From NCBI GenBank assembly GCA_016744905.1, contig JADGDM010000001.1, positions 92,228 to 153,234 of the forward strand: 61,007 bases of DNA, in the 5' to 3' direction. Below, one piece after another: positions 1-61,007 of this stretch; position 1 is the stretch's first letter; the number at the start of each line of letters is the position of its first letter. This DNA is from Sulfurimonadaceae bacterium. GTDB lineage: Bacteria > Campylobacterota > Campylobacteria > Campylobacterales > Sulfurimonadaceae. Both the position numbers and the translations under genes were made by a program. The notes beneath the pieces were generated by a model, which made no database searches, was not told the DNA's origin, and worked only from the letters and a program-made list of their open reading frames with translations.

Positions 1-184
1 GGCTTGGCCGGGCCCGGCAGGATCCGAAGCCAAAACATCCACACCCTCGATGACAGTCCCGTCGCTCAGCTTTTTTTGCAAGGGTTGTTGCCGAGTGATG
101 GAAACAGCCATGGTCTTGAGCATCCGCGTCACCCGTTCGATGACCTGTTCCGATCCCGGATACCTTTCCAACTGGAAATCTTTT
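1..184. other. GC-rich segment of foreign appearance
   Basis: This stretch is clearly richer in G and C (roughly 55% by eye) than everything after it, and the change to AT-rich sequence is abrupt at about position 180. The minus strand is open through the whole segment and reads like protein (for example ...SEQVIERVTRMLK...), running off the left edge. The plus strand also has a 60-codon frame. I recognise neither product. The porin ribosome-binding site (aaggatagaa) just to the right looks native. The segment may be the end of a transferred gene, or a chimeric join at a contig end; the sequence alone does not decide. Confidence 0.5.
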
Positions 185-207
185 AAATAAATACTAAAAG
201 GATAGAA

Positions 208-1401
208 ATGAAATTTACTAAAATGAGTTTAATGGCTGTGATGTTAATTGGGTCAAGTGTTTTAGCAAGAGAAAATTTAGAAATGGATGGGGATGTACGC
301 CTATTTTATAGTTCAAGTGATAAAGCGAATACACTTTTTGATAAAAGTAATTCACTAGAAGAGGTTGGTTTACGTATCAGTGCAACAGAGGACTTTACAG
401 AATTTGTATCCGCTAAGGCAACTCTTTATGCTGTGACTCCAATGGGGTTTACGTACAACCTTGCTGAAGGCTCATGGACAGGTGGACAAACAACAAATGC
501 ATGGATGGGTGAAGTGTTTGTGAAAGCTAAAGCGGGCAATACTATTACTGAACTTGGTCGTATGGAGTTAGACACTCCATTGGTTTTTACTGAGACTTGG
601 TCAATTGTTCCCAATACATTTGAGTCCGTGTTGGTTGTTAATGAAGATATTCCGTCAACGACTTTATCAGCTGCTTATGTAGGACGTCATAATTCTGGTG
701 TGATTGGTGGTGGTGTAACGGATATTACTATTGCTGGTCAAACTGATGCCCGTGGTGATATATACTCAGACTTTTATGAAGGTGCTTATGCATTTGGTGC
801 TTCAAATAACTCATGGAAACCTTTAACGGCTCAAGCATGGGTTTACTTGGCACAGCATGCTGTTAATACGTATTGGTTGCAAGCTGATCTTAATATGGAT
901 GGTATTTTAGCGGGTCTTCAATATACGGGTGGTGATTATTACCAAGCTGGTGCAAATAATGAAAATGTAACTGGAACTGCAATGGCGGCAATGCTCGGTT
1001 ACCAAATGGGTGATACATTAACTGTAAAAGCATCATTTTCTCAAACAAGTAAGGATATTGGTCATGGTGGAAACTTAGCAACACAGCAAGTAGCGGGTGC
1101 ACAACAATCAAAACTTTACACAGAGGCGTGGTGGAATTATGGACGTATTGTTCTTGCTGACACTATATCTATGAACTTTACGGCAGAGTATTCAGCAGAA
1201 GATATTGCTGACTTTGGTTTATATGTTACACGCGCTGACACAACTAATGTCGGCACTATGAATGAGGCAACAGTGAGTGCTTCAAAATCATTTGGACATC
1301 TTGATACAAGTTTGGTTGGGATTTATTCAAAAATTGATAGTATTGATGGTACAACGATACAAGCTTACTTAACATACAACTTTGATATAAAGAAAAAATA
1401 G
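208..1401 (+). CDS. OprD-like outer-membrane porin
   Basis: The 397-residue product starts with a Sec signal peptide (MKFTKMSLMAVMLIGSSVLA, cleavage after LA). A mature protein of alternating short strands follows, rich in G, N, T and aromatic residues, ending in YLTYNFDIKKK. This is the pattern of the major porins of Sulfurimonas-type bacteria, which let small hydrophilic solutes cross the outer membrane. The start has a good ribosome-binding site (aaggatagaaATG). The gene stands alone and is followed by a strong terminator. Its promoter would lie at or beyond the odd GC-rich segment upstream, so the natural upstream region may be missing. Porin family is well supported; the solute is unknown. 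Confidence 0.8.
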   Translation: MKFTKMSLMAVMLIGSSVLARENLEMDGDVRLFYSSSDKANTLFDKSNSLEEVGLRISATEDFTEFVSAKATLYAVTPMGFTYNLAEGSWTGGQTTNAWMGEVFVKAKAGNTITELGRMELDTPLVFTETWSIVPNTFESVLVVNEDIPSTTLSAAYVGRHNSGVIGGGVTDITIAGQTDARGDIYSDFYEGAYAFGASNNSWKPLTAQAWVYLAQHAVNTYWLQADLNMDGILAGLQYTGGDYYQAGANNENVTGTAMAAMLGYQMGDTLTVKASFSQTSKDIGHGGNLATQQVAGAQQSKLYTEAWWNYGRIVLADTISMNFTAEYSAEDIADFGLYVTRADTTNVGTMNEATVSASKSFGHLDTSLVGIYSKIDSIDGTTIQAYLTYNFDIKKK

Positions 1402-1413
1402 ATGTTCTCCATT

Positions 1414-1437
1414 CTCACCTTCGGGTGAGTCCTTCTT
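1414..1437 (+). terminator. Intrinsic terminator of the porin gene
   Basis: CTCACC (1414-1419), a TTCG loop and GGTGAG (1424-1429) form a 6-bp stem with a stable tetraloop, followed by a T-rich run (tccttctttt). It lies 12 bases after the porin stop codon. Confidence 0.75.
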
Positions 1438-1453
1438 TTAAACCAACTTTCAC

Positions 1454-1459
1454 TACACT
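1454..1459 (+). promoter_or_regulatory. Possible -10 box (TACACT) for the ABC permease
   Basis: TACACT ends six bases before the permease ATG and no Shine-Dalgarno sequence is visible. If it works as a -10 box the transcript would begin at or next to the start codon. The match is weak on its own and gains support only from similar arrangements upstream of four other genes in this window. Confidence 0.3.
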
Positions 1460-1465
1460 CCTTTT

Positions 1466-2425
1466 ATGAAACAATTTTCCAATAAACTTCTTTACCTTCT
1501 ATTTATGTTAGTACTTATTTCTGCTATTACATTTTTAGCTATTCATGCTGCCCCAAACAGTTTTTTTAGTGCGGGAGAACTAAACCCCAATATGACGCCA
1601 GAAGCCCTAGAAAAATTAAAAGCAATCTATGGTTTAGATAAAAGTCTATTAGAACAGTATCTTGATTGGATAGTTAATATCTTTACACTTAATTTTGGAA
1701 TCTCTTTTGTCAGTGGGGCTGAAGTGAGTGAAGAGATATTGAAACGTCTGCCTATTACATTAACACTTAATATTATCTCTTTGATTGTTGTATTTATATT
1801 ATCTATCTATTTAGGTATTAAAGCAGCACTTAATTATGAAAAGAGAGCAGATATAATTATTCGTCAAGTGGCTCTTTTTTCTTTTTCTATGCCCTCTTTT
1901 TACTTGGCTCTATTAATGATACTGTTTTTTTCAATTACTTTAGAGGTTCTTCCTATTGCAGGTCTTCACTCTATTGAACCAAAAGTTGGCTTGTCTTATT
2001 ATATAGATATGGCTTGGCATCTTATCATGCCTTTAAGTGTTATGATTTTTGTCTCTTTAGGCAGTATGATAATCTATATTCGCTCGTTAACCTTAGAAAT
2101 ATTAAAAAGTGATTACTACTATTTTGCGCGCTCACGCAGATTGAGTGAAAAAAAACTCTTAAAGTTTTATATTATCCCCAATCTTCTACCGCCAGTTATT
2201 ACACTACTGGGTCTTTCTTTGCCAGGTCTCATTGGGGGAAGTGTTATTTTAGAGTCTATATTTGGGATAGAGGGTATGGGTCAGTTGTTTTATCTCAGCG
2301 CACTGAGTCGTGATTATCCTATCATTATGGGTATTTTAATTATTACCTCTTTTTTAACACTATTGGGTAATATTTTTGCTGATGCATTGCTTTTAAAGTT
2401 AAATCCATATATGAAAAGAGGCTAG
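1466..2425 (+). CDS. Peptide/nickel-type ABC transporter permease (DppB/OppB family)
   Basis: The 319-residue inner-membrane protein has an N-terminal transmembrane segment, a periplasmic stretch with the family pattern IYGLDKSLLEQYLDWI, and about five further membrane segments. The C-terminal permease core contains LGLSLPGLIGGSVILESIF and GMGQLFYLSALSRDYPI, typical of the DppB/OppB half of dipeptide, oligopeptide and nickel importers. Such permeases normally sit in an operon with a binding protein, a DppC-type permease and one or two ATPases, but none is next to this gene. The only ABC ATPase of the right type in the window is about 32 kb away (34298-34987). The start codon has no clear ribosome-binding site. 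Substrate unknown. Confidence 0.85.
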   Translation: MKQFSNKLLYLLFMLVLISAITFLAIHAAPNSFFSAGELNPNMTPEALEKLKAIYGLDKSLLEQYLDWIVNIFTLNFGISFVSGAEVSEEILKRLPITLTLNIISLIVVFILSIYLGIKAALNYEKRADIIIRQVALFSFSMPSFYLALLMILFFSITLEVLPIAGLHSIEPKVGLSYYIDMAWHLIMPLSVMIFVSLGSMIIYIRSLTLEILKSDYYYFARSRRLSEKKLLKFYIIPNLLPPVITLLGLSLPGLIGGSVILESIFGIEGMGQLFYLSALSRDYPIIMGILIITSFLTLLGNIFADALLLKLNPYMKRG

Positions 2426-2441
2426 AGGGAGTGTTTGAGTT

Positions 2442-2483
2442 CTTAGCGCGCTGAACAGTGCGCTAAGATAGAAGTTTTTATTT
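2442..2483 (+). terminator. Intrinsic terminator after the ABC permease
   Basis: CTTAGCGC (2442-2449) and GCGCTAAG (2460-2467) form a perfect 8-bp stem with a 10-base loop, followed by a T-rich run from 2475. It separates the permease from convergent nusA and overlaps the last nusA codons. The left arm includes one copy of the recurrent AGCGCGCT palindrome. Confidence 0.75.
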
Positions 2484-3608
2484 AAATAGTGCTTCTAGTG
2501 AAGATAGATCTTCTTTAGGCTCATCCATTGCAGCAGTGGTACTCTCACCACCGTCAACTTCAACCAATTCGATATCCATACCGCTTAGCATAGAAGCCAA
2601 ACGGATATTGATACCACTTTTACCGATGGCTTTTGATTTTTGATCACTTGGAAGTGTGATGATTGCTTTTGGCTTCTCTTCATCACTTCTATCAATCACA
2701 ACAGAGTTAATAATTGCAGGTGACATAACACGTGATATAAATAGCTCTGGGATATTGGTGTATTCAACACAGTCAATACTTTCATTTAAAAGCTCTTGAG
2801 AGACGGCATTAATACGAACTCCTTTAACACCAACAGTTGCACCAACAGGGTCAACTTGTGGATGTGTAGAGATAAGTGCAATCTTAGCGCGCTCACCTGG
2901 AATACGTGCACTTTTCTCAACAATAACCACACCATCAGCGATCTCAGGTACTTCAAGTCTTAGAAGTTCATCTAAAAATTTAGGTGAAGTACGAGAAAGT
3001 TCGATCTGAATACCATTAACTTTATCAATTTGAACACGACGTACAACCGCACTCATCATGTCACTTACTTGAAACTTCTCACCTTTAATACGGCTTTTCA
3101 TAGGAAGAACCGCACGTACTTCATCAACTTCTATATAAGTACTTTGATCCGCATCAACGCGCGTTACACGGCCATTAACGATGGTTCCTATCTTACTTTT
3201 GTATTTATTATACAGTTCATCTTCAACAAGACGTTGAATATGATACTCAACTTCACGTGCCAGACTCATTGCAGCCGTACGTCCCTTGGATTCAAGGTCA
3301 TGAGGAATTTGAAATTGGTCATCTGGATCAACGTTTGGATCCACTTCTTTTCTCGCATCACTTAATGAGATATAGTGATTTTTTTCTTCACCTTCTAATC
3401 TACTATCATCGTCAGCAATAACCGTAATAACTTGATATACATTAATTGTTTTTGTTTCATTATCTACTTCAGCTTCAAATGCAAATGAGTCATCAATTAC
3501 TCTTTTAGCACTTTGAACAAATGCTGTTTTAACTGCTTCTGTTACTGATTCTGGTTGTAGACCTTTTTCATGTGCAATTGCATCAATAATTTCTAATATT
3601 TTTTCCAT
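2478..3608 (-). CDS. nusA: Transcription termination/antitermination factor NusA
   Basis: NusA binds RNA polymerase and nascent RNA and modulates pausing, termination and antitermination. The 376-residue product has the N-terminal polymerase-binding domain (MEKILEIIDAIAHEKGL), an S1 domain around residues 135-200 (GTIVNGRVTRVDADQSTYIEV), then two KH domains including GVKGVRINAVSQELLNESID and a later GKSGINIRLASMLSG. It has a short acidic tail and lacks the C-terminal acidic repeats of the enterobacterial protein, as expected for Campylobacterota. A ribosome-binding site (aaggcaataact) precedes the ATG. It is transcribed alone, divergently from the HP0268-miaB operon. Confidence 0.97.
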   Translation of the reverse strand: MEKILEIIDAIAHEKGLQPESVTEAVKTAFVQSAKRVIDDSFAFEAEVDNETKTINVYQVITVIADDDSRLEGEEKNHYISLSDARKEVDPNVDPDDQFQIPHDLESKGRTAAMSLAREVEYHIQRLVEDELYNKYKSKIGTIVNGRVTRVDADQSTYIEVDEVRAVLPMKSRIKGEKFQVSDMMSAVVRRVQIDKVNGIQIELSRTSPKFLDELLRLEVPEIADGVVIVEKSARIPGERAKIALISTHPQVDPVGATVGVKGVRINAVSQELLNESIDCVEYTNIPELFISRVMSPAIINSVVIDRSDEEKPKAIITLPSDQKSKAIGKSGINIRLASMLSGMDIELVEVDGGESTTAAMDEPKEDLSSLEALFK

Positions 3609-3767
3609 AGTTATTGCCTTATTGGTTTTTTTATCTCATTATGTTAAATTATTTTGTGATGATTTCTCTAATGAGGAGTGAAATTATACCATAACTTTTG
3701 ACAACAAAATTATAGAATTTAATTTAATCACATATTTAGTATTTTTTAGCTAAAATCCAGCCAATAA

Positions 3768-3831
3768 AAGTAAGTGAACACAAATAACTTTTTATCCAAT
3801 GTGAAGAGAAGTGTCTTGTGTTCACTTACTT
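3768..3831. repeat. 16-bp perfect inverted repeat in the HP0268-miaB leader
   Basis: AAGTAAGTGAACACAA (3768-3783) is repeated in perfect inverse at 3816-3831 (TTGTGTTCACTTACTT), with 32 bases between. The right arm ends about 20 bases before the start codon of the HP0268-like gene, just before its ribosome-binding site. As RNA it would form a long hairpin in the leader; as DNA it would be a dyad operator. There is no T-tract, so it is not a normal terminator. The arms extend no further. Confidence 0.8.
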
Positions 3832-3851
3832 ATGAGAAGAGGAAAATACCC

Positions 3852-4097
3852 ATGGATTTAAAAATTGCAAGAGCAGAACTTAAACTAAAGCCGAAAAAAA
3901 TTGAAGTATCTAAAATTGAAGATATAGTAACTAAAGATGAGTCAGTTATTTTATATTTTGATCGTGATAATACACATAAAGATCTTTTAGAATTACAAGA
4001 TCACTTTGAAACACAAGGTAAAAGTTTTTACATGCGTGAAGTGAAATTCGGTCTTTCAGAAAATGAATATATGTATGAAGTGCATATCATCGCATAA
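3852..4097 (+). CDS. HP0268-like small protein (nicking-nuclease fold family)
   Basis: I place the start at the ATG at 3852 ([13 protein letters not shown]), which has the ribosome-binding site gagaagaggaaaa; the upstream in-frame extension would have to be read through the 16-bp hairpin. The resulting 81-residue protein matches the length and pattern of H. pylori HP0268 (a compact alpha/beta fold described as a nicking nuclease), including the ...[20 protein letters not shown]... region near the end. HP0268 also lies directly upstream of miaB in Helicobacter, so position supports the call. Its role in the cell is not established. It is separated from miaB by two bases and is likely co-translated with it. 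Confidence 0.75.
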
Positions 4098-4099
4098 TT

Positions 4100-5419
4100 A
4101 TGAGTACATCATTAGTAGAGACAAAAAAACTTTTTATTGAGACACTTGGTTGTGCAATGAATGTGCGTGATAGCGAGCACATGATTGCAGAACTTAATGA
4201 GAAAGAGTCGTATGAACTCACTGAAAAATCAGAAGAGGCAGACTTAATTATTATTAATACCTGTTCGGTGCGTGAAAAGCCGGTACATAAGCTTTTCTCA
4301 GAACTCGGTGTTTTTAAGAAAAAGAAAAAAGAGGGTGCTAAAATAGGTGTTTGTGGCTGTACAGCCTCCCACCTTGGAAAAGAAATTATCCAGCGCGCTC
4401 CTTATGTGAACTTTGTTTTAGGAGCACGTAATATCTCTAAAATTACAGAAGTTTTACATAAAGACAAGGCAGTTGAGATTGATATCAACTATGATGAATC
4501 TGAATTCGCCTTTAAAGACTTTAGAACCAGTCCCTATAAAGCTTACATCAATATCTCTATTGGATGTGATAAGGCATGTACATTTTGTATTGTGCCTAAA
4601 ACACGTGGAGATGAGATCTCTATACCTACAGACCTTATCATCAACGAAGTTAAACGTGTGGTCGCTACGGGCGTTAAAGAGATTTTTTTATTGGGTCAAA
4701 ATGTAAATAACTATGGACGTCGATTTTCTGATAATCACGAAAAAGTAAACTTTACTGAACTGCTTCGTCGTGTGAGTGAAGTTGAAGAAGTTGAGCGTAT
4801 TCGTTTTACCTCTCCTCACCCGCTACATATGGATGATGAGTTTATTGAAGAGTTTGCCAGTAATGATAAAATTTGTAATCAGATGCATATTCCTCTTCAA
4901 AGTGGTTCTACAAAAATCTTAAAAGAGATGAAACGTGGTTACTCGAGAGAGTGGTTTTTAAATCGAATTGAAAAACTTCGTGATCTATTGCCTGAAGTGA
5001 GTATCAGTACAGATATTATTGTTGCTTTTCCTGGTGAAAGTGATGAAGATTTTGAAGAGACTATTGATTTGGTTCGTCAAGTAAAATTTAATCAATTGTT
5101 TTCATTTAAATATTCAGCGCGTCCACATACTGAAGCTGAAAATTACACCAACACGGTGGATCCTGAAGTAGCCTCAGCGCGCTTAACCTTTTTACAAAAT
5201 CTTCAAGATGAGATTATTGATGAGAGAACGCCAACGTATCTTGATAAAACTTACGATGTCTATTTTGAGGCTTTGAGAAGTGATGGATATATCTCAGGAC
5301 GTACAGCAACGGGTATTTTACTTAAAGTAAAAGGTTCAGAAGAACTTTTAGGAACGACTAAAGCAGTGAAGGTTATAAAAACTGGACGTGCAGTTCAAGA
5401 AGGTGAAGTGCTTACTTAG
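4100..5419 (+). CDS. miaB: tRNA methylthiotransferase MiaB
   Basis: MiaB adds a methylthio group to N6-isopentenyladenosine at position 37 of certain tRNAs, using two 4Fe-4S clusters and S-adenosylmethionine. Residues C18 (LGCAMN), C55 (NTCSVREKP) and C87 fit the N-terminal MTTase cluster. C156, C160 and C163 ([16 protein letters not shown]) are the radical-SAM CX3CX2C motif, and a TRAM domain ends the 439-residue protein. The HP0268 homologue precedes it and a lysophospholipid acyltransferase gene follows 18 bases later, as in Helicobacter. The NTCSVREKP motif and the MiaB-type radical-SAM context separate it from RimO, which is also in this window. Confidence 0.97.
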
Positions 5420-5437
5420 TTTGTAAGCACACGTGAT

Positions 5438-6070
5438 ATGATTAATCGTAAAAAGCTATTAAGACAACTTTCTAGTACGCTTCTTCCCCCTTTTGCAGCT
5501 CTATTGATGAAAATCATCTATCTTACTACCAAAAAAGTCTATCACTATAAGGGTGAACTTCCTGACAAACCCCTGATCTTTCTTTTTTGGCATAATGATA
5601 TTTTAATGGAACCCCTTCAGTACCTTCATTTTCGTAAGAATCCAAATATTAAACTACTCATCAGTGATCATTATGATGGTCAACTTATTGCTAAAGCAAT
5701 GAAATATTATAAGTTTGGCAATATTGCTGGCTCTTCCAATTCTAATCCAACTAAGGTTTTGATTCAGGCAATGAAGTTTATTAAAAGTGGTGGAGATATA
5801 GGCTTAACCCCCGATGGACCACGTGGGCCGCGTTATTCAATCTCAAAAGGGACTATTATTATTGCGCAGAAGACAGATACCCCTGTGGTGATATTTAACT
5901 CACGAGCGAGTAGGTATAGAGCGGTTAAAAGTTGGGATAAGTTTGTTATTCCTAAACTTTTTGGACGCGTGGATTATTACGCCAGTGCGCCTATCTACTT
6001 GAGTGATTTGAGCTATGAAGAAGCGGAGAAAAAAGTGAAAGATGCTATGATGGTTCATGCGTATGATTAG
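5438..6070 (+). CDS. Lysophospholipid acyltransferase-like protein (DUF374)
   Basis: The 210-residue product has a hydrophobic N-terminus and the acyltransferase-like motifs LFWHNDILMEPL, SDHYDGQLIAKAM, GGDIGLTPDGPRGPRYSISKG and PVVIFNSRASRYRAVKSWD. These identify the DUF374 branch of the glycerolipid acyltransferases. The WHND motif stands in for the HX4D motif of PlsC. It probably acts at the inner membrane in lipid or lipid A acylation, but the substrate is unknown. It follows miaB and is ten bases ahead of the next gene, in one operon. Confidence 0.85.
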   Translation: MINRKKLLRQLSSTLLPPFAALLMKIIYLTTKKVYHYKGELPDKPLIFLFWHNDILMEPLQYLHFRKNPNIKLLISDHYDGQLIAKAMKYYKFGNIAGSSNSNPTKVLIQAMKFIKSGGDIGLTPDGPRGPRYSISKGTIIIAQKTDTPVVIFNSRASRYRAVKSWDKFVIPKLFGRVDYYASAPIYLSDLSYEEAEKKVKDAMMVHAYD

Positions 6071-6079
6071 GAGAATATT

Positions 6080-6526
6080 ATGAAGTATGTGATTATTACT
6101 ATTGTGACTTTTTTAAGTTTAGGGGCGTACTTCTTACTAAATCCCTCTTACGAAAAGTCTTTAGAATCTAAGTACTATTACATGGTTGGTGAGTATGATA
6201 CTGCGGAAACTTTAGCGAAAGAGGCTTTTAGTCTTAATCCTTATAACCGTATGGCTGCAACAGTAATGACACAGTCTCAAACGGCTCTGATTTTTGTTAG
6301 ATATATTGATCAATCAAAAAAGTATATTCATGAGATCTCTAAAATGGCAGAATCAAAAAGTATTGATGATGCTGAGAAAGCTAAAATTAAATTGATGAGT
6401 GAGATTATGATTGACTCGTATAAAAAAGTTATTTCAACGGTCTTTATTGATAAAAAATTAGTCGAAGAAGCAGCGCATTATCATAAGGAGTTTGTTGAGC
6501 TCAATGAAAAAGTCTCTACACAGTAA
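6080..6526 (+). CDS. Single-pass membrane protein of unknown function
   Basis: The 148-residue product begins with one hydrophobic segment (VIITIVTFLSLGAYFLL) and continues as mostly helical, charged sequence, probably periplasmic. The stretch YDTAETLAKEAFSLNPYNRMAATV is reminiscent of a TPR helix pair, but one repeat is too little to assign the family. A ribosome-binding site (aggagaatattATG) is present. The gene overlaps the start of the Xer recombinase gene by 23 bases and lies in the miaB operon. I do not recognise the function. Confidence 0.7.
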   Translation: MKYVIITIVTFLSLGAYFLLNPSYEKSLESKYYYMVGEYDTAETLAKEAFSLNPYNRMAATVMTQSQTALIFVRYIDQSKKYIHEISKMAESKSIDDAEKAKIKLMSEIMIDSYKKVISTVFIDKKLVEEAAHYHKEFVELNEKVSTQ

Positions 6527-7343
6527 AAAAATCGATTTTTTGGATTATCTTTTTAACTTTAAGGGCTATTCTGAATTAACGTTAAAAACGTATGATGAAG
6601 CAATCACTGAAGCGATTAATGAGAGTGAAATATATCTTGATGAAAAAGGGGTGACAGTTTTCAATCTGATGCCTCTTCGCATTAAAATTGCAGACTTGAA
6701 AGCCTCTACTATTGCAAAAAAATTAAGCTCAGTGCGTTCTTTTGTTGACTACGAAAGTAAGCAAGGTCATAACATAAAGCTGAGTGCAGATGAGAGTGTG
6801 AAAATTGCTAAAACATTGCCTAAACCACTCTCACATGCGCATATATTAGAAGCCCTTGAGTCAGCGCCGATGAGAGAAAAGTTGATAGTATTGATTTTAT
6901 ATACGATGGGATTGCGTATTCATGAACTCTCAGGTATAAAATTAGAAGATATCAGTAGTGGCTGGATTAGAATTCTTGGAAAGGGAAACAAACATCGTGA
7001 TATGCCTGTTTTAAAAAATATTGAGCTACTAATTACTCAATATGTTCAAGCTTTTTCTCCAAGGCACTACCTTTTTGAAAAAAACGCAGAAAAATTAAGC
7101 GAAAACACCCTAAGATACAGCATAGTTAAGTTGTTCAAAAACGTTGGTATCAAGATGACACCACATCAATTGCGACACTCTTATGCAACAGAGCTATTAA
7201 ACAATAATGCGTATATATCCGATGTTAGTGAATTGCTAGGACATAGTTCGATGGCCACTACCCAGATATATACTAAGCTAAGTTCAAATATTAAAATGCA
7301 AAATTATTTAAAAGCACACCCACTTATAAAGGAAGATGATTGA
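6504..7343 (+). CDS. Tyrosine recombinase of the Xer family
   Basis: Site-specific recombinase of the XerC/XerD/XerH type, which in Campylobacterota resolves chromosome dimers at a dif site. I prefer the ATG at 6504 (MKKSLHSKK) over TTG codons at 6492 and 6495. With that start the catalytic set is R138 (TMGLRIHEL), K160 (GKGNKHRDMPV), H221 and R224 (PHQLRHSYATELL), H247 (LGHSSMATT) and Y256 (QIYTKL), all present. At 279 residues it is shorter than Helicobacter XerH and closer to XerC/XerD, so I leave the symbol open. No dif site was recognised nearby. It sits in the miaB operon and overlaps the next gene by four bases (TTGA). Confidence 0.88.
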   Translation: MKKSLHSKKIDFLDYLFNFKGYSELTLKTYDEAITEAINESEIYLDEKGVTVFNLMPLRIKIADLKASTIAKKLSSVRSFVDYESKQGHNIKLSADESVKIAKTLPKPLSHAHILEALESAPMREKLIVLILYTMGLRIHELSGIKLEDISSGWIRILGKGNKHRDMPVLKNIELLITQYVQAFSPRHYLFEKNAEKLSENTLRYSIVKLFKNVGIKMTPHQLRHSYATELLNNNAYISDVSELLGHSSMATTQIYTKLSSNIKMQNYLKAHPLIKEDD

Positions 7344-8368
7344 TATTAACAAAAATCATAGAAAAGCTCTATGTGAAATTATATCTTTCAATTGTTATTA
7401 CAAAATCTACTACTTTAGTGAGTGTGGAGACATTAAAGTCAGGTAAGACTATCGACACGGCGCAGATGGTATTTGATGAGTCTGAAAAGCGTGAATTTAT
7501 AGATTATGTGAAAAATGCAATAGCTGAAACCCCTTTTCACTACATCACTTTTTTAGATAATAGTATGGATCAAGGGGCTTTGGGCAGCTGTCAAAAGAGT
7601 GAAACTTCCCACCTTGTTGATCTAAGTCTTTCTAAAAGTATCTGTTATGAGGAGAAGTTTTTAACATATACTGCGAGTTCAAATATTAATAAAATCAAAG
7701 AAACTTATAGTGAGATAGGCATTGATTTTATATTTTCTCCATTTTTACTGCTTCGAGATTTTTATGTGGATAAAATAAGTGATAGTTTTGGACTGTATGT
7801 GCTTGTTCAAGATAAGACACTTTCATTAGCAGTATTTTCAGATTCGAAACTACTTTTTGCCGAGTATGTTGATACAACCATTAAAATTTTTGATGATGTT
7901 ATTAGTGATGACTCTTTAGCCTCTGATGAATCGGAAATAGACTTTGAACTAGATGATCTGGGCTTAGAAGATGGCATTAATTTAGATGATATTGATGCGA
8001 TTGATAATCTCAATGATATTGAAGATCTTGACTCTATTGAAGATATAGAAGAGTTTTCTGAGATTGAAGATCTTGAAGAGAATAGTGTCGAAGAGATCAG
8101 TGATGATCAAATTGATACTAAGATAGATGATTTTAGTGATGATTATGAACGTTTTTCTATGATACAAGGTATGTTACAACGTTACTATAGCGACGATAGA
8201 TATGAAAATAACTTTGTAGAGCATGTATTTATTGCAGACTGTGTTGGTGTGAGTGATGATCTGAAACGTTATTTAGAAGAAGAACTTTTTGTATCGGTGA
8301 TTGTGAGAAGTATGGATATACAAAATTCCTTATTAACTTTGGCAAAAGAAGAGTCTCGTTATGCGTAA
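7340..8368 (+). CDS. PilM/GspL-like protein with a long acidic insert
   Basis: No family is obvious at first, but the 342-residue protein has the layout of the actin-fold PilM/GspL proteins. It has an N-terminal strand pair (LSIVITKSTTLVSVETL), a central phosphate-loop-like region (GLYVLVQDKTLSLAVFSDS, then KLLFAEYVD), and a final FIADCVGVSDDLKRYLEEEL where PilM has its GG-containing loop and helix. The GG and GxxT residues of nucleotide-binding PilM are missing, so ATP binding is doubtful. Residues 185-268 are almost entirely D, E, I, S and L. I take the TTG at 7340 as start: it overlaps the recombinase stop (TTGA) and follows aaaggaag. The two small downstream genes fit PilN and PilO, which supports the reading. 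Function inferred, not proven. Confidence 0.5.
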   Translation: MILTKIIEKLYVKLYLSIVITKSTTLVSVETLKSGKTIDTAQMVFDESEKREFIDYVKNAIAETPFHYITFLDNSMDQGALGSCQKSETSHLVDLSLSKSICYEEKFLTYTASSNINKIKETYSEIGIDFIFSPFLLLRDFYVDKISDSFGLYVLVQDKTLSLAVFSDSKLLFAEYVDTTIKIFDDVISDDSLASDESEIDFELDDLGLEDGINLDDIDAIDNLNDIEDLDSIEDIEEFSEIEDLEENSVEEISDDQIDTKIDDFSDDYERFSMIQGMLQRYYSDDRYENNFVEHVFIADCVGVSDDLKRYLEEELFVSVIVRSMDIQNSLLTLAKEESRYA

Positions 8369-8876
8369 CAGTTATATAAAAGCGAGAGCTAAACATCTAC
8401 TTTCACCTGAAATTAAATTGGTATTTTTCTTCTTTGGTGTCAGTATATTTTTAATATTTTCGACCTATATATTTTTGTTGTATAAAACATATGATTATAG
8501 AAACAGTACCGCAGAACTTCAAAAAGCACAGTCAGAATTAAATATCTCTGTTGCAAGCATGAATGAACAGATTGATTTTATTTTAATTGAGTCACAACAT
8601 TCAGAACAGGTGTTCACATCAAACACAATATTAAAAGAGAGCATTACAAATCTTTTTGATCTCATTCCAGAGCGTATTACGCTTTCAAAAGCCTTCTTGG
8701 ACTCTGATGCCTTGACTCTTTATGGGGTGACACCAACAAAAGAGGTGTATGAGTTTATGTTACATGCTCCATTACGTTCTATTTTTCATAGGACTTACAG
8801 TAGCTTTTATCCACTTGACAATGGATGGTATCGTTTTGTATCCACGAACTATCTTGATGACGAGGAGATAAAGTGA
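8361..8876 (+). CDS. PilN-like membrane protein
   Basis: The 171-residue product has a short cytoplasmic N-terminus, one transmembrane segment (LVFFFFGVSIFLIFSTYIFLL), a coiled-coil-like stretch, and a C-terminal domain reading NLFDLIPERITLSKAFLDSD, then LTLYGVTPTKEVYEFML. The order 'short tail, membrane helix, coil, IPxxITL...LYGxxxxxxxVYEFM' is that of PilN, the inner-membrane platform protein of type IV pili and type II secretion. Gene order also fits: PilM-like before, PilO-like after. It overlaps the upstream gene by 8 bases and the next by 4 (GTGA). Low sequence conservation makes this inference rather than recognition. Confidence 0.5.
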   Translation: MRNSYIKARAKHLLSPEIKLVFFFFGVSIFLIFSTYIFLLYKTYDYRNSTAELQKAQSELNISVASMNEQIDFILIESQHSEQVFTSNTILKESITNLFDLIPERITLSKAFLDSDALTLYGVTPTKEVYEFMLHAPLRSIFHRTYSSFYPLDNGWYRFVSTNYLDDEEIK

Positions 8877-9397
8877 AGCTCAATATCTCGAGACAGACAT
8901 TAATGATACTTTTACTCTCCCTTATTTTATTGATTGGATTGTTGCTCTTTTCATTTTTAGCACTGATTCCTCAGGGTAAAACATACAGGTTAGAACGTTT
9001 AGACAATCGTGCAAATAGTATAGTTTTAAGACAGTATCAAAATTATAGTGATGAAACTTTTACGAGATTAAAAGAGCTACAAACGACGCATCGCCGTATT
9101 ATTGTGGCCTATGAAAATGAATTTGATGCAGAGCGTTTTGAGAAAAATAGTGAAAAGTTTTTTGATCGTTTGAATTTGAGTAAACTTGCAAATTTACCTG
9201 ATGAATCAAAATTTAGTGTCTATGAAGTCAATACCAGTTCAAATATTGACTCTCCTCAAAGTTTTTATGATTTTCTAGATAGTGTCAATAAAAGTGATAA
9301 TATCATCGGTATTAATTTTCCTATCAATTTTATTCGAAAAGGGGACCATATTGAGTCTTCTTTTACAATGAAAGTCTACTGCTCAGATCAAAAGTAA
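8873..9397 (+). CDS. PilO-like membrane protein
   Basis: The 174-residue product starts at GTG (overlapping the previous stop as GTGA). It has one N-terminal membrane helix (LMILLLSLILLIGLLLFSFL), a coiled-coil region, and a C-terminal domain with SPQSFYDFLDSVNKSDNIIG, then a final strand pair ending SSFTMKVYCS. PilO proteins end in the same way (search for a small ferredoxin-like domain closing with a ...F.M.VY strand). It is the third gene of the proposed PilMNO set. Its 3' end overlaps the convergent tilS gene by 15 bases. Function inferred from architecture and gene order. Confidence 0.45.
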   Translation: MKLNISRQTLMILLLSLILLIGLLLFSFLALIPQGKTYRLERLDNRANSIVLRQYQNYSDETFTRLKELQTTHRRIIVAYENEFDAERFEKNSEKFFDRLNLSKLANLPDESKFSVYEVNTSSNIDSPQSFYDFLDSVNKSDNIIGINFPINFIRKGDHIESSFTMKVYCSDQK

Positions 9398-10375
9398 TTT
9401 TATCTCGTCATAGACTTTTGATTCTTTGAAAAGATAAGGACGCAGTTTTGATGGAACCTTTAACACTCGACATGCCTCTTTGAATACTTTGTCCATAATA
9501 ATATCTTCTTCATAAGGTGCTATATAAATATAGCTGTCTGTAATACTGACCAGTAGTGAGCGCGCTACAATAATTTCTCTTTTTTCTTTCAATATGGTAC
9601 GTTCTATTGCGCTTAAAATATATCCACGTCTCTTAATTTCACGATCTATGGCGATTTCGTTACTACGTGTATGTGTACTGTTTTTGGCGTAACTTAAATC
9701 TTGATGATGAGTAAATGTAGTCTCTATTTGAAGATCATTAAGATCTTGTTTTAAATAGGAAAAACTTTTTTTTATTCCTTGCGCATAATCTTGTAACAAA
9801 GTATCTGTAAAGTTATGCCTGAAGTAGTTGCGTTTTATGCCTTGATCTTGATTGCTTACGTCTTCAAACCAACTGTATTTATGCTCTCTAAGATAATTTT
9901 GTAAGGACTCTTTAGTCTCTTCTAGGAGTGGACGAATGAGTGTATGCTTCTTTTTTGTTTCAATATCATTCATCCCTAAAAGTTCAGCTAATCCAGCACC
10001 TTTAGTGAGTTGCATTAAAAGCCACTCCAGTTTATCACCTAGATGGTGAGCGGTTAGTAGATTGTTGTAATGATAGGTTTGGATAAGTGAATCAAAAAAA
10101 GTGTAGCGCGCCAGACGTGCATTTTTTTCAAAGTTAGAAGTGATTTTATCAGAATAGTGTACGTAACACTTTAGTTGATGTTCTGTCGCAAGTTTTTGTG
10201 CCCTAATCACTTCGAGTTTGCTTTGTTCACGTAGTCCATAATCAACAATAGCGATATCAAAAGTAATATTATATTTTAGTAGAAGATAAAAGAGTGCTGT
10301 AGAATCTCCTCCACCTGAAAAGGCAAGAAGATTTTTTTTATGATTTAAAAGATGTAGATATTTTTCTTTAAGCAT
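9383..10375 (-). CDS. tilS: tRNA(Ile)-lysidine synthase TilS
   Basis: TilS converts the wobble cytidine of the CAU-anticodon tRNA-Ile to lysidine, using lysine and ATP, so that the tRNA reads AUA. The PP-loop motif SGGGDS is at residues 20-25, followed by the family stretches VDYGLREQS and TAHHLGDKLEWLLMQLTKGAG, and the RPLLEETKESLQNYL segment. At 330 residues it lacks the full C-terminal region of the E. coli enzyme, as usual in this phylum. Its start overlaps the rimO stop by eight bases (ATGCTTAA), so the two are translated in tandem. Its 3' end overlaps the convergent PilO-like gene. Confidence 0.95.
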   Translation of the reverse strand: MLKEKYLHLLNHKKNLLAFSGGGDSTALFYLLLKYNITFDIAIVDYGLREQSKLEVIRAQKLATEHQLKCYVHYSDKITSNFEKNARLARYTFFDSLIQTYHYNNLLTAHHLGDKLEWLLMQLTKGAGLAELLGMNDIETKKKHTLIRPLLEETKESLQNYLREHKYSWFEDVSNQDQGIKRNYFRHNFTDTLLQDYAQGIKKSFSYLKQDLNDLQIETTFTHHQDLSYAKNSTHTRSNEIAIDREIKRRGYILSAIERTILKEKREIIVARSLLVSITDSYIYIAPYEEDIIMDKVFKEACRVLKVPSKLRPYLFKESKVYDEIKLLLI

Positions 10376-11687
10376 CTTCTAGAACAGTGGCAAGTAAGTT
10401 GTGCCCTGCAATCTCAGTGATTTTAGCGCTATAGATTTTTGCAAATTCTAATTCGCCTGAGAGTTGATTGTCATTAACAAAAATTTCTCCATCGATATCA
10501 AGTGACCAGTTTAGTGATTTAGCAGTGAGTAGGTATTCATGCTCATCACTCTCTCCATTGATGGTAAGTTCTACTGTTGAACCAACCAGCGCGCTGAGTG
10601 ATTTAATCTCACATTGTGTGGCTACTTCACCTAAAATATCACCACGTTCTATTTTTGTCTCTTCGTCAATCTGATCCATGCTGTAGGCAGAAGTACCTTC
10701 TTCATTTGAATAATCGAAAATATTCATACGATCAAAGCCAAAACTCTCTGCAAAGGCGCGCATCTCTTCAAATATCTCTGGTGTTTCACCAGGGTGACCA
10801 ACAATAAAAGAGGTTCGGATAAATGAGTTAGGGAGTGCGCGCATATAGTTTAGAAGTTCTAAGGTTTTATCTTTACCGAATCCACGTTTCATAATACGTA
10901 ACATGTCATCATTAATGTGCTGAATAGGCATATCAAAATAGTTATGAAAGATTTTAGAGTCACCAATAGTTTTTAAAAGCTTTACAGTTGTTGTTGATGG
11001 ATAGAGGTATAGAATACGTGCACTTTTTACTCCATCAATCATCTCAATACGTTTGATAAGGTGAATCAAACCATCACTAACATTTTGATCACGTAAAAAT
11101 GAGCTAGAGTCTTGAGAAATAAAACTAAAGTCGTAATATCCTTGTTTCACTAAACCCTCTACTTCTTTAGCAATAGAATCTAAATCACGTGAATTTAGCT
11201 TACCTTTAAATGAAGGGATAGCACAAAAGCTACAAACTTGATTACAGCCCTCGGATAGTTTGACGTACGCATGATAACTTGATCCAGTGACAATACGTTC
11301 TTCGCCATCAATGAGATAAACTTCATCAGAAAAACGACTCTCTTTTTCAGCCAATATCTCATCAATGCGTGCATAATCACCAACGCCCGTAAAAATATCT
11401 ACTTCAGTTAAGTCTTTAGCCAGTTCATCTTGATAACGTTCGCTCATACATCCTGCCATAACAAGCAGCGAATCATCTTTTCTTGTGTCGTGTAAAGAGA
11501 GCATAGTATTGACTGATTCTGATTTGGCAGCATCAATGAAACCACACGTGTTAACTATGATAACATCAGCACTTTGTGAGTCATCTGTTAGTTGATAGTT
11601 TTGAAGACGACCCATCATTACTTCTGTATCCACCAGGTTTTTATTACATCCTAAAGATACAACATGAAGTTTTTTACTTTCACTCAT
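10368..11687 (-). CDS. rimO: Ribosomal protein S12 methylthiotransferase RimO
   Basis: RimO attaches a methylthio group to the conserved aspartate of ribosomal protein S12. The N-terminal cluster cysteines are C14 (SLGCNKNLVDTE), C48 (NTCGFIDAAKSES) and C80 (MAGCMSERY). The radical-SAM motif is C148, C152 and C155 (SEGCNQVCSFCAIPSFKGK), followed by a TRAM domain. NTCGFIDAAK and CAIPxFKG distinguish RimO from MiaB. It has a ribosome-binding site (aaggcacagtagct) and is the first gene of the rimO-tilS operon, divergent from the flavoprotein gene. Confidence 0.97.
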   Translation of the reverse strand: MSESKKLHVVSLGCNKNLVDTEVMMGRLQNYQLTDDSQSADVIIVNTCGFIDAAKSESVNTMLSLHDTRKDDSLLVMAGCMSERYQDELAKDLTEVDIFTGVGDYARIDEILAEKESRFSDEVYLIDGEERIVTGSSYHAYVKLSEGCNQVCSFCAIPSFKGKLNSRDLDSIAKEVEGLVKQGYYDFSFISQDSSSFLRDQNVSDGLIHLIKRIEMIDGVKSARILYLYPSTTTVKLLKTIGDSKIFHNYFDMPIQHINDDMLRIMKRGFGKDKTLELLNYMRALPNSFIRTSFIVGHPGETPEIFEEMRAFAESFGFDRMNIFDYSNEEGTSAYSMDQIDEETKIERGDILGEVATQCEIKSLSALVGSTVELTINGESDEHEYLLTAKSLNWSLDIDGEIFVNDNQLSGELEFAKIYSAKITEIAGHNLLATVLEDA

Positions 11688-11743
11688 AGCTACTGTGCCT
11701 TATATTAATTTGGACGAATTATAGCTGATTTAATGCGAATTGG

Positions 11744-11749
11744 TATAAT
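11744..11749 (+). promoter_or_regulatory. -10 box (TATAAT) close to the flavoprotein start
   Basis: A perfect TATAAT with an extended TGG just before it ends eight bases upstream of the ATG, and no ribosome-binding site lies between. Transcription would begin within one to three bases of the start codon, so a leaderless or near-leaderless mRNA is likely. Confidence 0.65.
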
Positions 11750-11757
11750 ATTCGCCT

Positions 11758-12924
11758 ATGAAGAATAATGAAAACTATGATGTAATTGTTTTAGGGGCAG
11801 GGGCAAGCGGAATGATGTGTGCATCTTATATAAATCAGCACTCCAGTCTACGTGTTGCTATTGTTGATGGCAATGATAAAATATGTGCAAAAGTCAAAGT
11901 CTCCGGTGGTGGAAAGTGTAATATTACCAATGTCGATGTACAAGCCAAACATTATTTAGGTGAGAGTGATTATATCAATAGTGTTTTAAATGAATTTAGT
12001 AAAGATGACTTGCTTACATTCTTGGATGAAAATGGCTTAAAACCTGTTATACGTAAAAATAGGTATTATTTTTGTAAAAACTCTTCAGATGAAATTATAG
12101 ATATATTTAAAAAATTAAGTAGAAAGTCTCATCTTTTTTTAGGACAAAAAATTATCTCTGTAGAGAAAATCGAAGATAATTTTAGTGTTAAGACCAATAA
12201 AACAGTCTTAAAAACTAGAAAAGTAGTCGTTGCCACTGGTGCAAAAAGTTTTGAGATATTGGGTGCCTCGTCTATTGGATTAGACATTGCACGCACACTT
12301 TCATTAAAGACAAAAGACTTTTTTCCTTCCTTAGTGGGACTAACCGTACAAAGAGATCAGTTTTGGATGAAAGAACTAAGTGGGATTAGTACACCTGTGC
12401 GTATTGTAGTTGATAATAGAATAATTGAAGAAGATCTACTTTTTGCGCATAAGGGAATCAGTGGACCTGCGGTTTTAAGTGCCTCATTATATTGGCATAA
12501 GGGACTAATGAGCATTAATTTTTTACCAAATCTTAAAATTGATAAAAAAATTTTAAACAGTCAGAAAAAAATATCAACGCAATTGGCTTTACCTAAACGT
12601 TTTAGTCAGTTATTTTTAGAATCACTAGGAGTGGATGATAAAGCATGTAATACGTTAAATAGTGAAGAACTCCAAAAATTAACGTCTATAAACAACTACA
12701 AGTTTGCCCCAGCTGGAAATTTTGGATTTACAAAAGCTGAGGTGTGTCGTGGTGGCGTAGATGTAAAAGAGCTACAAATTGAAACATTGGAGGCAAGAAC
12801 TATAAATAATATTTATTTTATAGGTGAGGTCTTGGAGATGACAGGAGAGCTGGGTGGATATAATTTTCAATGGGCCTTTAGCTCCGCTGTGACTTGTGCT
12901 AGAGGAATTTTGAAAAGTTCTTAA
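11758..12924 (+). CDS. BaiN/HI0933-family FAD-dependent oxidoreductase
   Basis: The 388-residue flavoprotein has the N-terminal dinucleotide-binding motif (VIVLGAGASGMMCASYI), the family motif KVKVSGGGKCNITN, the central ATGAKSFEILGASSIGLDIA, and the C-terminal signature GGVDVKELQIETLEAR with FIGEVLEMTGELGGYNFQWA. This is the HI0933/YhiN/BaiN family of cytoplasmic NAD(P)/FAD oxidoreductases, whose natural substrates are mostly unknown (BaiN itself reduces bile-acid intermediates in gut clostridia). Length is typical. It is a single gene with its own promoter, divergent from rimO. Confidence 0.9.
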   Translation: MKNNENYDVIVLGAGASGMMCASYINQHSSLRVAIVDGNDKICAKVKVSGGGKCNITNVDVQAKHYLGESDYINSVLNEFSKDDLLTFLDENGLKPVIRKNRYYFCKNSSDEIIDIFKKLSRKSHLFLGQKIISVEKIEDNFSVKTNKTVLKTRKVVVATGAKSFEILGASSIGLDIARTLSLKTKDFFPSLVGLTVQRDQFWMKELSGISTPVRIVVDNRIIEEDLLFAHKGISGPAVLSASLYWHKGLMSINFLPNLKIDKKILNSQKKISTQLALPKRFSQLFLESLGVDDKACNTLNSEELQKLTSINNYKFAPAGNFGFTKAEVCRGGVDVKELQIETLEARTINNIYFIGEVLEMTGELGGYNFQWAFSSAVTCARGILKSS

Positions 12925-13008
12925 TGGATTGCATTTTATGTCGATATAGGGACACTATATTTATATTTTTTGCATCAAGCTTTAAGATTGGGCTTACAAG
13001 CAAACAGA

Positions 13009-13044
13009 TATAATGGTCTAAGAAATCTTGAGAAATCATCTCAA
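13009..13044 (+). promoter_or_regulatory. Promoter and leader dyad of the 13-16 kb exported-protein operon
   Basis: TATAAT at 13009-13014 is a clear -10 box. In the expected leader, TTGAGA (13028-13033) and TCTCAA (13039-13044) form a 6-bp dyad with a five-base spacer, ending 26 bases before the chosen start codon of the lipoprotein gene. The promoter call is fair; a role for the dyad is speculative. Confidence 0.5.
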
Positions 13045-13070
13045 ATAAATGTGATATGAAAGGTAATTTT

Positions 13071-15008
13071 ATGTTTAAAATACAAAAGAAAATGATAATG
13101 GCAATTTTAGCACTGTCATTAATGCTTGGTGGATGTGGGTCTAATGATGATACACCAACATCAGGGACAGGAACAACAACACCTGAGGTTAATGGAACAA
13201 CTCCACCAGTGACTCCACCAGTGACTCCACCTGCAAGTGGCGGCGATGTAGCAGCAAGTGGTATTTCTTCATTACGTTATTTTGGTAATACCATACAAAT
13301 TACTGAAAACTCTCAGACTATTCCTATTACAATTAATGCTTTTGATGTGAATAATGCACCTATTTCTAATGGTACCATTACTATATTCTACCCAGTTGAG
13401 AATATTGAAAATGACCTAGGTACATTTACACCATCAAAACAAGCAAGTATAGTTGAGGGGAAGGCTTCATTTACCTTGGTTGGGCCTTCTTCGATTCAAA
13501 AGGCTGTTAACTCTGGCCTAAGTTCAGTTGTATATAAGTTTTATGATGACACAAACAGTACGGTGTTTATAGATGTACCTGTCTCATATTCGTATACACC
13601 CTCGACAATTATTCCAAAAAATGACACAACAGATTACAGTATTTCATTTACACCTACAAAATTACCAGCAAATTTAGAAGATGTGTTTCCATTTACAATA
13701 GCTCTAAAAAGTTCAAACGGGTCTGAAGTGGCTATATCAAGTGTAGATATTACTTCGAAAAATGTTAATTTAGCACAACTGATACTAACAACAGATACGA
13801 CTAAAACAGCACTGGCTAAAATCAGCAACTTAGCTCCAATAGCGGGCAAAAAATATGTAGAAGCACTAATAGAAACTTATAAAATTTCAGGTTTAACTGA
13901 ATTTGAAGTGAGTGTTACTTTTATTAATACAAATGGAGATACTCAAATTGAACAAGAATTGGTATCAATTATTGTCAATTCTGGAGAACCAACTGCAATG
14001 AGTATTACATATGAAGGTGGTACTCATGATGAAGCAAATGCAGAATTTGTTGATCACTTAGTGGTACATTTAGCTGATAAATATGGTAATCCTGTTAATA
14101 CAAGACCAAATATTACTTTTGCATCAGTTGTTTCTCCTACTTATGATGCAACAAATCCTTCTGGAAGTATTGAAGATCCAATGCCATCAAGTGTGGGATA
14201 TGGAGATTTTAATAGACTATATAATCTAAATGGAGTAGGTGCAATTACAGCTGACCCAAGTGGAACAGGAGCAATCTTTACTACGACTCACTCTGTTCCA
14301 GGTTCATTAGCAAATGTTGATCCTTCAAATGACATACTAATCACATTTTCTCCAACAGATGAAAAACATAAGTTTGTTGCTCTGGGTAAATGGGAAATTG
14401 AAAGTGTTACTGGTGAAACTATGAAACTTAAAGAGACTTTTGTGGCAGATGTGAATTTGACTATGGATAAATTAAGATATGTTGTTGGTCATAATTTTAG
14501 ATCAACACCATGTAATGGTCAAATTTTAGTTTCTCGTGTTGATAATCAAGCAAGTGTTTTGGTTGTTAACGAGTTTGGAAATGCACATATTGAACTTCGG
14601 TATGATTATAAATTAGTTGGTGCAGATATCTTTCTTGCCGCAAATGTTATAGGTAAGCATCTTTCAAGCGATAGTGAAGCAAGAATAGGAACAGGTTATA
14701 AATCAGTGCTTAAAGGTATTGGAATTAAAGAGATAGAAACTATAGAAGTGACCGGTACACCTAATAGTTATGGTAAATTTAGCATTGGTGTTAATATTAT
14801 TGGTACAGGTTCTAATATGGAGTATGGATATGCTTATGTTAGAGGTACTGGAAATGGTAACTCATATATGTCTAATAACTTTGATGCAGCAGTAACGGGA
14901 TGTAATCAAAGTGTTGATTTTAATGTAACCATTGTTACTGATGACCCTGCAAAAGCGGGTACTGTAACTACAACAGTGGTGAACTTATTTAGCTCAGAAT
15001 TAAACTAA
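13071..15008 (+). CDS. Large surface or periplasmic lipoprotein, Ig-like N-terminal part
   Basis: I start at the ATG at 13071 (MFKIQKKM), preceded by aaaggtaattt, rather than 15 bases upstream. The lipobox is LMLGGC with lipidated C22. A linker rich in T, G and P follows, with PPVTPPVTPP, then about 580 residues of beta-rich sequence. The part starting SGISSLRYFGNTIQITENSQ, with ...ITINAFDVNNAPISNGTITI..., has the look of a bacterial Ig-like or invasin-type domain. The distal third (PCNGQILVSRVDNQASVLVV onward) is unlike any family I know. The next genes are a small beta-barrel and a small exported protein 11 and 3 bases apart, so the three may form one envelope unit. Function unknown. Confidence 0.7.
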   Translation: MFKIQKKMIMAILALSLMLGGCGSNDDTPTSGTGTTTPEVNGTTPPVTPPVTPPASGGDVAASGISSLRYFGNTIQITENSQTIPITINAFDVNNAPISNGTITIFYPVENIENDLGTFTPSKQASIVEGKASFTLVGPSSIQKAVNSGLSSVVYKFYDDTNSTVFIDVPVSYSYTPSTIIPKNDTTDYSISFTPTKLPANLEDVFPFTIALKSSNGSEVAISSVDITSKNVNLAQLILTTDTTKTALAKISNLAPIAGKKYVEALIETYKISGLTEFEVSVTFINTNGDTQIEQELVSIIVNSGEPTAMSITYEGGTHDEANAEFVDHLVVHLADKYGNPVNTRPNITFASVVSPTYDATNPSGSIEDPMPSSVGYGDFNRLYNLNGVGAITADPSGTGAIFTTTHSVPGSLANVDPSNDILITFSPTDEKHKFVALGKWEIESVTGETMKLKETFVADVNLTMDKLRYVVGHNFRSTPCNGQILVSRVDNQASVLVVNEFGNAHIELRYDYKLVGADIFLAANVIGKHLSSDSEARIGTGYKSVLKGIGIKEIETIEVTGTPNSYGKFSIGVNIIGTGSNMEYGYAYVRGTGNGNSYMSNNFDAAVTGCNQSVDFNVTIVTDDPAKAGTVTTTVVNLFSSELN

Positions 15009-15019
15009 GGAATAAAAAA

Positions 15020-15625
15020 ATGAAAAAAATAATAACTCTAGTATCACTACTAGTTATGACAATGAGTGCACAAGCAGAAATGTGGAAATCAAAACCACTA
15101 TTGGCAATTGAGGGAGCATTTGTTCCTGTAACAAGTATCGATTACAAAAGTGCCCCTGGTGCTTCAGAAGTGAGTACTGATGTTTCTGGTCCAGGAGTCG
15201 GTATTAAAATAGGTGCTGAGGGTGAAGAGTTTCGTATATTTATTAGTGGCCGTTATACTGTTCTAGAGAATATTGATTATGTCATTAGTGGTGGTGTTGA
15301 GTTCCAATATCTAATTCGTTTAGCAAAAGCATTCAATATCTTTATTGGTGTTGAAGGTGGTGCAATGAGTCTTAAGTTTAATGATTCAAACTTTGGAGCT
15401 AGTTCAGGTCTGATTCGTACTATTGATACACCGTACTATGGTGGTGATATCGGATTTAATCTTGATATTGGTGAAAGTTTTGGTGTTGAACTTGGTGGTC
15501 GTCTCATTCAGTTAGTTGATGCAGAAAATATTCGTCTTAACTCTGCGGGTACAGATTCTATAGTACGTATGGATTTTATGCCAAGCGTATATGCAAGTCT
15601 TATCTTTAAGTTCTTACCTAATTAA
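15020..15625 (+). CDS. Small outer-membrane beta-barrel protein
   Basis: The 201-residue product has a signal peptide (MKKIITLVSLLVMTMSAQA) and alternating strands such as GVGIKIGAEGEEFRIFISGRY, IFIGVEGGAMSLKF and VELGGRLIQLVD. It ends MPSVYASLIFKFLPN, consistent with an eight-stranded barrel of the OmpA/OmpW size class. A good ribosome-binding site (aaggaataaaaaaATG) links it to the lipoprotein gene before it. No specific family recognised. Confidence 0.65.
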   Translation: MKKIITLVSLLVMTMSAQAEMWKSKPLLAIEGAFVPVTSIDYKSAPGASEVSTDVSGPGVGIKIGAEGEEFRIFISGRYTVLENIDYVISGGVEFQYLIRLAKAFNIFIGVEGGAMSLKFNDSNFGASSGLIRTIDTPYYGGDIGFNLDIGESFGVELGGRLIQLVDAENIRLNSAGTDSIVRMDFMPSVYASLIFKFLPN

Positions 15626-15628
15626 TAG

Positions 15629-15964
15629 ATGAAAGTATTAGTCTTATTTTTTTCATTTTTCATACTTTTACAAGCGGATGTGATTTTAGTGAAATCACTG
15701 GCTTGTAACGATATAGAAAAATTAGAAAATATTCCGGGTGATGTTCTTAAAGACTCTATAAAACTAAATATTTATGCTATGTCGAATGACTGTGCATTAC
15801 TCTCGAAACAAGATAAAATTCAAGCACATGAATATACTACAGAGAATAAATCTGATAAATTTATCAAGATATATCTTCAAGATAGTGGACGAATACTTTT
15901 TATAAATAGAAAAAATATTCAAATTGAACAACCAGGATCAGGAACTTTTACTTACTCCAGATAA
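15629..15964 (+). CDS. Small exported protein of unknown function
   Basis: The 111-residue product begins with a signal peptide (MKVLVLFFSFFILLQA). The mature part has two cysteines in a disulfide-like arrangement (SLACNDIEKLE and SNDCALLSKQD). It starts three bases after the beta-barrel gene and is probably co-transcribed with it. Its last 17 bases overlap the convergent bpt gene. No homologue comes to mind. Confidence 0.55.
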   Translation: MKVLVLFFSFFILLQADVILVKSLACNDIEKLENIPGDVLKDSIKLNIYAMSNDCALLSKQDKIQAHEYTTENKSDKFIKIYLQDSGRILFINRKNIQIEQPGSGTFTYSR

Positions 15965-16667
15965 ATTCTTCATCCTCTTTTGGTCGTTGCTCTAATGTTA
16001 ACAGTGGTTGATAAGATGCCTTATATTCTAAACTTTGACACCCTTTTACATAATACCCCAAATAGATCCAATCCAAATTCTTCTCACGAGCATACTCAAT
16101 TTGTTTAAGCAATGAATAGGTTCCTAATGAATGAGATTCATATATTGGATCATAATAAAAATATATCGATGAAATACCATTAGGTAAGATGTCTATCAAA
16201 TCTACTGCAATGAGTCTCTCATCATCAAAATAAAGTACCTCATAGCCAAACTTTTGATGTCCATGTACAAATGACATATAATAGTTTTTTGGTGTGGTCT
16301 CTTGCCCATCCCAATCACGTTTATATTTCATGTGTTCATGATAGGTGTTGAATATATCTATGTGCTTTTGAGACATACTTGGACGTTGGATATGTATTGA
16401 GATGTCTTTGTTTTTTTTCATAATACGACGCTTAGATTTTGAAAAAATATAATTTTTTACATCTATCTTTACACTTTCACAGGCAGTACAAGTATCACAA
16501 ATCGGTCTAAAGAACATAGATCCAAATCGTCGCCAACCACGTTCTATAAGTGACTCACATTGTGCTATTGAACAGTTGTCGATAATTTTATAGTGTGTCT
16601 TTTGAATCTCATTTTTTAGGTAAGAACAACTCTCATCTAAAGAACACTCTCTTAATAGTTCATTCAT
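15948..16667 (-). CDS. bpt: Aspartate/glutamate leucyltransferase (Bpt-like)
   Basis: Bpt-family enzymes transfer leucine from Leu-tRNA to proteins with N-terminal aspartate or glutamate, marking them for ClpS/ClpAP (N-degron pathway). Evidence: an N-terminal CSYL motif, then GWRRFGSMFFRPICDTCTAC with clustered cysteines, SKSKRRIMKKN, and near the end DWIYLGYYVKGCQSLEYKA, all signatures of the ATE/Bpt family. The ATG at 16667 (MNELLRECS) is preferred to a TTG 18 bases upstream. It gives 239 residues, the usual length. A TAAAAT box lies seven bases before it. Whether the preference is leucine or arginine cannot be read from sequence alone. Confidence 0.88.
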   Translation of the reverse strand: MNELLRECSLDESCSYLKNEIQKTHYKIIDNCSIAQCESLIERGWRRFGSMFFRPICDTCTACESVKIDVKNYIFSKSKRRIMKKNKDISIHIQRPSMSQKHIDIFNTYHEHMKYKRDWDGQETTPKNYYMSFVHGHQKFGYEVLYFDDERLIAVDLIDILPNGISSIYFYYDPIYESHSLGTYSLLKQIEYAREKNLDWIYLGYYVKGCQSLEYKASYQPLLTLEQRPKEDEEFIWSK

Positions 16668-16674
16668 AAGTCGA

Positions 16675-16680
16675 ATTTTA
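16675..16680 (-). promoter_or_regulatory. Possible -10 box (TAAAAT) next to the bpt start
   Basis: On the minus strand TAAAAT is followed by seven bases and then the ATG of bpt, with no ribosome-binding site between. This favours the ATG start and a leaderless transcript. Confidence 0.45.
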
Positions 16681-16744
16681 CACAAAGCTTGTTAAAATAA
16701 GAAATATTGGACAATTATGACAAAAATAAGGGCAGTGCTGTAAG

Positions 16745-17143
16745 ATGAAAATTATTATATTAGATGACTCATTAACTGTTCAGATGATTTTAGAATCGTT
16801 GCTTGAAGACTTGGGGGTAGACGAACATGAGATATTTACCTTTGATGATGGTCAATTGGCTTTGGATTTTATTCAAGAAAATAGTGCTGATATTATATTC
16901 TCAGATGTTAATATGCCCAAAATGCATGGGCGTGTGTTTGTCAAAAAAGCCTTGGAAGTAAATCCTTTATATGTGAGTATCTTATTTGTTATTAGTGCGG
17001 ATAGTGAAAAAAAAGATTTAGTGGAAATGAAAAAATCAGGGGCACATAGGTTTATTCAAAAACCAATTAATAGTGAAAAGTTTTCTCACTATATTATTCC
17101 TGAACTACTAAAAATACGTGCTAAGGATGCTCTAAATGATTGA
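16745..17143 (+). CDS. CheY-like single-domain response regulator
   Basis: The 132-residue protein is a lone receiver domain. It has the acidic pair D7/D8 (IILDDSLTVQ), the phosphoacceptor D54 (FSDVNMPKMHG), S83 in place of the usual threonine (VISADSEKKD), and K105 (RFIQKPINS). There is no output domain, so it must act through protein contact. Helix 1 (LTVQMILESLLEDLGV) resembles PatA/CheY-type stand-alone regulators. The next gene overlaps its end by eight bases and encodes a two-helix membrane protein, a possible partner. Cognate kinase unknown. Confidence 0.88.
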   Translation: MKIIILDDSLTVQMILESLLEDLGVDEHEIFTFDDGQLALDFIQENSADIIFSDVNMPKMHGRVFVKKALEVNPLYVSILFVISADSEKKDLVEMKKSGAHRFIQKPINSEKFSHYIIPELLKIRAKDALND

Positions 17144-17453
17144 ACAAGTAAAATCAAAGAAAAAACTTATCTCTAAGGTCTTAGGATTTATTTTTATTCT
17201 TATTGCTCTTTCTCTCTTCTTTTGGAATAACCAGCGCACTGTCGTAGTGACACAAGAGATGCGTGCAGCTGCTAATGTTGCGAGGATGGAAGCGCATGTC
17301 AACAGAAATCAAGTCAGTTCCAAGTCCTCTTCACATAGCGCTACTTTACAAGAACTCAAAGATCGACAAAAAGAACACATTCAGATATTGCTTATAAGTA
17401 TGATTTTATTTGGAATAGGTTTTTTAGTGTATGGATTTATCAAAAAAGATTGA
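17136..17453 (+). CDS. Small two-pass membrane protein
   Basis: The 105-residue product has two transmembrane segments (VLGFIFILIALSLFFW near residues 15-30 and IQILLISMILFGIGFLVYGF near 80-100). Between them lies a polar, serine-rich periplasmic loop of about 50 residues. Its start overlaps the end of the receiver-domain gene by eight bases, so the two are translationally coupled. No family recognised. Confidence 0.65.
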   Translation: MIEQVKSKKKLISKVLGFIFILIALSLFFWNNQRTVVVTQEMRAAANVARMEAHVNRNQVSSKSSSHSATLQELKDRQKEHIQILLISMILFGIGFLVYGFIKKD

Positions 17454-17460
17454 GAAATTA

Positions 17461-18045
17461 TTATTTCTCAATGACTTTAATATCTGAAGGGTTGGCAGTT
17501 TGTGAAAAAGTATCAATAAGCTTGGCTTCTTGGTCCTGAGAGAGTTTACCTGAGGAGAGTGTATCTAACATCTTTTCGGCCATGTGATAACGCATCTCTT
17601 GCTCTTTTAGAATGCGTTGTTGCTCTAAATCATCTTGATGCATCTGTACTTTACTTTTACGATTTTTTTGAGCATTAAAAAAGATATAGAAAGCGATAAT
17701 CGAAGTAAGAATGCCTACTAAAATTAATAACCATTTTTGAATATTAAAGGTGTTGTCCTCTTTGATAAGTTCAGTCTCATTTTTAACCAAGGCAACATCT
17801 TTATTAATAGTGGCTTTTTCAACTTCAGCAACTTGATGTATTTTGGCTACTTCTATCGCCTGTTTCATCTGAATTTCTGCAATATCTTTTTTGTTTTCTG
17901 AGTCCATCTTCATCAGACGTACTTTTTCACTTTCGCCCTTAGTTGAATTAGATTTTTGATTCATGATATAAGGATGGCTATTTCTATTATCAGAATTACA
18001 TCCACTCAGTAAAAGCAGAGTAAGGATTAAGACAAGTGTTTTCAT
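17461..18045 (-). CDS. Coiled-coil lipoprotein with a membrane segment
   Basis: The 194-residue product has a lipobox (LLLLSGC, lipidated C16), a charged helical stretch (residues about 35-95, rich in K, E and A), one strong hydrophobic segment ([19 protein letters not shown]), and a second coiled-coil stretch containing [22 protein letters not shown] lipidated N-terminus plus an internal membrane helix is unusual; the protein might bridge outer and inner membranes or be held twice in the inner one. Its start overlaps the prfB stop as ATGA. Function unknown. Confidence 0.65.
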
Positions 18046-19145
18046 AAAGCACCTCTACTATTTGCAATGAGGACACCTTCAATCATCTTATCAATATCTC
18101 CATCTAAAATTCCTGAGACATTGGAGAGTGCTTCATTTGATCTTGTATCCTTGACTTGTTGGTAAGGGGCCATAACATAAGAACGTATTTGATGTCCCCA
18201 TCCAATCTCACTCTTTTCAACACCATCTTTTTCTGCCTGTTGTCTCTCTAGTTCAAGTTCATAAAGACGTGATCGTAGCATCTTCATTGCGGTTGCTTTA
18301 TTTTTGTGCTGAGAACGTCCATTTTGGCACTGTACAACAACATTTGTTTCGATATGGGTGATTCGAATGGCGGACTCTGTTTTATTGACGTGTTGTCCAC
18401 CTGCACCACTAGCGCGGTAGGTATCAATACGAATATCTTTATCTTCTATTTCAATATCAATATCATCATCAATTTCAGGAGAGACCATGACCGATGAAAA
18501 TGAGGTATGTCGTTTGGCATTAGAATCAAATGGTGAAATACGAACCAGACGATGAATACCATTTTCAACTTTTAAATAACCATAAGCATTTTCACCCTTA
18601 ATAATTATCGTTGCATCTTTGATACCTGCTTCTTCCCCATTTTGATAATCTAATGTTTCAACACTAAAATCATGACGTTCCGCCCATCTTGTGTACATGC
18701 GGAGCAACATTTCTGCCCAATCCTGAGATTCTGTTCCTCCTGCGCCAGGATGAATAGATATGATGGCATTATTAGCGTCTTGAGGTGCACTTAATAGGAC
18801 TTCTATTTCCATATTTCGTGTGGCAATACCGAGTTCATCAGCTTCGCTAAATAGAAGTTCTATCGTCTCCTCATCTTTTTCTTCTTTAGCCATCTCATAA
18901 AGCTCAGTGGCATCATCAACACGATTGTCAGCGAGAGTAAATTTATTTAGTTTACGCTGGATTTGTGTTTTTTCTTTTTGAATAATTGCAGCATGAGCAG
19001 CATCATCCCAAAAGTTTTGTGAGCTCTCTAGCGCACTGATCTCTTCAAGACGAAGAGACAGAACATCAGGTTGAACAACATCTCTGATATTGTCCATTTT
19101 TATTTTTAAAGTTTTTAAAAGTTCTTTATATTCGTAATTATCCAT
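18042..19145 (-). CDS. prfB: Peptide chain release factor 2
   Basis: Class I release factor that reads UGA and UAA in the ribosomal A site. The peptidyl-tRNA hydrolysis motif GGQ is at residues 249-251 ([19 protein letters not shown]) and the RF2 anticodon-like tripeptide SPF is present ([18 protein letters not shown]). The 367-residue reading frame is continuous from [11 protein letters not shown], so there is no programmed +1 frameshift with in-frame UGA, the autoregulatory device found in many other bacteria. A coiled-coil lipoprotein gene is coupled to its stop codon. Confidence 0.97.
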
Positions 19146-19163
19146 AATTGTTGCCTAATTCAG

Positions 19164-19169
19164 TATAAT
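19164..19169 (+). promoter_or_regulatory. panC promoter -10 box
   Basis: TATAAT followed by a GCG-containing discriminator (tataatgcgatt), 28 bases before the panC start. No clear -35 box, as usual for sigma-70 promoters in this phylum. Confidence 0.6.
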
Positions 19170-19197
19170 GCGATTATATTCTAAAGAGGCTTAATGA

Positions 19198-20019
19198 ATG
19201 AAGATAATAACTTCACCACATGAACTTAAAAAAGAGCTGCGCAATTTAAGTGCGAGCATTGGGTTTGTCCCTACTATGGGTGCACTGCATATTGGACATA
19301 AAAGTTTGATAGAAGCGTCAAAAAATAGTTGTGATATTACAGTCGTTTCTATCTTTGTTAATCCAACACAATTTTTAGAAGGGGAAGACCTTGACAAGTA
19401 CCCAAATAAAGAACAAGCAGATAAAAAAATTTGTGAACTTAGTGGTGTAGATTTTTTATTTTATCCCAATGCCATAGATATTTATGGAGATGATGAAGTG
19501 AGTTTGAATGCACCTAATGTACGTGGATATGTATTAGAGGGTTATACGAGAGCAGGGCATTTCAGTGGTGTATTGACTGTAGTGAATAAACTTTTAAATA
19601 TTGTTCGTCCAAGCAAAGCATTTTTTGGAAAAAAAGATGCTCAACAGTTAATGCTAATTGAGACAATGGTGGACAATCTATTTATGGATGTTGAAATAGT
19701 ACCGATGGAAACTGTTCGAGAAGATGATGGTTTGGCTTTAAGTTCACGAAATATTTATCTCAATAAAGTTGAACGTACTGAGGCACTGAAAATTTCTGGA
19801 TCATTGAAGTTGGCAACGAAAAAAGTAATGCAAAATAGTTTAGCGTGTGATGAAATAGAAAAAGAGATGGTGGAGTTTTTATCTCCTTTGAAGTGTGCGT
19901 ACTTGGCCATAGTAGATCGTGAGTTTAGACCTATTAATCGCGTTGAAATTGGTAACACAATTATTTTAATTGAAGTTTTAGTTGGACAGACTCGTTTATT
20001 GGATAATATCTGGCTCTAA
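19198..20019 (+). CDS. panC: Pantothenate synthetase
   Basis: PanC joins pantoate and beta-alanine with ATP to make pantothenate, the precursor of coenzyme A. The 273-residue protein has FVPTMGALHIGHKSLI with the HIGH motif at residues 31-34, VSIFVNPTQF, the pantoate-binding FFGKKDAQQLMLIE, and REDDGLALSSRNIYL. It is a single gene with its own promoter, not next to panB or panD. Its last 24 bases overlap the convergent ftsI gene. Confidence 0.96.
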   Translation: MKIITSPHELKKELRNLSASIGFVPTMGALHIGHKSLIEASKNSCDITVVSIFVNPTQFLEGEDLDKYPNKEQADKKICELSGVDFLFYPNAIDIYGDDEVSLNAPNVRGYVLEGYTRAGHFSGVLTVVNKLLNIVRPSKAFFGKKDAQQLMLIETMVDNLFMDVEIVPMETVREDDGLALSSRNIYLNKVERTEALKISGSLKLATKKVMQNSLACDEIEKEMVEFLSPLKCAYLAIVDREFRPINRVEIGNTIILIEVLVGQTRLLDNIWL

Positions 20020-21750
20020 ATAATTTTCATCCACTAAAATATCTACAATCTCTTTAAAGACAGGAACAGCGGTCTGAGAAGCAAAGTGGTTTGCAGTAGG
20101 CTCAACTACACTGACCCCAATAGTATATCGGTGCAGATCATCATTGGCAAATCCTACAAATGAAGTGTTGTACCGATTTACATAACGTCCTTTATGCGCA
20201 ATGTGTGCCGTTCCTGTTTTTCCACCGATAATAAGTCCCTCAGTCTTGGCTTTAAAACCTGTTCCTTCATTAACAGTTTTGATGAGAATTTTTTGCATTC
20301 TTTTAGCTGTCGCACTGGATAGAACTTGAACACTTTGCGGTGTTTCAAGTTTAATCTCAGTACCATGTTCATCTAAAAGTCTATTGGTGACCATGGGTGT
20401 TTGAGCGCGCCCACTATTATTAAATGTATTGTAGGCTTTTAGAATTTGCATTAAGTTGACAGTCATACCATACCCATAAGATGCGGTTGCTTTGAAGATT
20501 TCATCTTCTAACTGTGCAATTGAAGGAATTTTCCCCTTCTTTTCATAAGCCAAATCAATTCCGCTTTTAGTCGCAAAACCAAAGTCAATAAGTCCTTGAT
20601 AATATTCAACGGCGCCAAGCTTTTGCGAAATTTGTGCCATACCGATATTTGAGGAGTGGACGATAACATTTTCAGCACTTAACCAATCATATTTATGTTC
20701 ATCAGTAATGGTTTTGCGCCCCAATTTATAACGTCCGTTATGGCAATTAATCAGATCATATGGATTGATTAATTTTTTCTCTAAAAGTAGGGCAAATATA
20801 ATAGGTTTAAGCACAGAACCCGCTTCAAAACTGTACTCAATGGCACTGGTATTCAAAGAAGAGTAATCACTTTTTTTAATTGACTTGGGTAAAAATCTAT
20901 TGGAACTGGCAATGGTGAGTACTTTTCCTGTTTTACTCTCCATCAAAACAGTAAACACTTCTTTTGCTTTGAGTAGTTCTTTATATTTGTCGGTTACTTT
21001 TTCTATCCGTGCTTGTAAGGTAAGGGGAATATTAATCTGAATATCTAAACCATCACGTTGCATGGTTGTAAAACTTTGATTATTTAATATCATATAATTA
21101 TTGACATCACGATGACCGTAAGATTTTCCATTTTGACGTGAAGAGAGCTCTTCGTCATAAAATTTTTCTAAACCTTTAATCCCAGCAGATTTTGTATAAC
21201 CATCTTCTTCAAGTTTTTGCGGGTAACCGATAATGGGTGTGAGTACTTTTCCATAAGGATATTCTCTGGTTTCGCCACTTTCTATAATGTTAAGTCCATG
21301 TAAAATCACTCGACCACTTTTAGTAATGTACTCTAAAAAGACCTTGTGTCGTCTAAGCTCAAAGGCTAATGATTTAAGGTATTGGGCATGTTTTGGACCT
21401 ACTCGGTAACTTAAAACAACACTGCCTCTTTTTTTGCGAATGGTCTTTCGAATAGTTTTTTGATCTATTCCACTATAGATACTAAAAAGTTGGATAAATA
21501 ACTCACGTTTTTTAGGGTCAATATTTTTTGTATTGACCACTGCCTTATAAAGTTTACGTGTCGTTGCAACATGAAAACCATCAGCAGATATGATACTTCC
21601 ACGCTTGGCCTTAATACTGTTGCTGGTATACGTTGATGGAAGATGCCTCGGTTTCATGGCACTATATAGCATCGTTCCTAGAAATATAAAAAATCCGAGC
21701 AGAAGTAAAATGAAAAGAAGTATAATTTTTTTGGATCTATTTTGGTTCAT
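19996..21750 (-). CDS. ftsI: Septal transpeptidase FtsI (penicillin-binding protein 3-type)
   Basis: Class B penicillin-binding protein that cross-links septal peptidoglycan with FtsW. The 584-residue product has one N-terminal membrane anchor (IILLFILLLLGFFIFLGTML), a dimerisation/pedestal domain and a transpeptidase domain. Active-site motifs are S312xxK (AGSVLKP), SSN near residue 366 (VHSSNIGMAQ) and KTG near residue 511 (GGKTGTAH). In Campylobacter the homologue follows flgB-flgC-fliE directly; here a plus-strand gene lies between fliE and ftsI. The 3' end overlaps panC by 24 bases. Confidence 0.95.
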   Translation of the reverse strand: MNQNRSKKIILLFILLLLGFFIFLGTMLYSAMKPRHLPSTYTSNSIKAKRGSIISADGFHVATTRKLYKAVVNTKNIDPKKRELFIQLFSIYSGIDQKTIRKTIRKKRGSVVLSYRVGPKHAQYLKSLAFELRRHKVFLEYITKSGRVILHGLNIIESGETREYPYGKVLTPIIGYPQKLEEDGYTKSAGIKGLEKFYDEELSSRQNGKSYGHRDVNNYMILNNQSFTTMQRDGLDIQINIPLTLQARIEKVTDKYKELLKAKEVFTVLMESKTGKVLTIASSNRFLPKSIKKSDYSSLNTSAIEYSFEAGSVLKPIIFALLLEKKLINPYDLINCHNGRYKLGRKTITDEHKYDWLSAENVIVHSSNIGMAQISQKLGAVEYYQGLIDFGFATKSGIDLAYEKKGKIPSIAQLEDEIFKATASYGYGMTVNLMQILKAYNTFNNSGRAQTPMVTNRLLDEHGTEIKLETPQSVQVLSSATAKRMQKILIKTVNEGTGFKAKTEGLIIGGKTGTAHIAHKGRYVNRYNTSFVGFANDDLHRYTIGVSVVEPTANHFASQTAVPVFKEIVDILVDENYLEPDIIQ

Positions 21751-21788
21751 TAATGGAAATATACCCTTGTTTTCATTATAATGAGGTT

Positions 21789-22286
21789 ATGAAAAAAATA
21801 TTTATAATGATAATAATGGCGATTACTCTTTTAGGTGTTGAATTAGAATTTAATAAAGTATATGAGGGTGGGTTGAAACTTACTGCTAACAGATTGGGTG
21901 TTAATTTTTATCTCCCATTATCTTGGAAAGGTGCAGTACAAAATGATCAATCATTTAGTATGCAGCATGATGAAAAATTGGGTTATATGACAGCAAGTCG
22001 TGCTAAGATAGATAGTGTTGTAAGTGAGATGCTGCAAGAGTATTCATTTACAGAAGAAATCATCTTAAAACCTGTTACGAAGGCTAAAAAACTTACTCGA
22101 ACACTGTATAAAATAGATTATAGAGGACGTGGACTGTATAGAAATTATCAAGGGATTGGTTATATTGTAGTTGGTCCACAAAATAGAGTCGTCAAAGTGA
22201 TGAGTATTTTTAAAGAAAAAAATATAACAATGATGGATAACACTGTGATGCGTTTTGTTAGATCAATGAGCTTTACCTCGATCTAA
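21789..22286 (+). CDS. Exported protein of unknown function between ftsI and fliE
   Basis: I start at the ATG at 21789 (MKKIFIMIIMAITLLGVE), which has a gagg ribosome-binding site and opens a signal peptide; the longer reading from 21753 adds 12 unlikely residues. The mature part of about 148 residues is mixed alpha/beta, with ANRLGVNFYLPLSWKGAV and GIGYIVVGPQNRVVKVMSIF. The pattern suggests a small periplasmic domain that I cannot name. It is divergent from ftsI and converges on fliE with 13 bases between stops. Confidence 0.65.
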   Translation: MKKIFIMIIMAITLLGVELEFNKVYEGGLKLTANRLGVNFYLPLSWKGAVQNDQSFSMQHDEKLGYMTASRAKIDSVVSEMLQEYSFTEEIILKPVTKAKKLTRTLYKIDYRGRGLYRNYQGIGYIVVGPQNRVVKVMSIFKEKNITMMDNTVMRFVRSMSFTSI

Positions 22287-22299
22287 TTAAGGCATAAGA

Positions 22300-22608
22300 T
22301 TACATCTGTGTTCTAGTAATCTCTTTGTACGCATTAAGCGCTTTATTACGAACTTCTAACATAAGTTTCATACTGATCTCGGCTTTATCAATAGACAAAG
22401 CTGCTTGATGAAGATCTTTTACCTGACCTGTAGCTATATCACTCATCGCCTTCTCAGAATCCACTTGAAGTGCGTTGGTCTCGTTCATCGCATTTTTTAA
22501 CTGCTGCGCAAACTGTTCCCCACCACCTAGATTGGTTGATGTAGAACTGCCTTTATTCTTTAAAAGATCGGCAGTTGAGAGAGAAGAGAGTTGATTAATA
22601 TTGCTCAT
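22300..22608 (-). CDS. fliE: Flagellar hook-basal body complex protein FliE
   Basis: FliE links the MS ring to the proximal rod. The 102-residue product ends with the family signature DLHQAALSIDKAEISMKLML then EVRNKALNAYKEI, the conserved FliE C-terminus. It has a short S/T-rich N-terminus with GGGEQFAQQLKNAMNETNAL. It is the last gene of flgB-flgC-fliE and follows flgC after 11 bases. Confidence 0.95.
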   Translation of the reverse strand: MSNINQLSSLSTADLLKNKGSSTSTNLGGGEQFAQQLKNAMNETNALQVDSEKAMSDIATGQVKDLHQAALSIDKAEISMKLMLEVRNKALNAYKEITRTQM

Positions 22609-22619
22609 AACTTACCTTT

Positions 22620-23114
22620 TTAACCTTGTAACAGTGAAATTGCACTGTTGGCCATATTTTTTGAGCTTTCAAATGCCGCTACATTGGCTTGATATGCTCT
22701 TGTTGCTTCTACTAAATCGGCCATTTCGACAACAGGATTAATATTTGGATACGCCACATAACCTGTTGCATCTGCATCAGGATGTGAAGGGTCAAATTTC
22801 ATCTTTGGTTCGCTGTCGTCACGTACGATTTTATCAACACGTACACTCATTATATCATTATTATTGAGGTAGCCCTCTTTTCCTTCACTGAGTGGATCAG
22901 AAAAAGGAGAAGGTGATGTACCATTTAGCATGGTGTCATTAAGCAGTTTTGAGAAGTCTTCAGCTTTAAAAATAACCTCTTTTCTTCTGTATGGACCGCC
23001 TTCATCAGTTCTGGTTGTTTGTGCATTGGCGATGTTTGAAGAGATAACGTTAACACGTACTCTTTGCGCTGAAAGTCCATAACCACTGATATCAAAACTG
23101 CTTAAAAATGCCAT
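22620..23114 (-). CDS. flgC: Flagellar basal-body rod protein FlgC
   Basis: Proximal rod subunit. The 164-residue product has the N-terminal rod/hook signature (FDISGYGLSAQRVRVNVISSN, with IANAQTTRTDEGGPYRRKEV) and the C-terminal one (NPVVEMADLVEATRAYQANV, AFESSKNMANSAISLL) that together form the D0 coiled coil. It lies between flgB (9 bases upstream) and fliE. Exported by the flagellar type III apparatus, so no signal peptide is present. Confidence 0.96.
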   Translation of the reverse strand: MAFLSSFDISGYGLSAQRVRVNVISSNIANAQTTRTDEGGPYRRKEVIFKAEDFSKLLNDTMLNGTSPSPFSDPLSEGKEGYLNNNDIMSVRVDKIVRDDSEPKMKFDPSHPDADATGYVAYPNINPVVEMADLVEATRAYQANVAAFESSKNMANSAISLLQG

Positions 23115-23123
23115 GATCTATCC

Positions 23124-23552
23124 TTAATTTGTTTTCTGAGAAGCGAGGATAACTGCATTAAACATATTTACCTCTTTTTTCAAAGCTGCGGTGAGTGCTT
23201 TGTACATAGTTGAATTTTTAGAAAGTTCAGTTGTCTCAACATCTATATCAACACTGTTCCCATCATTTCTAGCTTGATGGCCGTCGCGAAAAAATGTTTT
23301 AGCTTTCATGCTTGATTCTTCTTTTGGTGCACCTAAATGTGCACTTGATGTCTGTGCCATCTGAAGTTCATTTTTATGAGACTTGAAAATTTCTTCTTTT
23401 TTGGTTGCCAAAACTTCTTCAAAACGTACATCGCGAGGTTGATAAAATGGGGTATCAGCATTGGCTATATTGCCGGCTATTAGGTCTTGGCGTGCTGCAC
23501 GATAATCCATTGCGCTGGCCATTAATGCATGTGCTTTTGATAACTCAACCAT
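23124..23552 (-). CDS. flgB: Flagellar basal-body rod protein FlgB
   Basis: Proximal rod subunit and first gene of the flgBC-fliE operon. I start at the ATG at 23552 (MVELSKAHALM), preceded by gaggagatatt; the frame extends upstream to 23585 but without a comparable ribosome-binding site. Family features: RQDLIAGNIANADTPFYQPRDVRF near the N-terminus and NSVDIDVETTELSKNSTMYKA near the C-terminus. The resulting 142 residues is the usual length. Confidence 0.95.
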   Translation of the reverse strand: MVELSKAHALMASAMDYRAARQDLIAGNIANADTPFYQPRDVRFEEVLATKKEEIFKSHKNELQMAQTSSAHLGAPKEESSMKAKTFFRDGHQARNDGNSVDIDVETTELSKNSTMYKALTAALKKEVNMFNAVILASQKTN

Positions 23553-23675
23553 AATATCTCCTCTTTGTTTGACTGTAGTAAGCAATTTCTATACCAAATC
23601 TAACTTTTTACTTTTTAGATGTGTCTTCAGTAAAAATGGGTAAAATCTCATTAATATTATAACATAGGCGGGATA

Positions 23676-24860
23676 ATGGCAGATCGAAAACTCTTTTTAC
23701 TGGTGAGCATGATTATTGCCATCGGAATAATTATGAGTTATTCACTCTCGACATATATTGTGCTACTTTTCAATACCAATGAATTCCATTTTGCTCTACG
23801 TCAGATGGTATTTGGAATAGCCTCTATTCTAATCATGTTTACATTGGCGCAGCAAGATCCCAATAAAGTACTACAACCCTTAGGACTACTTTTCTTTTTA
23901 GGTGGGGCTTTTTTAATGTTTATCATGCCATTTTTACCAGCCTCTTTGGTCACAGAAGTTGGTGGTGCAGCGCGCTGGATAAAGTTGTTTGGATTTTCCC
24001 TTGCGCCTGTTGAGTTTTTTAAAGTAGGCTTTGTCTATTTTTTAGCTTGGAGTTTTGATAGACGTTTGGGTCAAGCAGGACCTATCGGTATTAAAGAAGA
24101 GTTTTTACGATTTTTACCGTATGCATTTATTTTTTTTGTTGTTGTTTTTCTTATTGCCGTGATGCAAAATGACTTGGGACAGATTATTGTTCTGGCTTTG
24201 ACACTGGCTTTTATGATGCTTTTTGCAGGAAGTAGTTTTAAGTTTTTTATGGCGATAACGCTCTCGTCTATATTGGCGTTTATCTTGATTATTGTGAGTT
24301 CAGATCATCGTATCTTACGTATTAAATCATGGTGGGCAACAGCGCAGAGTGTTATTTTGGCTATTTTTCCCGAGTCTATCGCTTCACAACTACGCGTTGA
24401 GGCGAATGAAGAAGCGTATCAGATAGGGCACTCTTTAAATGCTATCAGCAATGGGGGTATCTTTGGTGTTGGTTTTGGAAATGGAAGCTTTAAATTGGGC
24501 TTTCTATCAGAGGTGCATACGGATTTTGTTTTAGCAGGAATTGCAGAAGAGTTTGGATTTATTGGGGTGTTCTTTGTTACATTTTTATTTATCTGGTCTT
24601 TACAACGTATCTTTAAAATCGCGAACCGCTCAGAACAGAGAGTACATTATCTATTTTCTTTGGGGGTAGGATTACTTCTGGTTTTTGCCTTTATGTTAAA
24701 TGCTTATGGGATTAGTGGACTCACGCCTATTAAAGGTATCTCCGTGCCATTTTTGAGCTACGGGGGCTCATCTATGATTGCGGCTTCTTTTGCAGTGGGT
24801 ATGGTTTTGATGATTTCACGGCGCGCACGCGTTGATGAAAAGAAGAGGGGTTTATCATGA
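23676..24860 (+). CDS. ftsW: Cell-division peptidoglycan polymerase FtsW
   Basis: SEDS-family glycosyltransferase that polymerises septal peptidoglycan with FtsI. The 394-residue product has about ten membrane segments and the SEDS motifs GGAARWIKLFGFSLAPVEFFK, MQNDLGQIIVLALTLAFMM, GFGNGSFKLGFLSEVHTDFV and GLTPIKGISVPFLSYGGSSM. The adjacent murG (four-base overlap, ATGA) favours FtsW over the rod-shape protein RodA. A ribosome-binding site (aggcgggata) precedes the ATG. Confidence 0.95.
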   Translation: MADRKLFLLVSMIIAIGIIMSYSLSTYIVLLFNTNEFHFALRQMVFGIASILIMFTLAQQDPNKVLQPLGLLFFLGGAFLMFIMPFLPASLVTEVGGAARWIKLFGFSLAPVEFFKVGFVYFLAWSFDRRLGQAGPIGIKEEFLRFLPYAFIFFVVVFLIAVMQNDLGQIIVLALTLAFMMLFAGSSFKFFMAITLSSILAFILIIVSSDHRILRIKSWWATAQSVILAIFPESIASQLRVEANEEAYQIGHSLNAISNGGIFGVGFGNGSFKLGFLSEVHTDFVLAGIAEEFGFIGVFFVTFLFIWSLQRIFKIANRSEQRVHYLFSLGVGLLLVFAFMLNAYGISGLTPIKGISVPFLSYGGSSMIAASFAVGMVLMISRRARVDEKKRGLS

Positions 24861-25879
24861 AAATAGCAATAACTGGTGGTGGAACAGGTGGGCATCTAAG
24901 TATCGCAAAAGCCTTGGCACATGCCTGTGTTAATGATGGCAATGAAGTGATATTTATCGGTTCACTCAGTGGTCAAGACCAATCTTGGTTTGATAATGAT
25001 GACACAGATTTTCATAATAGGTATTTTCTAAATACAGCAGGCGTTGTTAATAAAAAGGGTATTAAAAAGGTATTTTCACTTTTTAATATCATCACTGCTA
25101 TGTTTAAAAGTCTTCGTATTTTACAAAAAGAGAAAATTAGTGCAGTGATTAGTGTGGGTGGATTTTCGTCTGCTCCCGCTTCTATAGCCGCTATCGCCTC
25201 TAGACGTCCACTTTTTATTCATGAGCAAAATGCGGTAGAAGGCAGTTTAAATAAACTTTTAAAACCTTACTCAAAGCTGTTTTTTAGTTCTTACGATAAA
25301 AACTCTTTAGTAGACTCTTATCCTGTAAATGATAAATTCTTTAAAACACAAAGAGTACGCACTGATTTGAAAACTATTATTTTCCTAGGTGGTTCACAAG
25401 GGGCAACAGCTATTAATGACTTGGCTTTAGAAATAGCACCCTATCTTAAAAAACGCAATATTAAGATTATTCATCAGTGTGGTGCAAGAGATTTAGAACG
25501 TCTTATCAATGCGTATAAAGTTCTAGATGTAGAGGTGAATCTTTTTGATTTTTCTAAAAAATTGGATGTTTTAATGCAGCGCGCTGATATGGCGATCTCG
25601 CGTTCAGGAGCGAGCACCTTATGGGAACTTTGTGCCAATGCCTTACCAACATTTTTTGTCCCTTATCCTTACGCAGCAGGTGATCATCAGTTTCACAACG
25701 CCAATTTTATTGTTCAAGAAGAACTTGGTTGGTGTGAGCGCGAAGGAGAGCATCTTTATGAAACATTACTTAGTGCACTAGAAGAGGGTATTACCGATAA
25801 AAGTGAACGTTTAAGTAAGGTTTTAAAGCCTAATGGCGCAGAGATGATAATCAATGAAGTAGAGAAGGTGGTACGTTAA
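24857..25879 (+). CDS. murG: UDP-GlcNAc transferase MurG (lipid II synthesis)
   Basis: MurG transfers GlcNAc from UDP-GlcNAc to lipid I, giving lipid II at the cytoplasmic face. The 340-residue product has the N-terminal GGGTGGHLSIAKALA, the central VGGFSSAPASIAA with FIHEQNAVEGSLNKLL, the Rossmann turn FLGGSQGATAINDLA, and the donor-binding SRSGASTLWELCANALPTFF with PYPYAAGDHQFHNA. It overlaps ftsW by four bases and shares one base with the DedA gene downstream, so the three are one translational unit. Confidence 0.97.
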   Translation: MKIAITGGGTGGHLSIAKALAHACVNDGNEVIFIGSLSGQDQSWFDNDDTDFHNRYFLNTAGVVNKKGIKKVFSLFNIITAMFKSLRILQKEKISAVISVGGFSSAPASIAAIASRRPLFIHEQNAVEGSLNKLLKPYSKLFFSSYDKNSLVDSYPVNDKFFKTQRVRTDLKTIIFLGGSQGATAINDLALEIAPYLKKRNIKIIHQCGARDLERLINAYKVLDVEVNLFDFSKKLDVLMQRADMAISRSGASTLWELCANALPTFFVPYPYAAGDHQFHNANFIVQEELGWCEREGEHLYETLLSALEEGITDKSERLSKVLKPNGAEMIINEVEKVVR

Positions 25880-26484
25880 TGTTGGCAGAACTGGCTCAAT
25901 GGTTAGTAGAAATGGTTCTCGGATATGGGTATTTCGGTATCTATGTTTTGATGAGTATTGAAAGCTCTTTTATCCCTTTTCCTAGTGAGATTGTTCTTAT
26001 CCCTGCTGGATATTTGGCCTCACAAGGGCAGATGGATATGACATTGATTGTCGCTGTTTCATTAGCGGGTTCACTCACGGGTGCTTTTATCAACTACTAC
26101 CTTGCTTTTTTTATAGGACGAACCTTTTTAGAGCGTTATGGAAAGTTCTTTTTTATCTCGCAGAGCGCGCTGGATAAAATGGACAAGTACTTTGACAAAC
26201 ATGGACACATCTCCACCTTCATAGGTCGCCTTATCCCAGGTATTCGTCAACTTATCTCCATCCCCGCAGGTCTGGCAAAAATGAATATTAATGTTTTTGC
26301 GCTCTACAGCGCGCTAGGTGCTTTGATCTGGAGTATTGTTTTGGTTGTGATTGGTTACGCAGTGGGTGAAAATGAAGAACTCATTAAAACCTATCTTCAT
26401 CAGATTACTCTGGCAACGATAGGTGTGTTAGTGGTTCTTGGTGGCGTCTATTATCTTCTTCAAAGAAGAAGAGCAAAGGCTTAA
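25879..26484 (+). CDS. DedA-family membrane protein
   Basis: The 201-residue inner-membrane protein has the DedA/SNARE-associated domain: ESSFIPFPSEIVLIPAGYLA, then GSLTGAFINYYLAFFIGRTF, and FIGRLIPGIRQLISIPAGLAKM. DedA proteins are proposed to recycle undecaprenyl phosphate or flip phospholipids; its coupling to ftsW-murG would suit undecaprenyl-phosphate recycling in wall synthesis (inference). The ATG overlaps the murG stop (taATG). The stop overlaps by four bases the convergent small lipoprotein gene. Confidence 0.92.
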   Translation: MLAELAQWLVEMVLGYGYFGIYVLMSIESSFIPFPSEIVLIPAGYLASQGQMDMTLIVAVSLAGSLTGAFINYYLAFFIGRTFLERYGKFFFISQSALDKMDKYFDKHGHISTFIGRLIPGIRQLISIPAGLAKMNINVFALYSALGALIWSIVLVVIGYAVGENEELIKTYLHQITLATIGVLVVLGGVYYLLQRRRAKA

Positions 26485-26651
26485 TCTATCGTAGGTGGAA
26501 CAGGTGGTAAATTATCGCTATTTTGTACCTTTGGTTGCTCTTTAGTGATGTCTGTTTGTAGTGGTTTTGGGTCGTTGATAGCTTGGGTGTCTTCACTACA
26601 GGCACTAAAAAAGAGTGCGCTGAGTGTTGCTAGTAAAAATAGATTTTTCAT
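26481..26651 (-). CDS. 56-residue lipoprotein downstream of the beta-propeller gene
   Basis: A short frame on the minus strand begins ATG at 26651 with a strong ribosome-binding site (taaggataaataacc). It encodes MKNLFLLATLSALFFSAC, a full signal peptide and lipobox with lipidated C18. A 38-residue mature part rich in D, P, Q and K follows, ending PPVPPTID. It starts two bases after the stop of the beta-propeller gene and is surely co-transcribed. The mature chain looks disordered; it may be a tether or assembly partner for the propeller protein (speculation). Confidence 0.7.
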   Translation of the reverse strand: MKNLFLLATLSALFFSACSEDTQAINDPKPLQTDITKEQPKVQNSDNLPPVPPTID

Positions 26652-26653
26652 GG

Positions 26654-29101
26654 TTATTTATCCTTAATAATTTGTGCTTTTAAAGTACCGTTGGCATACA
26701 GTGCGCTGTAGGTGATGTCTCCATAAGTAAAGAGAATTGAGCGCGCTACGCCATAACTGTTGTCATCAAAACTGATAGTATCGGTTGGGCTGAACTGCAT
26801 GCCCTCTACCTTATAAACTCCGAGACTTCTTGAACTAGGGTCTTGATAGTTATAGGTGCGGTATGGAAAAGCAAAAAGTTTATCACTGCTTCTATAGGCT
26901 AAGGCTTTATGGTCATGTTCTAGTGAGGAGTAAGTATTTCTATCACCAATGGTGATTTTATCAGCTAAGAATGGATGAGAAAAATCAGTGATATCAAATA
27001 GTTCTAATTGTAGACCTCCAAGGATGCCATTTTCGTCTGCGTCACGCCCGATACTCATGATACGATTTTCATCGATGGGGTGGAAGTATTCACTGAAACC
27101 GTTTATCTTAAGCTCCCCAGCAATACGTGGCGCGCTGGTATCACTCATATCTAGCGTATAAAATGGATCGGTCTGCCTAAAGGTGACAATAAACCCACGT
27201 TCACCTACAAATCTCACCGCACGAATTGACTCACCCTTATGCCCGATACCCTCTGTTAATTCCCCAATGATACTAAAGTTATTATCCTCATTTTGACCTA
27301 AGGTGTAGACTCTATTTTTAGTAATACGCTCTGGCCACCAAGCGCGTTCCGTTGTGGCAACACGTAAGACATCACTGTTTTCACTAAGACTAAATTGGTT
27401 GAGTAGATGTCCTTGGATAGAGTCGCGACCCATATAACTTAGTCCATTTTTCAAAGAGAATTTATAAATAGTCTCTTCATTGGCCTGCGCAAAGAAGTTG
27501 TAATAACGTCCATAATCAATAGAGCTAAGATACAGCGCGCTAGAAGAGGCGTAAAGTGTACGTGAGTTTCCGATATAAGAGAGGCTTTCATCATAAGCGC
27601 TGTTGTTTAAATCAAATAAACTCACACTGGTCATCTGCGCACTTTGATCAAGTTTCATCGAGGCATAAAGTTCATCATGTTTGATAAGTTCTATTTTCTC
27701 TAAGTCAGTTGTGAGTATAGGAATAAGATATTCATCTTCAATACTTGGTTTAGAATAGTCATAATTGTATTTTTTACCATCTTTAGTAACAACGTAGCAG
27801 TAGTTATAATAAATTGGGCTACTTCTGAGCGTAGGTTCTGCTACTGAGATGGTAGGCGTTTCGGCTGTAGTAAAAATTACGTCATTACTATGGTAATAGT
27901 TTGGACATTCCCCTGTAGTCTCCACCAAGGGGTATGTGTACTCTATCCTTGGATAAAACTGTGTGATAAGTTGAAGTTTGCCTCCACTGATACGTGAACT
28001 GTTCATAGACCCATCAATACTGTATGATTTTATCTCTGTAATATTTGTACTGTTATTGATATCATAAAAAGTTACTTTTACTCTGTTTTGTTGTGTAGAA
28101 AAGTTATTTTGAATAGTATAGTCAGGATAAATACTTTCTAAAACAACCAGTTGATCTTCATAAATATACATACCATTAAAGTAGCCACTTGTACTCAATT
28201 TAATAGTCGAAAGTAGGGTCTCATCTTTTGTGACTATTTTATTAAAAGAACTTACTTTAATCTCTTTACTATTTCTATCATGGAAAAATATTGTCTCGCC
28301 ATTGTGTTTAAGAAAGTCTGCCTCATCTACGTCACTCTCTTGCGTATTGGTACCAGTTGCATCACTAACCTTTTCAGCGCTTACACCATCTGCACTGGTG
28401 ATTTCAGCTAGCGTATTTGGATCACTAAATTCAATCCCTCCAAAACAGCCATAATAGTTATTGTTTCTTGAAACAGTAAGTTCATGGATAAACTCGACCA
28501 TCTGTTCATGAGAGTCAAAGGTGGTGAGTTTGGCACTCTCTTGGGGCAGGTCAATAATCTTCTCACTTTTTGATTTGACCCAAAGTGCTTCACTCGCTGC
28601 AATACGTCGCAGAGGTGTAAATTCACTTTCATCTTGACCTTGAAACTGCCATGGACCCTCAAAAGGCTTTTTCCATAGTGTCACATCATCACCAAAAATG
28701 GAAGGAGAAACAATACGCTTGGAAGGGAGTGCCACTAAGTTCCAGCCCTCGTACAGATGGATTTTATCACTGTTATTAATGTCAATTATATCTGTTTGTT
28801 GAGGTGCTGCTGACCACTCTTTTTGACTTAAAATCCAGATGGCTTGATAGGCCGTTATTGATTGTAAAAGTGAAACATGTGCAGCTATTTTACTAGAGAT
28901 ATTACTGTCTGGGGAGTATCCTAACCATTTCTGTGTTGCCCCATCATAAGCCCATACTTGAAGCACTTCTTCACGGTTGAAAAAGTCTTTTATTTCGATG
29001 GCTTGGGTCGGTCCCATCATCTGCCACTGAGCTTTAAATCGTAAAAGGTCTTGTGCAAATAGTGAGATACTGATAAATATTAAGAGAAAAAAGAGACGCA
29101 T
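26654..29101 (-). CDS. Secreted beta-propeller domain protein (COG4880/Beta_propel-like)
   Basis: The 815-residue product has a signal peptide (MRLFFLLIFISISLFA), an N-terminal part with repeated 'W..A..EALWV' elements (LYEGWNLVALPSKRI, RIAASEALWVKSKS), then from about residue 225 a long beta-rich region. That region opens with TNTQESDVDEADFLKHNGET, the hallmark of the Beta_propel family in which DEADxxKxxG marks the first blade. Later blades include FVGERGFIVTFRQTDPFYTL and ENRIMSIGRDADENGILGGL. The family is secreted; its ligand is unknown. A 56-residue lipoprotein gene follows. The N-terminal half is what I understand least. Confidence 0.82.
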   Translation of the reverse strand: MRLFFLLIFISISLFAQDLLRFKAQWQMMGPTQAIEIKDFFNREEVLQVWAYDGATQKWLGYSPDSNISSKIAAHVSLLQSITAYQAIWILSQKEWSAAPQQTDIIDINNSDKIHLYEGWNLVALPSKRIVSPSIFGDDVTLWKKPFEGPWQFQGQDESEFTPLRRIAASEALWVKSKSEKIIDLPQESAKLTTFDSHEQMVEFIHELTVSRNNNYYGCFGGIEFSDPNTLAEITSADGVSAEKVSDATGTNTQESDVDEADFLKHNGETIFFHDRNSKEIKVSSFNKIVTKDETLLSTIKLSTSGYFNGMYIYEDQLVVLESIYPDYTIQNNFSTQQNRVKVTFYDINNSTNITEIKSYSIDGSMNSSRISGGKLQLITQFYPRIEYTYPLVETTGECPNYYHSNDVIFTTAETPTISVAEPTLRSSPIYYNYCYVVTKDGKKYNYDYSKPSIEDEYLIPILTTDLEKIELIKHDELYASMKLDQSAQMTSVSLFDLNNSAYDESLSYIGNSRTLYASSSALYLSSIDYGRYYNFFAQANEETIYKFSLKNGLSYMGRDSIQGHLLNQFSLSENSDVLRVATTERAWWPERITKNRVYTLGQNEDNNFSIIGELTEGIGHKGESIRAVRFVGERGFIVTFRQTDPFYTLDMSDTSAPRIAGELKINGFSEYFHPIDENRIMSIGRDADENGILGGLQLELFDITDFSHPFLADKITIGDRNTYSSLEHDHKALAYRSSDKLFAFPYRTYNYQDPSSRSLGVYKVEGMQFSPTDTISFDDNSYGVARSILFTYGDITYSALYANGTLKAQIIKDK

Positions 29102-29153
29102 AATAATCCTTCTGTGTAATACGTATATTTTATCTAAATTAATAATAAAAAGT

Positions 29154-29159
29154 TATAAT
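29154..29159 (+). promoter_or_regulatory. -10 box for the 114-residue protein gene
   Basis: TATAAT in a very AT-rich spacer, 31 bases before the start codon, with an aaggcgg ribosome-binding site between. Confidence 0.55.
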
Positions 29160-29190
29160 ATTTTTAAATTAGCATAAGGCGGTTGTAATT

Positions 29191-29535
29191 ATGAAAGAGA
29201 CTATTAAAAAGATAGAGAGACAATTTTTAGATATTCGTGAAATTATGGGTGATGAGTTGGATGTGAGTGCATTAGAAGATTCTCGTTACTTAGATAGATT
29301 AAGCAACTGTATTGATGAGACATATATTGTTCTTAACCAAGGAATGTGTGAAGAGTTAGAGATGTGTCATACTTGTGCAAAACATCGTGATATCTTGGGT
29401 ACAGTGATGGAAACTTTAAATGATTTGGACTCGGGCGCAAACATAACGGATGATGTTATTTTAGAGTTAAAAGATTTTGTGAATACTTTAGATGATATTT
29501 TAGTACGCATAAAAGAAGTGTTACACAATTTATAG
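29191..29535 (+). CDS. Helical cysteine-containing protein of unknown function
   Basis: The 114-residue product has no signal peptide or membrane segment and looks all-helical. It has four cysteines: C39 in RLSNCIDETYIV, C53 in QGMCEELEM, and C59 and C62 in MCHTCAKHRD. The CHTC pair with its neighbours resembles a metal site or redox pair. A good ribosome-binding site (aaggcgg) is present. It lies alone between the divergent propeller gene and alaS. I do not recognise the family. Confidence 0.6.
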   Translation: MKETIKKIERQFLDIREIMGDELDVSALEDSRYLDRLSNCIDETYIVLNQGMCEELEMCHTCAKHRDILGTVMETLNDLDSGANITDDVILELKDFVNTLDDILVRIKEVLHNL

Positions 29536-29569
29536 GTACTGTATAAAAGGTTTAAAATCTATTTTTCGA

Positions 29570-29575
29570 TATAAT
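29570..29575 (+). promoter_or_regulatory. alaS promoter -10 box
   Basis: TATAAT followed at once by a GC-rich discriminator (tataatcgcgc), 32 bases upstream of the alaS start. Confidence 0.6.
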
Positions 29576-29607
29576 CGCGCACAAATTATAATAACAAAGT
29601 AGTGATT

Positions 29608-32154
29608 ATGGATATTAGAGAAGAATATATTAAATTTTTTGAAGCAAAACAACACGCCCGTGTTGAGAGTTCACCCCTTGTGCCTGAAGATGCAACACTT
29701 CTATTTAACAATGCCGGAATGGTTCCATTCAAATCAATTTTTACGGGAGAAATTCCCGTACCTTCAAATCCTCGCGCCACTTCATGTCAAACCTGTATCC
29801 GCGCTGGTGGAAAGCACAATGACTTAGAAAATGTTGGACATACCGCACGCCACCACACTTTCTTTGAGATGTTGGGTAATTTTAGTTTTGGTGACTATTT
29901 TAAAGCAGAAGTTATGGCGTATGCTTGGGAGTTTTTAACTGTCAATTTGGCTTTAGATACTGATAAGCTTTGGATTACGATTCACGATACTGATGATGAA
30001 GCATTTGAACTGTGGCAAAAACATGTGCCAGCTGATCGTATTATGCGTCTTGGTGACGCAGATAACTTCTGGTCTATGGGTGATACAGGTCCATGTGGTC
30101 CATGTTCTGAAATTTTCTATGATCAAGGAAGCGAACACTTTAGTGGTCCAGAAGATTATCTGGGTGGAGAGGGTGATCGTTTCTTAGAGATCTGGAATCT
30201 TGTATTTATGCAGTACGAAAAAGACAAATCAGGTAAGTTAAACCCTCTACCAAAACCTTCTATTGATACAGGTATGGGATTAGAGCGTGTTGTGGCTATT
30301 AAAGAGGGACAGTTGAGTAACTATGGCTCATCACTGTTTATGCCAATTATTGGACAAGTTGAAGAACTTATCGGTAAACAATATGACTACGCAAGTGGTG
30401 CTTCGTACCGTGTTATCGCAGATCACATTAGAACGGCGCTATTTTTACTCGCGCAAGGTGTAAACTTTTCAAATGAAGGACGTGGTTATGTGCTTCGTCG
30501 TATTGTTCGTCGCGCAGTACGTCATGGTTATCTTTTAGGTTTTAGAGAAGCATTTATGTACAAGCTTGTTGATACAGTTGTTTCGATTATGAAAGATGCA
30601 TATCCATACCTTGAGGAAAAAGCAGCGGCTGTTAAAGAACAAGTGATGCTTGAAGAGCAACGTTTTTTGAAAACGATTGCGTCAGGAATAGAACTTTTTA
30701 ATGCAGAGTTAGAAAATACTAAAGAGACTTTTAGTGGATCAGTAGCCTTTAAGCTTTATGACACTTTTGGTTTTCCACTGGATTTAACAGAAGATATGCT
30801 AAAAGAGAAAAACCTCAAACTTGATAGTGAAACATTTACTACTTTGATGACTGAGCAACGTACACGTGCAAAAGCGGCTTGGAAAGGCAGTGGAGACGCA
30901 AATGTTGAAGGCGACTTTAAAAAAATGTTGGAAGACTTTGGGGAAAATTCGTTTGTTGGTTACAACAATACGGAAGCCACTTCTGAGATTTTAACACTGC
31001 TAAGTGAAGACTTTAGAGTCGTTGATTCTCTACACGCTGAACAAAAAGGGTGGGTTCTTTTAGATCAAACTCCTTTTTACGCACAAAGTGGTGGACAAGT
31101 AGGTGACTCTGGAATGCTTTCTCATAAAGCGAAAGTTTTAGATACGAAAAAATTTCATGGACTTAACCTCAGTGAGGTACACGTTAAAGAGACGTTAAAC
31201 ACTAAAGACGTTGTGATTTCTAAAGTTGATATAGCGCGCCAAGAGATTGCCAAACATCATACAGCGACACATATTTTACATGCAACACTGTTTGATATTT
31301 TAGGAGATCATATCTCTCAAGCAGGTTCACAGGTTGAAGAGACAAAATTACGTTTTGATTTTTCTCACCCTAAAGCACTCTCAAATAGCGAAATTTCTGA
31401 GATTGAAGAACAGGTGAATTACATCGTACGTCATGGTGTTGAAGGTGTGACAGAAGAGATGGATATCGAGTCTGCTAAGCAAAGTGGCGCGAAAGCACAG
31501 TTTGGTGAAAAGTACGGTGATCGTGTGCGTGTTGTAAAATTTGGCGATGCTTCTGTTGAGTTTTGTGGTGGTATCCATGTTGAGAACACTGCGAATATCG
31601 GTAGTTTTGTTATTGTGAAAGAGAGTGGTGTTTCTGCAGGGGTTAGACGTATAGAAGCGGTATGTGGAAATGCAGCTTATAACTACTTTAAAACGATGAG
31701 AAATGAAATAAACAATGCAGTAGAAACTTTGAAAAATCGTGATATTAACCTAGGAATTGACAAGTTAAAAGAGCAGATTAAAACGCTTAAGGCTGAGGTC
31801 GTTGATGCCCAAAATGCTTCTAAAGAGACATTAGATGCCAACGAAATTAATGGCGTAGCGGTTTATATTGAAGAGATCGGGGCAGGGGATGTTAAAGAGC
31901 GTATTGATGAGCTTAAAAATCAACATGACTCTGTAGTAGCAATGTTGTTCCAAGTAAAAGGGGATAAGGTTGTTATCGCTGCAGGTGTTAAAGGCGCTTC
32001 TCTAAAAGCCGGTGATTGGATTAAAAAAATTGCTCCTATCTTAGGAGGTGGTGGTGGTGGCCGTCCTGACTTCGCACAAGCAGGTGGAAAAGATGCCTCT
32101 AAATTACCAGAAGCGAAAGAAGCAGCACTTGCTTTTGTTAGTGCGTCTCTGTAA
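29608..32154 (+). CDS. alaS: Alanyl-tRNA synthetase
   Basis: Charges tRNA-Ala with alanine. I use the ATG at 29608 ([11 protein letters not shown]) rather than the GTG six bases before it; the protein is then 848 residues. Class II catalytic motifs are near the N-terminus ([48 protein letters not shown]). The editing domain has [12 protein letters not shown] and the [13 protein letters not shown] zinc motif, and the C-terminal DHHA1 domain has a run of glycines ([20 protein letters not shown]). It heads a tight run of alaS, CopD-like, maf and bioF genes. Confidence 0.98.
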
Positions 32155-32624
32155 TGACTGAATTTTTTACACAATATCACGACATCATTATCTTTTTACA
32201 TGTGATTTCTGCTGTTATTTGGGTTGGTGGGATGATCGCAACACGTTTTGCAACACATTATGCGTTAGCAGAACTTGAGCCTCCTCAAAGATTGGAACGT
32301 ACAGCAAAGGTGCTTAAAAATCTTTTCAAAATTGTGCTTCCTTTTGCATTTATCTCTTTAGCAACAGCTTTAATTATGGCTATTGCTATGGGTCTGCATC
32401 ATGGAGAATTAAAAACAGTTACTCTTACAAAAGAGATTATCTGGTCTATTATGACAATAAATCTTATTGCTATGATGATCAGACGTTCTAAGGCAGAAAA
32501 AGCACTTTTAACAGGTGATTTGGTTGCTGCAAAACCTCTTTTAGGGATGATTGGACAGTATATGGTTCCTCTTAATATTATTTTAGGCCTCACCGTTATC
32601 TATCTAGGGGTAACACTCTCTTAA
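32154..32624 (+). CDS. CopD-like four-helix membrane protein
   Basis: The 156-residue product has four membrane helices, with the motif HDIIIFLHVISAVIWVGGMI in the first and histidines placed as in the CopD/YgjV-like integral membrane family, some of which bind haem or copper. The start overlaps the alaS stop by one base and its stop overlaps the maf ATG, so it is translated with them. The name is family-level; a role in copper uptake is not shown. Confidence 0.75.
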   Translation: MTEFFTQYHDIIIFLHVISAVIWVGGMIATRFATHYALAELEPPQRLERTAKVLKNLFKIVLPFAFISLATALIMAIAMGLHHGELKTVTLTKEIIWSIMTINLIAMMIRRSKAEKALLTGDLVAAKPLLGMIGQYMVPLNIILGLTVIYLGVTLS

Positions 32625-33169
32625 TGTTACGTCTATGTTCTACTTCCATCACACGCGCTGATCTTCTATTTAATGCCAATGTTGAGTTTACTCAAAATGG
32701 GGTTGATTTTGATGAAGAGCAGATCGTTGCAAACTCTCCAAAAAACTTTGTATATCAAGCGACGATGGGAAAATACAGAGCAGCACTAAAAGCTTTTGAT
32801 TTTAATGAGATGCCTCTACTTGTAGCTGATACGGTAGTGACTTCTCAAAATCAGATTTTACGTAAGGCACGATGTGTTGATGATGCGCGTAATATTTTAA
32901 TGACACAAAGTGGACAGATAACGTCTATTGTTACGTGTATGATTTATAAGTCCAGCGCGCTGGAGTTGATTGATATCTCCAGTACGGATTATCTGTTTGA
33001 GAAATTTGATATGGATGATTTGGACAGATATCTGGACTCAGGCGACTGGCGCGGAAAAGCTGGTGCTTGTATGGTTGAAGGCTTTTGTAAAAGCTATATC
33101 AAAGAGGTTCGAGGTTTTGAGAGTTGTGCCATGGGTCTGAGTGTAGAGGTTCTTAAAACCTACCTATGA
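32624..33169 (+). CDS. maf: Maf-family nucleotide pyrophosphatase
   Basis: Maf proteins hydrolyse non-canonical or excess nucleoside triphosphates and influence septation. The 181-residue product has the N-terminal LCSTSITRADLLF, a central PLLVADTVVTSQNQILRKA and FDMDDLDRYLDSGDWRGKAG, close to the family pattern with GK.G. The catalytic glutamate region (EEQIVANSP) is also present. It shares a base with the upstream gene. Confidence 0.88.
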   Translation: MLRLCSTSITRADLLFNANVEFTQNGVDFDEEQIVANSPKNFVYQATMGKYRAALKAFDFNEMPLLVADTVVTSQNQILRKARCVDDARNILMTQSGQITSIVTCMIYKSSALELIDISSTDYLFEKFDMDDLDRYLDSGDWRGKAGACMVEGFCKSYIKEVRGFESCAMGLSVEVLKTYL

Positions 33170-33179
33170 GAACATCGTT

Positions 33180-34271
33180 GTGAACTACTACGAAAAAGAG
33201 CTCAGCGCGCTGAAGCGATCGTCACGTTATAGAACACGTCAAATTTATAATCCTTCTCAGGTTGACTTGGCCTCCAATGATTACCTCGGTTTGGCACACA
33301 ATAAATTCCTCTCTGTCTTAGCTGCCGAAGCCATGTTTAAACTTGATGCGCATGGTCCAAAAGCGTCCATGTTGGTTAACGGCTATACCCAAGTTCATGC
33401 TGATTTTGAAAAAGCACTTTGTGTGGCTAATAATTTTGAAGCAGGGGTTCTTAGTGGTAGTGGATTTAACGCCAATATTGCAATGATTGAAGCACTTGTG
33501 CGTAAGGGTGACGCTATATTTTTAGATGAGCGATACCACGCAAGTGGTGTTTTAGCAGCGCGCTTACTTGAGGGACAAGTATATTATTTCAAACATAATG
33601 ATGTTGAAGATCTAAAACGCCTTTATAGTGAAATACCGGCAAAACGTAAAATAGTAGCAATTGAGGGTATCTATTCTATGGATGGAGATCTGGCACCTAA
33701 GGCTATCTTTGATTTTTGTGATGAACAGAAATCTCTTCTTATTGTTGATGAGGCACACAGTTCAGGTGTCATTGGTGAAAAATTGATGGGTATTTTTGAT
33801 TATTATAATATTCCAGTTAAATCCAATCATATTAAAATGGGAACCTTAGGTAAGGCATATGGTAGTTTTGGAGGATATATTTTGGCCTCAGAACATATTA
33901 TTGACTATCTACTGAACCGTGCTAAACCACTGATTTATGCAACAGCACCCTCCATTTTTGATACTCTTTTAGCGCATGAATCTTTGAAGTATATTTGGAA
34001 TCATACGGCTATTTTAAAAGAGCAGATTGTAGCGCGCCAAAAAGTTATCAAAGAGGTTTTAGGTATTAAAATAGAGGGCTTAATTGTTCCTGTATTGATT
34101 GATGATAATAAAAAAGTTTTAGAGATTAAAGAGAGACTGCGCAGTCATGGTTTTGATGTAGGTGGAATCCGCCCACCTACTGTTGAGCGCGCAATTATCC
34201 GACTTATAGCACGCTTAGGGGTAAGTACATCAAAGCTCAAAGAAGCGTGTGAATTAATTAAGTTTAGCTAA
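33180..34271 (+). CDS. bioF: 8-amino-7-oxononanoate synthase (biotin synthesis)
   Basis: BioF condenses pimeloyl-ACP (or -CoA) with alanine in the first committed step of biotin assembly. The 363-residue PLP enzyme of fold type I has DLASNDYLGLAHN, GSGFNANIAMIEALV, LIVDEAHSSGVIG, and the PLP-lysine motif KMGTLGKAYGSFGG. It ends with the substrate-binding GIRPPTVERAIIRL. The start is GTG at 33180; no ATG fits. No other bio gene is nearby. Related alpha-oxoamine synthases (Kbl, SPT) are less likely because of the RPPTV motif. Confidence 0.9.
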   Translation: MNYYEKELSALKRSSRYRTRQIYNPSQVDLASNDYLGLAHNKFLSVLAAEAMFKLDAHGPKASMLVNGYTQVHADFEKALCVANNFEAGVLSGSGFNANIAMIEALVRKGDAIFLDERYHASGVLAARLLEGQVYYFKHNDVEDLKRLYSEIPAKRKIVAIEGIYSMDGDLAPKAIFDFCDEQKSLLIVDEAHSSGVIGEKLMGIFDYYNIPVKSNHIKMGTLGKAYGSFGGYILASEHIIDYLLNRAKPLIYATAPSIFDTLLAHESLKYIWNHTAILKEQIVARQKVIKEVLGIKIEGLIVPVLIDDNKKVLEIKERLRSHGFDVGGIRPPTVERAIIRLIARLGVSTSKLKEACELIKFS

Positions 34272-34297
34272 AATTAGAGAACTTAAAAAGGAGTGTC

Positions 34298-34987
34298 ATG
34301 CAAGTAGAAAAACTTTTTATTGCGCATAATGAAAATGTACTTGTAGATATCTCTTTTGAGATAAAAAAATCTCTCGCGCTGGTGGGTCAAAGTGGCAGTG
34401 GAAAAAGTTTAACACTCAAAGCACTATTGGGTATGTTGCCTGATACAATGCAGTGCACACTTAAGGTAGATTCTCAAATCGACTTAGATGATGAAAAAGC
34501 CTTAAGTTTTGTACCCCAAAATCCTTTTACTGCGCTCTCTCCACTGACAAAAATAAAGAAGCAGTTTTTTTTAGAAGAGACACGGATTAAAGAGCTTTTT
34601 GATTATGTGGAGTTGGATTATGCTCTTATGGATCGTTTCGCTCCTGAGCTCTCTGGTGGACAGTTACAGCGTGTTGTCTTAGCATTGGCCTTAAGTCATC
34701 AACCTAAGCTGATACTGCTCGATGAGCCAACCACAGCGCTTGATCCAAAAACAAGAGTCGTCATTATCGAACTACTCAAAACTTTACAAGATAAACTGGC
34801 GTATAAAATGCTTTTTGTCACCCATGATATGCATTCTGCTCAAAGTCTATGTGAAGATATTTGTGTAATTAAAGAGGGAAAAGTTATGGAGCAAGGTAAT
34901 ATGATTGAGGTCACTACCACACCAAAAAATGAGTATACTCAAGCACTACTAGAAGCAAATTTTGCACAAAGGCAAAGAAGAAAATGA
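34298..34987 (+). CDS. Peptide/nickel-type ABC transporter ATPase (DppD/OppD-like)
   Basis: The 229-residue protein is one nucleotide-binding domain: Walker A GQSGSGKSLTL, Q-loop SFVPQNPFTALSP, signature LSGGQLQRVVLAL, Walker B LILLDEPTTALD, and H-loop FVTHDMHSA. VPQNPFTALSP is characteristic of oligopeptide and nickel importers. No permease lies beside it; the matching type permease is at 1466-2425, so they may work together from separate loci. The C-terminal extension of full-length DppD/OppD (substrate-related, with a cysteine cluster) is short or absent. It overlaps the PBP1A gene by four bases (ATGA). Confidence 0.88.
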   Translation: MQVEKLFIAHNENVLVDISFEIKKSLALVGQSGSGKSLTLKALLGMLPDTMQCTLKVDSQIDLDDEKALSFVPQNPFTALSPLTKIKKQFFLEETRIKELFDYVELDYALMDRFAPELSGGQLQRVVLALALSHQPKLILLDEPTTALDPKTRVVIIELLKTLQDKLAYKMLFVTHDMHSAQSLCEDICVIKEGKVMEQGNMIEVTTTPKNEYTQALLEANFAQRQRRK

Positions 34988-36936
34988 AACTAAAAATATT
35001 TATTGCAAGCATGTTAATATTGGGTGTTTTAGTACCTGCAGGAACCTTTATATATTTTATCGAAACCTATGGGGATGAGACACTTAAACTACATCATTAT
35101 AATCCGTCATCTACAACACGTATTTATGATAGAAATGGAGATAAAATAGCGAACCTTTTTGAAAAAAAACATCGTTATTATGCTCCTTTTGAGCAGATAC
35201 CCCCTCAAATTATTGAAGGACTTTTGGCTATAGAAGATACCAGTTTTTTTGAACATCCTGGGATTAATATTGATGCAATTTTTCGTGCTTTACTCAAAGA
35301 CATTAAAGCACGTGCCATGGTAGAAGGTGCGAGTACCTTAACTCAACAGTTGATTAAAAATACACTTTTAACACGTGAAAAAAAGATTAGTCGTAAAATT
35401 AAAGAGGTGGTTTATTCTCTTAAATTAGAACGCGAATTATCAAAAGAACAAATTTTAGAGCTTTATCTCAATGAGGTTTATCTGGGTCATGGCTATTATG
35501 GAATCAAGACAGCGGCAGATGGATATTTTCATAAACGTTTAGATCAACTGACCTTGAAAGAGATTGCTATCTTGGTTGGATTGCCTAAGGCACCAAGTTA
35601 TTATGCACCGACAAAGCATTATAAAAAATCTTTAAAACGAGCGAACCGTGTTGTTGCACGTCTGTATGAGATTGGTTGGATTGATCAAAAAGAGTACTTA
35701 AAAGCACAAAAAGAGGAACCAACTGTTTACAACGATACATTGACTCAGAACCTTGCACCTTTTGTTGTTGATGAAGTGTTTCGTGAGCTTAAAGAGGAGT
35801 TTCCTGATCTTAAAACAGGTGGCTATGAGATTTATACTACCATCGATGTGAAGTTACAAGAGGCAGGACGTAATGCTCTTTTAAAAGCATATGAAGAGTC
35901 AGTTTCAAGAGCGCAAGAGTTAGAAGATTATAATGAAAGTAATATTAGTGGTTTAAATGGAGCACTGATAAGTTTAGAGTCTGAAAGTGGAGAGATTTTA
36001 AGTCTTGTTGGTAGTGTAGATTATAAAAAAAGCTCTTACAATCGTGCGACAATGGGTAAAAGACAACCTGGGTCGGCCTTTAAACCGTTTATCTATCAAG
36101 TGGCTATCGATAAAGGCTATTCAGGTGCGACACAGTTAATGGATGTGGCACGTACGTATGCGTATGAAAAAGAGGGTGAAGATGTTAAATGGAAACCTAA
36201 AAACTACTCAGGAAACTATAAAGGTTTGATGAGTTTGCGTGAAGCGATGATTCACTCTAGAAACCTGGCTACTATTAATCTGGTAACCGATATTGGTTTG
36301 AATACGATGATTAAAGCCTTAGAAGTACATGGTATCAAGAATTTACCTCATGACCTCTCTTTGTCACTGGGTTCTATCTCCCTTTCTCCTCTTGAATTGG
36401 CAAAATATTATACGTCTTTTGCTAATGGAGGTATTCAGATTGAACCATTGCTTATTCGTAAGGTAAAAGCGCCTGATGGAAATGTGTATAGCTATAGCTC
36501 TAAACAGCGTTATATTAGTTCTCCTGAACAGATTTATCTGATGACAACAATATTACGTGACGTCATTGATCGTGGAACTGGATACAAGGCGCGTGCACGT
36601 GGACTTGAGCTTGCTGGGAAAACAGGAACTACAAATAAGGGTGTTGATGCATGGTTTAGTGGTTATTCACCAACTATTGAGACGATTGTTTGGTTTGGAA
36701 ACGACGACAATAAACCGATGATGAAAGGTGAGCAAGGTGGACGTACAGCGGCACCTGCTTTTGGATATTACTATCAAGATGTCCTTAAAATTTATCCTGA
36801 AATACAAAGAGAATTTGATATACCTGAGGATATTTTAGAGATGAAAATAGGAAAGTACACAGAGTACTTCTCTCCTATCTCTCAACCGCCTTTAATTGAA
36901 GAAGATGTGAGCGTTAATGATGAACTGCTTTTTTAA
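34984..36936 (+). CDS. Penicillin-binding protein 1A (bifunctional)
   Basis: Class A PBP that polymerises and cross-links peptidoglycan. The 650-residue product has an N-terminal membrane anchor, a glycosyltransferase-51 domain (AIEDTSFFEHPGINIDAIF, EGASTLTQQLIKN, ELYLNEVYLGHGYYGI), and a transpeptidase domain with SxxK (RQPGSAFKPFIYQ), SRN (MIHSRNLATINL) and KTG (LAGKTGTTNKG). It ends in a short acidic tail. Its last 20 bases overlap the next gene. Confidence 0.95.
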   Translation: MKLKIFIASMLILGVLVPAGTFIYFIETYGDETLKLHHYNPSSTTRIYDRNGDKIANLFEKKHRYYAPFEQIPPQIIEGLLAIEDTSFFEHPGINIDAIFRALLKDIKARAMVEGASTLTQQLIKNTLLTREKKISRKIKEVVYSLKLERELSKEQILELYLNEVYLGHGYYGIKTAADGYFHKRLDQLTLKEIAILVGLPKAPSYYAPTKHYKKSLKRANRVVARLYEIGWIDQKEYLKAQKEEPTVYNDTLTQNLAPFVVDEVFRELKEEFPDLKTGGYEIYTTIDVKLQEAGRNALLKAYEESVSRAQELEDYNESNISGLNGALISLESESGEILSLVGSVDYKKSSYNRATMGKRQPGSAFKPFIYQVAIDKGYSGATQLMDVARTYAYEKEGEDVKWKPKNYSGNYKGLMSLREAMIHSRNLATINLVTDIGLNTMIKALEVHGIKNLPHDLSLSLGSISLSPLELAKYYTSFANGGIQIEPLLIRKVKAPDGNVYSYSSKQRYISSPEQIYLMTTILRDVIDRGTGYKARARGLELAGKTGTTNKGVDAWFSGYSPTIETIVWFGNDDNKPMMKGEQGGRTAAPAFGYYYQDVLKIYPEIQREFDIPEDILEMKIGKYTEYFSPISQPPLIEEDVSVNDELLF

Positions 36937-37405
36937 AAGAGGTATATCTGGATTATTATTTCTCAGTACGATAGTCTCCGCTGATTTGTATGATAAAGGT
37001 TCCAAAGAGTTGGGTATTACCGTTGGATCGGGTTCGGTCAGTTTTGGTTATAGAGTTAATAACTATACTATTTTAGGACTTAGTGGAAATTATTATTTGT
37101 ATGATGGACTCAGTGTGGGTCTTGGATATAGAGGTTGGTTTGGTGCGAATCCAGCGATTCACCAGATTACATTACCAGTAACTTACTTTGTGCCTTTAAG
37201 TGAGAAATTTAGACCTTATGGGGGAGCTTTTTACCGCTATAACATCATAGAAGACCCTTTTAATAATTATCACTCTGCTGGTCTGCGCGCTGGTGTTTCT
37301 ATTTTAAGTGGAAATAATGCCTATATTAATTTTGGTTGGGTAGAAGAGTTTGCTGAGTATGACAGTAGTGGTTATCCAGAAATCGCTATTGGGATAGCTT
37401 TTTAA
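36917..37405 (+). CDS. Small outer-membrane beta-barrel protein
   Basis: The 162-residue product has a signal peptide (MMNCFFKRGISGLLFLSTIVSA). It then has strands of the OmpA/PagP-size class (GSGSVSFGYRVNNYTILGL, GLSVGLGYRGWFG, YGGAFYRYNIIED) and ends in PEIAIGIAF, with a final aromatic as in the BAM-recognised beta-signal. It begins inside the end of the PBP1A gene. Its stop overlaps the convergent GGDEF-EAL gene by four bases. Specific function unknown. Confidence 0.68.
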   Translation: MMNCFFKRGISGLLFLSTIVSADLYDKGSKELGITVGSGSVSFGYRVNNYTILGLSGNYYLYDGLSVGLGYRGWFGANPAIHQITLPVTYFVPLSEKFRPYGGAFYRYNIIEDPFNNYHSAGLRAGVSILSGNNAYINFGWVEEFAEYDSSGYPEIAIGIAF

Positions 37406-39639
37406 GAGTTTTTAATAAAAGCTATCAGTTCATCTTTAGTCAGTGGTTTGGCAAAGTGATAGCCTTGTAAAATAGAACAACCTGCCTCTTGCATGGCATG
37501 AACTTGTCCTACCTCTTCCACCCCTTCTGCGACAGTTTTCAGATTAAATAACTCAGCTAAGTTTATAATTGCCTTGGCCAGTGCTAAATCTTGTTTGTCT
37601 ATTAATATATCACGAATAAAGCTTTGATCAATTTTAAGCTCAGTAATAGGCAGTCCATTAAGCATATTAAGTGAAGAAAAACCTGTTCCAAAGTCATCTA
37701 GCGAGACACCTATATTTTCTGCACGCAGGAGATTTAGACTGTTTTTAGCTTTTTGGACATCATGAATTAAAAGACTTTCTGTAACTTCAATGATGAGTTG
37801 TTCTTTTGGAAATCCATTGTCCGTTACAGTATCTAAAACTCCTTGGATAAAGTCTGGATGAAAAAGCTCATCAACAGAGGAGTTGACGGAGAGAGTAAAT
37901 GTTTCATTGGTCTGTTGATAAACATCAAGTAACATGAGCGTTGCTTGCTTTAGTACAAATCGTCCCAACTGATGAATAGCGCCTATCTCTTCTGCAATAG
38001 AAATAAATTGATCAGGTGGAATAAAACCTAGGCGAGGGTTTTGCCATCTTACAAGCGCTTCGACTCCTTCTATTTTAAGAGTTTTAGCATTTAGTTGAGG
38101 TTGTAAAAGGACATAAAGTTCATTATTTTCAATAGCATTACGTAGTTCTAACTCAATATCAAGACGTTTTTTAGAGGCATCTTCTAATGTAGAAGAGTAG
38201 GTGAAATAACCACAACGATTTTTCTTTGCCTCATAGAGTGCCATATCTGATTTACTCATAAGCGTGTCAAAACTATTGGCATCATCAGGATAATGTGCAA
38301 TTCCTATACTGACTTTTGGATGTAATGAAATATTGTCAATATGCACTATTTCATTAATGATATTGATAATATGTTGCGCATACTCTTCTATATGATTTTT
38401 TGCGCGCCGAGTGATAATAATAAACTCATCTCCCCCTTGACGAATAGCGTATTCATCGCTATTAATGAGTTTTTCAAGGCGTTGTGCAAGTATAACTATC
38501 AACTTGTCACCAAAAGGGTGTCCGTAGTTGTCATTGATAAATTTAAAGTTATCCAGATCTAAAAATAGGGCACTATAGATTCTATTATTTAGATTCCACG
38601 TTTGCATTTTTTTCTCTAAAAACAGACGATTTGGTAAAGAAGTAAGGGTATCATGTTCAGTAGAATAGATTAATTTATTAGTATGTGTCTGATCTTTAGC
38701 ATTATTAATAATATAAAATATGAGTGAAAAAATATAAAAAACAATAATTCCAAGAAGAAAATATTTCAGATGCTCGAAAGTTTGCTGATAGAGAGTGTCA
38801 TAAGGTTTGGAGATAGCAAATAGGATTTGATTTTTCCCATCATATTTACTCGATACCAAAATCTTTTTTGACTTTCTGGTGTTCATGCTAAAATATGACT
38901 CTTGCTCTTTTAATTTTAGTTTTTGAACTTGCTCAATGGTATTTTTAGGAATAGGATGGGTGTACCACTGCTCTTTCTCTCCTTTAGGGATTTTAGAAGT
39001 ATAGATGAAATGAAAATCCTGATCAATTAAATTAATGCGAATGGGAGAGTTGGCATCTAAAAATTTCCAAGGATGATTAGGATGATCCAGTTTAATACCT
39101 GTAGTCATAATAAAAGCCAATTCACCATTTTTTTTGTAAATAGCTTGCCTAAGAGGAATAATCCACTGCTTCAAAGTTTCCATATAATAGGTATGCCCTA
39201 TAGTAAGTGTCTTAGATAATAGAGCACGTTGAAATGAGCTGGCATTTTGTGTATTATGCAATATATTTGGAAGTTCACGTCCTGCGGCAATAAACGAGAC
39301 TAAAATAAGTTGACCATCATTTCTAGAAACACCAAATCCTGCTAACCTATTGTCTGAATTGAGGAGATGTTGAATCTTAGATCTGGAAGCTTCTGGATTT
39401 TCTAAAACGTCATTTTCTAAAAGATCATTACCGAGAACTTGTAAGAGTATCTCATAATATTGAAGTTCAGATGTAAAAGTGGATGAAACCATGTTTTGTA
39501 CATTATGTAGTTCTACTTGTGTGGTTTTTTGTACTTCTGTCCAGGTTTTAGCAATTAAAACAGCAGTAGAGATAAGAACAAATAGACTAAAAAGAAGAAA
39601 AAATAGACTCATAGAGTTAAGTCGTTTACGCAAAAACAT
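37402..39639 (-). CDS. Membrane sensor with GGDEF and EAL domains
   Basis: The 745-residue product has an N-terminal membrane helix, a periplasmic sensor region of roughly 230 residues, a second helix (YFLLGIIVFYIFSLIFYII), then GGDEF and EAL domains. The active-site GGDEF is intact at residues 402-406 (IRQGGDEFIII). No inhibitory RxxD site is visible five residues before it. The EAL domain (EAL at 527-529) has the phosphodiesterase residues (ELIIEVTESLL, SLDDFGTGFSSL, LKIDQSFI, VAEGVEE, LQGYHFAKPL), so it probably hydrolyses cyclic di-GMP. The balance of the two activities cannot be read from sequence. It is convergent with the outer-membrane gene. Confidence 0.92.
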   Translation of the reverse strand: MFLRKRLNSMSLFFLLFSLFVLISTAVLIAKTWTEVQKTTQVELHNVQNMVSSTFTSELQYYEILLQVLGNDLLENDVLENPEASRSKIQHLLNSDNRLAGFGVSRNDGQLILVSFIAAGRELPNILHNTQNASSFQRALLSKTLTIGHTYYMETLKQWIIPLRQAIYKKNGELAFIMTTGIKLDHPNHPWKFLDANSPIRINLIDQDFHFIYTSKIPKGEKEQWYTHPIPKNTIEQVQKLKLKEQESYFSMNTRKSKKILVSSKYDGKNQILFAISKPYDTLYQQTFEHLKYFLLGIIVFYIFSLIFYIINNAKDQTHTNKLIYSTEHDTLTSLPNRLFLEKKMQTWNLNNRIYSALFLDLDNFKFINDNYGHPFGDKLIVILAQRLEKLINSDEYAIRQGGDEFIIITRRAKNHIEEYAQHIINIINEIVHIDNISLHPKVSIGIAHYPDDANSFDTLMSKSDMALYEAKKNRCGYFTYSSTLEDASKKRLDIELELRNAIENNELYVLLQPQLNAKTLKIEGVEALVRWQNPRLGFIPPDQFISIAEEIGAIHQLGRFVLKQATLMLLDVYQQTNETFTLSVNSSVDELFHPDFIQGVLDTVTDNGFPKEQLIIEVTESLLIHDVQKAKNSLNLLRAENIGVSLDDFGTGFSSLNMLNGLPITELKIDQSFIRDILIDKQDLALAKAIINLAELFNLKTVAEGVEEVGQVHAMQEAGCSILQGYHFAKPLTKDELIAFIKNS

Positions 39640-39718
39640 AAGCCACCTTATTTTAAAGTTGCTTCTATTATAGTCTAAAAATTATAATTTTTAATTATAT
39701 TAATGCAGTATTGTCAGA

Positions 39719-39750
39719 AGTATTCTAGGAGGTGTCCCTCATAGAATACT
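39719..39750 (-). repeat. Hairpin spanning the leuA stop codon
   Basis: AGTATTCTA (39719-39727) is the exact inverse of TAGAATACT (39742-39750), and GAGG/CCTC continue the stem inward with one mismatch. The hairpin begins within the leuA stop codon (39749-39751). There is no T-run on the leuA side, so it is a terminator-like or mRNA-stabilising structure rather than a classic intrinsic terminator. Confidence 0.6.
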
Positions 39751-41407
39751 AATAAGCGCGATTAAGTGCGCTAAAGAGTGCCTTAATTGATGCTATTGTA
39801 ATATCTGTATCACTACCAACACCATAATAACTCTCAAGTGTGTCTGTCTCTATTTGAATATAGGCGATGGCTTTAGCCGTAGATTTTTCACCACAAGAGT
39901 GCTCTGAATAAGATGCGAGACTAAAGCTGTTTTTATAATTTTTCATTAATGCATTTTTACAAGCATCAATAGGCCCATTCCCTTCGCCTTCAACTATAAT
40001 TTTTTCACCACTATCTGTGTAGGTTAGCTGACACCAAATGGTGCCATTTTCATTACTTTTTACCTTGAAGTCATTAAAAGAGATTTTCTCTTGAAGTCTG
40101 AAATAAGTCTCTTCAAAGATATTTAAAATCTCTTTAGGGTTTAGTTCACGACCTTCATTATCTGTTATGGCTTGAACAATACGTCCAATCTCTGGATGCA
40201 TTTTTTTAGGTAATTGATAGCCAAAGTTATCTTCAAGGATATAGGCAATTCCACCTTTTCCTGATTGAGAGTTGATGCGAATGATACTTTCATAGTTCCG
40301 TCCTACATCATTAGGATCAATTGGAAGATAAGGAACCTCCCAAAATGAGTCTTCTTTGGACTTTTGGTGTGCCAAGCCTTTGTTGATTGCATCTTGATGT
40401 GAGCCTGAAAAAGCGGTATACACCAACTCCCCAACATAGGGATGACGTACATGGGTATCTATTGCAGTACACTCTTCGACTGTTTTTACTACATTATCGA
40501 TGTCTGTAAAATCAAGTTTAGAGTCAACTCCTTGGGTAGTCATGTTTAGGGCTAAGGTGATAATATCAACATTACCTGTACGTTCACCATTAGATAAAAG
40601 TGTACCTTCAACACGGTCTGCCCCAGCAAGTAGTGCCAATTCCGTTGCAGCGACGGAAGTTCCACGATCATTATGTGTATGCGTAGAGATGATGACATTT
40701 TTACGATTATCTAAATTTTGTCCCATCCATTCAATTTGATCTGCATAGACGTTTGGCGTTGCCATCTCTACAGTTGCCGGTAAGTTGATGATGACTTTAC
40801 GTGAGTCACTTATCCCCCAACGCGCTGTAACTGCGTTACAAATCTCAGCGGCATATTCTAACTCAGTTCCTGTAAACGATTCAGGAGAGTACTCTAAAAA
40901 GATATTGCCAGCATGGGCTTTTTCATATTTTTTGACCAAGTCAACACCTTCTAGTGCTAAGTCAATAATATCTTGTTTCTCTTTTTGAAAGACAATTTTT
41001 CTTTGTGCAATAGAGGTTGAATTATAAAGATGAACCGTGGCATTTTTCACGCCTTGAAGTGATTCAAATGTTTTAGCAATTAAGTGTTCACGTGCTTGAA
41101 CTAAGACTTGAATAGTTACATCATCAGGAATAAGATTTTGATCTACTAAAACGCGTAAAAAGTCAAATTCAACTTTAGAAGCAGAAGGAAATCCAACTTC
41201 GATCTCTTTGAATCCTAGAGTGAGTAGCAGTTTAAATAAAGAAAGTTTTTGATCCAAGTTCATGGGTGTAATTAGTGCTTGATTTCCATCGCGAAGATCA
41301 ACACTACACCATTGTGGTGCATGGGTAATTGTTTTTGAAGGCCAAGATCTATTTGGCAAGTCAATTTGAGCATACGCTCTGTATTTTGTATCACTATTTT
41401 GATTCAT
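39749..41407 (-). CDS. leuA: 2-isopropylmalate synthase, long (type 2) form
   Basis: First enzyme of leucine synthesis, condensing acetyl-CoA with 2-oxoisovalerate. The 552-residue product has the active-site WCSVDLRDGNQALITPMNLD, HTHNDRGTSVAATELALLAG, and the C-terminal regulatory domain with EGEGNGPIDACKNA. The opening (PNRSWPSKTITHAPQWCSVD) belongs to the longer family seen in actinobacteria and yeast, not the roughly 510-residue form of Campylobacter jejuni. The start has aaggattctt before the ATG. Its promoter region contains an AT-rich dyad (TATAATT and AATTATA, 41431-41455). Confidence 0.93.
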   Translation of the reverse strand: MNQNSDTKYRAYAQIDLPNRSWPSKTITHAPQWCSVDLRDGNQALITPMNLDQKLSLFKLLLTLGFKEIEVGFPSASKVEFDFLRVLVDQNLIPDDVTIQVLVQAREHLIAKTFESLQGVKNATVHLYNSTSIAQRKIVFQKEKQDIIDLALEGVDLVKKYEKAHAGNIFLEYSPESFTGTELEYAAEICNAVTARWGISDSRKVIINLPATVEMATPNVYADQIEWMGQNLDNRKNVIISTHTHNDRGTSVAATELALLAGADRVEGTLLSNGERTGNVDIITLALNMTTQGVDSKLDFTDIDNVVKTVEECTAIDTHVRHPYVGELVYTAFSGSHQDAINKGLAHQKSKEDSFWEVPYLPIDPNDVGRNYESIIRINSQSGKGGIAYILEDNFGYQLPKKMHPEIGRIVQAITDNEGRELNPKEILNIFEETYFRLQEKISFNDFKVKSNENGTIWCQLTYTDSGEKIIVEGEGNGPIDACKNALMKNYKNSFSLASYSEHSCGEKSTAKAIAYIQIETDTLESYYGVGSDTDITIASIKALFSALNRAY

Positions 41408-41494
41408 AAGAATCCTTTACTAAAAACTTTCTCTATAATTCTGCTACGAAATTATAAAGTTTGGGATTATAACTAAAGTAGGGAAATGTGAAGT

Positions 41495-42454
41495 TTAAAG
41501 TAATGAAGTAGTTACTTCATCTTTGACGTGGAGATCTAATGTGAAACAGGCGCCATTATGGGTATTTGCAACACTGAGTGCTCCTCCAAGTTTTTCAGCT
41601 ATTTGCGCACTCATATAGAGGCCAATTCCCGTTCCATTACTCTCTTCTTTTGTGGTAACGTTCGGTTTGAAAATATCTTCAATAACATGCTCTGGAATAC
41701 CCCCTGCATTATCTTCTATCTCTAAAACAATATGCTTCAGTTGTTTATGATAACGGATAAATATAAGGCGGTAAGGTCTTTGCCTTTCATTAAATGCATC
41801 TTTTGCATTATTTAAAATATTAAGAAGAAGATGTTTGAATTCATTTGGAATTCCATTAAGTAAGACATTATTATCACACTCAACATTAATGGTGATATCA
41901 TTTTTTATAAATTCATCTTTTGTTAGATGTAGAACACTGTCGATTGATTGCTTGAGGTCAAATTGTTCACACTCTTTATTGGGTCTGAAAAAGCTTCTGA
42001 ACTCGGCTAAGGTGTTTACCATATGCTCTATCTGTTCATTAACAGTGCCCATCATATCAGTGATATAGGGTTGATCAACTGCGCCTTCTTCAAAGTCAGC
42101 TTCAAGGAGTTGACCAAGCATACTTAATGCATTTAGGGGCTGTTTCCATTGATGGGCTACTGCGTCCATCATCTCTCCCATGGCTGCCATTTTTGCTTGT
42201 TGTTGTAGGATTAGTTCTTTCTCTTGTCGTGCTCGAATTTCAAATTCAACCTGTTCATTAAGATGGTTTTTCATATGGTTGAGTTGAACGCGCTGAGAAT
42301 CACTTTGTGTTAGAAGGTTATTAAATAGCTCTTTTTTTTGAATATATTGGCGGTCAAATGATTTTAGTTTTCTATGTAGTTCAGGAACGCTTTTAATATT
42401 CGCTGAGAGTTCTACAATGTCTTGTAATTGTGAATATAGGTAATCATTTTTCAT
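41495..42454 (-). CDS. Cytosolic sensor histidine kinase
   Basis: The 319-residue product has no membrane segment. A helical N-terminus of about 85 residues is followed by a HisKA domain with H-box MMDAVAHQWKQPLNALSM and a complete HATPase: N-box LLNILNNAKDAF, G1 IEDNAGGIPEH, G2 NGTGIGLYMSAQIAEKLGG. This AHQWKQP subfamily is common in Campylobacterota. No regulator gene is adjacent; the kinase lies downstream of glnA but has its own apparent promoter after the glnA terminator. A nitrogen role is possible from position only. Confidence 0.88.
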   Translation of the reverse strand: MKNDYLYSQLQDIVELSANIKSVPELHRKLKSFDRQYIQKKELFNNLLTQSDSQRVQLNHMKNHLNEQVEFEIRARQEKELILQQQAKMAAMGEMMDAVAHQWKQPLNALSMLGQLLEADFEEGAVDQPYITDMMGTVNEQIEHMVNTLAEFRSFFRPNKECEQFDLKQSIDSVLHLTKDEFIKNDITINVECDNNVLLNGIPNEFKHLLLNILNNAKDAFNERQRPYRLIFIRYHKQLKHIVLEIEDNAGGIPEHVIEDIFKPNVTTKEESNGTGIGLYMSAQIAEKLGGALSVANTHNGACFTLDLHVKDEVTTSLL

Positions 42455-42460
42455 GAATCG

Positions 42461-42466
42461 ATTGTA
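42461..42466 (-). promoter_or_regulatory. -10 box (TACAAT) close to the histidine kinase start
   Basis: On the minus strand TACAAT ends six bases before the ATG, and no ribosome-binding site lies between. This predicts a leaderless or near-leaderless mRNA. Confidence 0.5.
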
Positions 42467-42504
42467 CAGTAAAATAGTTGAAATAAGTAGAGAGATTACA
42501 AAAT

Positions 42505-42543
42505 GTTATAAATGTAAAAGATTTCCCACAGAAAGTGGGAAAT
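42505..42543 (-). terminator. Intrinsic terminator of glnA
   Basis: ATTTCCCAC (42521-42529) and GTGGGAAAT (42535-42543) form a perfect 9-bp stem with a five-base loop, followed on the minus strand by cttttacattt. It lies 21 bases after the glnA stop. Confidence 0.8.
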
Positions 42544-42564
42544 AAGAGAGATGTTAAGAGGTGA

Positions 42565-43995
42565 TTAGCACTGGTATGTAGTTTTAAACTCATAAGCAGT
42601 TGGACGACCTTCATCAGGCCATACATCACGCTCAAATCTATACGCTTGATAAGCATTAATAAACTCATCAGTAAATACTGGTTTTAAGAAGTCATTATCA
42701 GAAATTAATCCCTCTAAAGAAGAACGTAATGTATGTGGCATTTGTGGAATATTTTTCTCACGAATCTCATCTAGTGTAAGTTCGAAAAGATCTTCATCCA
42801 TTGGGCCAACAGGAACAGTTCCTTGTTTGATACCATCAAGACCAGCCATCATCATTACTGCAAATGCAAGGTAAGGACAAGCCGTTGAATCTGGGAAACG
42901 CATCTCAATACGTGTTGCCATTTCACCTGCACCGTATGGAATACGACAAGCAGCTGAACGATTTTGTGAAGAGTACGTTAAGATACTCGGCGCTTCATAA
43001 CCTGGAATAAGACGTTTGTATGAGTTGGTTGTAGGATTAGTAAATGCAGCAACTGCATGTGCATGTTGAAAGATACCACCCGCATAGTTAACAGCCATTT
43101 GGCTAAGGTTTGCATATTCACCTGGTGCGTAGAAAAGGTTTTTACCATCTTTCCAAAGTGACTGATGAACGTGCATACCATTACCATTATCACCATAAAG
43201 TGGTTTAGGCATGAAAGTTGCAGTTTTACCATTGAGGTGTGCAACCATTTTTACAACGTATTTATATTTTTGAACATTATCAGCTGCACCGATGATATCA
43301 GAGAAAACGATACCGATTTCATGTTGACCTTGAGCAACTTCGTGGTGACCAAGAACAACTTCTAGACCAACTTGCTCTAAGATTTGCATCATTTCAGCAC
43401 GCATATCAACAGCTGAATCTGTAGGTGCTACTGGGAAGTAACCACCCTTAGTCCCTGGTCTGTGACCTGTGTTGTACATATCTTCATAAGTAGTGTCTGA
43501 ATTCCAGCCACCCTCTTCAGTATCAACTTTGTAACCTGCTTCATTGATATTGTCAACAAATTTTACGTCATCAAACATAAAAAATTCATTTTCAGGACCA
43601 AAGAATGCTTCATCAGCAATACCGATATCAGCAGCATGTTTTAGTGTTTTTTTAGCGATTGAACGTGGGCATCTTTCGTATAGTTCATTTTTGTAGATGT
43701 CATAAACATCACAAATTACGATGATGGTCGGATCTGCAGTAAATGGATCCATAAAAGCTGTTCCAACTTCTGGTTTGAGTAACATGTCTGATTTGTTAAT
43801 TGGTTGCCAAGCTTCGATTGAAGAACCATCAAATGGAAGACCATTATCAAGTTGACCAGCATTAACAGCGCTCATTCTATAACTGATATGGTGCCATGCA
43901 CCTTTAATATCTGTAAATCTGAAGTCTACGAATTGAACATCATTTTCTTCACAAAATGTAAAGAACTCTTCTGTATTGTTTACGAATTTTCCCAT
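42565..43995 (-). CDS. glnA: Glutamine synthetase
   Basis: Main ammonia-assimilating enzyme: glutamate + NH3 + ATP gives glutamine. The 476-residue type I enzyme has [62 protein letters not shown] and the [20 protein letters not shown] flap. The start has ttaaggaagttac; the start codon itself is part of an inverted repeat (see 43993-44062). It is a single gene with its own terminator, and a PHP phosphatase gene lies upstream on the same strand with 72 bases between. Confidence 0.97.
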
Positions 43996-44062
43996 GTAAC
44001 TTCCTTAACTAAAATTTAATTTACAAAAGTATATCTTAAGAAAAGTTACATGTTTGTAAATT
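43993..44062 (-). promoter_or_regulatory. Interleaved inverted repeats in the glnA leader/promoter
   Basis: Reading toward glnA, the order is b1 AATTTACAAA (44062-44053), a1 CATGTAAC (44052-44045, directly adjoining b1), b2 TTTGTAAATT (44027-44018), then a2 GTTACATG (44000-43993), whose ATG is the glnA start codon. b1/b2 are a 10-bp and a1/a2 an 8-bp perfect inverse match. Because they interleave (b1 a1 b2 a2), RNA containing all four could fold into a pseudoknot hiding the start codon. Alternatively these are protein-binding sites: b1-a1 also contains the dyad TTACA-n4-TGTAA. The possible promoter TTTACA-n19-GATATA overlaps b1, in which case b1 and a1 would not be transcribed. Confidence 0.6.
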
Positions 44063-44067
44063 ATTGC

Positions 44068-44847
44068 TTAAAAACTAAGCAATTGCCTATCTCTGTTTCT
44101 AAATAGCGCGCTGTGTGTGTAACCAACGCTGCGCGCAAGAGTTTCTATTTCTTCTCTATAAAGACCTATCTGTTCTGGTTTATGTGCATCAGATGCAAAA
44201 GAGATGGGAATGTCCATGGAATAGGCGAGTTCTAAAAGTTCAGGAGAAGGGTAGGGCTCTGCAATGGGTTTTCTATACCCTGCCACATTAAGTTCTAAAA
44301 CCATATTAGATTTTTTAATGGCCTTTAGCGCATTATGTGCGATGTCTAGAATACTTTTCTTTGGAAGAAATTTGAAGACTTTGATAAGGTCAAAATGTCC
44401 AACAATATCAAACTTTCCACTTTTTGCCATCATCTCAATCAGATCAAAATAACGTTGCCATATAGTGTCAATATCTTCTTTATCATACTGTCCAATAAAT
44501 TCTGGATTATCAAAGCCCCAGTCATCAATAAAATGAACAGATCCAATGAGATAATCAACCTTCTCATTTAAGACACGTTCGTCCATATGTCCTGGTAAAA
44601 AATCAACCTCATAGGCCTTTAAAATCTCAATTTTATCGCTATATTTTTCTTGTAATCTTTTAATTTCATTGAAATACTCAGGTACATCATCAAAAGACAT
44701 ACGGTATTTTGGATCAAAATCCATAGGCGCATGATCAGAAAATCCGAATACATCTATTTTACTATTAATGGCCGCTTCTACGTACTCTTCCATACTGCCC
44801 TCAGCATGATTACAAAGCGTGGTGTGGTTATGTAAATCTATCTTCAT
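44068..44847 (-). CDS. PHP-family histidinol-phosphatase-like phosphatase
   Basis: The 259-residue product has the PHP metal-binding motifs: KIDLHNHTTLCNHAEGSMEE at the N-terminus, DVFGFSDHAPMDFD, DYLIGSVHFID, FDIVGHFDLIK, LELNVAGYRKP and SFASDAHKPEQIG. This is the arrangement of the HisJ/HisK histidinol-phosphate phosphatases, last-but-one step of histidine synthesis. The same family also contains other phosphoesterases, and no his gene is adjacent. A ribosome-binding site (ttaggtaaaaca) precedes the ATG. Confidence 0.85.
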   Translation of the reverse strand: MKIDLHNHTTLCNHAEGSMEEYVEAAINSKIDVFGFSDHAPMDFDPKYRMSFDDVPEYFNEIKRLQEKYSDKIEILKAYEVDFLPGHMDERVLNEKVDYLIGSVHFIDDWGFDNPEFIGQYDKEDIDTIWQRYFDLIEMMAKSGKFDIVGHFDLIKVFKFLPKKSILDIAHNALKAIKKSNMVLELNVAGYRKPIAEPYPSPELLELAYSMDIPISFASDAHKPEQIGLYREEIETLARSVGYTHSALFRNRDRQLLSF

Positions 44848-44948
44848 TGTTTTACCTAATTATGGAGTAATTATGACTCTCTAAGTTTATAAGAGTATTA
44901 TAGTACAAATAAAATGATATCTTAAAGATTTTTTGGGAGTTTGTAACA

Positions 44949-45635
44949 ATGACACAAGAAGAGCTAGATGCCTTAATGGGTGGAGATATGGATATGGATG
45001 CACTTGAAGATGAGGCTACCGTTTCTGATAATGCAGAAGAGATAATAGATGAGAGCACTGAAGATAATGAAGATGATAATTATCGTGCAGATGCAACAAA
45101 TAGCTATCCTCCTCGTGCTACCGATGATAACAAAGTGGTCCATCAACTTGATGATGTAACTAAAGAGAGTGAAGAAAAAGCAACAGAAATTTTTGACATT
45201 ATAGAAAATATTTCCAATGAGTTGATGGATAAAGAGAGTGTCTTATCTGAGAATATAGCAACTTGGGAAGATAATATTGCTTTATTTACGACTTTGAATG
45301 ATAAGTTTCCAGATGTAGAGAGTTTTAAAAATGCTTTAGAAAAAAATCAAAAAGCTTTGATAAATGCACAGTCTACTATTGAATTATTACAAGATAGTGG
45401 TGACCAAATTATGAATATTATGGATATTATGCAGTATCAAGATATTCATAGACAAAAAATTGAACGTGTAATTAATGTTATGCGCGCTCTCTCCGGTTAC
45501 ATGAATAATCTTTTTGCAGGTAAAATTGATGATGATAAACGGGTTGCTTCTGCGGTACATCTTCCAGGTGATAACAATACAGATGTGGTTAACGAAGATG
45601 ATATCGAAGCACTTCTCGCTTCTTTTGGACAGTAA
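44949..45635 (+). CDS. cheZ: CheZ-type phosphatase of CheY
   Basis: CheZ removes phosphate from CheY-P in chemotaxis. The 228-residue product has a long helical hairpin with catalytic-region sequence MDIMQYQDIHRQKIERVINV, the version found in the remote CheZ of Helicobacter. It ends with EDDIEALLASFGQ, like the CheY-binding tail of E. coli CheZ. The N-terminus, MTQEELDALMGG, is a second motif of the EIDALL type that in FliM binds CheY-P. An acidic linker (residues 13-60) follows. It overlaps the U32 gene by one base. A ribosome-binding site (gggagtttgtaaca) is present. Confidence 0.85.
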   Translation: MTQEELDALMGGDMDMDALEDEATVSDNAEEIIDESTEDNEDDNYRADATNSYPPRATDDNKVVHQLDDVTKESEEKATEIFDIIENISNELMDKESVLSENIATWEDNIALFTTLNDKFPDVESFKNALEKNQKALINAQSTIELLQDSGDQIMNIMDIMQYQDIHRQKIERVINVMRALSGYMNNLFAGKIDDDKRVASAVHLPGDNNTDVVNEDDIEALLASFGQ

Positions 45636-46927
45636 TGAAAAAAGTTGAGTTACTTTCCCCTGCTGGAAATTTAGAAAAATTACGTATTGCCCTTGATTTT
45701 GGGGCTGATGCGGTTTATGGAGGTGTTTCTCACTTCTCATTACGTATCCGCTCTGGAAAAGAATTTTCTTATGAAGAGTTTTCTGAAGGGATAGAATATG
45801 CACACTCTTTGGGTAAAAAAGTATATGCGACTATCAACGGGTTTCCTTTTAATTCTCAGTTAGATCTTCTTAAAAAACATATTATTAAGATGGCAGAGTT
45901 AAAACCAGATGCCTTTATTGTCGCAACTCCTGGGGTTCTTGCATTAGCACATAAATTGGCGCCAGAAATTCCACTACATCTGTCTACTCAAGCCAATGTA
46001 ATGAATGTTCTTGATGCACAGATCTATTATGACATGGGAGCGCGTCGTATTATTGCTGCGCGTGAGATATCATTAAAAGATTTGGTGGCGATTAAAAAAG
46101 AGATGCCTGATCTGGAACTTGAAGTATTTGTTCATGGTTCTATGTGTTTTGCTTACTCTGGTCGCTGTCTGATCTCTACGCTTCAAAGTGGACGTGTTCC
46201 TAATCGTGGATCGTGTGCCAATGATTGTCGTTTTCCATATGAAATTTATGCGGCAAACCCTGAAACAGGAACACTTTTTCGTTTAGAAGAAGAGACTGAT
46301 GTGGGGACTTATGTGATGAATGCAAAAGATTTAAACCTTGCATCACATATCAAAGAGATTGTCGAATCGGGTGCGATTGATTCATTGAAGATTGAGGGAC
46401 GTACTAAAACTTCATATTATGCAGCAATTACTGCACGTACATATCGTATGGCGATAAATGATTATTATGATGGAAACTTAGATATTGAAAAATATCAGCG
46501 TGAGCTACATACGATGCAAAATCGTGGATTTACAGATGCGTACCTTGTTAATCGTCCCTTTGAAAAACATGATACACAGAGTTTAGATTTTACAATTCAA
46601 ATGGGAACAGACCAAGTCGCTGGGATGGCTACGGAAGATGGTGAGTATTTTATGACAAAATATAAAACACTTCCTTACGATAAGATAGAGATAGTTTCAC
46701 CTTATGGAATTGAAGTTGAAGAATGTGATAACGATTTTGGTACAATTACGCTTGAAAATGGAGTGCCATATTTATCATTTAAAAAGTTGCACGCTTTAAA
46801 TGGAAAAATATGGGATGAGGTACACAGCGGTAATGTAAACCCTATCAAACTTCCAAGTAAATTAAGTCCGTATACCTTTTTTAGGATACCAGCCAATGAT
46901 GAGATGTCTCATCTACCAAAAAATTAA
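45635..46927 (+). CDS. U32 peptidase-family protein (TrhP/YegQ-like)
   Basis: The 430-residue product has the family signature LEVFVHGSMCFAYSGRCLIS, then LQSGRVPNRGSCANDCRFPY, with cysteines placed for an iron-sulfur cluster. It begins LLSPAGNLEKLRIALDFGAD and has MNAKDLNLASHIKEIVESGA and the SLKIEGRTKTSYYAA motif. E. coli YegQ (TrhP) and its relatives take part in prephenate-dependent hydroxylation of U34 in tRNA, so that is the favoured role; older annotation calls the family collagenase-like peptidases. Coupled to cheZ by a one-base overlap. Confidence 0.88.
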   Translation: MKKVELLSPAGNLEKLRIALDFGADAVYGGVSHFSLRIRSGKEFSYEEFSEGIEYAHSLGKKVYATINGFPFNSQLDLLKKHIIKMAELKPDAFIVATPGVLALAHKLAPEIPLHLSTQANVMNVLDAQIYYDMGARRIIAAREISLKDLVAIKKEMPDLELEVFVHGSMCFAYSGRCLISTLQSGRVPNRGSCANDCRFPYEIYAANPETGTLFRLEEETDVGTYVMNAKDLNLASHIKEIVESGAIDSLKIEGRTKTSYYAAITARTYRMAINDYYDGNLDIEKYQRELHTMQNRGFTDAYLVNRPFEKHDTQSLDFTIQMGTDQVAGMATEDGEYFMTKYKTLPYDKIEIVSPYGIEVEECDNDFGTITLENGVPYLSFKKLHALNGKIWDEVHSGNVNPIKLPSKLSPYTFFRIPANDEMSHLPKN

Positions 46928-46956
46928 ATTTAAAAAATAACAAGGGTATAGATAAA

Positions 46957-47457
46957 ATGAAATTTGTTTCAATTATTATGGGTTCAAAAAGTGATTATGA
47001 AGTTATGAAGTCGTGTTCAGACACATTAGAGTCTTTTGGTGTTCCTTATGAGTTAATTATCTCTTCTGCACACCGTTCTCCTGAACGTACTAAAGAATAC
47101 ATGACTGAAGCAGAAGCAAAAGGTGGACAAGTTTTCATCGCAGCTGCTGGTATGGCAGCACACCTAGCAGGTGTTCTTGCTTCTAAAACTATTAAACCAA
47201 TCATCGGTGTACCAATGTCAGCTTCAGCTTTAAGTGGAATTGATGCACTCCTTTCTACAGTTCAAATGCCAGCTGGAATGCCAGTTGCTACTGTAGCAAT
47301 AGGTAAAGCAGGAGCCATCAACTCTGCGTACTTAGCAATGCAAATTTTAGCGCTTGATAATGATGATTTAACTATTAAACTAAAAGAAGATCGTATTGCT
47401 AAAGCGAAAAAAGTTGAAATGGACTCTTTAGAGATTGAGACAAAGATAGAGTCTTAA
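46957..47457 (+). CDS. purE: 5-(carboxyamino)imidazole ribonucleotide mutase PurE
   Basis: Purine synthesis enzyme that converts N5-CAIR to CAIR. The 166-residue protein has IIMGSKSDYEVMKSCSDTLE, the active-site SAHRSPERTKEYM, FIAAAGMAAHLAGVLAS and MSASALSGIDALLSTVQMP. Class I length. It heads the run purE, DUF3972 gene, DUF89 gene, the first two as in Campylobacter, where glyQ follows. Confidence 0.97.
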   Translation: MKFVSIIMGSKSDYEVMKSCSDTLESFGVPYELIISSAHRSPERTKEYMTEAEAKGGQVFIAAAGMAAHLAGVLASKTIKPIIGVPMSASALSGIDALLSTVQMPAGMPVATVAIGKAGAINSAYLAMQILALDNDDLTIKLKEDRIAKAKKVEMDSLEIETKIES

Positions 47458-47481
47458 GAAATTTGATCTAAGGTGAGTAGT

Positions 47482-47970
47482 ATGAATGTTGAATGGATGA
47501 GTATAGAAGAGTATTTGGCTTTAACACAGTTAGATCCAAGTTCTGTCGATGACTTAATTGAACGTGGCAAGTTAACGGTTAAAGTTGAAAATGGAAAAAC
47601 ATTTATTGATCCTTCGAAGGGAACTTTAGAGGTACTTCCACCTGAAGTTCAGGACCTTACACTAGGTGAGGGAACTATGACCGTAGATTCTCAGTTTGTT
47701 GAGAAAACTATTGGTACTATTATCAACCTCCATGAAAAAGTTCTTGGTGCTAAAGACGAGACTATTGAGTCTGTTAGAAATGAAAATTCGTTTCTAAAAG
47801 AGGCTTTGGCATCCCTACAAGAGCTTTATGAAGAAGATCGAAAAACAATCGAAACATTGACTGATCAGCTTAAACTGACTCAAAAAGAGACAGAGTTTAT
47901 GCGTAGAAAGTATAAGTTGATGTGGGGAAAAGTGGTAGAAGAGTACGCCGAAAAAGACCCCACTTCTTGA
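47482..47970 (+). CDS. DUF3972 family protein
   Basis: I start at the ATG at 47482 (MNVEWMSIEEYL), which has the ribosome-binding site ctaagg; the GTG nine bases upstream is less likely. The 162-residue protein opens with an excisionase/MerR-like helix-turn-helix look (SIEEYLALTQLDPSSVDDLI), followed by a short linker and a long C-terminal coiled coil rich in E, K, L and T. The family is nearly confined to Campylobacterota and lies after purE there too. Function unknown; DNA binding plus coiled-coil assembly is an inference. Confidence 0.8.
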   Translation: MNVEWMSIEEYLALTQLDPSSVDDLIERGKLTVKVENGKTFIDPSKGTLEVLPPEVQDLTLGEGTMTVDSQFVEKTIGTIINLHEKVLGAKDETIESVRNENSFLKEALASLQELYEEDRKTIETLTDQLKLTQKETEFMRRKYKLMWGKVVEEYAEKDPTS

Positions 47971-48839
47971 ACATTCAAGACGCTTGTGTTGAATGTATTA
48001 TTAATCAATCTCGTCGCGTAGCTCAGGCTATTGACGCAGACGAGACACTTAGTTTAGAACTTACTTCTACAGTCAGTGAAATGACGGACTCTTTTAATTT
48101 TAAAACTTCCCCTCCTGTTGTTGCTACTCCTATTTATCAAGCTATGGCAAACATTGCAGGTAAAACTGACTTGTATGATGAAGTTAAAAAAAACTCTACT
48201 TTAAAGGCTTTAGAATTTGTTCCCTCGCTTAAAATTAAAATAGCAAATTCGTCTACACCTCTTTTAACCTCTATTAAAATTGCGGTTGCAGGTAATGTAA
48301 TTGATTTGGCAGCTGAGGTAAGTTTTGATCTTGATGAGGAGATTGTTAAAATTTTTGATACCCACTTTTCGATAGATGATTTTGAACTTTTAAAATCAAA
48401 ACTAGAAAGTGTACAAACCTTACTCTATATAGGAGATAATGCAGGGGAACATATTTTTGATTATCTTTGTATTGAAAGTATTCAAAACCTCTATCCACAC
48501 TTGAGTGTCTCTTATATGACAAGAGGTGCACCTATTATCAATGATGTGACCTATGAAGAGGCGGTTGAAGCAGGATTTGATAAATTATGTAACTTGGTGG
48601 ACAGTGGTGTAAAAACACCTGGATTTGATTACCTAAGTGCCAATAAAGCATCTCAAAAACTTTTTGATAGCGTAGATGTAGTTATAACAAAAGGAATGGG
48701 AAACTATGAGTGTTTAAGCCCAACACATCGCAAAGATCTTTTTTATCTTTTAAAAGTAAAGTGTAATGTGGTGGCCTCGTCTCTAGGACGTGAAGTAGGC
48801 GATATTATCTGTAAGCAAAATTCTATATCACCCAACTAA
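47967..48839 (+). CDS. DUF89/ARMT1-like phosphatase family protein
   Basis: DUF89 proteins are metal-dependent damage-control phosphatases acting on overflow or damaged phosphometabolites. The natural start is TTG at 47967 (MNIQDACVECIINQSRRVAQ), overlapping the DUF3972 stop as TTGA; the frame opens 45 bases earlier but the N-terminal CxxC of the family (C7, C10) begins just here. Further signatures: YIGDNAGEHIFDYLCIE (metal-binding D157 and N158), TRGAPIINDVTYEEA, and ITKGMGNYECL. 290 residues is a normal length. Substrate unknown. Confidence 0.88.
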   Translation: MNIQDACVECIINQSRRVAQAIDADETLSLELTSTVSEMTDSFNFKTSPPVVATPIYQAMANIAGKTDLYDEVKKNSTLKALEFVPSLKIKIANSSTPLLTSIKIAVAGNVIDLAAEVSFDLDEEIVKIFDTHFSIDDFELLKSKLESVQTLLYIGDNAGEHIFDYLCIESIQNLYPHLSVSYMTRGAPIINDVTYEEAVEAGFDKLCNLVDSGVKTPGFDYLSANKASQKLFDSVDVVITKGMGNYECLSPTHRKDLFYLLKVKCNVVASSLGREVGDIICKQNSISPN

Positions 48840-48857
48840 TGGGTGTATAGTTAAAAG

Positions 48858-50690
48858 CTACTTACTTGTTAGAGAGAGGGTATATCTGTTATCTTCTTCT
48901 AGTGTCTCATGTGCTCTGACGTTTACCGTATACACTTTACCTGCAATAGCATTGTATTCAATATAAGAAAACTTATCAGAATTATAGTAGTTGGTACTTT
49001 CTACAACTTCTAAACCATCCTCGTAGAGGTGTAAGTAAAAACGTGGATCTTCAAATATATGCCCATTCCATATCAGATCTAGGCGTACTCTTTGGCTGGT
49101 TTCAATATCAAAAGTATATGAATCGATACTATTTGTAATACTGTTCAAGATTTTAGTTTGATTTTGATCAAATAGCAGCGTATCGGTGGCAGCAGAAATA
49201 TATCCAGGAGAGACATTCAATACATAGCTTAAGTTTTTATCCAATGTATTATTAGAACGTACCATCACCGTGTATAAACTACCCTCTTGAACCGTATGCT
49301 CATAGTTTGTATAGTTATCTGAATTGTAATAATTATCTTTTGAGATAATTTTCACATCGTCTTCATATATCATCAGCTCAAGATTTGTGTCATAGGATTG
49401 ATCTTTCCAGTTCAGTGAAAAAAGAGTATTTGCATCTTTTAATGCTGTGAAACTGTAAACATCGTAGATATCAGTAAGTTGATTTACACTGTCTTCGTAG
49501 CTGACACTTTCATTTAGATCAATTTTATTGATATTGTTTGAGCTTGTTGTAAGTTCGATGGCGTAAGATAAATTCACATCATTGGTGTCTTCAGATGAGA
49601 TTACCATGGTGTAAGTCATATCTTTTAAAAGTTCAGTTGTATAATTCCAATAATTATCTGTGTCATAATACTCATCTTTAGACTCTTTATATGAACCATT
49701 TTCGTATAAATACAGTTTAAGACTTGTATCTGTTACATCCCAAAAAAGAGATAAGTTAATTAACTCATTGTGCGTTGGAGTATAGGTATAGACATCATAA
49801 AGATCTTCTTTTTGATTGAGAATATCAAGATGAGTATTGTTTGGAACTAAATTAATTGTGTCGCTATTGGCAGTAGAACTTGATATTTCAAGTGCATAAT
49901 CAATATCTTTACTGTAAGTGTCATCAGCTATCATTAAAAAGGTATAGGTATTGCCTTCTGTGAGATTAATACTATTATAGGTAATAAAAAAATTATCTGA
50001 GCTATAGTATCTACTTAAGGCACTTAAATAAACACCATTTTCATAGACTTTCATCTGTATGTTTGCATTTCCCAATGAACTTGAGTTCGTCCAGTTCGCT
50101 TTGATTCCTACAGTTTCACTTTTTGTAGCCAGCATACTATAAGCATTATAAAAATTTGTATTTTGGTTTAATGTATTAAAGAAAGTTTTATTACTGGTAA
50201 TTTCTTGCATATCACCAAGGTTTTGAGCCGAATAAAGTTCAAAAGAGTAATCAATATCTGAATTTTCATCGCCCTCTATCTCAAAAGTATAGGTGTTTCC
50301 AATTACTGCAGAAAAAACCACCTCTTTGGTAAAATCACTGTCATAATAGTTCGAATTACTACCAATAGTAGAACTGCTTGAGTTCTCATAAACTTTTAAA
50401 TTCATATAGGTTGTAATGCTGGTTGGCGACGTCCATGAAATTCGTACACGCATGTTCTCTGTAGCAGTTGCAACATATTTTAGAGTGTAGGTACGTGTTG
50501 ATGCCAGTTGTAGACTTAATCGTTCATTCACTGAGATTGAACTATTGGTAGGGTTGTCAAAATCTCCTGTACCTGTAAGTGCGGTTGGATCACTATTATA
50601 CTCTGCGTCTAAATCGTCATAACTTTTGTCATCACATGCTGAGAAGAATAGTACTCCAAGTAGTAGTGTTATTGATAGATATTTTTTCAT
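48858..50690 (-). CDS. Lipoprotein with five PPC-like beta-sandwich repeats
   Basis: I start at the ATG at 50690 (MKKYLSITLLLGVLFFSAC, lipidated C19), which has a strong ribosome-binding site (aaaaaggaaaaag). The mature 590 residues consist of five tandem units of about 108 residues. Each has the core order YDVYSF-like strand, hydrophobic strand, LxLYENG-like strand, the marker YY(N/D/S)SD(N/K/F), and a final 'YTVMVRS...LSYxLxLxSS' strand. This is the pattern of the PPC (pre-peptidase C-terminal) sandwich found at the ends of secreted proteases. It is downstream of an outer-membrane protein and an M6 protease with a free propeptide, so it may help display or bind the protease. Confidence 0.7.
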   Translation of the reverse strand: MKKYLSITLLLGVLFFSACDDKSYDDLDAEYNSDPTALTGTGDFDNPTNSSISVNERLSLQLASTRTYTLKYVATATENMRVRISWTSPTSITTYMNLKVYENSSSSTIGSNSNYYDSDFTKEVVFSAVIGNTYTFEIEGDENSDIDYSFELYSAQNLGDMQEITSNKTFFNTLNQNTNFYNAYSMLATKSETVGIKANWTNSSSLGNANIQMKVYENGVYLSALSRYYSSDNFFITYNSINLTEGNTYTFLMIADDTYSKDIDYALEISSSTANSDTINLVPNNTHLDILNQKEDLYDVYTYTPTHNELINLSLFWDVTDTSLKLYLYENGSYKESKDEYYDTDNYWNYTTELLKDMTYTMVISSEDTNDVNLSYAIELTTSSNNINKIDLNESVSYEDSVNQLTDIYDVYSFTALKDANTLFSLNWKDQSYDTNLELMIYEDDVKIISKDNYYNSDNYTNYEHTVQEGSLYTVMVRSNNTLDKNLSYVLNVSPGYISAATDTLLFDQNQTKILNSITNSIDSYTFDIETSQRVRLDLIWNGHIFEDPRFYLHLYEDGLEVVESTNYYNSDKFSYIEYNAIAGKVYTVNVRAHETLEEDNRYTLSLTSK

Positions 50691-50701
50691 CTTTTTCCTT
50701 T

Positions 50702-51814
50702 TTAAAATGACCAACTAAGGTTTATTTTGAGATTGTTAACAAGTTCAGATCTTCCATAAATCATCTCCATCTTTCCATCATCATTCTCATCTGAGACTGT
50801 ATCAAAACTAAATTCATCAAGGTACTGTCCATTGTAAAGTATATTAAAATTAAAAGCAGTATATTCAAAAACAAAGCTATGTTGATATCCTAGATTGACC
50901 GCTGCAAATAGATTGACAGCGTCACTAAAACTTATGTTTGTCATACCTGCTTCTTCTAAACGCTTTTTAGCAGCTTGACCTGGATAAGTTTGACTTAATC
51001 CTAAACCGAGTTCAAGTCCATAGATAAAATGCTCTGCTTTAATATAATCAACACCAGCAGTAAGTGTGTATTTATCTGAGGTAAAGTGCTCATCTAAGTC
51101 ATTATAGCCATCGACAAAATAGATGACCTGAGGGAAAGTACTCTCTTCTTTATAAAATTTATAAAAGGAGTAACTTTCTGTATTATAAAAGAGGTTTGAT
51201 TTTGCTTCTATTATATATTTTACACCATATTGATTTTTATTCATAGTGAGTTTTTCGAGATAATCTCCTCGTTTATAATAGCCTTCAAATTCAGCTTCTC
51301 TATATATAAGACTGAATCTTGATACATGGCCTAAAAGAGTATTACTTTGTTCTAAATTTCCGTAACCACCAAGATATTGTGTGGCTAAAAAGAAGAGTTC
51401 ATTGGTATCACTTGCTTCAAGTGTAGGAATATCCCATGGTGCGCTGGTTAGTGTAACATCTGTACCATTAATAGAGTAGGTAAAGTTCCAGTTAAAAATT
51501 TGTAGACGAAGCTCTTTGTAATTAGAATTAATACCTTTAAAGGCAAATTCTCCTGGATCAGCGAGTGAAATCGAGTTTCCTTCAGCGTCAGTAAAGTCTG
51601 GATCACTGATTTCACTTTTAACTCTTAATGTTGAGTACTCCGCACCATAGAGAAGTTCTGCCTTAAATGAGTCGAATATATAACCTTTTGCAGGAGGGGT
51701 TTTAAAGGGAGTTGTCTCAGTTGTATTTATATCGGTTGATGCTTCTATGATTGATACGTTTAATAGTAATAGTGTGAATAAAAAGAGTGATTTAAGTGTG
51801 GTTTTTTTTAGCAT
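50702..51814 (-). CDS. Outer-membrane protein of unknown function
   Basis: The 370-residue product has a signal peptide (KSLFLFTLLLLNVSIIEAS) and a beta-rich mature part with many aromatic, alternating strands (ELLYGAEYSTLRVKSE, TAGVDYIKAEHFIYGLELGL, GYQHSFVFEYTAFNFNILYN). It ends NLKINLSWSF, a typical beta-signal with terminal phenylalanine, so it should be a barrel of about 14-16 strands. The repeat lipoprotein gene follows after 11 bases. No specific porin or transport family recognised; a role in secretion or display of the neighbouring protease is possible. Confidence 0.65.
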   Translation of the reverse strand: MLKKTTLKSLFLFTLLLLNVSIIEASTDINTTETTPFKTPPAKGYIFDSFKAELLYGAEYSTLRVKSEISDPDFTDAEGNSISLADPGEFAFKGINSNYKELRLQIFNWNFTYSINGTDVTLTSAPWDIPTLEASDTNELFFLATQYLGGYGNLEQSNTLLGHVSRFSLIYREAEFEGYYKRGDYLEKLTMNKNQYGVKYIIEAKSNLFYNTESYSFYKFYKEESTFPQVIYFVDGYNDLDEHFTSDKYTLTAGVDYIKAEHFIYGLELGLGLSQTYPGQAAKKRLEEAGMTNISFSDAVNLFAAVNLGYQHSFVFEYTAFNFNILYNGQYLDEFSFDTVSDENDDGKMEMIYGRSELVNNLKINLSWSF

Positions 51815-51827
51815 TCGCTGATATAGT

Positions 51828-51882
51828 CCTCTGTGAATATATATCTTAGTAGATAATTGAGAATAGAATTATAGCACAGAGG
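51828..51882 (-). repeat. 8-bp inverted repeat around the promoter of the outer-membrane protein gene
   Basis: CCTCTGTG (51828-51835) and CACAGAGG (51875-51882) are perfect inverses 39 bases apart. On the minus strand a TATAAT box (51868-51873) lies just inside the left arm as read in that direction. The arms could be a paired operator or the base of a long leader hairpin of the outer-membrane protein gene. Confidence 0.5.
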
Positions 51883-51893
51883 GATAAAATATA

Positions 51894-52247
51894 TTAATGT
51901 TTTTTCCGTTGATATTTTTTAAGACGTTTCTCTTCCCAAAGCTTGAGTAAGGCATCTTTACTTACACTTTTAGCTACTCCTCGTAGCTGCTTTTTGTGAT
52001 GTGAATATCTCTCTCCACTGGCTTTTAACTCATTTTTGCTTATCTCTGCGTAATCGTAGTTTTGAGTTTGAGCGTTGTATTTTATAATATTTTCATGTTC
52101 ATCTTCTATCCAGTGCAGATGTTCATCTCCTTTAAGTGTTGCAAAGAATGTCTCTCCATCTTCTTGGATATAAGTACGTTCTCTTTGCAGTGCTGGCGCG
52201 CTGAAGGCAAGAGTGAAGAGTAAAATGCTTAAGAGTAGGGTTTTCAT
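51894..52247 (-). CDS. Free-standing M6 protease propeptide-like protein
   Basis: The 117-residue product has a signal peptide (MKTLLLSILLFTLAFSAPA). The mature part begins RERTYIQEDGETFFATLKGD, then EHLHWIEDEHENIIKYN with QNYDYAEISKNELKASGERY. This reads like the N-terminal propeptide of M6 family metalloproteases (pattern: QxDGxxFxAxLxGDExxHWxExxxGxxIxxxxxxYDYA). No catalytic domain follows; a basic tail (LWEEKRLKKYQRKKH) ends it. The catalytic gene lies eight bases upstream. It could act in trans as a folding chaperone or inhibitor of that protease. Family resemblance is clear; the trans role is inference. Confidence 0.65.
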   Translation of the reverse strand: MKTLLLSILLFTLAFSAPALQRERTYIQEDGETFFATLKGDEHLHWIEDEHENIIKYNAQTQNYDYAEISKNELKASGERYSHHKKQLRGVAKSVSKDALLKLWEEKRLKKYQRKKH

Positions 52248-52255
52248 GGAGTGCC

Positions 52256-53647
52256 TTAGTTTGGATTGGTGATGGTGAGTGTCATAGTAGATGAAACTGA
52301 TGAAATATTTTCTACTTCTATTGCGGTATCATTACTGTTATATAAACGAGAATTAGGACTGGTACTTGGAGTGAAACGGGTCGCACTGCGTCTATAGAAA
52401 AGGTTTTTAGCATCTCCATGTTCATAAGGACTAGAATCCAGTCTTGCATTAAGTGCTTCTTCAAGGTCAATGCCTTTATGGCTCTCATTTGTCTGTATAC
52501 GGTTGCTGGCATAGTTAGCATAGATGGTTGTTTCATCAATATGCCAAATAGCCATACCGCCAATAAAGCTTCCATCGAGCGAATTTAACCCTTTATCATA
52601 ACCAAGGTTGGCACGATTTTCTACTAAAAAGTATTCATTGGCTACTTGTGTAGGTATTTTTAAAATATCCATATTAGATAGCGCGCTGGCTGAAAGGGTA
52701 TAGGCTTTATCGTTGACCTGTGTCACTACGATTGGTGTTACCCAGCCATTTTTCACTTTAGACCAGGCACACATATGTGTAGGTGTATAGCCTGAAACTT
52801 CACTCTCCTCAGCATATCCCCAAGTTCCTCCACTCATCAATCCAAAGTAACCTATCCCTGCAGAAGAGTCATCTACATCATAAAGATCAGGAAGATCAAA
52901 GGCGGAGTGCCCTAATTCGTGCGCGATAATACCAATACTTGCATCATGTGAACCGATATAGCGACTGTTTTGATCATAATCACTATGTCTCTCACCAAAG
53001 AGTGCGTAGGTTCCATTATTATTACAAGACATCAGTGAAACACCATCTAGAGTAGGGGTGTTTGAGTTTAAAGTACAATCTTGATGTCCCCAAACTCCTG
53101 GTTCACTGGTATCACCAGAATAGGCATCTTCATTTCCAGCAACTATAAAAACTATCTGCAACTCTTGAAAAGAGATATGCCCATTTGAGTCGGTATCGTA
53201 AATGGCGTAATTAATATACTGATCGCTACGCTCTAGCGCCTCTTTTAAATCAGAGTGAATACTGTAGTCTGAACCACTATCTGGATGGTTTTTATCTAAA
53301 AGAATAGTAATCACACCATCTTCTTCAATATCTTCATTTTCATGTGCGCGTTGAAAAGAGAATTTCCCAGCAGAGACTTCTCCATAGTAATGATTGAGTT
53401 GGTGATTAGAATTACCGAAAATTTTATTACTCCAAGTCAGTGCATTTTGTGTGAATTGTGCATTTTGATATTCTAGTCTGACTAAGAGAAGAGGAATATA
53501 GTCGGGAGTATTAGGCGCAGTGACTAAAGTTGTATCATCATCTAAGGGTGTATCAATGGTTTTTGAAGGAGTACTCAATGATATTTCATCACTACACCCG
53601 CTAAATAATAAAAAGAGTAAAAGGCTAAAAGTATATAATTTAAACAT
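52256..53647 (-). CDS. M6 family metalloprotease lipoprotein
   Basis: The 463-residue product has a signal peptide and lipobox (LLFLLFSGC, lipidated C18), so it is anchored to a membrane. The catalytic zinc motif is HELGHSAFDLPDLYD with H243, E244, H247 and D254, the M6 pattern (immune inhibitor A type). Family stretches before and after include YIPLLLVRLEYQNAQFT, LNHYYGEVSAGKFSFQ, YFGLMSGGTWGYAEES and MCAWSKVKNGW. There is no propeptide at its N-terminus; that domain is encoded by the next gene. A C-terminal beta domain ends ISSVSSTMTLTITNPN. Expected to be a secreted endoprotease; substrate unknown. Confidence 0.88.
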   Translation of the reverse strand: MFKLYTFSLLLFLLFSGCSDEISLSTPSKTIDTPLDDDTTLVTAPNTPDYIPLLLVRLEYQNAQFTQNALTWSNKIFGNSNHQLNHYYGEVSAGKFSFQRAHENEDIEEDGVITILLDKNHPDSGSDYSIHSDLKEALERSDQYINYAIYDTDSNGHISFQELQIVFIVAGNEDAYSGDTSEPGVWGHQDCTLNSNTPTLDGVSLMSCNNNGTYALFGERHSDYDQNSRYIGSHDASIGIIAHELGHSAFDLPDLYDVDDSSAGIGYFGLMSGGTWGYAEESEVSGYTPTHMCAWSKVKNGWVTPIVVTQVNDKAYTLSASALSNMDILKIPTQVANEYFLVENRANLGYDKGLNSLDGSFIGGMAIWHIDETTIYANYASNRIQTNESHKGIDLEEALNARLDSSPYEHGDAKNLFYRRSATRFTPSTSPNSRLYNSNDTAIEVENISSVSSTMTLTITNPN

Positions 53648-53692
53648 TGCCTATTATAAAGTATCTTTATTAATACACAAGTAACACAGCGA

Positions 53693-53698
53693 TATAAT
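53693..53698 (+). promoter_or_regulatory. glyQ promoter -10 box
   Basis: TATAAT followed at once by a GC-rich discriminator (tataatgcgcc), 26 bases before the glyQ start, with a ggggaaaag ribosome-binding site between. Confidence 0.6.
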
Positions 53699-53724
53699 GC
53701 GCCATATTAAGTTTTGGGGAAAAG

Positions 53725-54606
53725 ATGCTTACATTTAGTGACATGTTATTAAAATTACAAGAGTTTTGGAAAGATCAGGGTTGTAATATTGTTCAACCAT
53801 ATGACATCTCAGCAGGAGCAGGAACCTTCCATCCTGCAACATTTTTACGCTCACTTGACTCAAAGCCGTGGTCGGTAGCTTATGTGGCACCATCACGCCG
53901 TCCAACTGATGGTCGTTATGGAGAAAATCCTAACCGCCTTGGCTCATATTACCAATTTCAAGCATTGATTAAACCAAGTCCAGACAATATTCAAGAGCTT
54001 TATCTTAAAAGTTTAGAGTACCTTGGTCTGAACCTTCAAAATCATGATATCCGTTTTGTTGAAGATAACTGGGAGTCTCCAACATTAGGTGCTTGGGGTC
54101 TTGGTTGGGAAGTTTGGCTTGATGGAATGGAAGTGACACAGTTTACCTACTTTCAACAAGTCGGGGGTATCGCTTGTGATCCTGTTGCTGTTGAAATTAC
54201 TTATGGAACTGAACGTCTTGCTATGTATCTTCAAGGTGTAGACAATATTTTTGACATCGTCTGGAATGAAAACGAACATGGGACGACGCACTATAGAGAT
54301 ATCCATAAAGAGAGTGAAATAGAGTTCTCAAAATATAATTTTGAAGTGGCGGATATTGAGATGCTGTTTCATGAGTTTGAAGCCAAGTCAAAAGAGTGTT
54401 TACGTGCGCTAGATGCAGAGCTTCCACTGCCTGCGTATGACCTGTGTATGAGTGCTTCAAATACTTTTAATATTTTAGATGCTAGAAAAGCAATCTCTCA
54501 AACTGAGCGCGCCAACTATATTTTGAAAATTAGAGATCTGACAAAAGCCTGTGCTGAATTGTATAAAGCCCAAGAAGAAGATCGTAATAAAAGAGTACAA
54601 GCATAA
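53725..54606 (+). CDS. glyQ: Glycyl-tRNA synthetase alpha subunit
   Basis: Catalytic subunit of the tetrameric alpha2beta2 glycyl-tRNA synthetase. The 293-residue product has [59 protein letters not shown], the [20 protein letters not shown] and [20 protein letters not shown] motifs. glyS is not in the window, so the beta subunit is encoded elsewhere, common in this phylum. A response regulator gene follows after 17 bases and may be co-transcribed. Confidence 0.97.
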
Positions 54607-54623
54607 GCTTATAAAGGGTCATA

Positions 54624-55283
54624 ATGATTAGAATATTAATGCTAGAAGATGACCCTTTAATCTCGAAGCTTGTAGGCAGTTATCTCTCACATCATTTTAC
54701 TATTGATTGTGTTGAAAACCTTAAAGATGCCAACAACTACTTAGACCAACTACATTATGATGTTATTTTACTTGATCGAAATATTGATGGTGAAGATGTT
54801 GGAATGAATCTTATCTCTAAGATTAAAGAAAAAAACTCACAAACCGGTATTATTGTTATTAGCGCCTATGATACTATCAGTGATAAAATCGCAGGATTAA
54901 ACTTAGGTGCAGATGATTATCTAGACAAGCCTTTTGATAATGAAGAGTTATTGGCACGGATCAATGCTTTAGCGCGCCGTCATCAAACAAGCCCGGTTAT
55001 AGATGTTGATGGTCTCATTTGTGATATGGAAAAAAAGAGTCTAATTTATGAAGACCAGCAGATTTTACTTTCTAAAAAAGAGAGTGATCTATTTTTTACA
55101 CTGCTCTCTAAAATATCACAAGTAGTATCAAAAGATGAACTTTTAGATGCCTTATACTTAAACCCTCAAAATATCTCCTCAAATACCATTGATGCGACGA
55201 TTAAAAATATTCGTAAAAAATTACCGGTACAGATCATTAAAACGATTAAAACGAGAGGCTATATTATTGAAAAAATCCAATAG
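54624..55283 (+). CDS. OmpR/PhoB-type response regulator
   Basis: The 219-residue product has a receiver domain with D9/D10, phosphoacceptor D51 (VILLDRNIDGEDVG), conserved S80 (IVISAYDT) and K102 (YLDKPFDN). A winged-helix DNA-binding domain of the OmpR type follows (LSKKESDLFFTLLSK, SSNTIDATIKNIRKKL, IIKTIKTRGYIIEKI). It is the first gene of a three-gene signalling operon; the kinase gene starts inside its end (17-base overlap). Confidence 0.93.
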   Translation: MIRILMLEDDPLISKLVGSYLSHHFTIDCVENLKDANNYLDQLHYDVILLDRNIDGEDVGMNLISKIKEKNSQTGIIVISAYDTISDKIAGLNLGADDYLDKPFDNEELLARINALARRHQTSPVIDVDGLICDMEKKSLIYEDQQILLSKKESDLFFTLLSKISQVVSKDELLDALYLNPQNISSNTIDATIKNIRKKLPVQIIKTIKTRGYIIEKIQ

Positions 55284-56229
55284 CCTACACTCGAGTATCA
55301 TCTCTTTTTTTCTTATAAGCAATCTTATAATATTTTTAGTATTAGCGACGTATCTTATAATAAGTACAACAAGTAGAGCGTTTATTTATGAAATACTAGT
55401 TGTGTATGCCGTGATATTTGGCTTTTCACTGATCAGTTTATGGTTCTATTTAAATAAATTATTTTATCCCTTAAAATGTTTGGTGAATTTTTGTAAAGAT
55501 AGCACTAATGGTGCGATGACTGTCCCTGTATGCAAAGGCTCAACAGAGGTAAATGAAATCAAAGATGCAATTATTTTATTGATGGATGATAATCAACATC
55601 TTTGTGATCAAAAACAAGATGTTTTTAAAGAAGCAGCGCACGAGATAAAGTCTCCGATTGCTGTTTTAAAAGCACGCCTGTCACTCTTTAAGCAAAGTGA
55701 TGACTATAAGAAAGTGCTTTTTATTAAAGAGAGTGAAGAAGATATCATTAGAATTAGTAACAAATTGAAAGAGTTACTATTTTTAAAAGAGATAGAGTGG
55801 GAGATGCTACAAGATCGAGAGAGTGTTTCGATGCAAGATCAGTGTAGTCAGATGCAACAGTTATTTCGTCCAATCTTGGATAAAAAAAATCTTCAAATAA
55901 TCTCAAATTTTGAAGACGATTTTATGTTAACCGTACACCTTAGTGCCATGCAAAAAGTAATGCAGGCTATTTTTGAGAATATATTTATGCATACTAAAAA
56001 CAGTTCTGTTATTCGTACATATATTGATCCCGAAATAGATGAACTCAGTATTGTTAATGAGATAGGGGACAAAAGTGATGAGACCCTATTTAGCTCGCAT
56101 ATAGGAACGAAGATGATTAAACGTCTTTCGGAAAAACTAGACTATAAGTATGAGACGATAGAAAAAGATGGCTATTTCACAACTAAGATACGTTTTAAAG
56201 TTTTAGAGCGCGCTGAGTGCAAAATATAA
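55267..56229 (+). CDS. Membrane sensor histidine kinase with a divergent ATPase domain
   Basis: The probable start is TTG at 55267 (MKKSNSLHSSIISFFLISNL), which begins the first membrane segment; the frame opens 78 bases earlier, inside the regulator gene. It then has a second membrane segment (YEILVVYAVIFGFSLISLWF), a HAMP-like linker and an H-box with H125 (KEAAHEIKSPIAVLK). The ATPase domain is degenerate: the N-box reads FENIFMHTKNSS, and the usual G1 and G2 glycine boxes are replaced by NEIGDKSDETLF and SSHIGTKMIKRL. There is almost no periplasmic sensor domain. It is coupled to the regulator gene, its likely partner. Reduced ATPase signatures leave catalysis uncertain. Confidence 0.83.
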   Translation: MKKSNSLHSSIISFFLISNLIIFLVLATYLIISTTSRAFIYEILVVYAVIFGFSLISLWFYLNKLFYPLKCLVNFCKDSTNGAMTVPVCKGSTEVNEIKDAIILLMDDNQHLCDQKQDVFKEAAHEIKSPIAVLKARLSLFKQSDDYKKVLFIKESEEDIIRISNKLKELLFLKEIEWEMLQDRESVSMQDQCSQMQQLFRPILDKKNLQIISNFEDDFMLTVHLSAMQKVMQAIFENIFMHTKNSSVIRTYIDPEIDELSIVNEIGDKSDETLFSSHIGTKMIKRLSEKLDYKYETIEKDGYFTTKIRFKVLERAECKI

Positions 56230-56241
56230 GAGGACAAGAGT

Positions 56242-58215
56242 ATGAACAGTTGTCCCATTAGTAATAAGCGTACCAGTAAAAATGCAGCACGCTTGGCTGC
56301 TTTTATTAATGTTGTTATTTTGGGTATTTATCTCTTAACAGGCGAATCATTACTGCTCTATTTATTAACTATTGATTTTATTATTAAAGCAGTAAATATT
56401 TCTAAAAGTCCTCTCAGTTGTTCTGCAATGGCTGTTGTTCAAGGCTCTGGAATAGACTTGGAAAATATTGATGCACTGCCAAAACAGTTTGCAGTACGTC
56501 TTGGATTTATTATTTTACTTTCTGCGTCACTGCTTAGTTTGGCGGGTTTTAGCTTAAGCTCAAATATTTTTGTGGCTCTTTTTGTGGCTCTAACTTTTTT
56601 AGAATTTGCCTTTAATTTTTGTGTGGGTTGTTATATGTATACCTTCTATTTAACATTGATAAGCAGTTCTAAACTGGGTAATATTACCCGTATCTTACTC
56701 TTTGTAGTCTCATTTATTATTCTTTTTCTTTTCATAAAAGCGCTTATCTTAGAGTACACAAAAGAGCAGTCTTATAAAGAGATTGAATTAATTTTACAGA
56801 CGCAACTGGCAACGAGAAATTATATTAACACTCAGCAAAAAGTTTTGCTGCAAGAGTTAAAGCTAGAAGGCAGTATCGAAAAAAAATTTTATGACCCTAG
56901 GTTGATGTCGAGCAGTTTTATTACACGCAGTATTCATGCCAATTATAATCGTTTACGTAAGTTGAATGGACAAGAAGAACTTCATATTAAGATTGCAGCC
57001 ATAGAGTCAATGAATGCAAAAAATAGAGCCAATAAATTTGAACTTGCATTGATTGAAAAGTTTAACAAAGGTCAAATTAGCGAATATCGTAGTGTCCAAA
57101 GATTGAATAATGAAGCGTACCTTTATGTGGCACTGGGCACTGAAAAAATTACCACTAAATGTTTACAATGTCATGGTGATATTAAAAGAGCACCCATCGC
57201 GGTGAGTAAATATTACGCTGAACGCACCTCTTTCTCGCAACGTATTGGAGATATTCCTGCCATTATTTCTATCTCTATGCCACTCTCGAGCGCCATGCAA
57301 AAAAGTAAAAGTATCTTGTATACAATATTTTTCAGCATGATGTTTATCTTTTTAGTTATCTATTTTGCGGTGGAAGTTTTTGTAAAATCTTTAAGAGATA
57401 AAGAGAGTCTAGCGCGCCAGCTTCAAGAGGCGACACAAGTGCAAAAAGTAAATCTTCAAGACCGTGTTGAAAGATTGGTCTATGAGTATGAAAAATCTCA
57501 AGAGATACTTCAACAGCAGTCTAAATTGGCGACAATGGGTGAAATGTTGGCATCCATTACACATCAGTGGAAACAGCCTATTTCTACGATGCAAGCAGTG
57601 TTTTTAAATCTCGAACTTGATGAAATGATGAATGTTGGAAATGATGAAAAATACAAAGAGGGTATAGAAAGTATTAAATTACAAGTACAGTTTATGTTGG
57701 AAACTATGGATGATTTTAAAGATTTTTTACGACCTGACAAAGAGCATAGTGAATTTGAATTGCGCCGTGGTGTTGATGAGGTCTTCCATCTTTTCCGTAT
57801 TCAGTATAAAAATATGGGTCTCTCTTTAGAGATGGATTGGGCGCCTAATGTAGTAGTCAAAGGTTATTATAATGAGTATCGCCAAGTTATTTTAAATCTT
57901 ATTAATAACGCCAGAGATGCGTATGATGAAAATAATATCAGAGAAAAAATTATCGAAGTCGCTATTTATGTTGAAGATACGCATGGTGTTATAGAGATCA
58001 AAGACAGAGCTAAAGGGATACCTCAAGAACTTTTTGAAACTATATTTGATCCTTATGTGAGTACAAAAGAGGCTACAAAGGGGACTGGGATTGGTCTTTA
58101 TATGGCGAAGACCATCATAGAAGATAATATGGGTGGAGAACTTTCAGTACACAATACTGATTTAGGAGCTGCCTTTGTTATTAAATTGCCTTTAGTAAAA
58201 GTGGACAGACGTTAA
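56242..58215 (+). CDS. DUF4395 / haem-c (DUF3365-like) / histidine kinase fusion
   Basis: The 657-residue sensor has three parts. Residues 1-140 match DUF4395: N-terminal C4, ALPKQFAVRLGF and the signature FNFCVGCYMYTFYL (C127, C130), with several membrane helices. After a further helix comes a periplasmic domain (about 170-350) of the DUF3365/Tll0287 type with a c-type haem motif CLQCH at residues 307-311. After the next helix comes a coiled coil and a kinase core with H441 (ASITHQWKQPISTM), N-box LNLINNARDAYDE and G2 GTGIGLYMAKTI. It is probably a redox, NO or sulfur-compound sensor (inference). It lies 12 bases after the divergent kinase and regulator genes. Confidence 0.8.
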   Translation: MNSCPISNKRTSKNAARLAAFINVVILGIYLLTGESLLLYLLTIDFIIKAVNISKSPLSCSAMAVVQGSGIDLENIDALPKQFAVRLGFIILLSASLLSLAGFSLSSNIFVALFVALTFLEFAFNFCVGCYMYTFYLTLISSSKLGNITRILLFVVSFIILFLFIKALILEYTKEQSYKEIELILQTQLATRNYINTQQKVLLQELKLEGSIEKKFYDPRLMSSSFITRSIHANYNRLRKLNGQEELHIKIAAIESMNAKNRANKFELALIEKFNKGQISEYRSVQRLNNEAYLYVALGTEKITTKCLQCHGDIKRAPIAVSKYYAERTSFSQRIGDIPAIISISMPLSSAMQKSKSILYTIFFSMMFIFLVIYFAVEVFVKSLRDKESLARQLQEATQVQKVNLQDRVERLVYEYEKSQEILQQQSKLATMGEMLASITHQWKQPISTMQAVFLNLELDEMMNVGNDEKYKEGIESIKLQVQFMLETMDDFKDFLRPDKEHSEFELRRGVDEVFHLFRIQYKNMGLSLEMDWAPNVVVKGYYNEYRQVILNLINNARDAYDENNIREKIIEVAIYVEDTHGVIEIKDRAKGIPQELFETIFDPYVSTKEATKGTGIGLYMAKTIIEDNMGGELSVHNTDLGAAFVIKLPLVKVDRR

Positions 58216-58297
58216 CGCAGTTAGCGCTTATTTTCGAAAACATCTGCACTTTTGTGTGGATATCTGACATAATTTCTTCCTCTCGCTTACATTTTGA

Positions 58298-58303
58298 TAC
58301 AAT
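58298..58303 (+). promoter_or_regulatory. Extended -10 box (TGATACAAT) close to the recD2 start
   Basis: TACAAT with an upstream TGA extension ends six bases before the recD2 ATG. No ribosome-binding site lies between, predicting a leaderless transcript. Confidence 0.6.
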
Positions 58304-58309
58304 CACATC

Positions 58310-60553
58310 ATGCAAACACTTATAGGTCAAATTGACAATATTATTTTCGAAGATGATAGTTTTTTTATTGCTTCACTCAAAAGTAAAGAGAAAATCTCTG
58401 GACATTACTATGAGAGTGAAATTACTGATCTTAAAGGGGCGGCCATTAGCCTCAGTGGTGAGTATGAAGAGCATAAAAAATATGGTAAAAGTTTTAAATT
58501 TACTTCTCTAAAAGTCAATCAAAATCAACTATTTTTCTTTCTAAACAAAGTTATTAAAGGCTTTCCTAAGAAACTCTCTGCAGAACTTATTGAGAAGTTT
58601 GGAGAAGAGGGTTTAATAGATGTTTTAGATAATGATATAGAAAAGCTTTTAGAATTTAAAGGGATAAAAGAAAAACGTCTTCAAAGCATCCAAAACTCAT
58701 GGAAAAAATATCGTTCTATGAGACAGTTGGGTGAATTTCTTTCCCCTTATGATGTCAGTGCCACCCTTCTGACTACAATAGCTATGTCTATGAAAGAGGT
58801 AAAAGACCCTATAAATCGTATCAAAAACAATCCTTATGTATTAACCTCTATTGCAGGTATTGGTTTTAAGCGTGCTGATGAAATAGCACTAAAAATGGGT
58901 ATAGAGGAGAAGGCAGATAGACGTCTGGCTTCAGCAATGGACTATGTCTTAAATGAGTACTGTGAACAGCAGGGTAACTCTTGTGTGCATAAAGATATTC
59001 TTTTTAGTCGACTTGATGATAGCTTGAATTTCCTTGGACAAAATGCACTGTATGAGGGTGTGTTGGTTGAGCGTGTGATAGAGGGAAATATTATTGCTCT
59101 TAATCATGATCGGTATGCGCCTCTACGCCTTTATGAAGCGGAGAAACTTTTATATGATGAGTTTATTCGGCGCGCTAAGATAAAAGAAGAACCTATTGTA
59201 AAAGATCTTGATGGATTTTTGGAACATAGTGATCTCAATTTAGGTGAGCAGCAACGTAGCGCGCTAGAGAAGATTAATGATGGTCTTAAAATTCTCTTTT
59301 TGATTGGTTATGCTGGAACGGGTAAAAGTACAACATCAAGAACAATTTTACAGTTACTAAAAACAAAACATGATGAAAAAACGATTATGACCTGTGCGTT
59401 GAGTGGTATTGCTTCACAACGTATTGGAGATACTACAGGGTTTGAAAGCTCAACCATTCAGGCACTATTGGTGAAGTACGAAGAGCGTGACTATTTTCCC
59501 TTTAATGTAGTTTTGATTGATGAAGCGTCGATGATTAACTCTTCACTGTTTGCACGTTTATTGGTTAAAGTTCCCCGTGATGCGATACTTATTATTGTGG
59601 GTGATGATGCACAGCTTCCACCGATAGGGGCTGGAAATGTATTAAGTGATGTGATCTCTTTAGAGATTGCACCTATTGTAAAGCTTACAAAAATTTATAG
59701 ACAACATGAAGATCAAGCGATAGCCTTGATTGCTAATGATATACGTCAATCCGTGGTACCACATTATAAAGAGGAATATGAAGATTTTTCTTTTATTGAT
59801 GTCTCTATTTCTAACTATTATGGGGCTAAAAAATCAAGTTCAGCAAATGAGTTCAGCGCGCTACGTGATGAAAATACAGAGTCTATTTTAGCCACTATTA
59901 TCTCAAAAGCGATGGAACACATTCCTAAGGCACGCGCACGTCTAAAAGCCAAAGAAATTGCTTCATATTTGAACTACTTTCAAGTGATATCTCCGATGAA
60001 AAGTGGTGTTTTAGGAACAGATAATCTCAATAAAGTGCTACAAGAGTATTTTAATCCAGATGCCAAAAAAGTGATTAAACGTGGCGAAAAAGAGTTCCGA
60101 TTGATGGATAAGGTAGTACATATTAAAAATGAAAATATGACCTCTTGGAGTGGAGATGAGTTTAAAGACAACAGCGAGAGTGCGCAGAGACGTATCTTTA
60201 ATGGAATGTTGGGTCTACTTTTTAAAATAGAAGAGGAAGAAGGGAGCATTTATGTTTTCTATCCTAATGAAGACCTTGTTGTTATCTATGAACTGGAGCA
60301 ACTCAAATCACATCTTATGCTCTCGTACGCATTAACCATTCATAAGGTTCAAGGTATGGAATATGATATTGTTGTCATTCCTATGAGCTTTTCTCACTAT
60401 ATTATGCATAACACTAAGCTTTTATACACCGCTATAACACGTGCAAAAAACCGTTGTTTTATTATAGGAGAAAGTGGAGCATTTGAGTCAGCGTGTCGTA
60501 GAAACGATGTGAATAATAGAGATACTATTATTCTGGAATTAGGGCATAAATAA
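58310..60553 (+). CDS. recD2: RecD2-type DNA helicase
   Basis: Superfamily 1B 5'-3' helicase found in bacteria without a RecBCD partner context; involved in DNA repair and replication integrity. The 747-residue product has an N-terminal OB-like and helix-hairpin-helix region (LLEFKGIKEKRLQSIQN, SIAGIGFKRADEIALKM), then Walker A from residue 333 (GYAGTGKSTTSRTI), motif II IDEASMINSSLF, motif III VGDDAQLPPIGAGNV and motif VI AITRAKNRCFII with LSYALTIHKVQGMEYDIV. It is monocistronic with an apparently leaderless promoter. Confidence 0.93.
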   Translation: MQTLIGQIDNIIFEDDSFFIASLKSKEKISGHYYESEITDLKGAAISLSGEYEEHKKYGKSFKFTSLKVNQNQLFFFLNKVIKGFPKKLSAELIEKFGEEGLIDVLDNDIEKLLEFKGIKEKRLQSIQNSWKKYRSMRQLGEFLSPYDVSATLLTTIAMSMKEVKDPINRIKNNPYVLTSIAGIGFKRADEIALKMGIEEKADRRLASAMDYVLNEYCEQQGNSCVHKDILFSRLDDSLNFLGQNALYEGVLVERVIEGNIIALNHDRYAPLRLYEAEKLLYDEFIRRAKIKEEPIVKDLDGFLEHSDLNLGEQQRSALEKINDGLKILFLIGYAGTGKSTTSRTILQLLKTKHDEKTIMTCALSGIASQRIGDTTGFESSTIQALLVKYEERDYFPFNVVLIDEASMINSSLFARLLVKVPRDAILIIVGDDAQLPPIGAGNVLSDVISLEIAPIVKLTKIYRQHEDQAIALIANDIRQSVVPHYKEEYEDFSFIDVSISNYYGAKKSSSANEFSALRDENTESILATIISKAMEHIPKARARLKAKEIASYLNYFQVISPMKSGVLGTDNLNKVLQEYFNPDAKKVIKRGEKEFRLMDKVVHIKNENMTSWSGDEFKDNSESAQRRIFNGMLGLLFKIEEEEGSIYVFYPNEDLVVIYELEQLKSHLMLSYALTIHKVQGMEYDIVVIPMSFSHYIMHNTKLLYTAITRAKNRCFIIGESGAFESACRRNDVNNRDTIILELGHK

Positions 60554-60562
60554 TTTATATTG

Positions 60563-60568
60563 TATAAT
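60563..60568 (+). promoter_or_regulatory. -10 box of the last gene
   Basis: TATAAT directly preceded by TG (tgtataataa), 25 bases before the start codon at 60594, with a caggac ribosome-binding site between. Confidence 0.55.
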
Positions 60569-60593
60569 AATTAAAAATACTTCAGGACAAAAA

Positions 60594-61007
60594 ATGAAAA
60601 AAATTCTAGTAACACTTTTACTTTTCGTAAATATGCTTTATGCAGTAACGGCGTATCCCCTATTATATCGTGGTATCGGCGATAATATTTATTCGAATAC
60701 AGATGCCTACAAGCAACTTTTAAAATATGATTACTTTCAAAGGGGGCATGAAGCTTTAAATGTTTTTGTTGTTAAAAGTGATGCATTACGAGAAGAGGGT
60801 GCTTTTTTAGATGCAAGTTCTGATGCTAAAGCTAAAAAAAATTATATCAATAAACTTCGTGCCCTAGATAAAGAGAATACTTACATACGCGGAACGCTGA
60901 GTTCGGACTTACATAAACTGCGTAATGAACGTGAATTTGAAGTTTTACGTCTGATGAATACTTTTGATATGCCTGAATTGAGCAATTCGAAAGAGGTGAA
61001 AATCGCA
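60594..61007 (+). CDS. Partial exported protein, 5' end only
   Basis: The frame opens with ATG at 60594 after a caggac ribosome-binding site and stays open to the edge of the window (138 codons). It starts with a signal peptide (MKKILVTLLLFVNMLYA). The mature part is helical and charged (YNINK-like stretches, e.g. NKLRALDKENTYIRGTLSSD), with YPLLYRGIGDNIYSNTDAYK just after the signal. The gene continues beyond the window, so the family cannot be judged. Confidence 0.7.
   Translation, partial: MKKILVTLLLFVNMLYAVTAYPLLYRGIGDNIYSNTDAYKQLLKYDYFQRGHEALNVFVVKSDALREEGAFLDASSDAKAKKNYINKLRALDKENTYIRGTLSSDLHKLRNEREFEVLRLMNTFDMPELSNSKEVKIA

Follow-up and report, generated by a model that had tools for sequence, protein, structure and literature searches.

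A free-standing homologue of the M6 protease propeptide is encoded beside a propeptide-less M6 lipoprotein

We find that in a bacterium of the Sulfurimonadaceae an M6 metalloprotease lipoprotein without a propeptide is encoded directly upstream of a small exported protein that is, judged by profile comparisons, truly homologous to the propeptide which other M6 proteases carry fused at their N-terminus. The genes lie in a 61,007-nucleotide stretch of DNA, here called the window, which is part of contig C112 of a 3.0-Mb genome. Our computations give the homology of the two propeptide forms, a conserved pairing and order of the genes, a single change on the protease tree, and joint gain and loss of the pair. 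The conserved unit consists of the protease and propeptide genes only; a barrel-like protein and a repeat lipoprotein encoded behind them are neighbours of this module, not components. It appears likely that the pair forms a split M6 zymogen, in which the separately exported propeptide would hold the propeptide-less protease latent in trans.

Protease and propeptide in the window

An ORF check places four minus-strand genes, from 53647 to 48858, exactly where a preliminary description of this DNA had put them. The locus and its flanks contain the following features:

52256..53647, minus strand: M6 metalloprotease lipoprotein without a propeptide, 463 amino acids (TIGR03296 over the cut-off)
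51894..52247, minus strand: free-standing M6-type propeptide, 117 amino acids (profile-profile match, HMM of fused propeptides only, presence of the partner)
51828..51882, minus strand: inverted repeat in the DNA that separates the propeptide gene from the barrel gene (fold z -2.06)
50702..51814, minus strand: exported barrel-like protein, 370 amino acids, a neighbour (no Pfam family; 1 of 151 family genomes)
48858..50690, minus strand: lipoprotein with five PPC-like repeats of ∼113 residues, a neighbour (1 of 151 family genomes)
53725..54606, plus strand: glyQ (glycyl-tRNA synthetase alpha), divergent flank (PF02091, E 6.6e-142)
47922..48839, plus strand: ARMT1-like phosphatase gene, convergent flank (PF01937, E 7.2e-65)

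The first protein had been described as an M6 metalloprotease lipoprotein lacking a propeptide, and its TIGR03296 score (141.3 bits, cut-off 110.8), a lipobox (FSGC, with Cys18) and a HELGH motif (residues 243–247, DNA 52907–52921) bear this out. It is also the sole PF05547 match of its genome in a six-frame search (36.3 bits, cut-off 22), although PF05547 was missing from a plain hmmscan of the protein at E<=1. His243, Glu244, and His247, which we take to be zinc ligands, are invariant together with Cys18 and Asp254 in 40 of 40 aligned relatives. This invariant cysteine is our evidence for the lipobox; regular-expression counts were left unused, as they were too strict and missed obvious lipoboxes. 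One long protease (L161) is an exception, having no clear lipobox by eye. The fused M6 proteases, in contrast to the 40 split-type proteins with their lipobox cysteine, begin with what appear by eye to be ordinary signal peptides. In the window protein no propeptide precedes the M6 domain, which starts at about residue 54: the N-terminal propeptide that fused members carry in the same chain is absent, and the homologous domain forms a separate ORF.

For L137, a close relative, the structural model of residues 1–413 superimposes on the InhA2 zymogen (PDB ID 4yu5) with Z 28.0 (r.m.s.d. is 2.7 over 363 residues, and the next unrelated rows reach Z ∼10). This only solved M6 zymogen aligned with the catalytic part alone, and Foldseek with VIA-align returned no match to the propeptide part. 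The M6 domain also contains an EF-hand-like calcium loop, DTDSNGHISFQEL (residues 149–167, window 53147–53203), with weak Pfam hits; all 40 aligned relatives keep its Asp151 and Glu162.

The second ORF starts 8 bp downstream of the protease. Its 117-residue product consists of a signal peptide (ending AFSAPA), a small β domain bearing a GDEHLHW motif, and a basic C-terminal tail with LW..KR. We built a profile from 44 free-standing relatives found in genomes of the family; in the window's own genome it has a single match. Among ORFs of the best 80 of 126 relatives' loci, this HMM picks out 13 large M6 proteases by their N-termini, with E values of 1.9e-5 to 5.3e-16. These proteases come from Bacillota, Brocadiaceae, Nitrospinota, Aminicenantes, Omnitrophota, Chloroflexota, Acidobacteriota, an Alteromonadaceae bacterium, and one unassigned bacterium. 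The match spans the region right behind the signal peptide and includes a GDE.x.W.ET.DG motif. An HMM made in turn from the 13 fused propeptides alone recovers every one of the 44 free proteins without a further hit in 2,289 ORFs, and detects the window propeptide with E 1.8e-15. Aligning the free and the fused families by hhalign yields a probability of 99.6 (E 1.1e-23), compared with 0.2 for an unrelated control alignment. The preliminary description had called this protein a free-standing M6-type propeptide and had staked the reading on a profile search for similarity to M6 propeptides. Such similarity is found both by hhalign and by the fused-only HMM, and the free HMM agrees with them. 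No Pfam or NCBIfam domain matched the 117-residue protein, nor did any model of these collections match the fused propeptides in the five examples scanned.

Pairing across genomes and origin of the split

Of 151 genomes of the family, 43 contain both the protease and the propeptide, and 108 contain neither. The raw counts are 43 for the protease and 44 for the propeptide, the difference being a hit in G015 that we set aside as spurious: it is a short match (E 3.5e-5) inside a 1,323-residue ORF, listed by an HMM trained on it and unmatched by the fused-only profile built without it. For 43 of 53 protease ORFs, the window included, the propeptide gene lies directly downstream on the same strand (two cases are to be read with care), and the protease comes first in all 43 pairs. 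The intergenic distance falls between -4 and +29 bp in 41 pairs, 24 of which have gaps of 8–10 bp; the two outliers reflect the choice of start codon (-125) and a stop inside the protease (213). The preliminary description had also staked its reading on a conserved neighbourhood in related genomes. For the propeptide and the propeptide-less M6 lipoprotein such conservation is found, and every protease-bearing genome also has the propeptide.

Ten protease ORFs have no adjacent propeptide, which counts against our preferred explanation, and each resides in a genome with a propeptide elsewhere. They comprise one upstream tandem copy, one ORF near a contig end, two distant M6 pieces (L114 and L118, counted among the 53), and six others. 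In G003 two tandem proteases have one propeptide gene in common, and G033 has two propeptide genes for three proteases. Propeptide genes that are unlinked to proteases and yet kept are found in G033 and G047, at the same chromosomal place in these two genomes. These unlinked genes (L116, near 6001–6294, and L115:5737–6231) share the same two neighbour genes, presumably encoding an HPF-like and a YaaA-like protein.

Pairwise distances of proteases and of their propeptides correlate (r 0.82 for 41 pairs, leaving out L085 and L111, which have a variant motif), a value that common descent alone may explain. The acidic protease segment has a median net charge of -28 and the basic propeptide tail one of +7, which would favour binding of the two but is no proof of it.

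We calculated a protease tree from 80 catalytic segments, of which 56 belong to proteins with a free propeptide, 13 to fused proteins, and 11 to proteins with neither; protease ORFs shorter than 300 amino acids or without HE[LMF][GA]H, for example L186 and both pieces of L208, were left out. With the rows that have neither set aside, one change on this unrooted quick tree separates the free form from the fused one; the clade of the split form has a support of 84, with one free row (L175) just outside. The single change suggests that the transfer of the propeptide from the N-terminus into a downstream gene was probably a single event. A rooting attempt, from which L210 and L188 were additionally omitted, puts the root among the fused rows and unites all 55 free rows and 8 unpaired ones in one clade; this rooting is weak because the outgroup branch is long (5.75). 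The outgroup is a very distant partial M6 protein, whose propeptide matches weakly (E 4.5e-4 with the joint HMM, 0.019 with the free-only HMM). We infer that the fused form is ancestral, since its spread over phyla is wider: among the relatives listed, the split form is found in Campylobacterota, SAR324, a Bathymodiolus thiotrophic symbiont, and two proteobacterial MAGs. No ORF in the best 80 of 126 relatives' loci combines a fused propeptide with an adjacent free one. We considered a broken or frameshifted fused gene and rejected it, as the gene order is reversed and, in each of the pairs, the propeptide comes with a separate start and signal peptide. A distant M6 protein with a weakly matching fused propeptide is present in the MAG G025 (L118:1–1090), and a further distant piece in L114.

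Neighbouring genes and the chromosomal site

The preliminary description had joined four genes into one 'exploded' protease, to be sought by co-occurrence in other genomes. In this search the protease and propeptide genes recur together; the barrel and the repeat lipoprotein do not, as they are confined to the window's own genome (1 of 151) and find no match in 150 other family genomes, 42 of which bear the protease. The propeptide and barrel genes are moreover separated by a promoter-like site with an extended -10 (51897–51868, 10 of 12 matches) that adjoins the inverted repeat. Together, repeat and site suggest that the barrel and repeat genes form a transcription unit of their own, apart from the pair; 26 promoter-like sites were found compared with 21.9 expected by chance, which makes this support weak.

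The barrel had been described as an outer-membrane barrel: it is barrel-like in sequence character, and membership in a barrel family does not follow, as no Pfam match was obtained. The same genome holds a paralogue of 38% identity (G000:C61:6336–7277; L117:5671–6981) with no adjoining repeat lipoprotein, whose N-terminus resembles, by eye, an added SH3b-type domain. For the repeat lipoprotein, the start is most likely ATG 50690, behind an AAAAGG site, which we prefer to TTG 50714. The five repeats of ∼113 residues reported for it are present; their PPC identity is weakly backed, as repeat 5 matches PF04151 below the cut-off (E 0.0019, 19.5 bits, cut-off 25.9) and PPC is unlisted for the other four in a Pfam scan. 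Apart from this sub-threshold hit, no curated family of Pfam or NCBIfam matched the propeptide, the barrel, or the repeat lipoprotein.

Of the 43 loci, 31 have a glyQ homologue in the vicinity of the pair and 28 an ARMT1-like gene. In 14 of these 28, the ARMT1-like gene overlaps the propeptide gene or is at most 24 bp away from it, a further result at odds with a four-part locus; in the window 3,055 bp separate the two, occupied by the barrel and repeat genes. We located glyQ in 13 of 14 examined genomes without the pair. In three of them (G001, G016, and G028) the ARMT1-like gene directly abuts glyQ, in three others different DNA separates the two, and in seven no ARMT1-like gene was found within reach of glyQ. 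The side-by-side arrangement in the first three indicates that the genes of the pair come and go together. In some genomes of another genus, a small exported barrel-type family with an MDYREY motif occurs beside glyQ, with or without the pair (L079:7719–8567, L088:7641–8450, L091:5100–5906, L222:668–1453, L223:673–1452). Its members show no similarity to the window's barrel in sequence comparison.

All four genes lie adjacent on one strand and encode exported products, and just 79 bp separate propeptide and barrel, as one would expect if protease, propeptide, barrel, and repeat lipoprotein made up a single displayed protease. We regard such a four-gene system as highly improbable: against the pair in 43 of 151 genomes stand a barrel and a repeat lipoprotein in one, the barrel paralogue is located far from any M6 gene, and the unrelated barrel-type genes occupying this site elsewhere, whether or not the pair is there, argue that barrels at the site do not track the protease.

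Possible control of the protease in trans

Binding, latency, location, and activation of a split zymogen are what we infer from the sequences of the pair. The ancestor would have been an M6 protease with a Sec signal peptide followed by an N-terminal propeptide. In one lineage, signal peptide and propeptide would have split off as a gene of their own immediately downstream, leaving behind a catalytic part that acquired a lipoprotein signal and retained no propeptide. Because of their signal sequences, both products are expected to be exported by Sec. In the periplasm, the free propeptide would bind the catalytic domain non-covalently and thereby keep it latent, possibly aiding its folding; activity could set in once the propeptide is diluted, degraded, or separated, for example when the lipoprotein reaches the cell exterior. 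As the propeptide domain resides in a separate exported protein, control of the protease probably runs between two proteins and not inside one. An AlphaFold prediction of the L137 pair read through as one chain folds both domains and the propeptide's C-terminal helix confidently (pLDDT 93.7, pTM 0.79), and a natural fused protein (L200) gives comparable figures (pLDDT 89.5, pTM 0.76); in neither case does pTM decide docking.

Latency in trans in the periplasm, perhaps combined with folding, is most likely the task of the free propeptide, and two other tasks have to be weighed against it. The propeptide could be a folding helper only, a steric chaperone in trans for a protease that is active once folded. 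The protease indeed lacks its own propeptide, and many propeptides of proteases act as intramolecular chaperones, as stated for M4 proteases in PMC6490944, where rhpC is described as a chaperone as well as an inhibitor. Two observations speak, if weakly, against a helper without inhibitory function: the propeptide gene is second in 43 of 43 pairs, so that the propeptide is not made first, unlike in fused chains (both roles can coexist), and one propeptide serves two proteases in G003 and two serve three in G033. We consider this reading unlikely. Less probable still is a general role in the periplasm, in which the propeptide fold would now serve as an inhibitor or immunity protein against other proteases and the adjoining M6 protease would not be its main target. 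For emfourin, a role as an immunity-type inhibitor has been proposed (PMC9505478), but the propeptide here is tied to an M6 protease in 43 of 43 genomes, the sole protease-less case (G015) being spurious. We thus return to latency in trans as the preferred reading. An extension of it, which we hold to be possible and put forward tentatively, is that a single gene fission created a system of two components, a membrane-anchored metalloprotease and a diffusible propeptide that controls it in trans and can be shared or unlinked. With a propeptide common to several proteases or unlinked from them, latency would be a stoichiometric setting and not a matter of one-time cleavage.

Propeptides normally act once, inside their own chain. 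Inhibitors encoded beside a protease are known, and the present case differs from them by protease family and in that the protease lacks its own propeptide, whereas SpeB and SUB1 retain theirs. SpeB is a cysteine protease of family C10, unlike M6, and SUB1 a eukaryotic serine protease, compared with the bacterial metalloprotease of the window. The likeness lies in gene arrangement, as far as the portions of the reports at hand go: in Streptococcus pyogenes the propeptide analogue Spi is encoded beside SpeB and inhibits it (PMC2873492), and SUB1-ProM, a stand-alone propeptide-like protein from a locus syntenic beside its protease genes, is a potent SUB1 inhibitor (PMC6993865), as with other subtilisin propeptide-like inhibitors (MEROPS I9) with stand-alone genes beside a protease. 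The window propeptide, by its predicted features, likewise appears to be a small secreted propeptide homologue encoded beside a protease.

Among metalloproteases, rhpPC (PMC6490944) and protealysin-emfourin (PMC9505478) are described, in the available parts of these sources, as an M4 protease whose operon also contains a gene for a small inhibitor, and RhpP is without an M4 propeptide (PMC6490944). They belong to the M4 family and RhpC is cytoplasmic, whereas the window pair is M6 with a propeptide predicted to be exported by Sec; in those parts we found no statement that either inhibitor descends from a propeptide. The studied M6 enzyme PrtV of Vibrio cholerae loses its N-terminus on maturation, with processed forms starting from residue 106 (PMC2613228); we liken it by this maturation step. 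Among known relatives are also the 13 fused peptidases of the TIGR03296 type, which share the catalytic domain and a homologous propeptide sequence; they have the propeptide in cis, whereas in the window a gene of its own, downstream of the protease gene, encodes it and the protease is a lipoprotein. We found no description of a free-standing M6 propeptide in the open-access literature searched. An old and widely kept natural split of this kind allows the duties of a propeptide (to fold, inhibit, or escort) to be tested without protein engineering, and an unannotated family present in many sulfur-associated Campylobacterota and SAR324 bacteria gains a likely function as a protease partner.

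Past glyQ, the window encodes a response regulator and a histidine kinase (54624–56229), which might control the pair; members of the response regulator's family are likewise encoded close to the pair in G002, G009, and G012.

Follow-up and report, generated by a model that had tools for sequence, protein, structure and literature searches.

A single gene in the window (the whole 61,007-nucleotide stretch of Sulfurimonadaceae DNA analysed here) encodes a protein of 657 residues (P0001) in which DUF4395, a haem-c Cache domain (sCache_heme) and a histidine kinase follow one another in that order, as judged by Pfam. On the sequence, the gene is real and is a new domain combination made from known parts, and its product is predicted to be a plausible two-sided sensor. 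The reading that we tentatively prefer, and whose chance of being right we put at a little short of even, is that of a membrane sensor kinase in which the periplasmic haem-c Cache domain would supply the main input, from a sulfur compound or redox state, while DUF4395 would supply a second, cytoplasm-facing thiol input.

The fusion gene and its local setting

The ATG start of the gene lies 12 bases 3' of the preceding stop, and the opposite strand is full of stops (Table 1). The first-pass annotation had described a three-part architecture here, and Pfam recovers DUF4395, the haem-c domain and the kinase in one ORF. The gene sits within a 153-kb contig; that a chimeric contig may lie behind the DUF4395 fusion is a formal possibility. 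Loss of a stop codon is an unlikely origin for the fusion, given that residue 139, a TTG, is the sole in-frame start-type codon between M132 (inside FCVGCYMY) and residue 202, and that only ~20 residues separate C130 from TM5. A weak terminator-like stem is found at the stop of the gene (58210-58226), and promoter-like sites in 53400-58500 occur at chance level (23 vs 20.7 in shuffles). A single-sequence AlphaFold model of residues 1-413 was unusable (pLDDT 48).

Table 1. Coordinates of the fusion gene, its encoded features and the two genes preceding it (window numbering)
Feature	Position	Strand	Basis
Whole gene, DUF4395 - sCache_heme - histidine kinase, 657 aa	56242..58215	+	ORF, Pfam
DUF4395 domain, residues 14-136, ~four TM helices, probably N-in/C-in	56281..56649	+	PF14340, E = 4.5e-22
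Cys4 of N-terminal C-P motif, predicted cytoplasmic	56251..56253	+	C in 21/28 rows
FCVGCYMY motif, F126-Y133, containing Cys127 and Cys130; predicted at the cytoplasmic end of TM4	56617..56640	+	Alignment
TM5, residues 151-169, outward to periplasm	56692..56748	+	Hydropathy
Tll0287-like / sCache_heme domain, residues 173-347, periplasmic	56758..57282	+	PF11845, E = 2.1e-21
CLQCH haem-c attachment motif, residues 307-311	57160..57174	+	Sequence, alignment
TM6, residues 362-380, back into cytoplasm	57325..57381	+	Hydropathy
HisKA, residues 432-499; His441 at 57562-57564	57535..57738	+	PF00512, E = 6e-4, below cut-off
HATPase_c, residues 545-651, with N, G1, F and G2 boxes	57874..58194	+	PF02518, E = 2.8e-18
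OmpR-family response regulator	54624..55283	+	Response_reg 9.5e-24, Trans_reg_C 2.5e-14
Second histidine kinase, ~320 aa; overlaps the regulator, probable TTG start	55267..56229	+	Orthologue comparison

The full kinase core reported at first pass is borne out by an HATPase_c match of 66.8 bits (cut-off 26.4) and by recognizable N, G1, F and G2 boxes, which start at residues 552, 588 (DRAKG), 602 and 614 (GTGIGL), respectively. The HisKA match, at 20.2 bits, falls below its cut-off of 26.9, yet the H-box is intact, with H441 in GEMLASITHQWKQP. The only cysteines of the whole protein are C4, C60, C127, C130, C307 and C310.

On the same strand, glyQ, the OmpR regulator and a second kinase precede the fusion gene; together with a RecD-like helicase, these are its neighbours (named by eye), and no sulfur-reductase operon adjoins it. 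From this gene order, the OmpR regulator is the likely partner of the fusion kinase. Among orthologues of the regulator-kinase pair (L087-L103), the closest of which are 55-60% identical, the kinase is mostly ~410 aa long with a periplasmic region; this periplasmic sensor is missing in the window's genome and in G305 (L098), and is shortened in one G307 copy (L096). In all orthologues read, the second kinase has no DxGxG (G1) box, and none of these pairs is followed by a gene resembling the fusion. We would offer only as a hypothesis that the fusion protein replaces the lost input of the second kinase.

Within the window, two overlapping minus-strand genes (48858-50714 and 50702-51814; 618 and 370 aa) have no Pfam match at E 0.001.

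DUF4395: conservation, topology and other contexts

The assignment of residues 1-140 to DUF4395 made at first pass agrees with the domain search, in which residues 14-136 match PF14340 (profile positions 4-128 of 130) with 79.2 bits against a cut-off of 24.5; the FCxGCxxY motif, a PKxFA-type motif and an N-terminal C-P are all present. Across 28 aligned DUF4395 proteins, C127, C130, K81, A84 and Y133 are invariant, and C4-P is common to 21, all of the ~145-aa class. C60 is not one of the residues commonly found at its alignment position, and no relative in the 28-row alignment shares it. The four membrane cysteines noted earlier are thus present, but by this alignment they are not four equivalents: three (C4, C127 and C130) are family-conserved and one (C60) is private to the fusion.

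By hydropathy, each half of DUF4395 contains two hydrophobic stretches, and the mean K+R count over 27 relatives is 5.8 in loop 2-3 and 3.1 after TM4, compared with 0.2-0.3 in both outer loops. Attachment of c-type haem is established to take place outside the cytoplasm (PMC12889525); TM5 must therefore point outward, and DUF4395, if composed of four helices, would have its N and C termini inside, with C-P, K81 and CxxC expected at the cytoplasmic side. Hydropathy and the positive-inside rule thus indicate that the conserved cysteines should face the cytoplasm, which would place the two putative inputs on opposite faces of the membrane. A search of PDB with the DUF4395 profile found no relative; the domain has no assigned role, and a full-text search of the literature turned up its name in two papers only.

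The fusion is rare. Among 228 same-family and 399 order genomes (overlapping samples), residues 1-353 occur in one open frame in its own genome only, while the others match either DUF4395 (~1-142) or the haem part (~148-350) separately. Scanning 397 Campylobacterota genomes with PF14340 detected DUF4395 in 75, mostly in ORFs of ~140-190 or 230-290 aa, in keeping with the earlier description of a usually stand-alone small membrane protein. Profile surveys of the fusion and of DUF4395 were confined to Campylobacterota; across the genomes searched, the survey of the fusion and its neighbouring genes returned a singleton, and no orthologue that might show selection was found. A plasmid search gave no match. 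Candidate adjacent DUF4395 genes, suggested by matches back to residues 58-118, were discarded as read-through noise with internal stops.

Such rarity would suit a recent, non-selected fusion in which DUF4395 does no more than stand in for a signal anchor, without a role of its own, as would the private C60 and the Y found where many relatives carry K after GC. However, overall identity to relatives is only 20-34%, yet the class-A motif residues (C4-P, K81, A84, C127, C130 and Y133) are all retained, whereas drift would be expected to erode a dispensable anchor; we hold an origin of this kind to be very unlikely.

Stand-alone DUF4395 proteins (PF14340, ~145 aa) share with the fusion the same motif residues, ~four TM helices and the N-in/C-in charge pattern, but they are normally encoded as separate genes, often beside Rrf2 or sulfur-assimilation genes, whereas in the fusion the domain is joined to a sensor kinase. 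At 23 stand-alone class-A loci, Rrf2 genes (10/23) and O-acetylhomoserine sulfhydrylase genes (4/23) lie on the same strand within 1.5 kb, with at least one of these at 12 loci; the wider regions contain cysH, cysN, cysK and rhodanese-type genes (several named by eye). For one DUF4395-adjacent Rrf2 protein, the top NCBIfam match, below cut-off, is CymR, a regulator of cysteine metabolism. This sulfur neighbourhood is a positional correlation and not a function. The sulfur or redox context proposed at first pass gains indirect support from it (Rrf2 and cys genes) and from the reductase operons of the nearest haem kinases, described below.

DUF4395 paralogues beside cysteine genes (L074 7454-7963; L076 4986-5432) are without C-P and keep CxxC (FCFAC, VCFAC), and a second class of ~245 aa (L010, L014, L022, L023) is without C-P and has an extra CPGGVC motif; this latter class adjoins DUF302-like genes in 4/11 loci.

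DUF4395-like modules also occur in other signalling proteins. Ten further same-family genomes contain a stop-free frame of 447-719 aa with a DUF4395-like N-terminus and a Cys-rich loop, and GGDEF is present in all five such frames read (L161, L164, L165, L169, L170); in four more genomes (L173-L176), these two portions are encoded by separate genes that overlap or adjoin. Of nine such N-termini, eight match PF14340, at 2.3e-6 for the best, and five match YgaP-like_TM as well; hhalign of the GGDEF-linked modules against true DUF4395 gives a probability of 85% (E = 6.7e-6 over 130 columns). FGFC is kept, the second Cys of FCxGC is gone and C-P is absent, marking these modules as distant DUF4395 relatives. 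In the genome of the fusion itself, another DUF4395 gene shares 4 bp with the end of a GAF-PAS-GGDEF-EAL gene (L071 4654-7241). That divergent relatives of DUF4395 are fused to GGDEF(-EAL) genes, or overlap them, in ~14 genomes suggests a signalling module that recurs. Like the fusion, the GGDEF(-EAL) proteins carry an N-terminal DUF4395-like membrane module within a signalling protein; unlike it, their module is divergent (FGFCxS, no C-P), a Cys-rich loop takes the place of the haem domain, and the output is c-di-GMP. The earlier view of DUF4395 as a domain of no known role, to which the fusion gives a signalling context, therefore needs tempering, as divergent relatives elsewhere are already joined to GGDEF(-EAL).

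Linkage to this other output, including the 4-bp overlap in the fusion's own genome, could be taken to mean that DUF4395 is the functional core, e.g., a membrane thiol- or sulfur-handling protein, and that the haem kinase reports its state or the membrane redox, the haem sensing redox and not a ligand. Against this, the GGDEF-linked relatives are divergent, as the above E value and hhalign probability attest, and have partly lost the motifs; nor is DUF4395 known to have a biochemical activity. We regard this explanation as distinctly improbable. A more general proposal, which we treat as speculative and rather unlikely, is that DUF4395 would be a cytoplasm-facing, thiol- or sulfane-sulfur-sensing membrane module plugged into different outputs (kinase, c-di-GMP enzymes, Rrf2-linked loci), with the fusion comparing cytoplasmic thiol or persulfide with the periplasmic sulfur-compound or haem state.

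The haem domain and its nearest kinases

The DUF3365-like domain with CLQCH seen at first pass is upheld by a full-length PF11845 match (4-144 of 144) to residues 173-347, with 77.3 bits against a cut-off of 24.1. This Tll0287-like domain, formerly DUF3365, has been renamed sCache_heme (PMC12889525), and a profile of sCache relatives matches the haem-c protein Tll0287 (PDB 5b82, E = 1.3e-13). The CXXCH lies at the family position, and across 27 aligned rows neither its two cysteines nor its histidine vary. Covalent haem c on CLQCH is predicted from the motif, the periplasmic placing and a ResB-type cytochrome c maturation protein encoded in the genome. The domain has no Cys besides C307 and C310; an axial-type Cys is absent, as in nearly all signalling sCache_heme members read, and stand-alone proteins (L117, L064, L065) have a Cys there. 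Matches to other sCache_heme proteins start at about residue 148, i.e., at TM5, which is the counterpart of the N-terminal TM in stand-alone members. An exact-peptide-pattern scan of the genome contigs, weak as a negative, returned only two loci, both stand-alone sCache domains. Also in this genome, a Sulf_transp (YeeE/YedE-like) permease gene directly precedes that of an sCache_heme-GAF-HD protein, and in G305 a Sulf_transp gene comes after the sensor-less kinase (L127 1646-5272; L121 2696-5241).

In its sequence features, a fused signalling module and no axial Cys, the fusion fits sCache_heme cluster 2, the proposed NO-sensor group (PMC12889525). It shares with the sensor kinases described there the CXXCH in a full-length domain between two TMs, the kinase output and the lack of an axial-type Cys; unlike them, it has an N-terminal DUF4395, ~four extra TMs and no HAMP match, and the TM before its sensor comes directly after DUF4395.

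The best-matching sensor regions are about 33-36% identical to that of the fusion, with kinase cores at 33-39%. These best matches come from four loci of other Campylobacterota (L124, L125, L132, L133), where a regulator and sCache_heme kinase adjoin genes for rhodanese, a TorD-like chaperone, NrfD and a molybdopterin oxidoreductase; at four others (L130, L134, L135, L142), a pair with a related kinase adjoins the octahaem sulfite reductase MccA; and at L131, a related sCache_heme kinase adjoins a PhsA-like oxidoreductase. The MccA of L130 matches PDB 4rkm with 1478 bits, and those of the other three loci are named by resemblance and gene order. W. succinogenes reportedly has regulation of the MccR/MccS type; our search of the open literature for a regulator of MccA found none. 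In all of these sulfur-operon regulator-kinase pairs, the domain order of the kinase equals that of the fusion after DUF4395, and at L130 an OmpR-type regulator is encoded upstream of the kinase, as for the fusion. These kinases are ~480 aa long, without DUF4395, and are encoded directly beside the regulator and reductase operon, whereas for the fusion another kinase lies between it and the regulator, with no reductase adjoining.

When sensor and kinase core are combined in one tree, the fusion joins the sulfur-operon group with support of 98/94, on a long branch (1.62) outside a tight clade. Holding it as direct sister of the sulfur-operon clade is not rejected (AU p = 0.16), while its union with other kinases (C115-/L116-type) is mildly rejected (p = 0.039); a tree of the sCache sensor only leaves it unplaced. 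The gene neighbourhoods of these loci suggest, for one branch of the haem-c Cache kinases, a function in sulfite and polysulfide/thiosulfate-type respiration.

Candidate signals and what the fusion implies

The main competing account is that of a periplasmic NO sensor kinase, in which haem c would bind NO from denitrification and DUF4395 would be a non-sensing membrane add-on. The best experimental precedent for this haem domain in signalling proteins is indeed NO binding, which the first-pass annotation did not consider: a haem-Cache protein of P. azotoformans (membrane/HAMP, no axial Cys) binds NO tightly in vitro, whereas with O2 it gives no stable complex, and signalling sCache_heme members were proposed to be NO sensors (PMC12889525, a 2026 preprint). 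The fusion likewise is without an axial Cys, and its genome encodes NirS (cytochrome d1, E = 6.3e-61) and a NorB-like protein (by eye). However, just one signalling-type protein has been assayed so far, the nearest sCache_heme kinases adjoin sulfite and psr/phs-like reductase operons and not NO genes, and sulfur genes are frequent as DUF4395 neighbours. The genome also contains psr/phs-like operons; it has two NrfD operons, and MccA was not found in it in a search run without a positive control; with NirS, the NorB-like protein and the NrfD operons in one genome, both NO and sulfur signals could exist in the habitat. Sulfur is favoured by the gene neighbourhoods of the nearest relatives and NO by the biochemistry of a distant one. 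We would rank a sulfur or redox signal ahead of NO, without high confidence, and consider the NO account somewhat unlikely.

Under the preferred two-input model, the Cache domain would be shifted either by a sulfur compound used in respiration, namely sulfite, polysulfide or thiosulfate, or by the redox or ligand state of the haem, and this shift would be relayed via TM5 and TM6 to a dimeric kinase. His441 would then be phosphorylated and the phosphate passed to the OmpR regulator. DUF4395 would tune the kinase via the thiols of C4 and C127/C130, e.g., through persulfidation or disulfide formation; alternatively, it may be a membrane portion that handles sulfur species. Points that weigh against this model are the long branch of the fusion, its position outside the tight sulfur-operon clade, the failure to find MccA in the genome or a reductase gene beside the fusion, the NO binding of a signalling family member together with NirS and the NorB-like protein of this genome, and the singleton status of the fusion in the survey.

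Ultimately, the sulfur-operon haem kinases qualify the proposal that signalling sCache_heme members are NO sensors. The host is a sulfur-metabolising Campylobacterota bacterium. Through the fusion, a signalling role of DUF4395 becomes testable with the kinase as read-out, and the known orientation of the sensor to which it is naturally joined implies a topology for DUF4395 in which its cysteines would be cytoplasmic.
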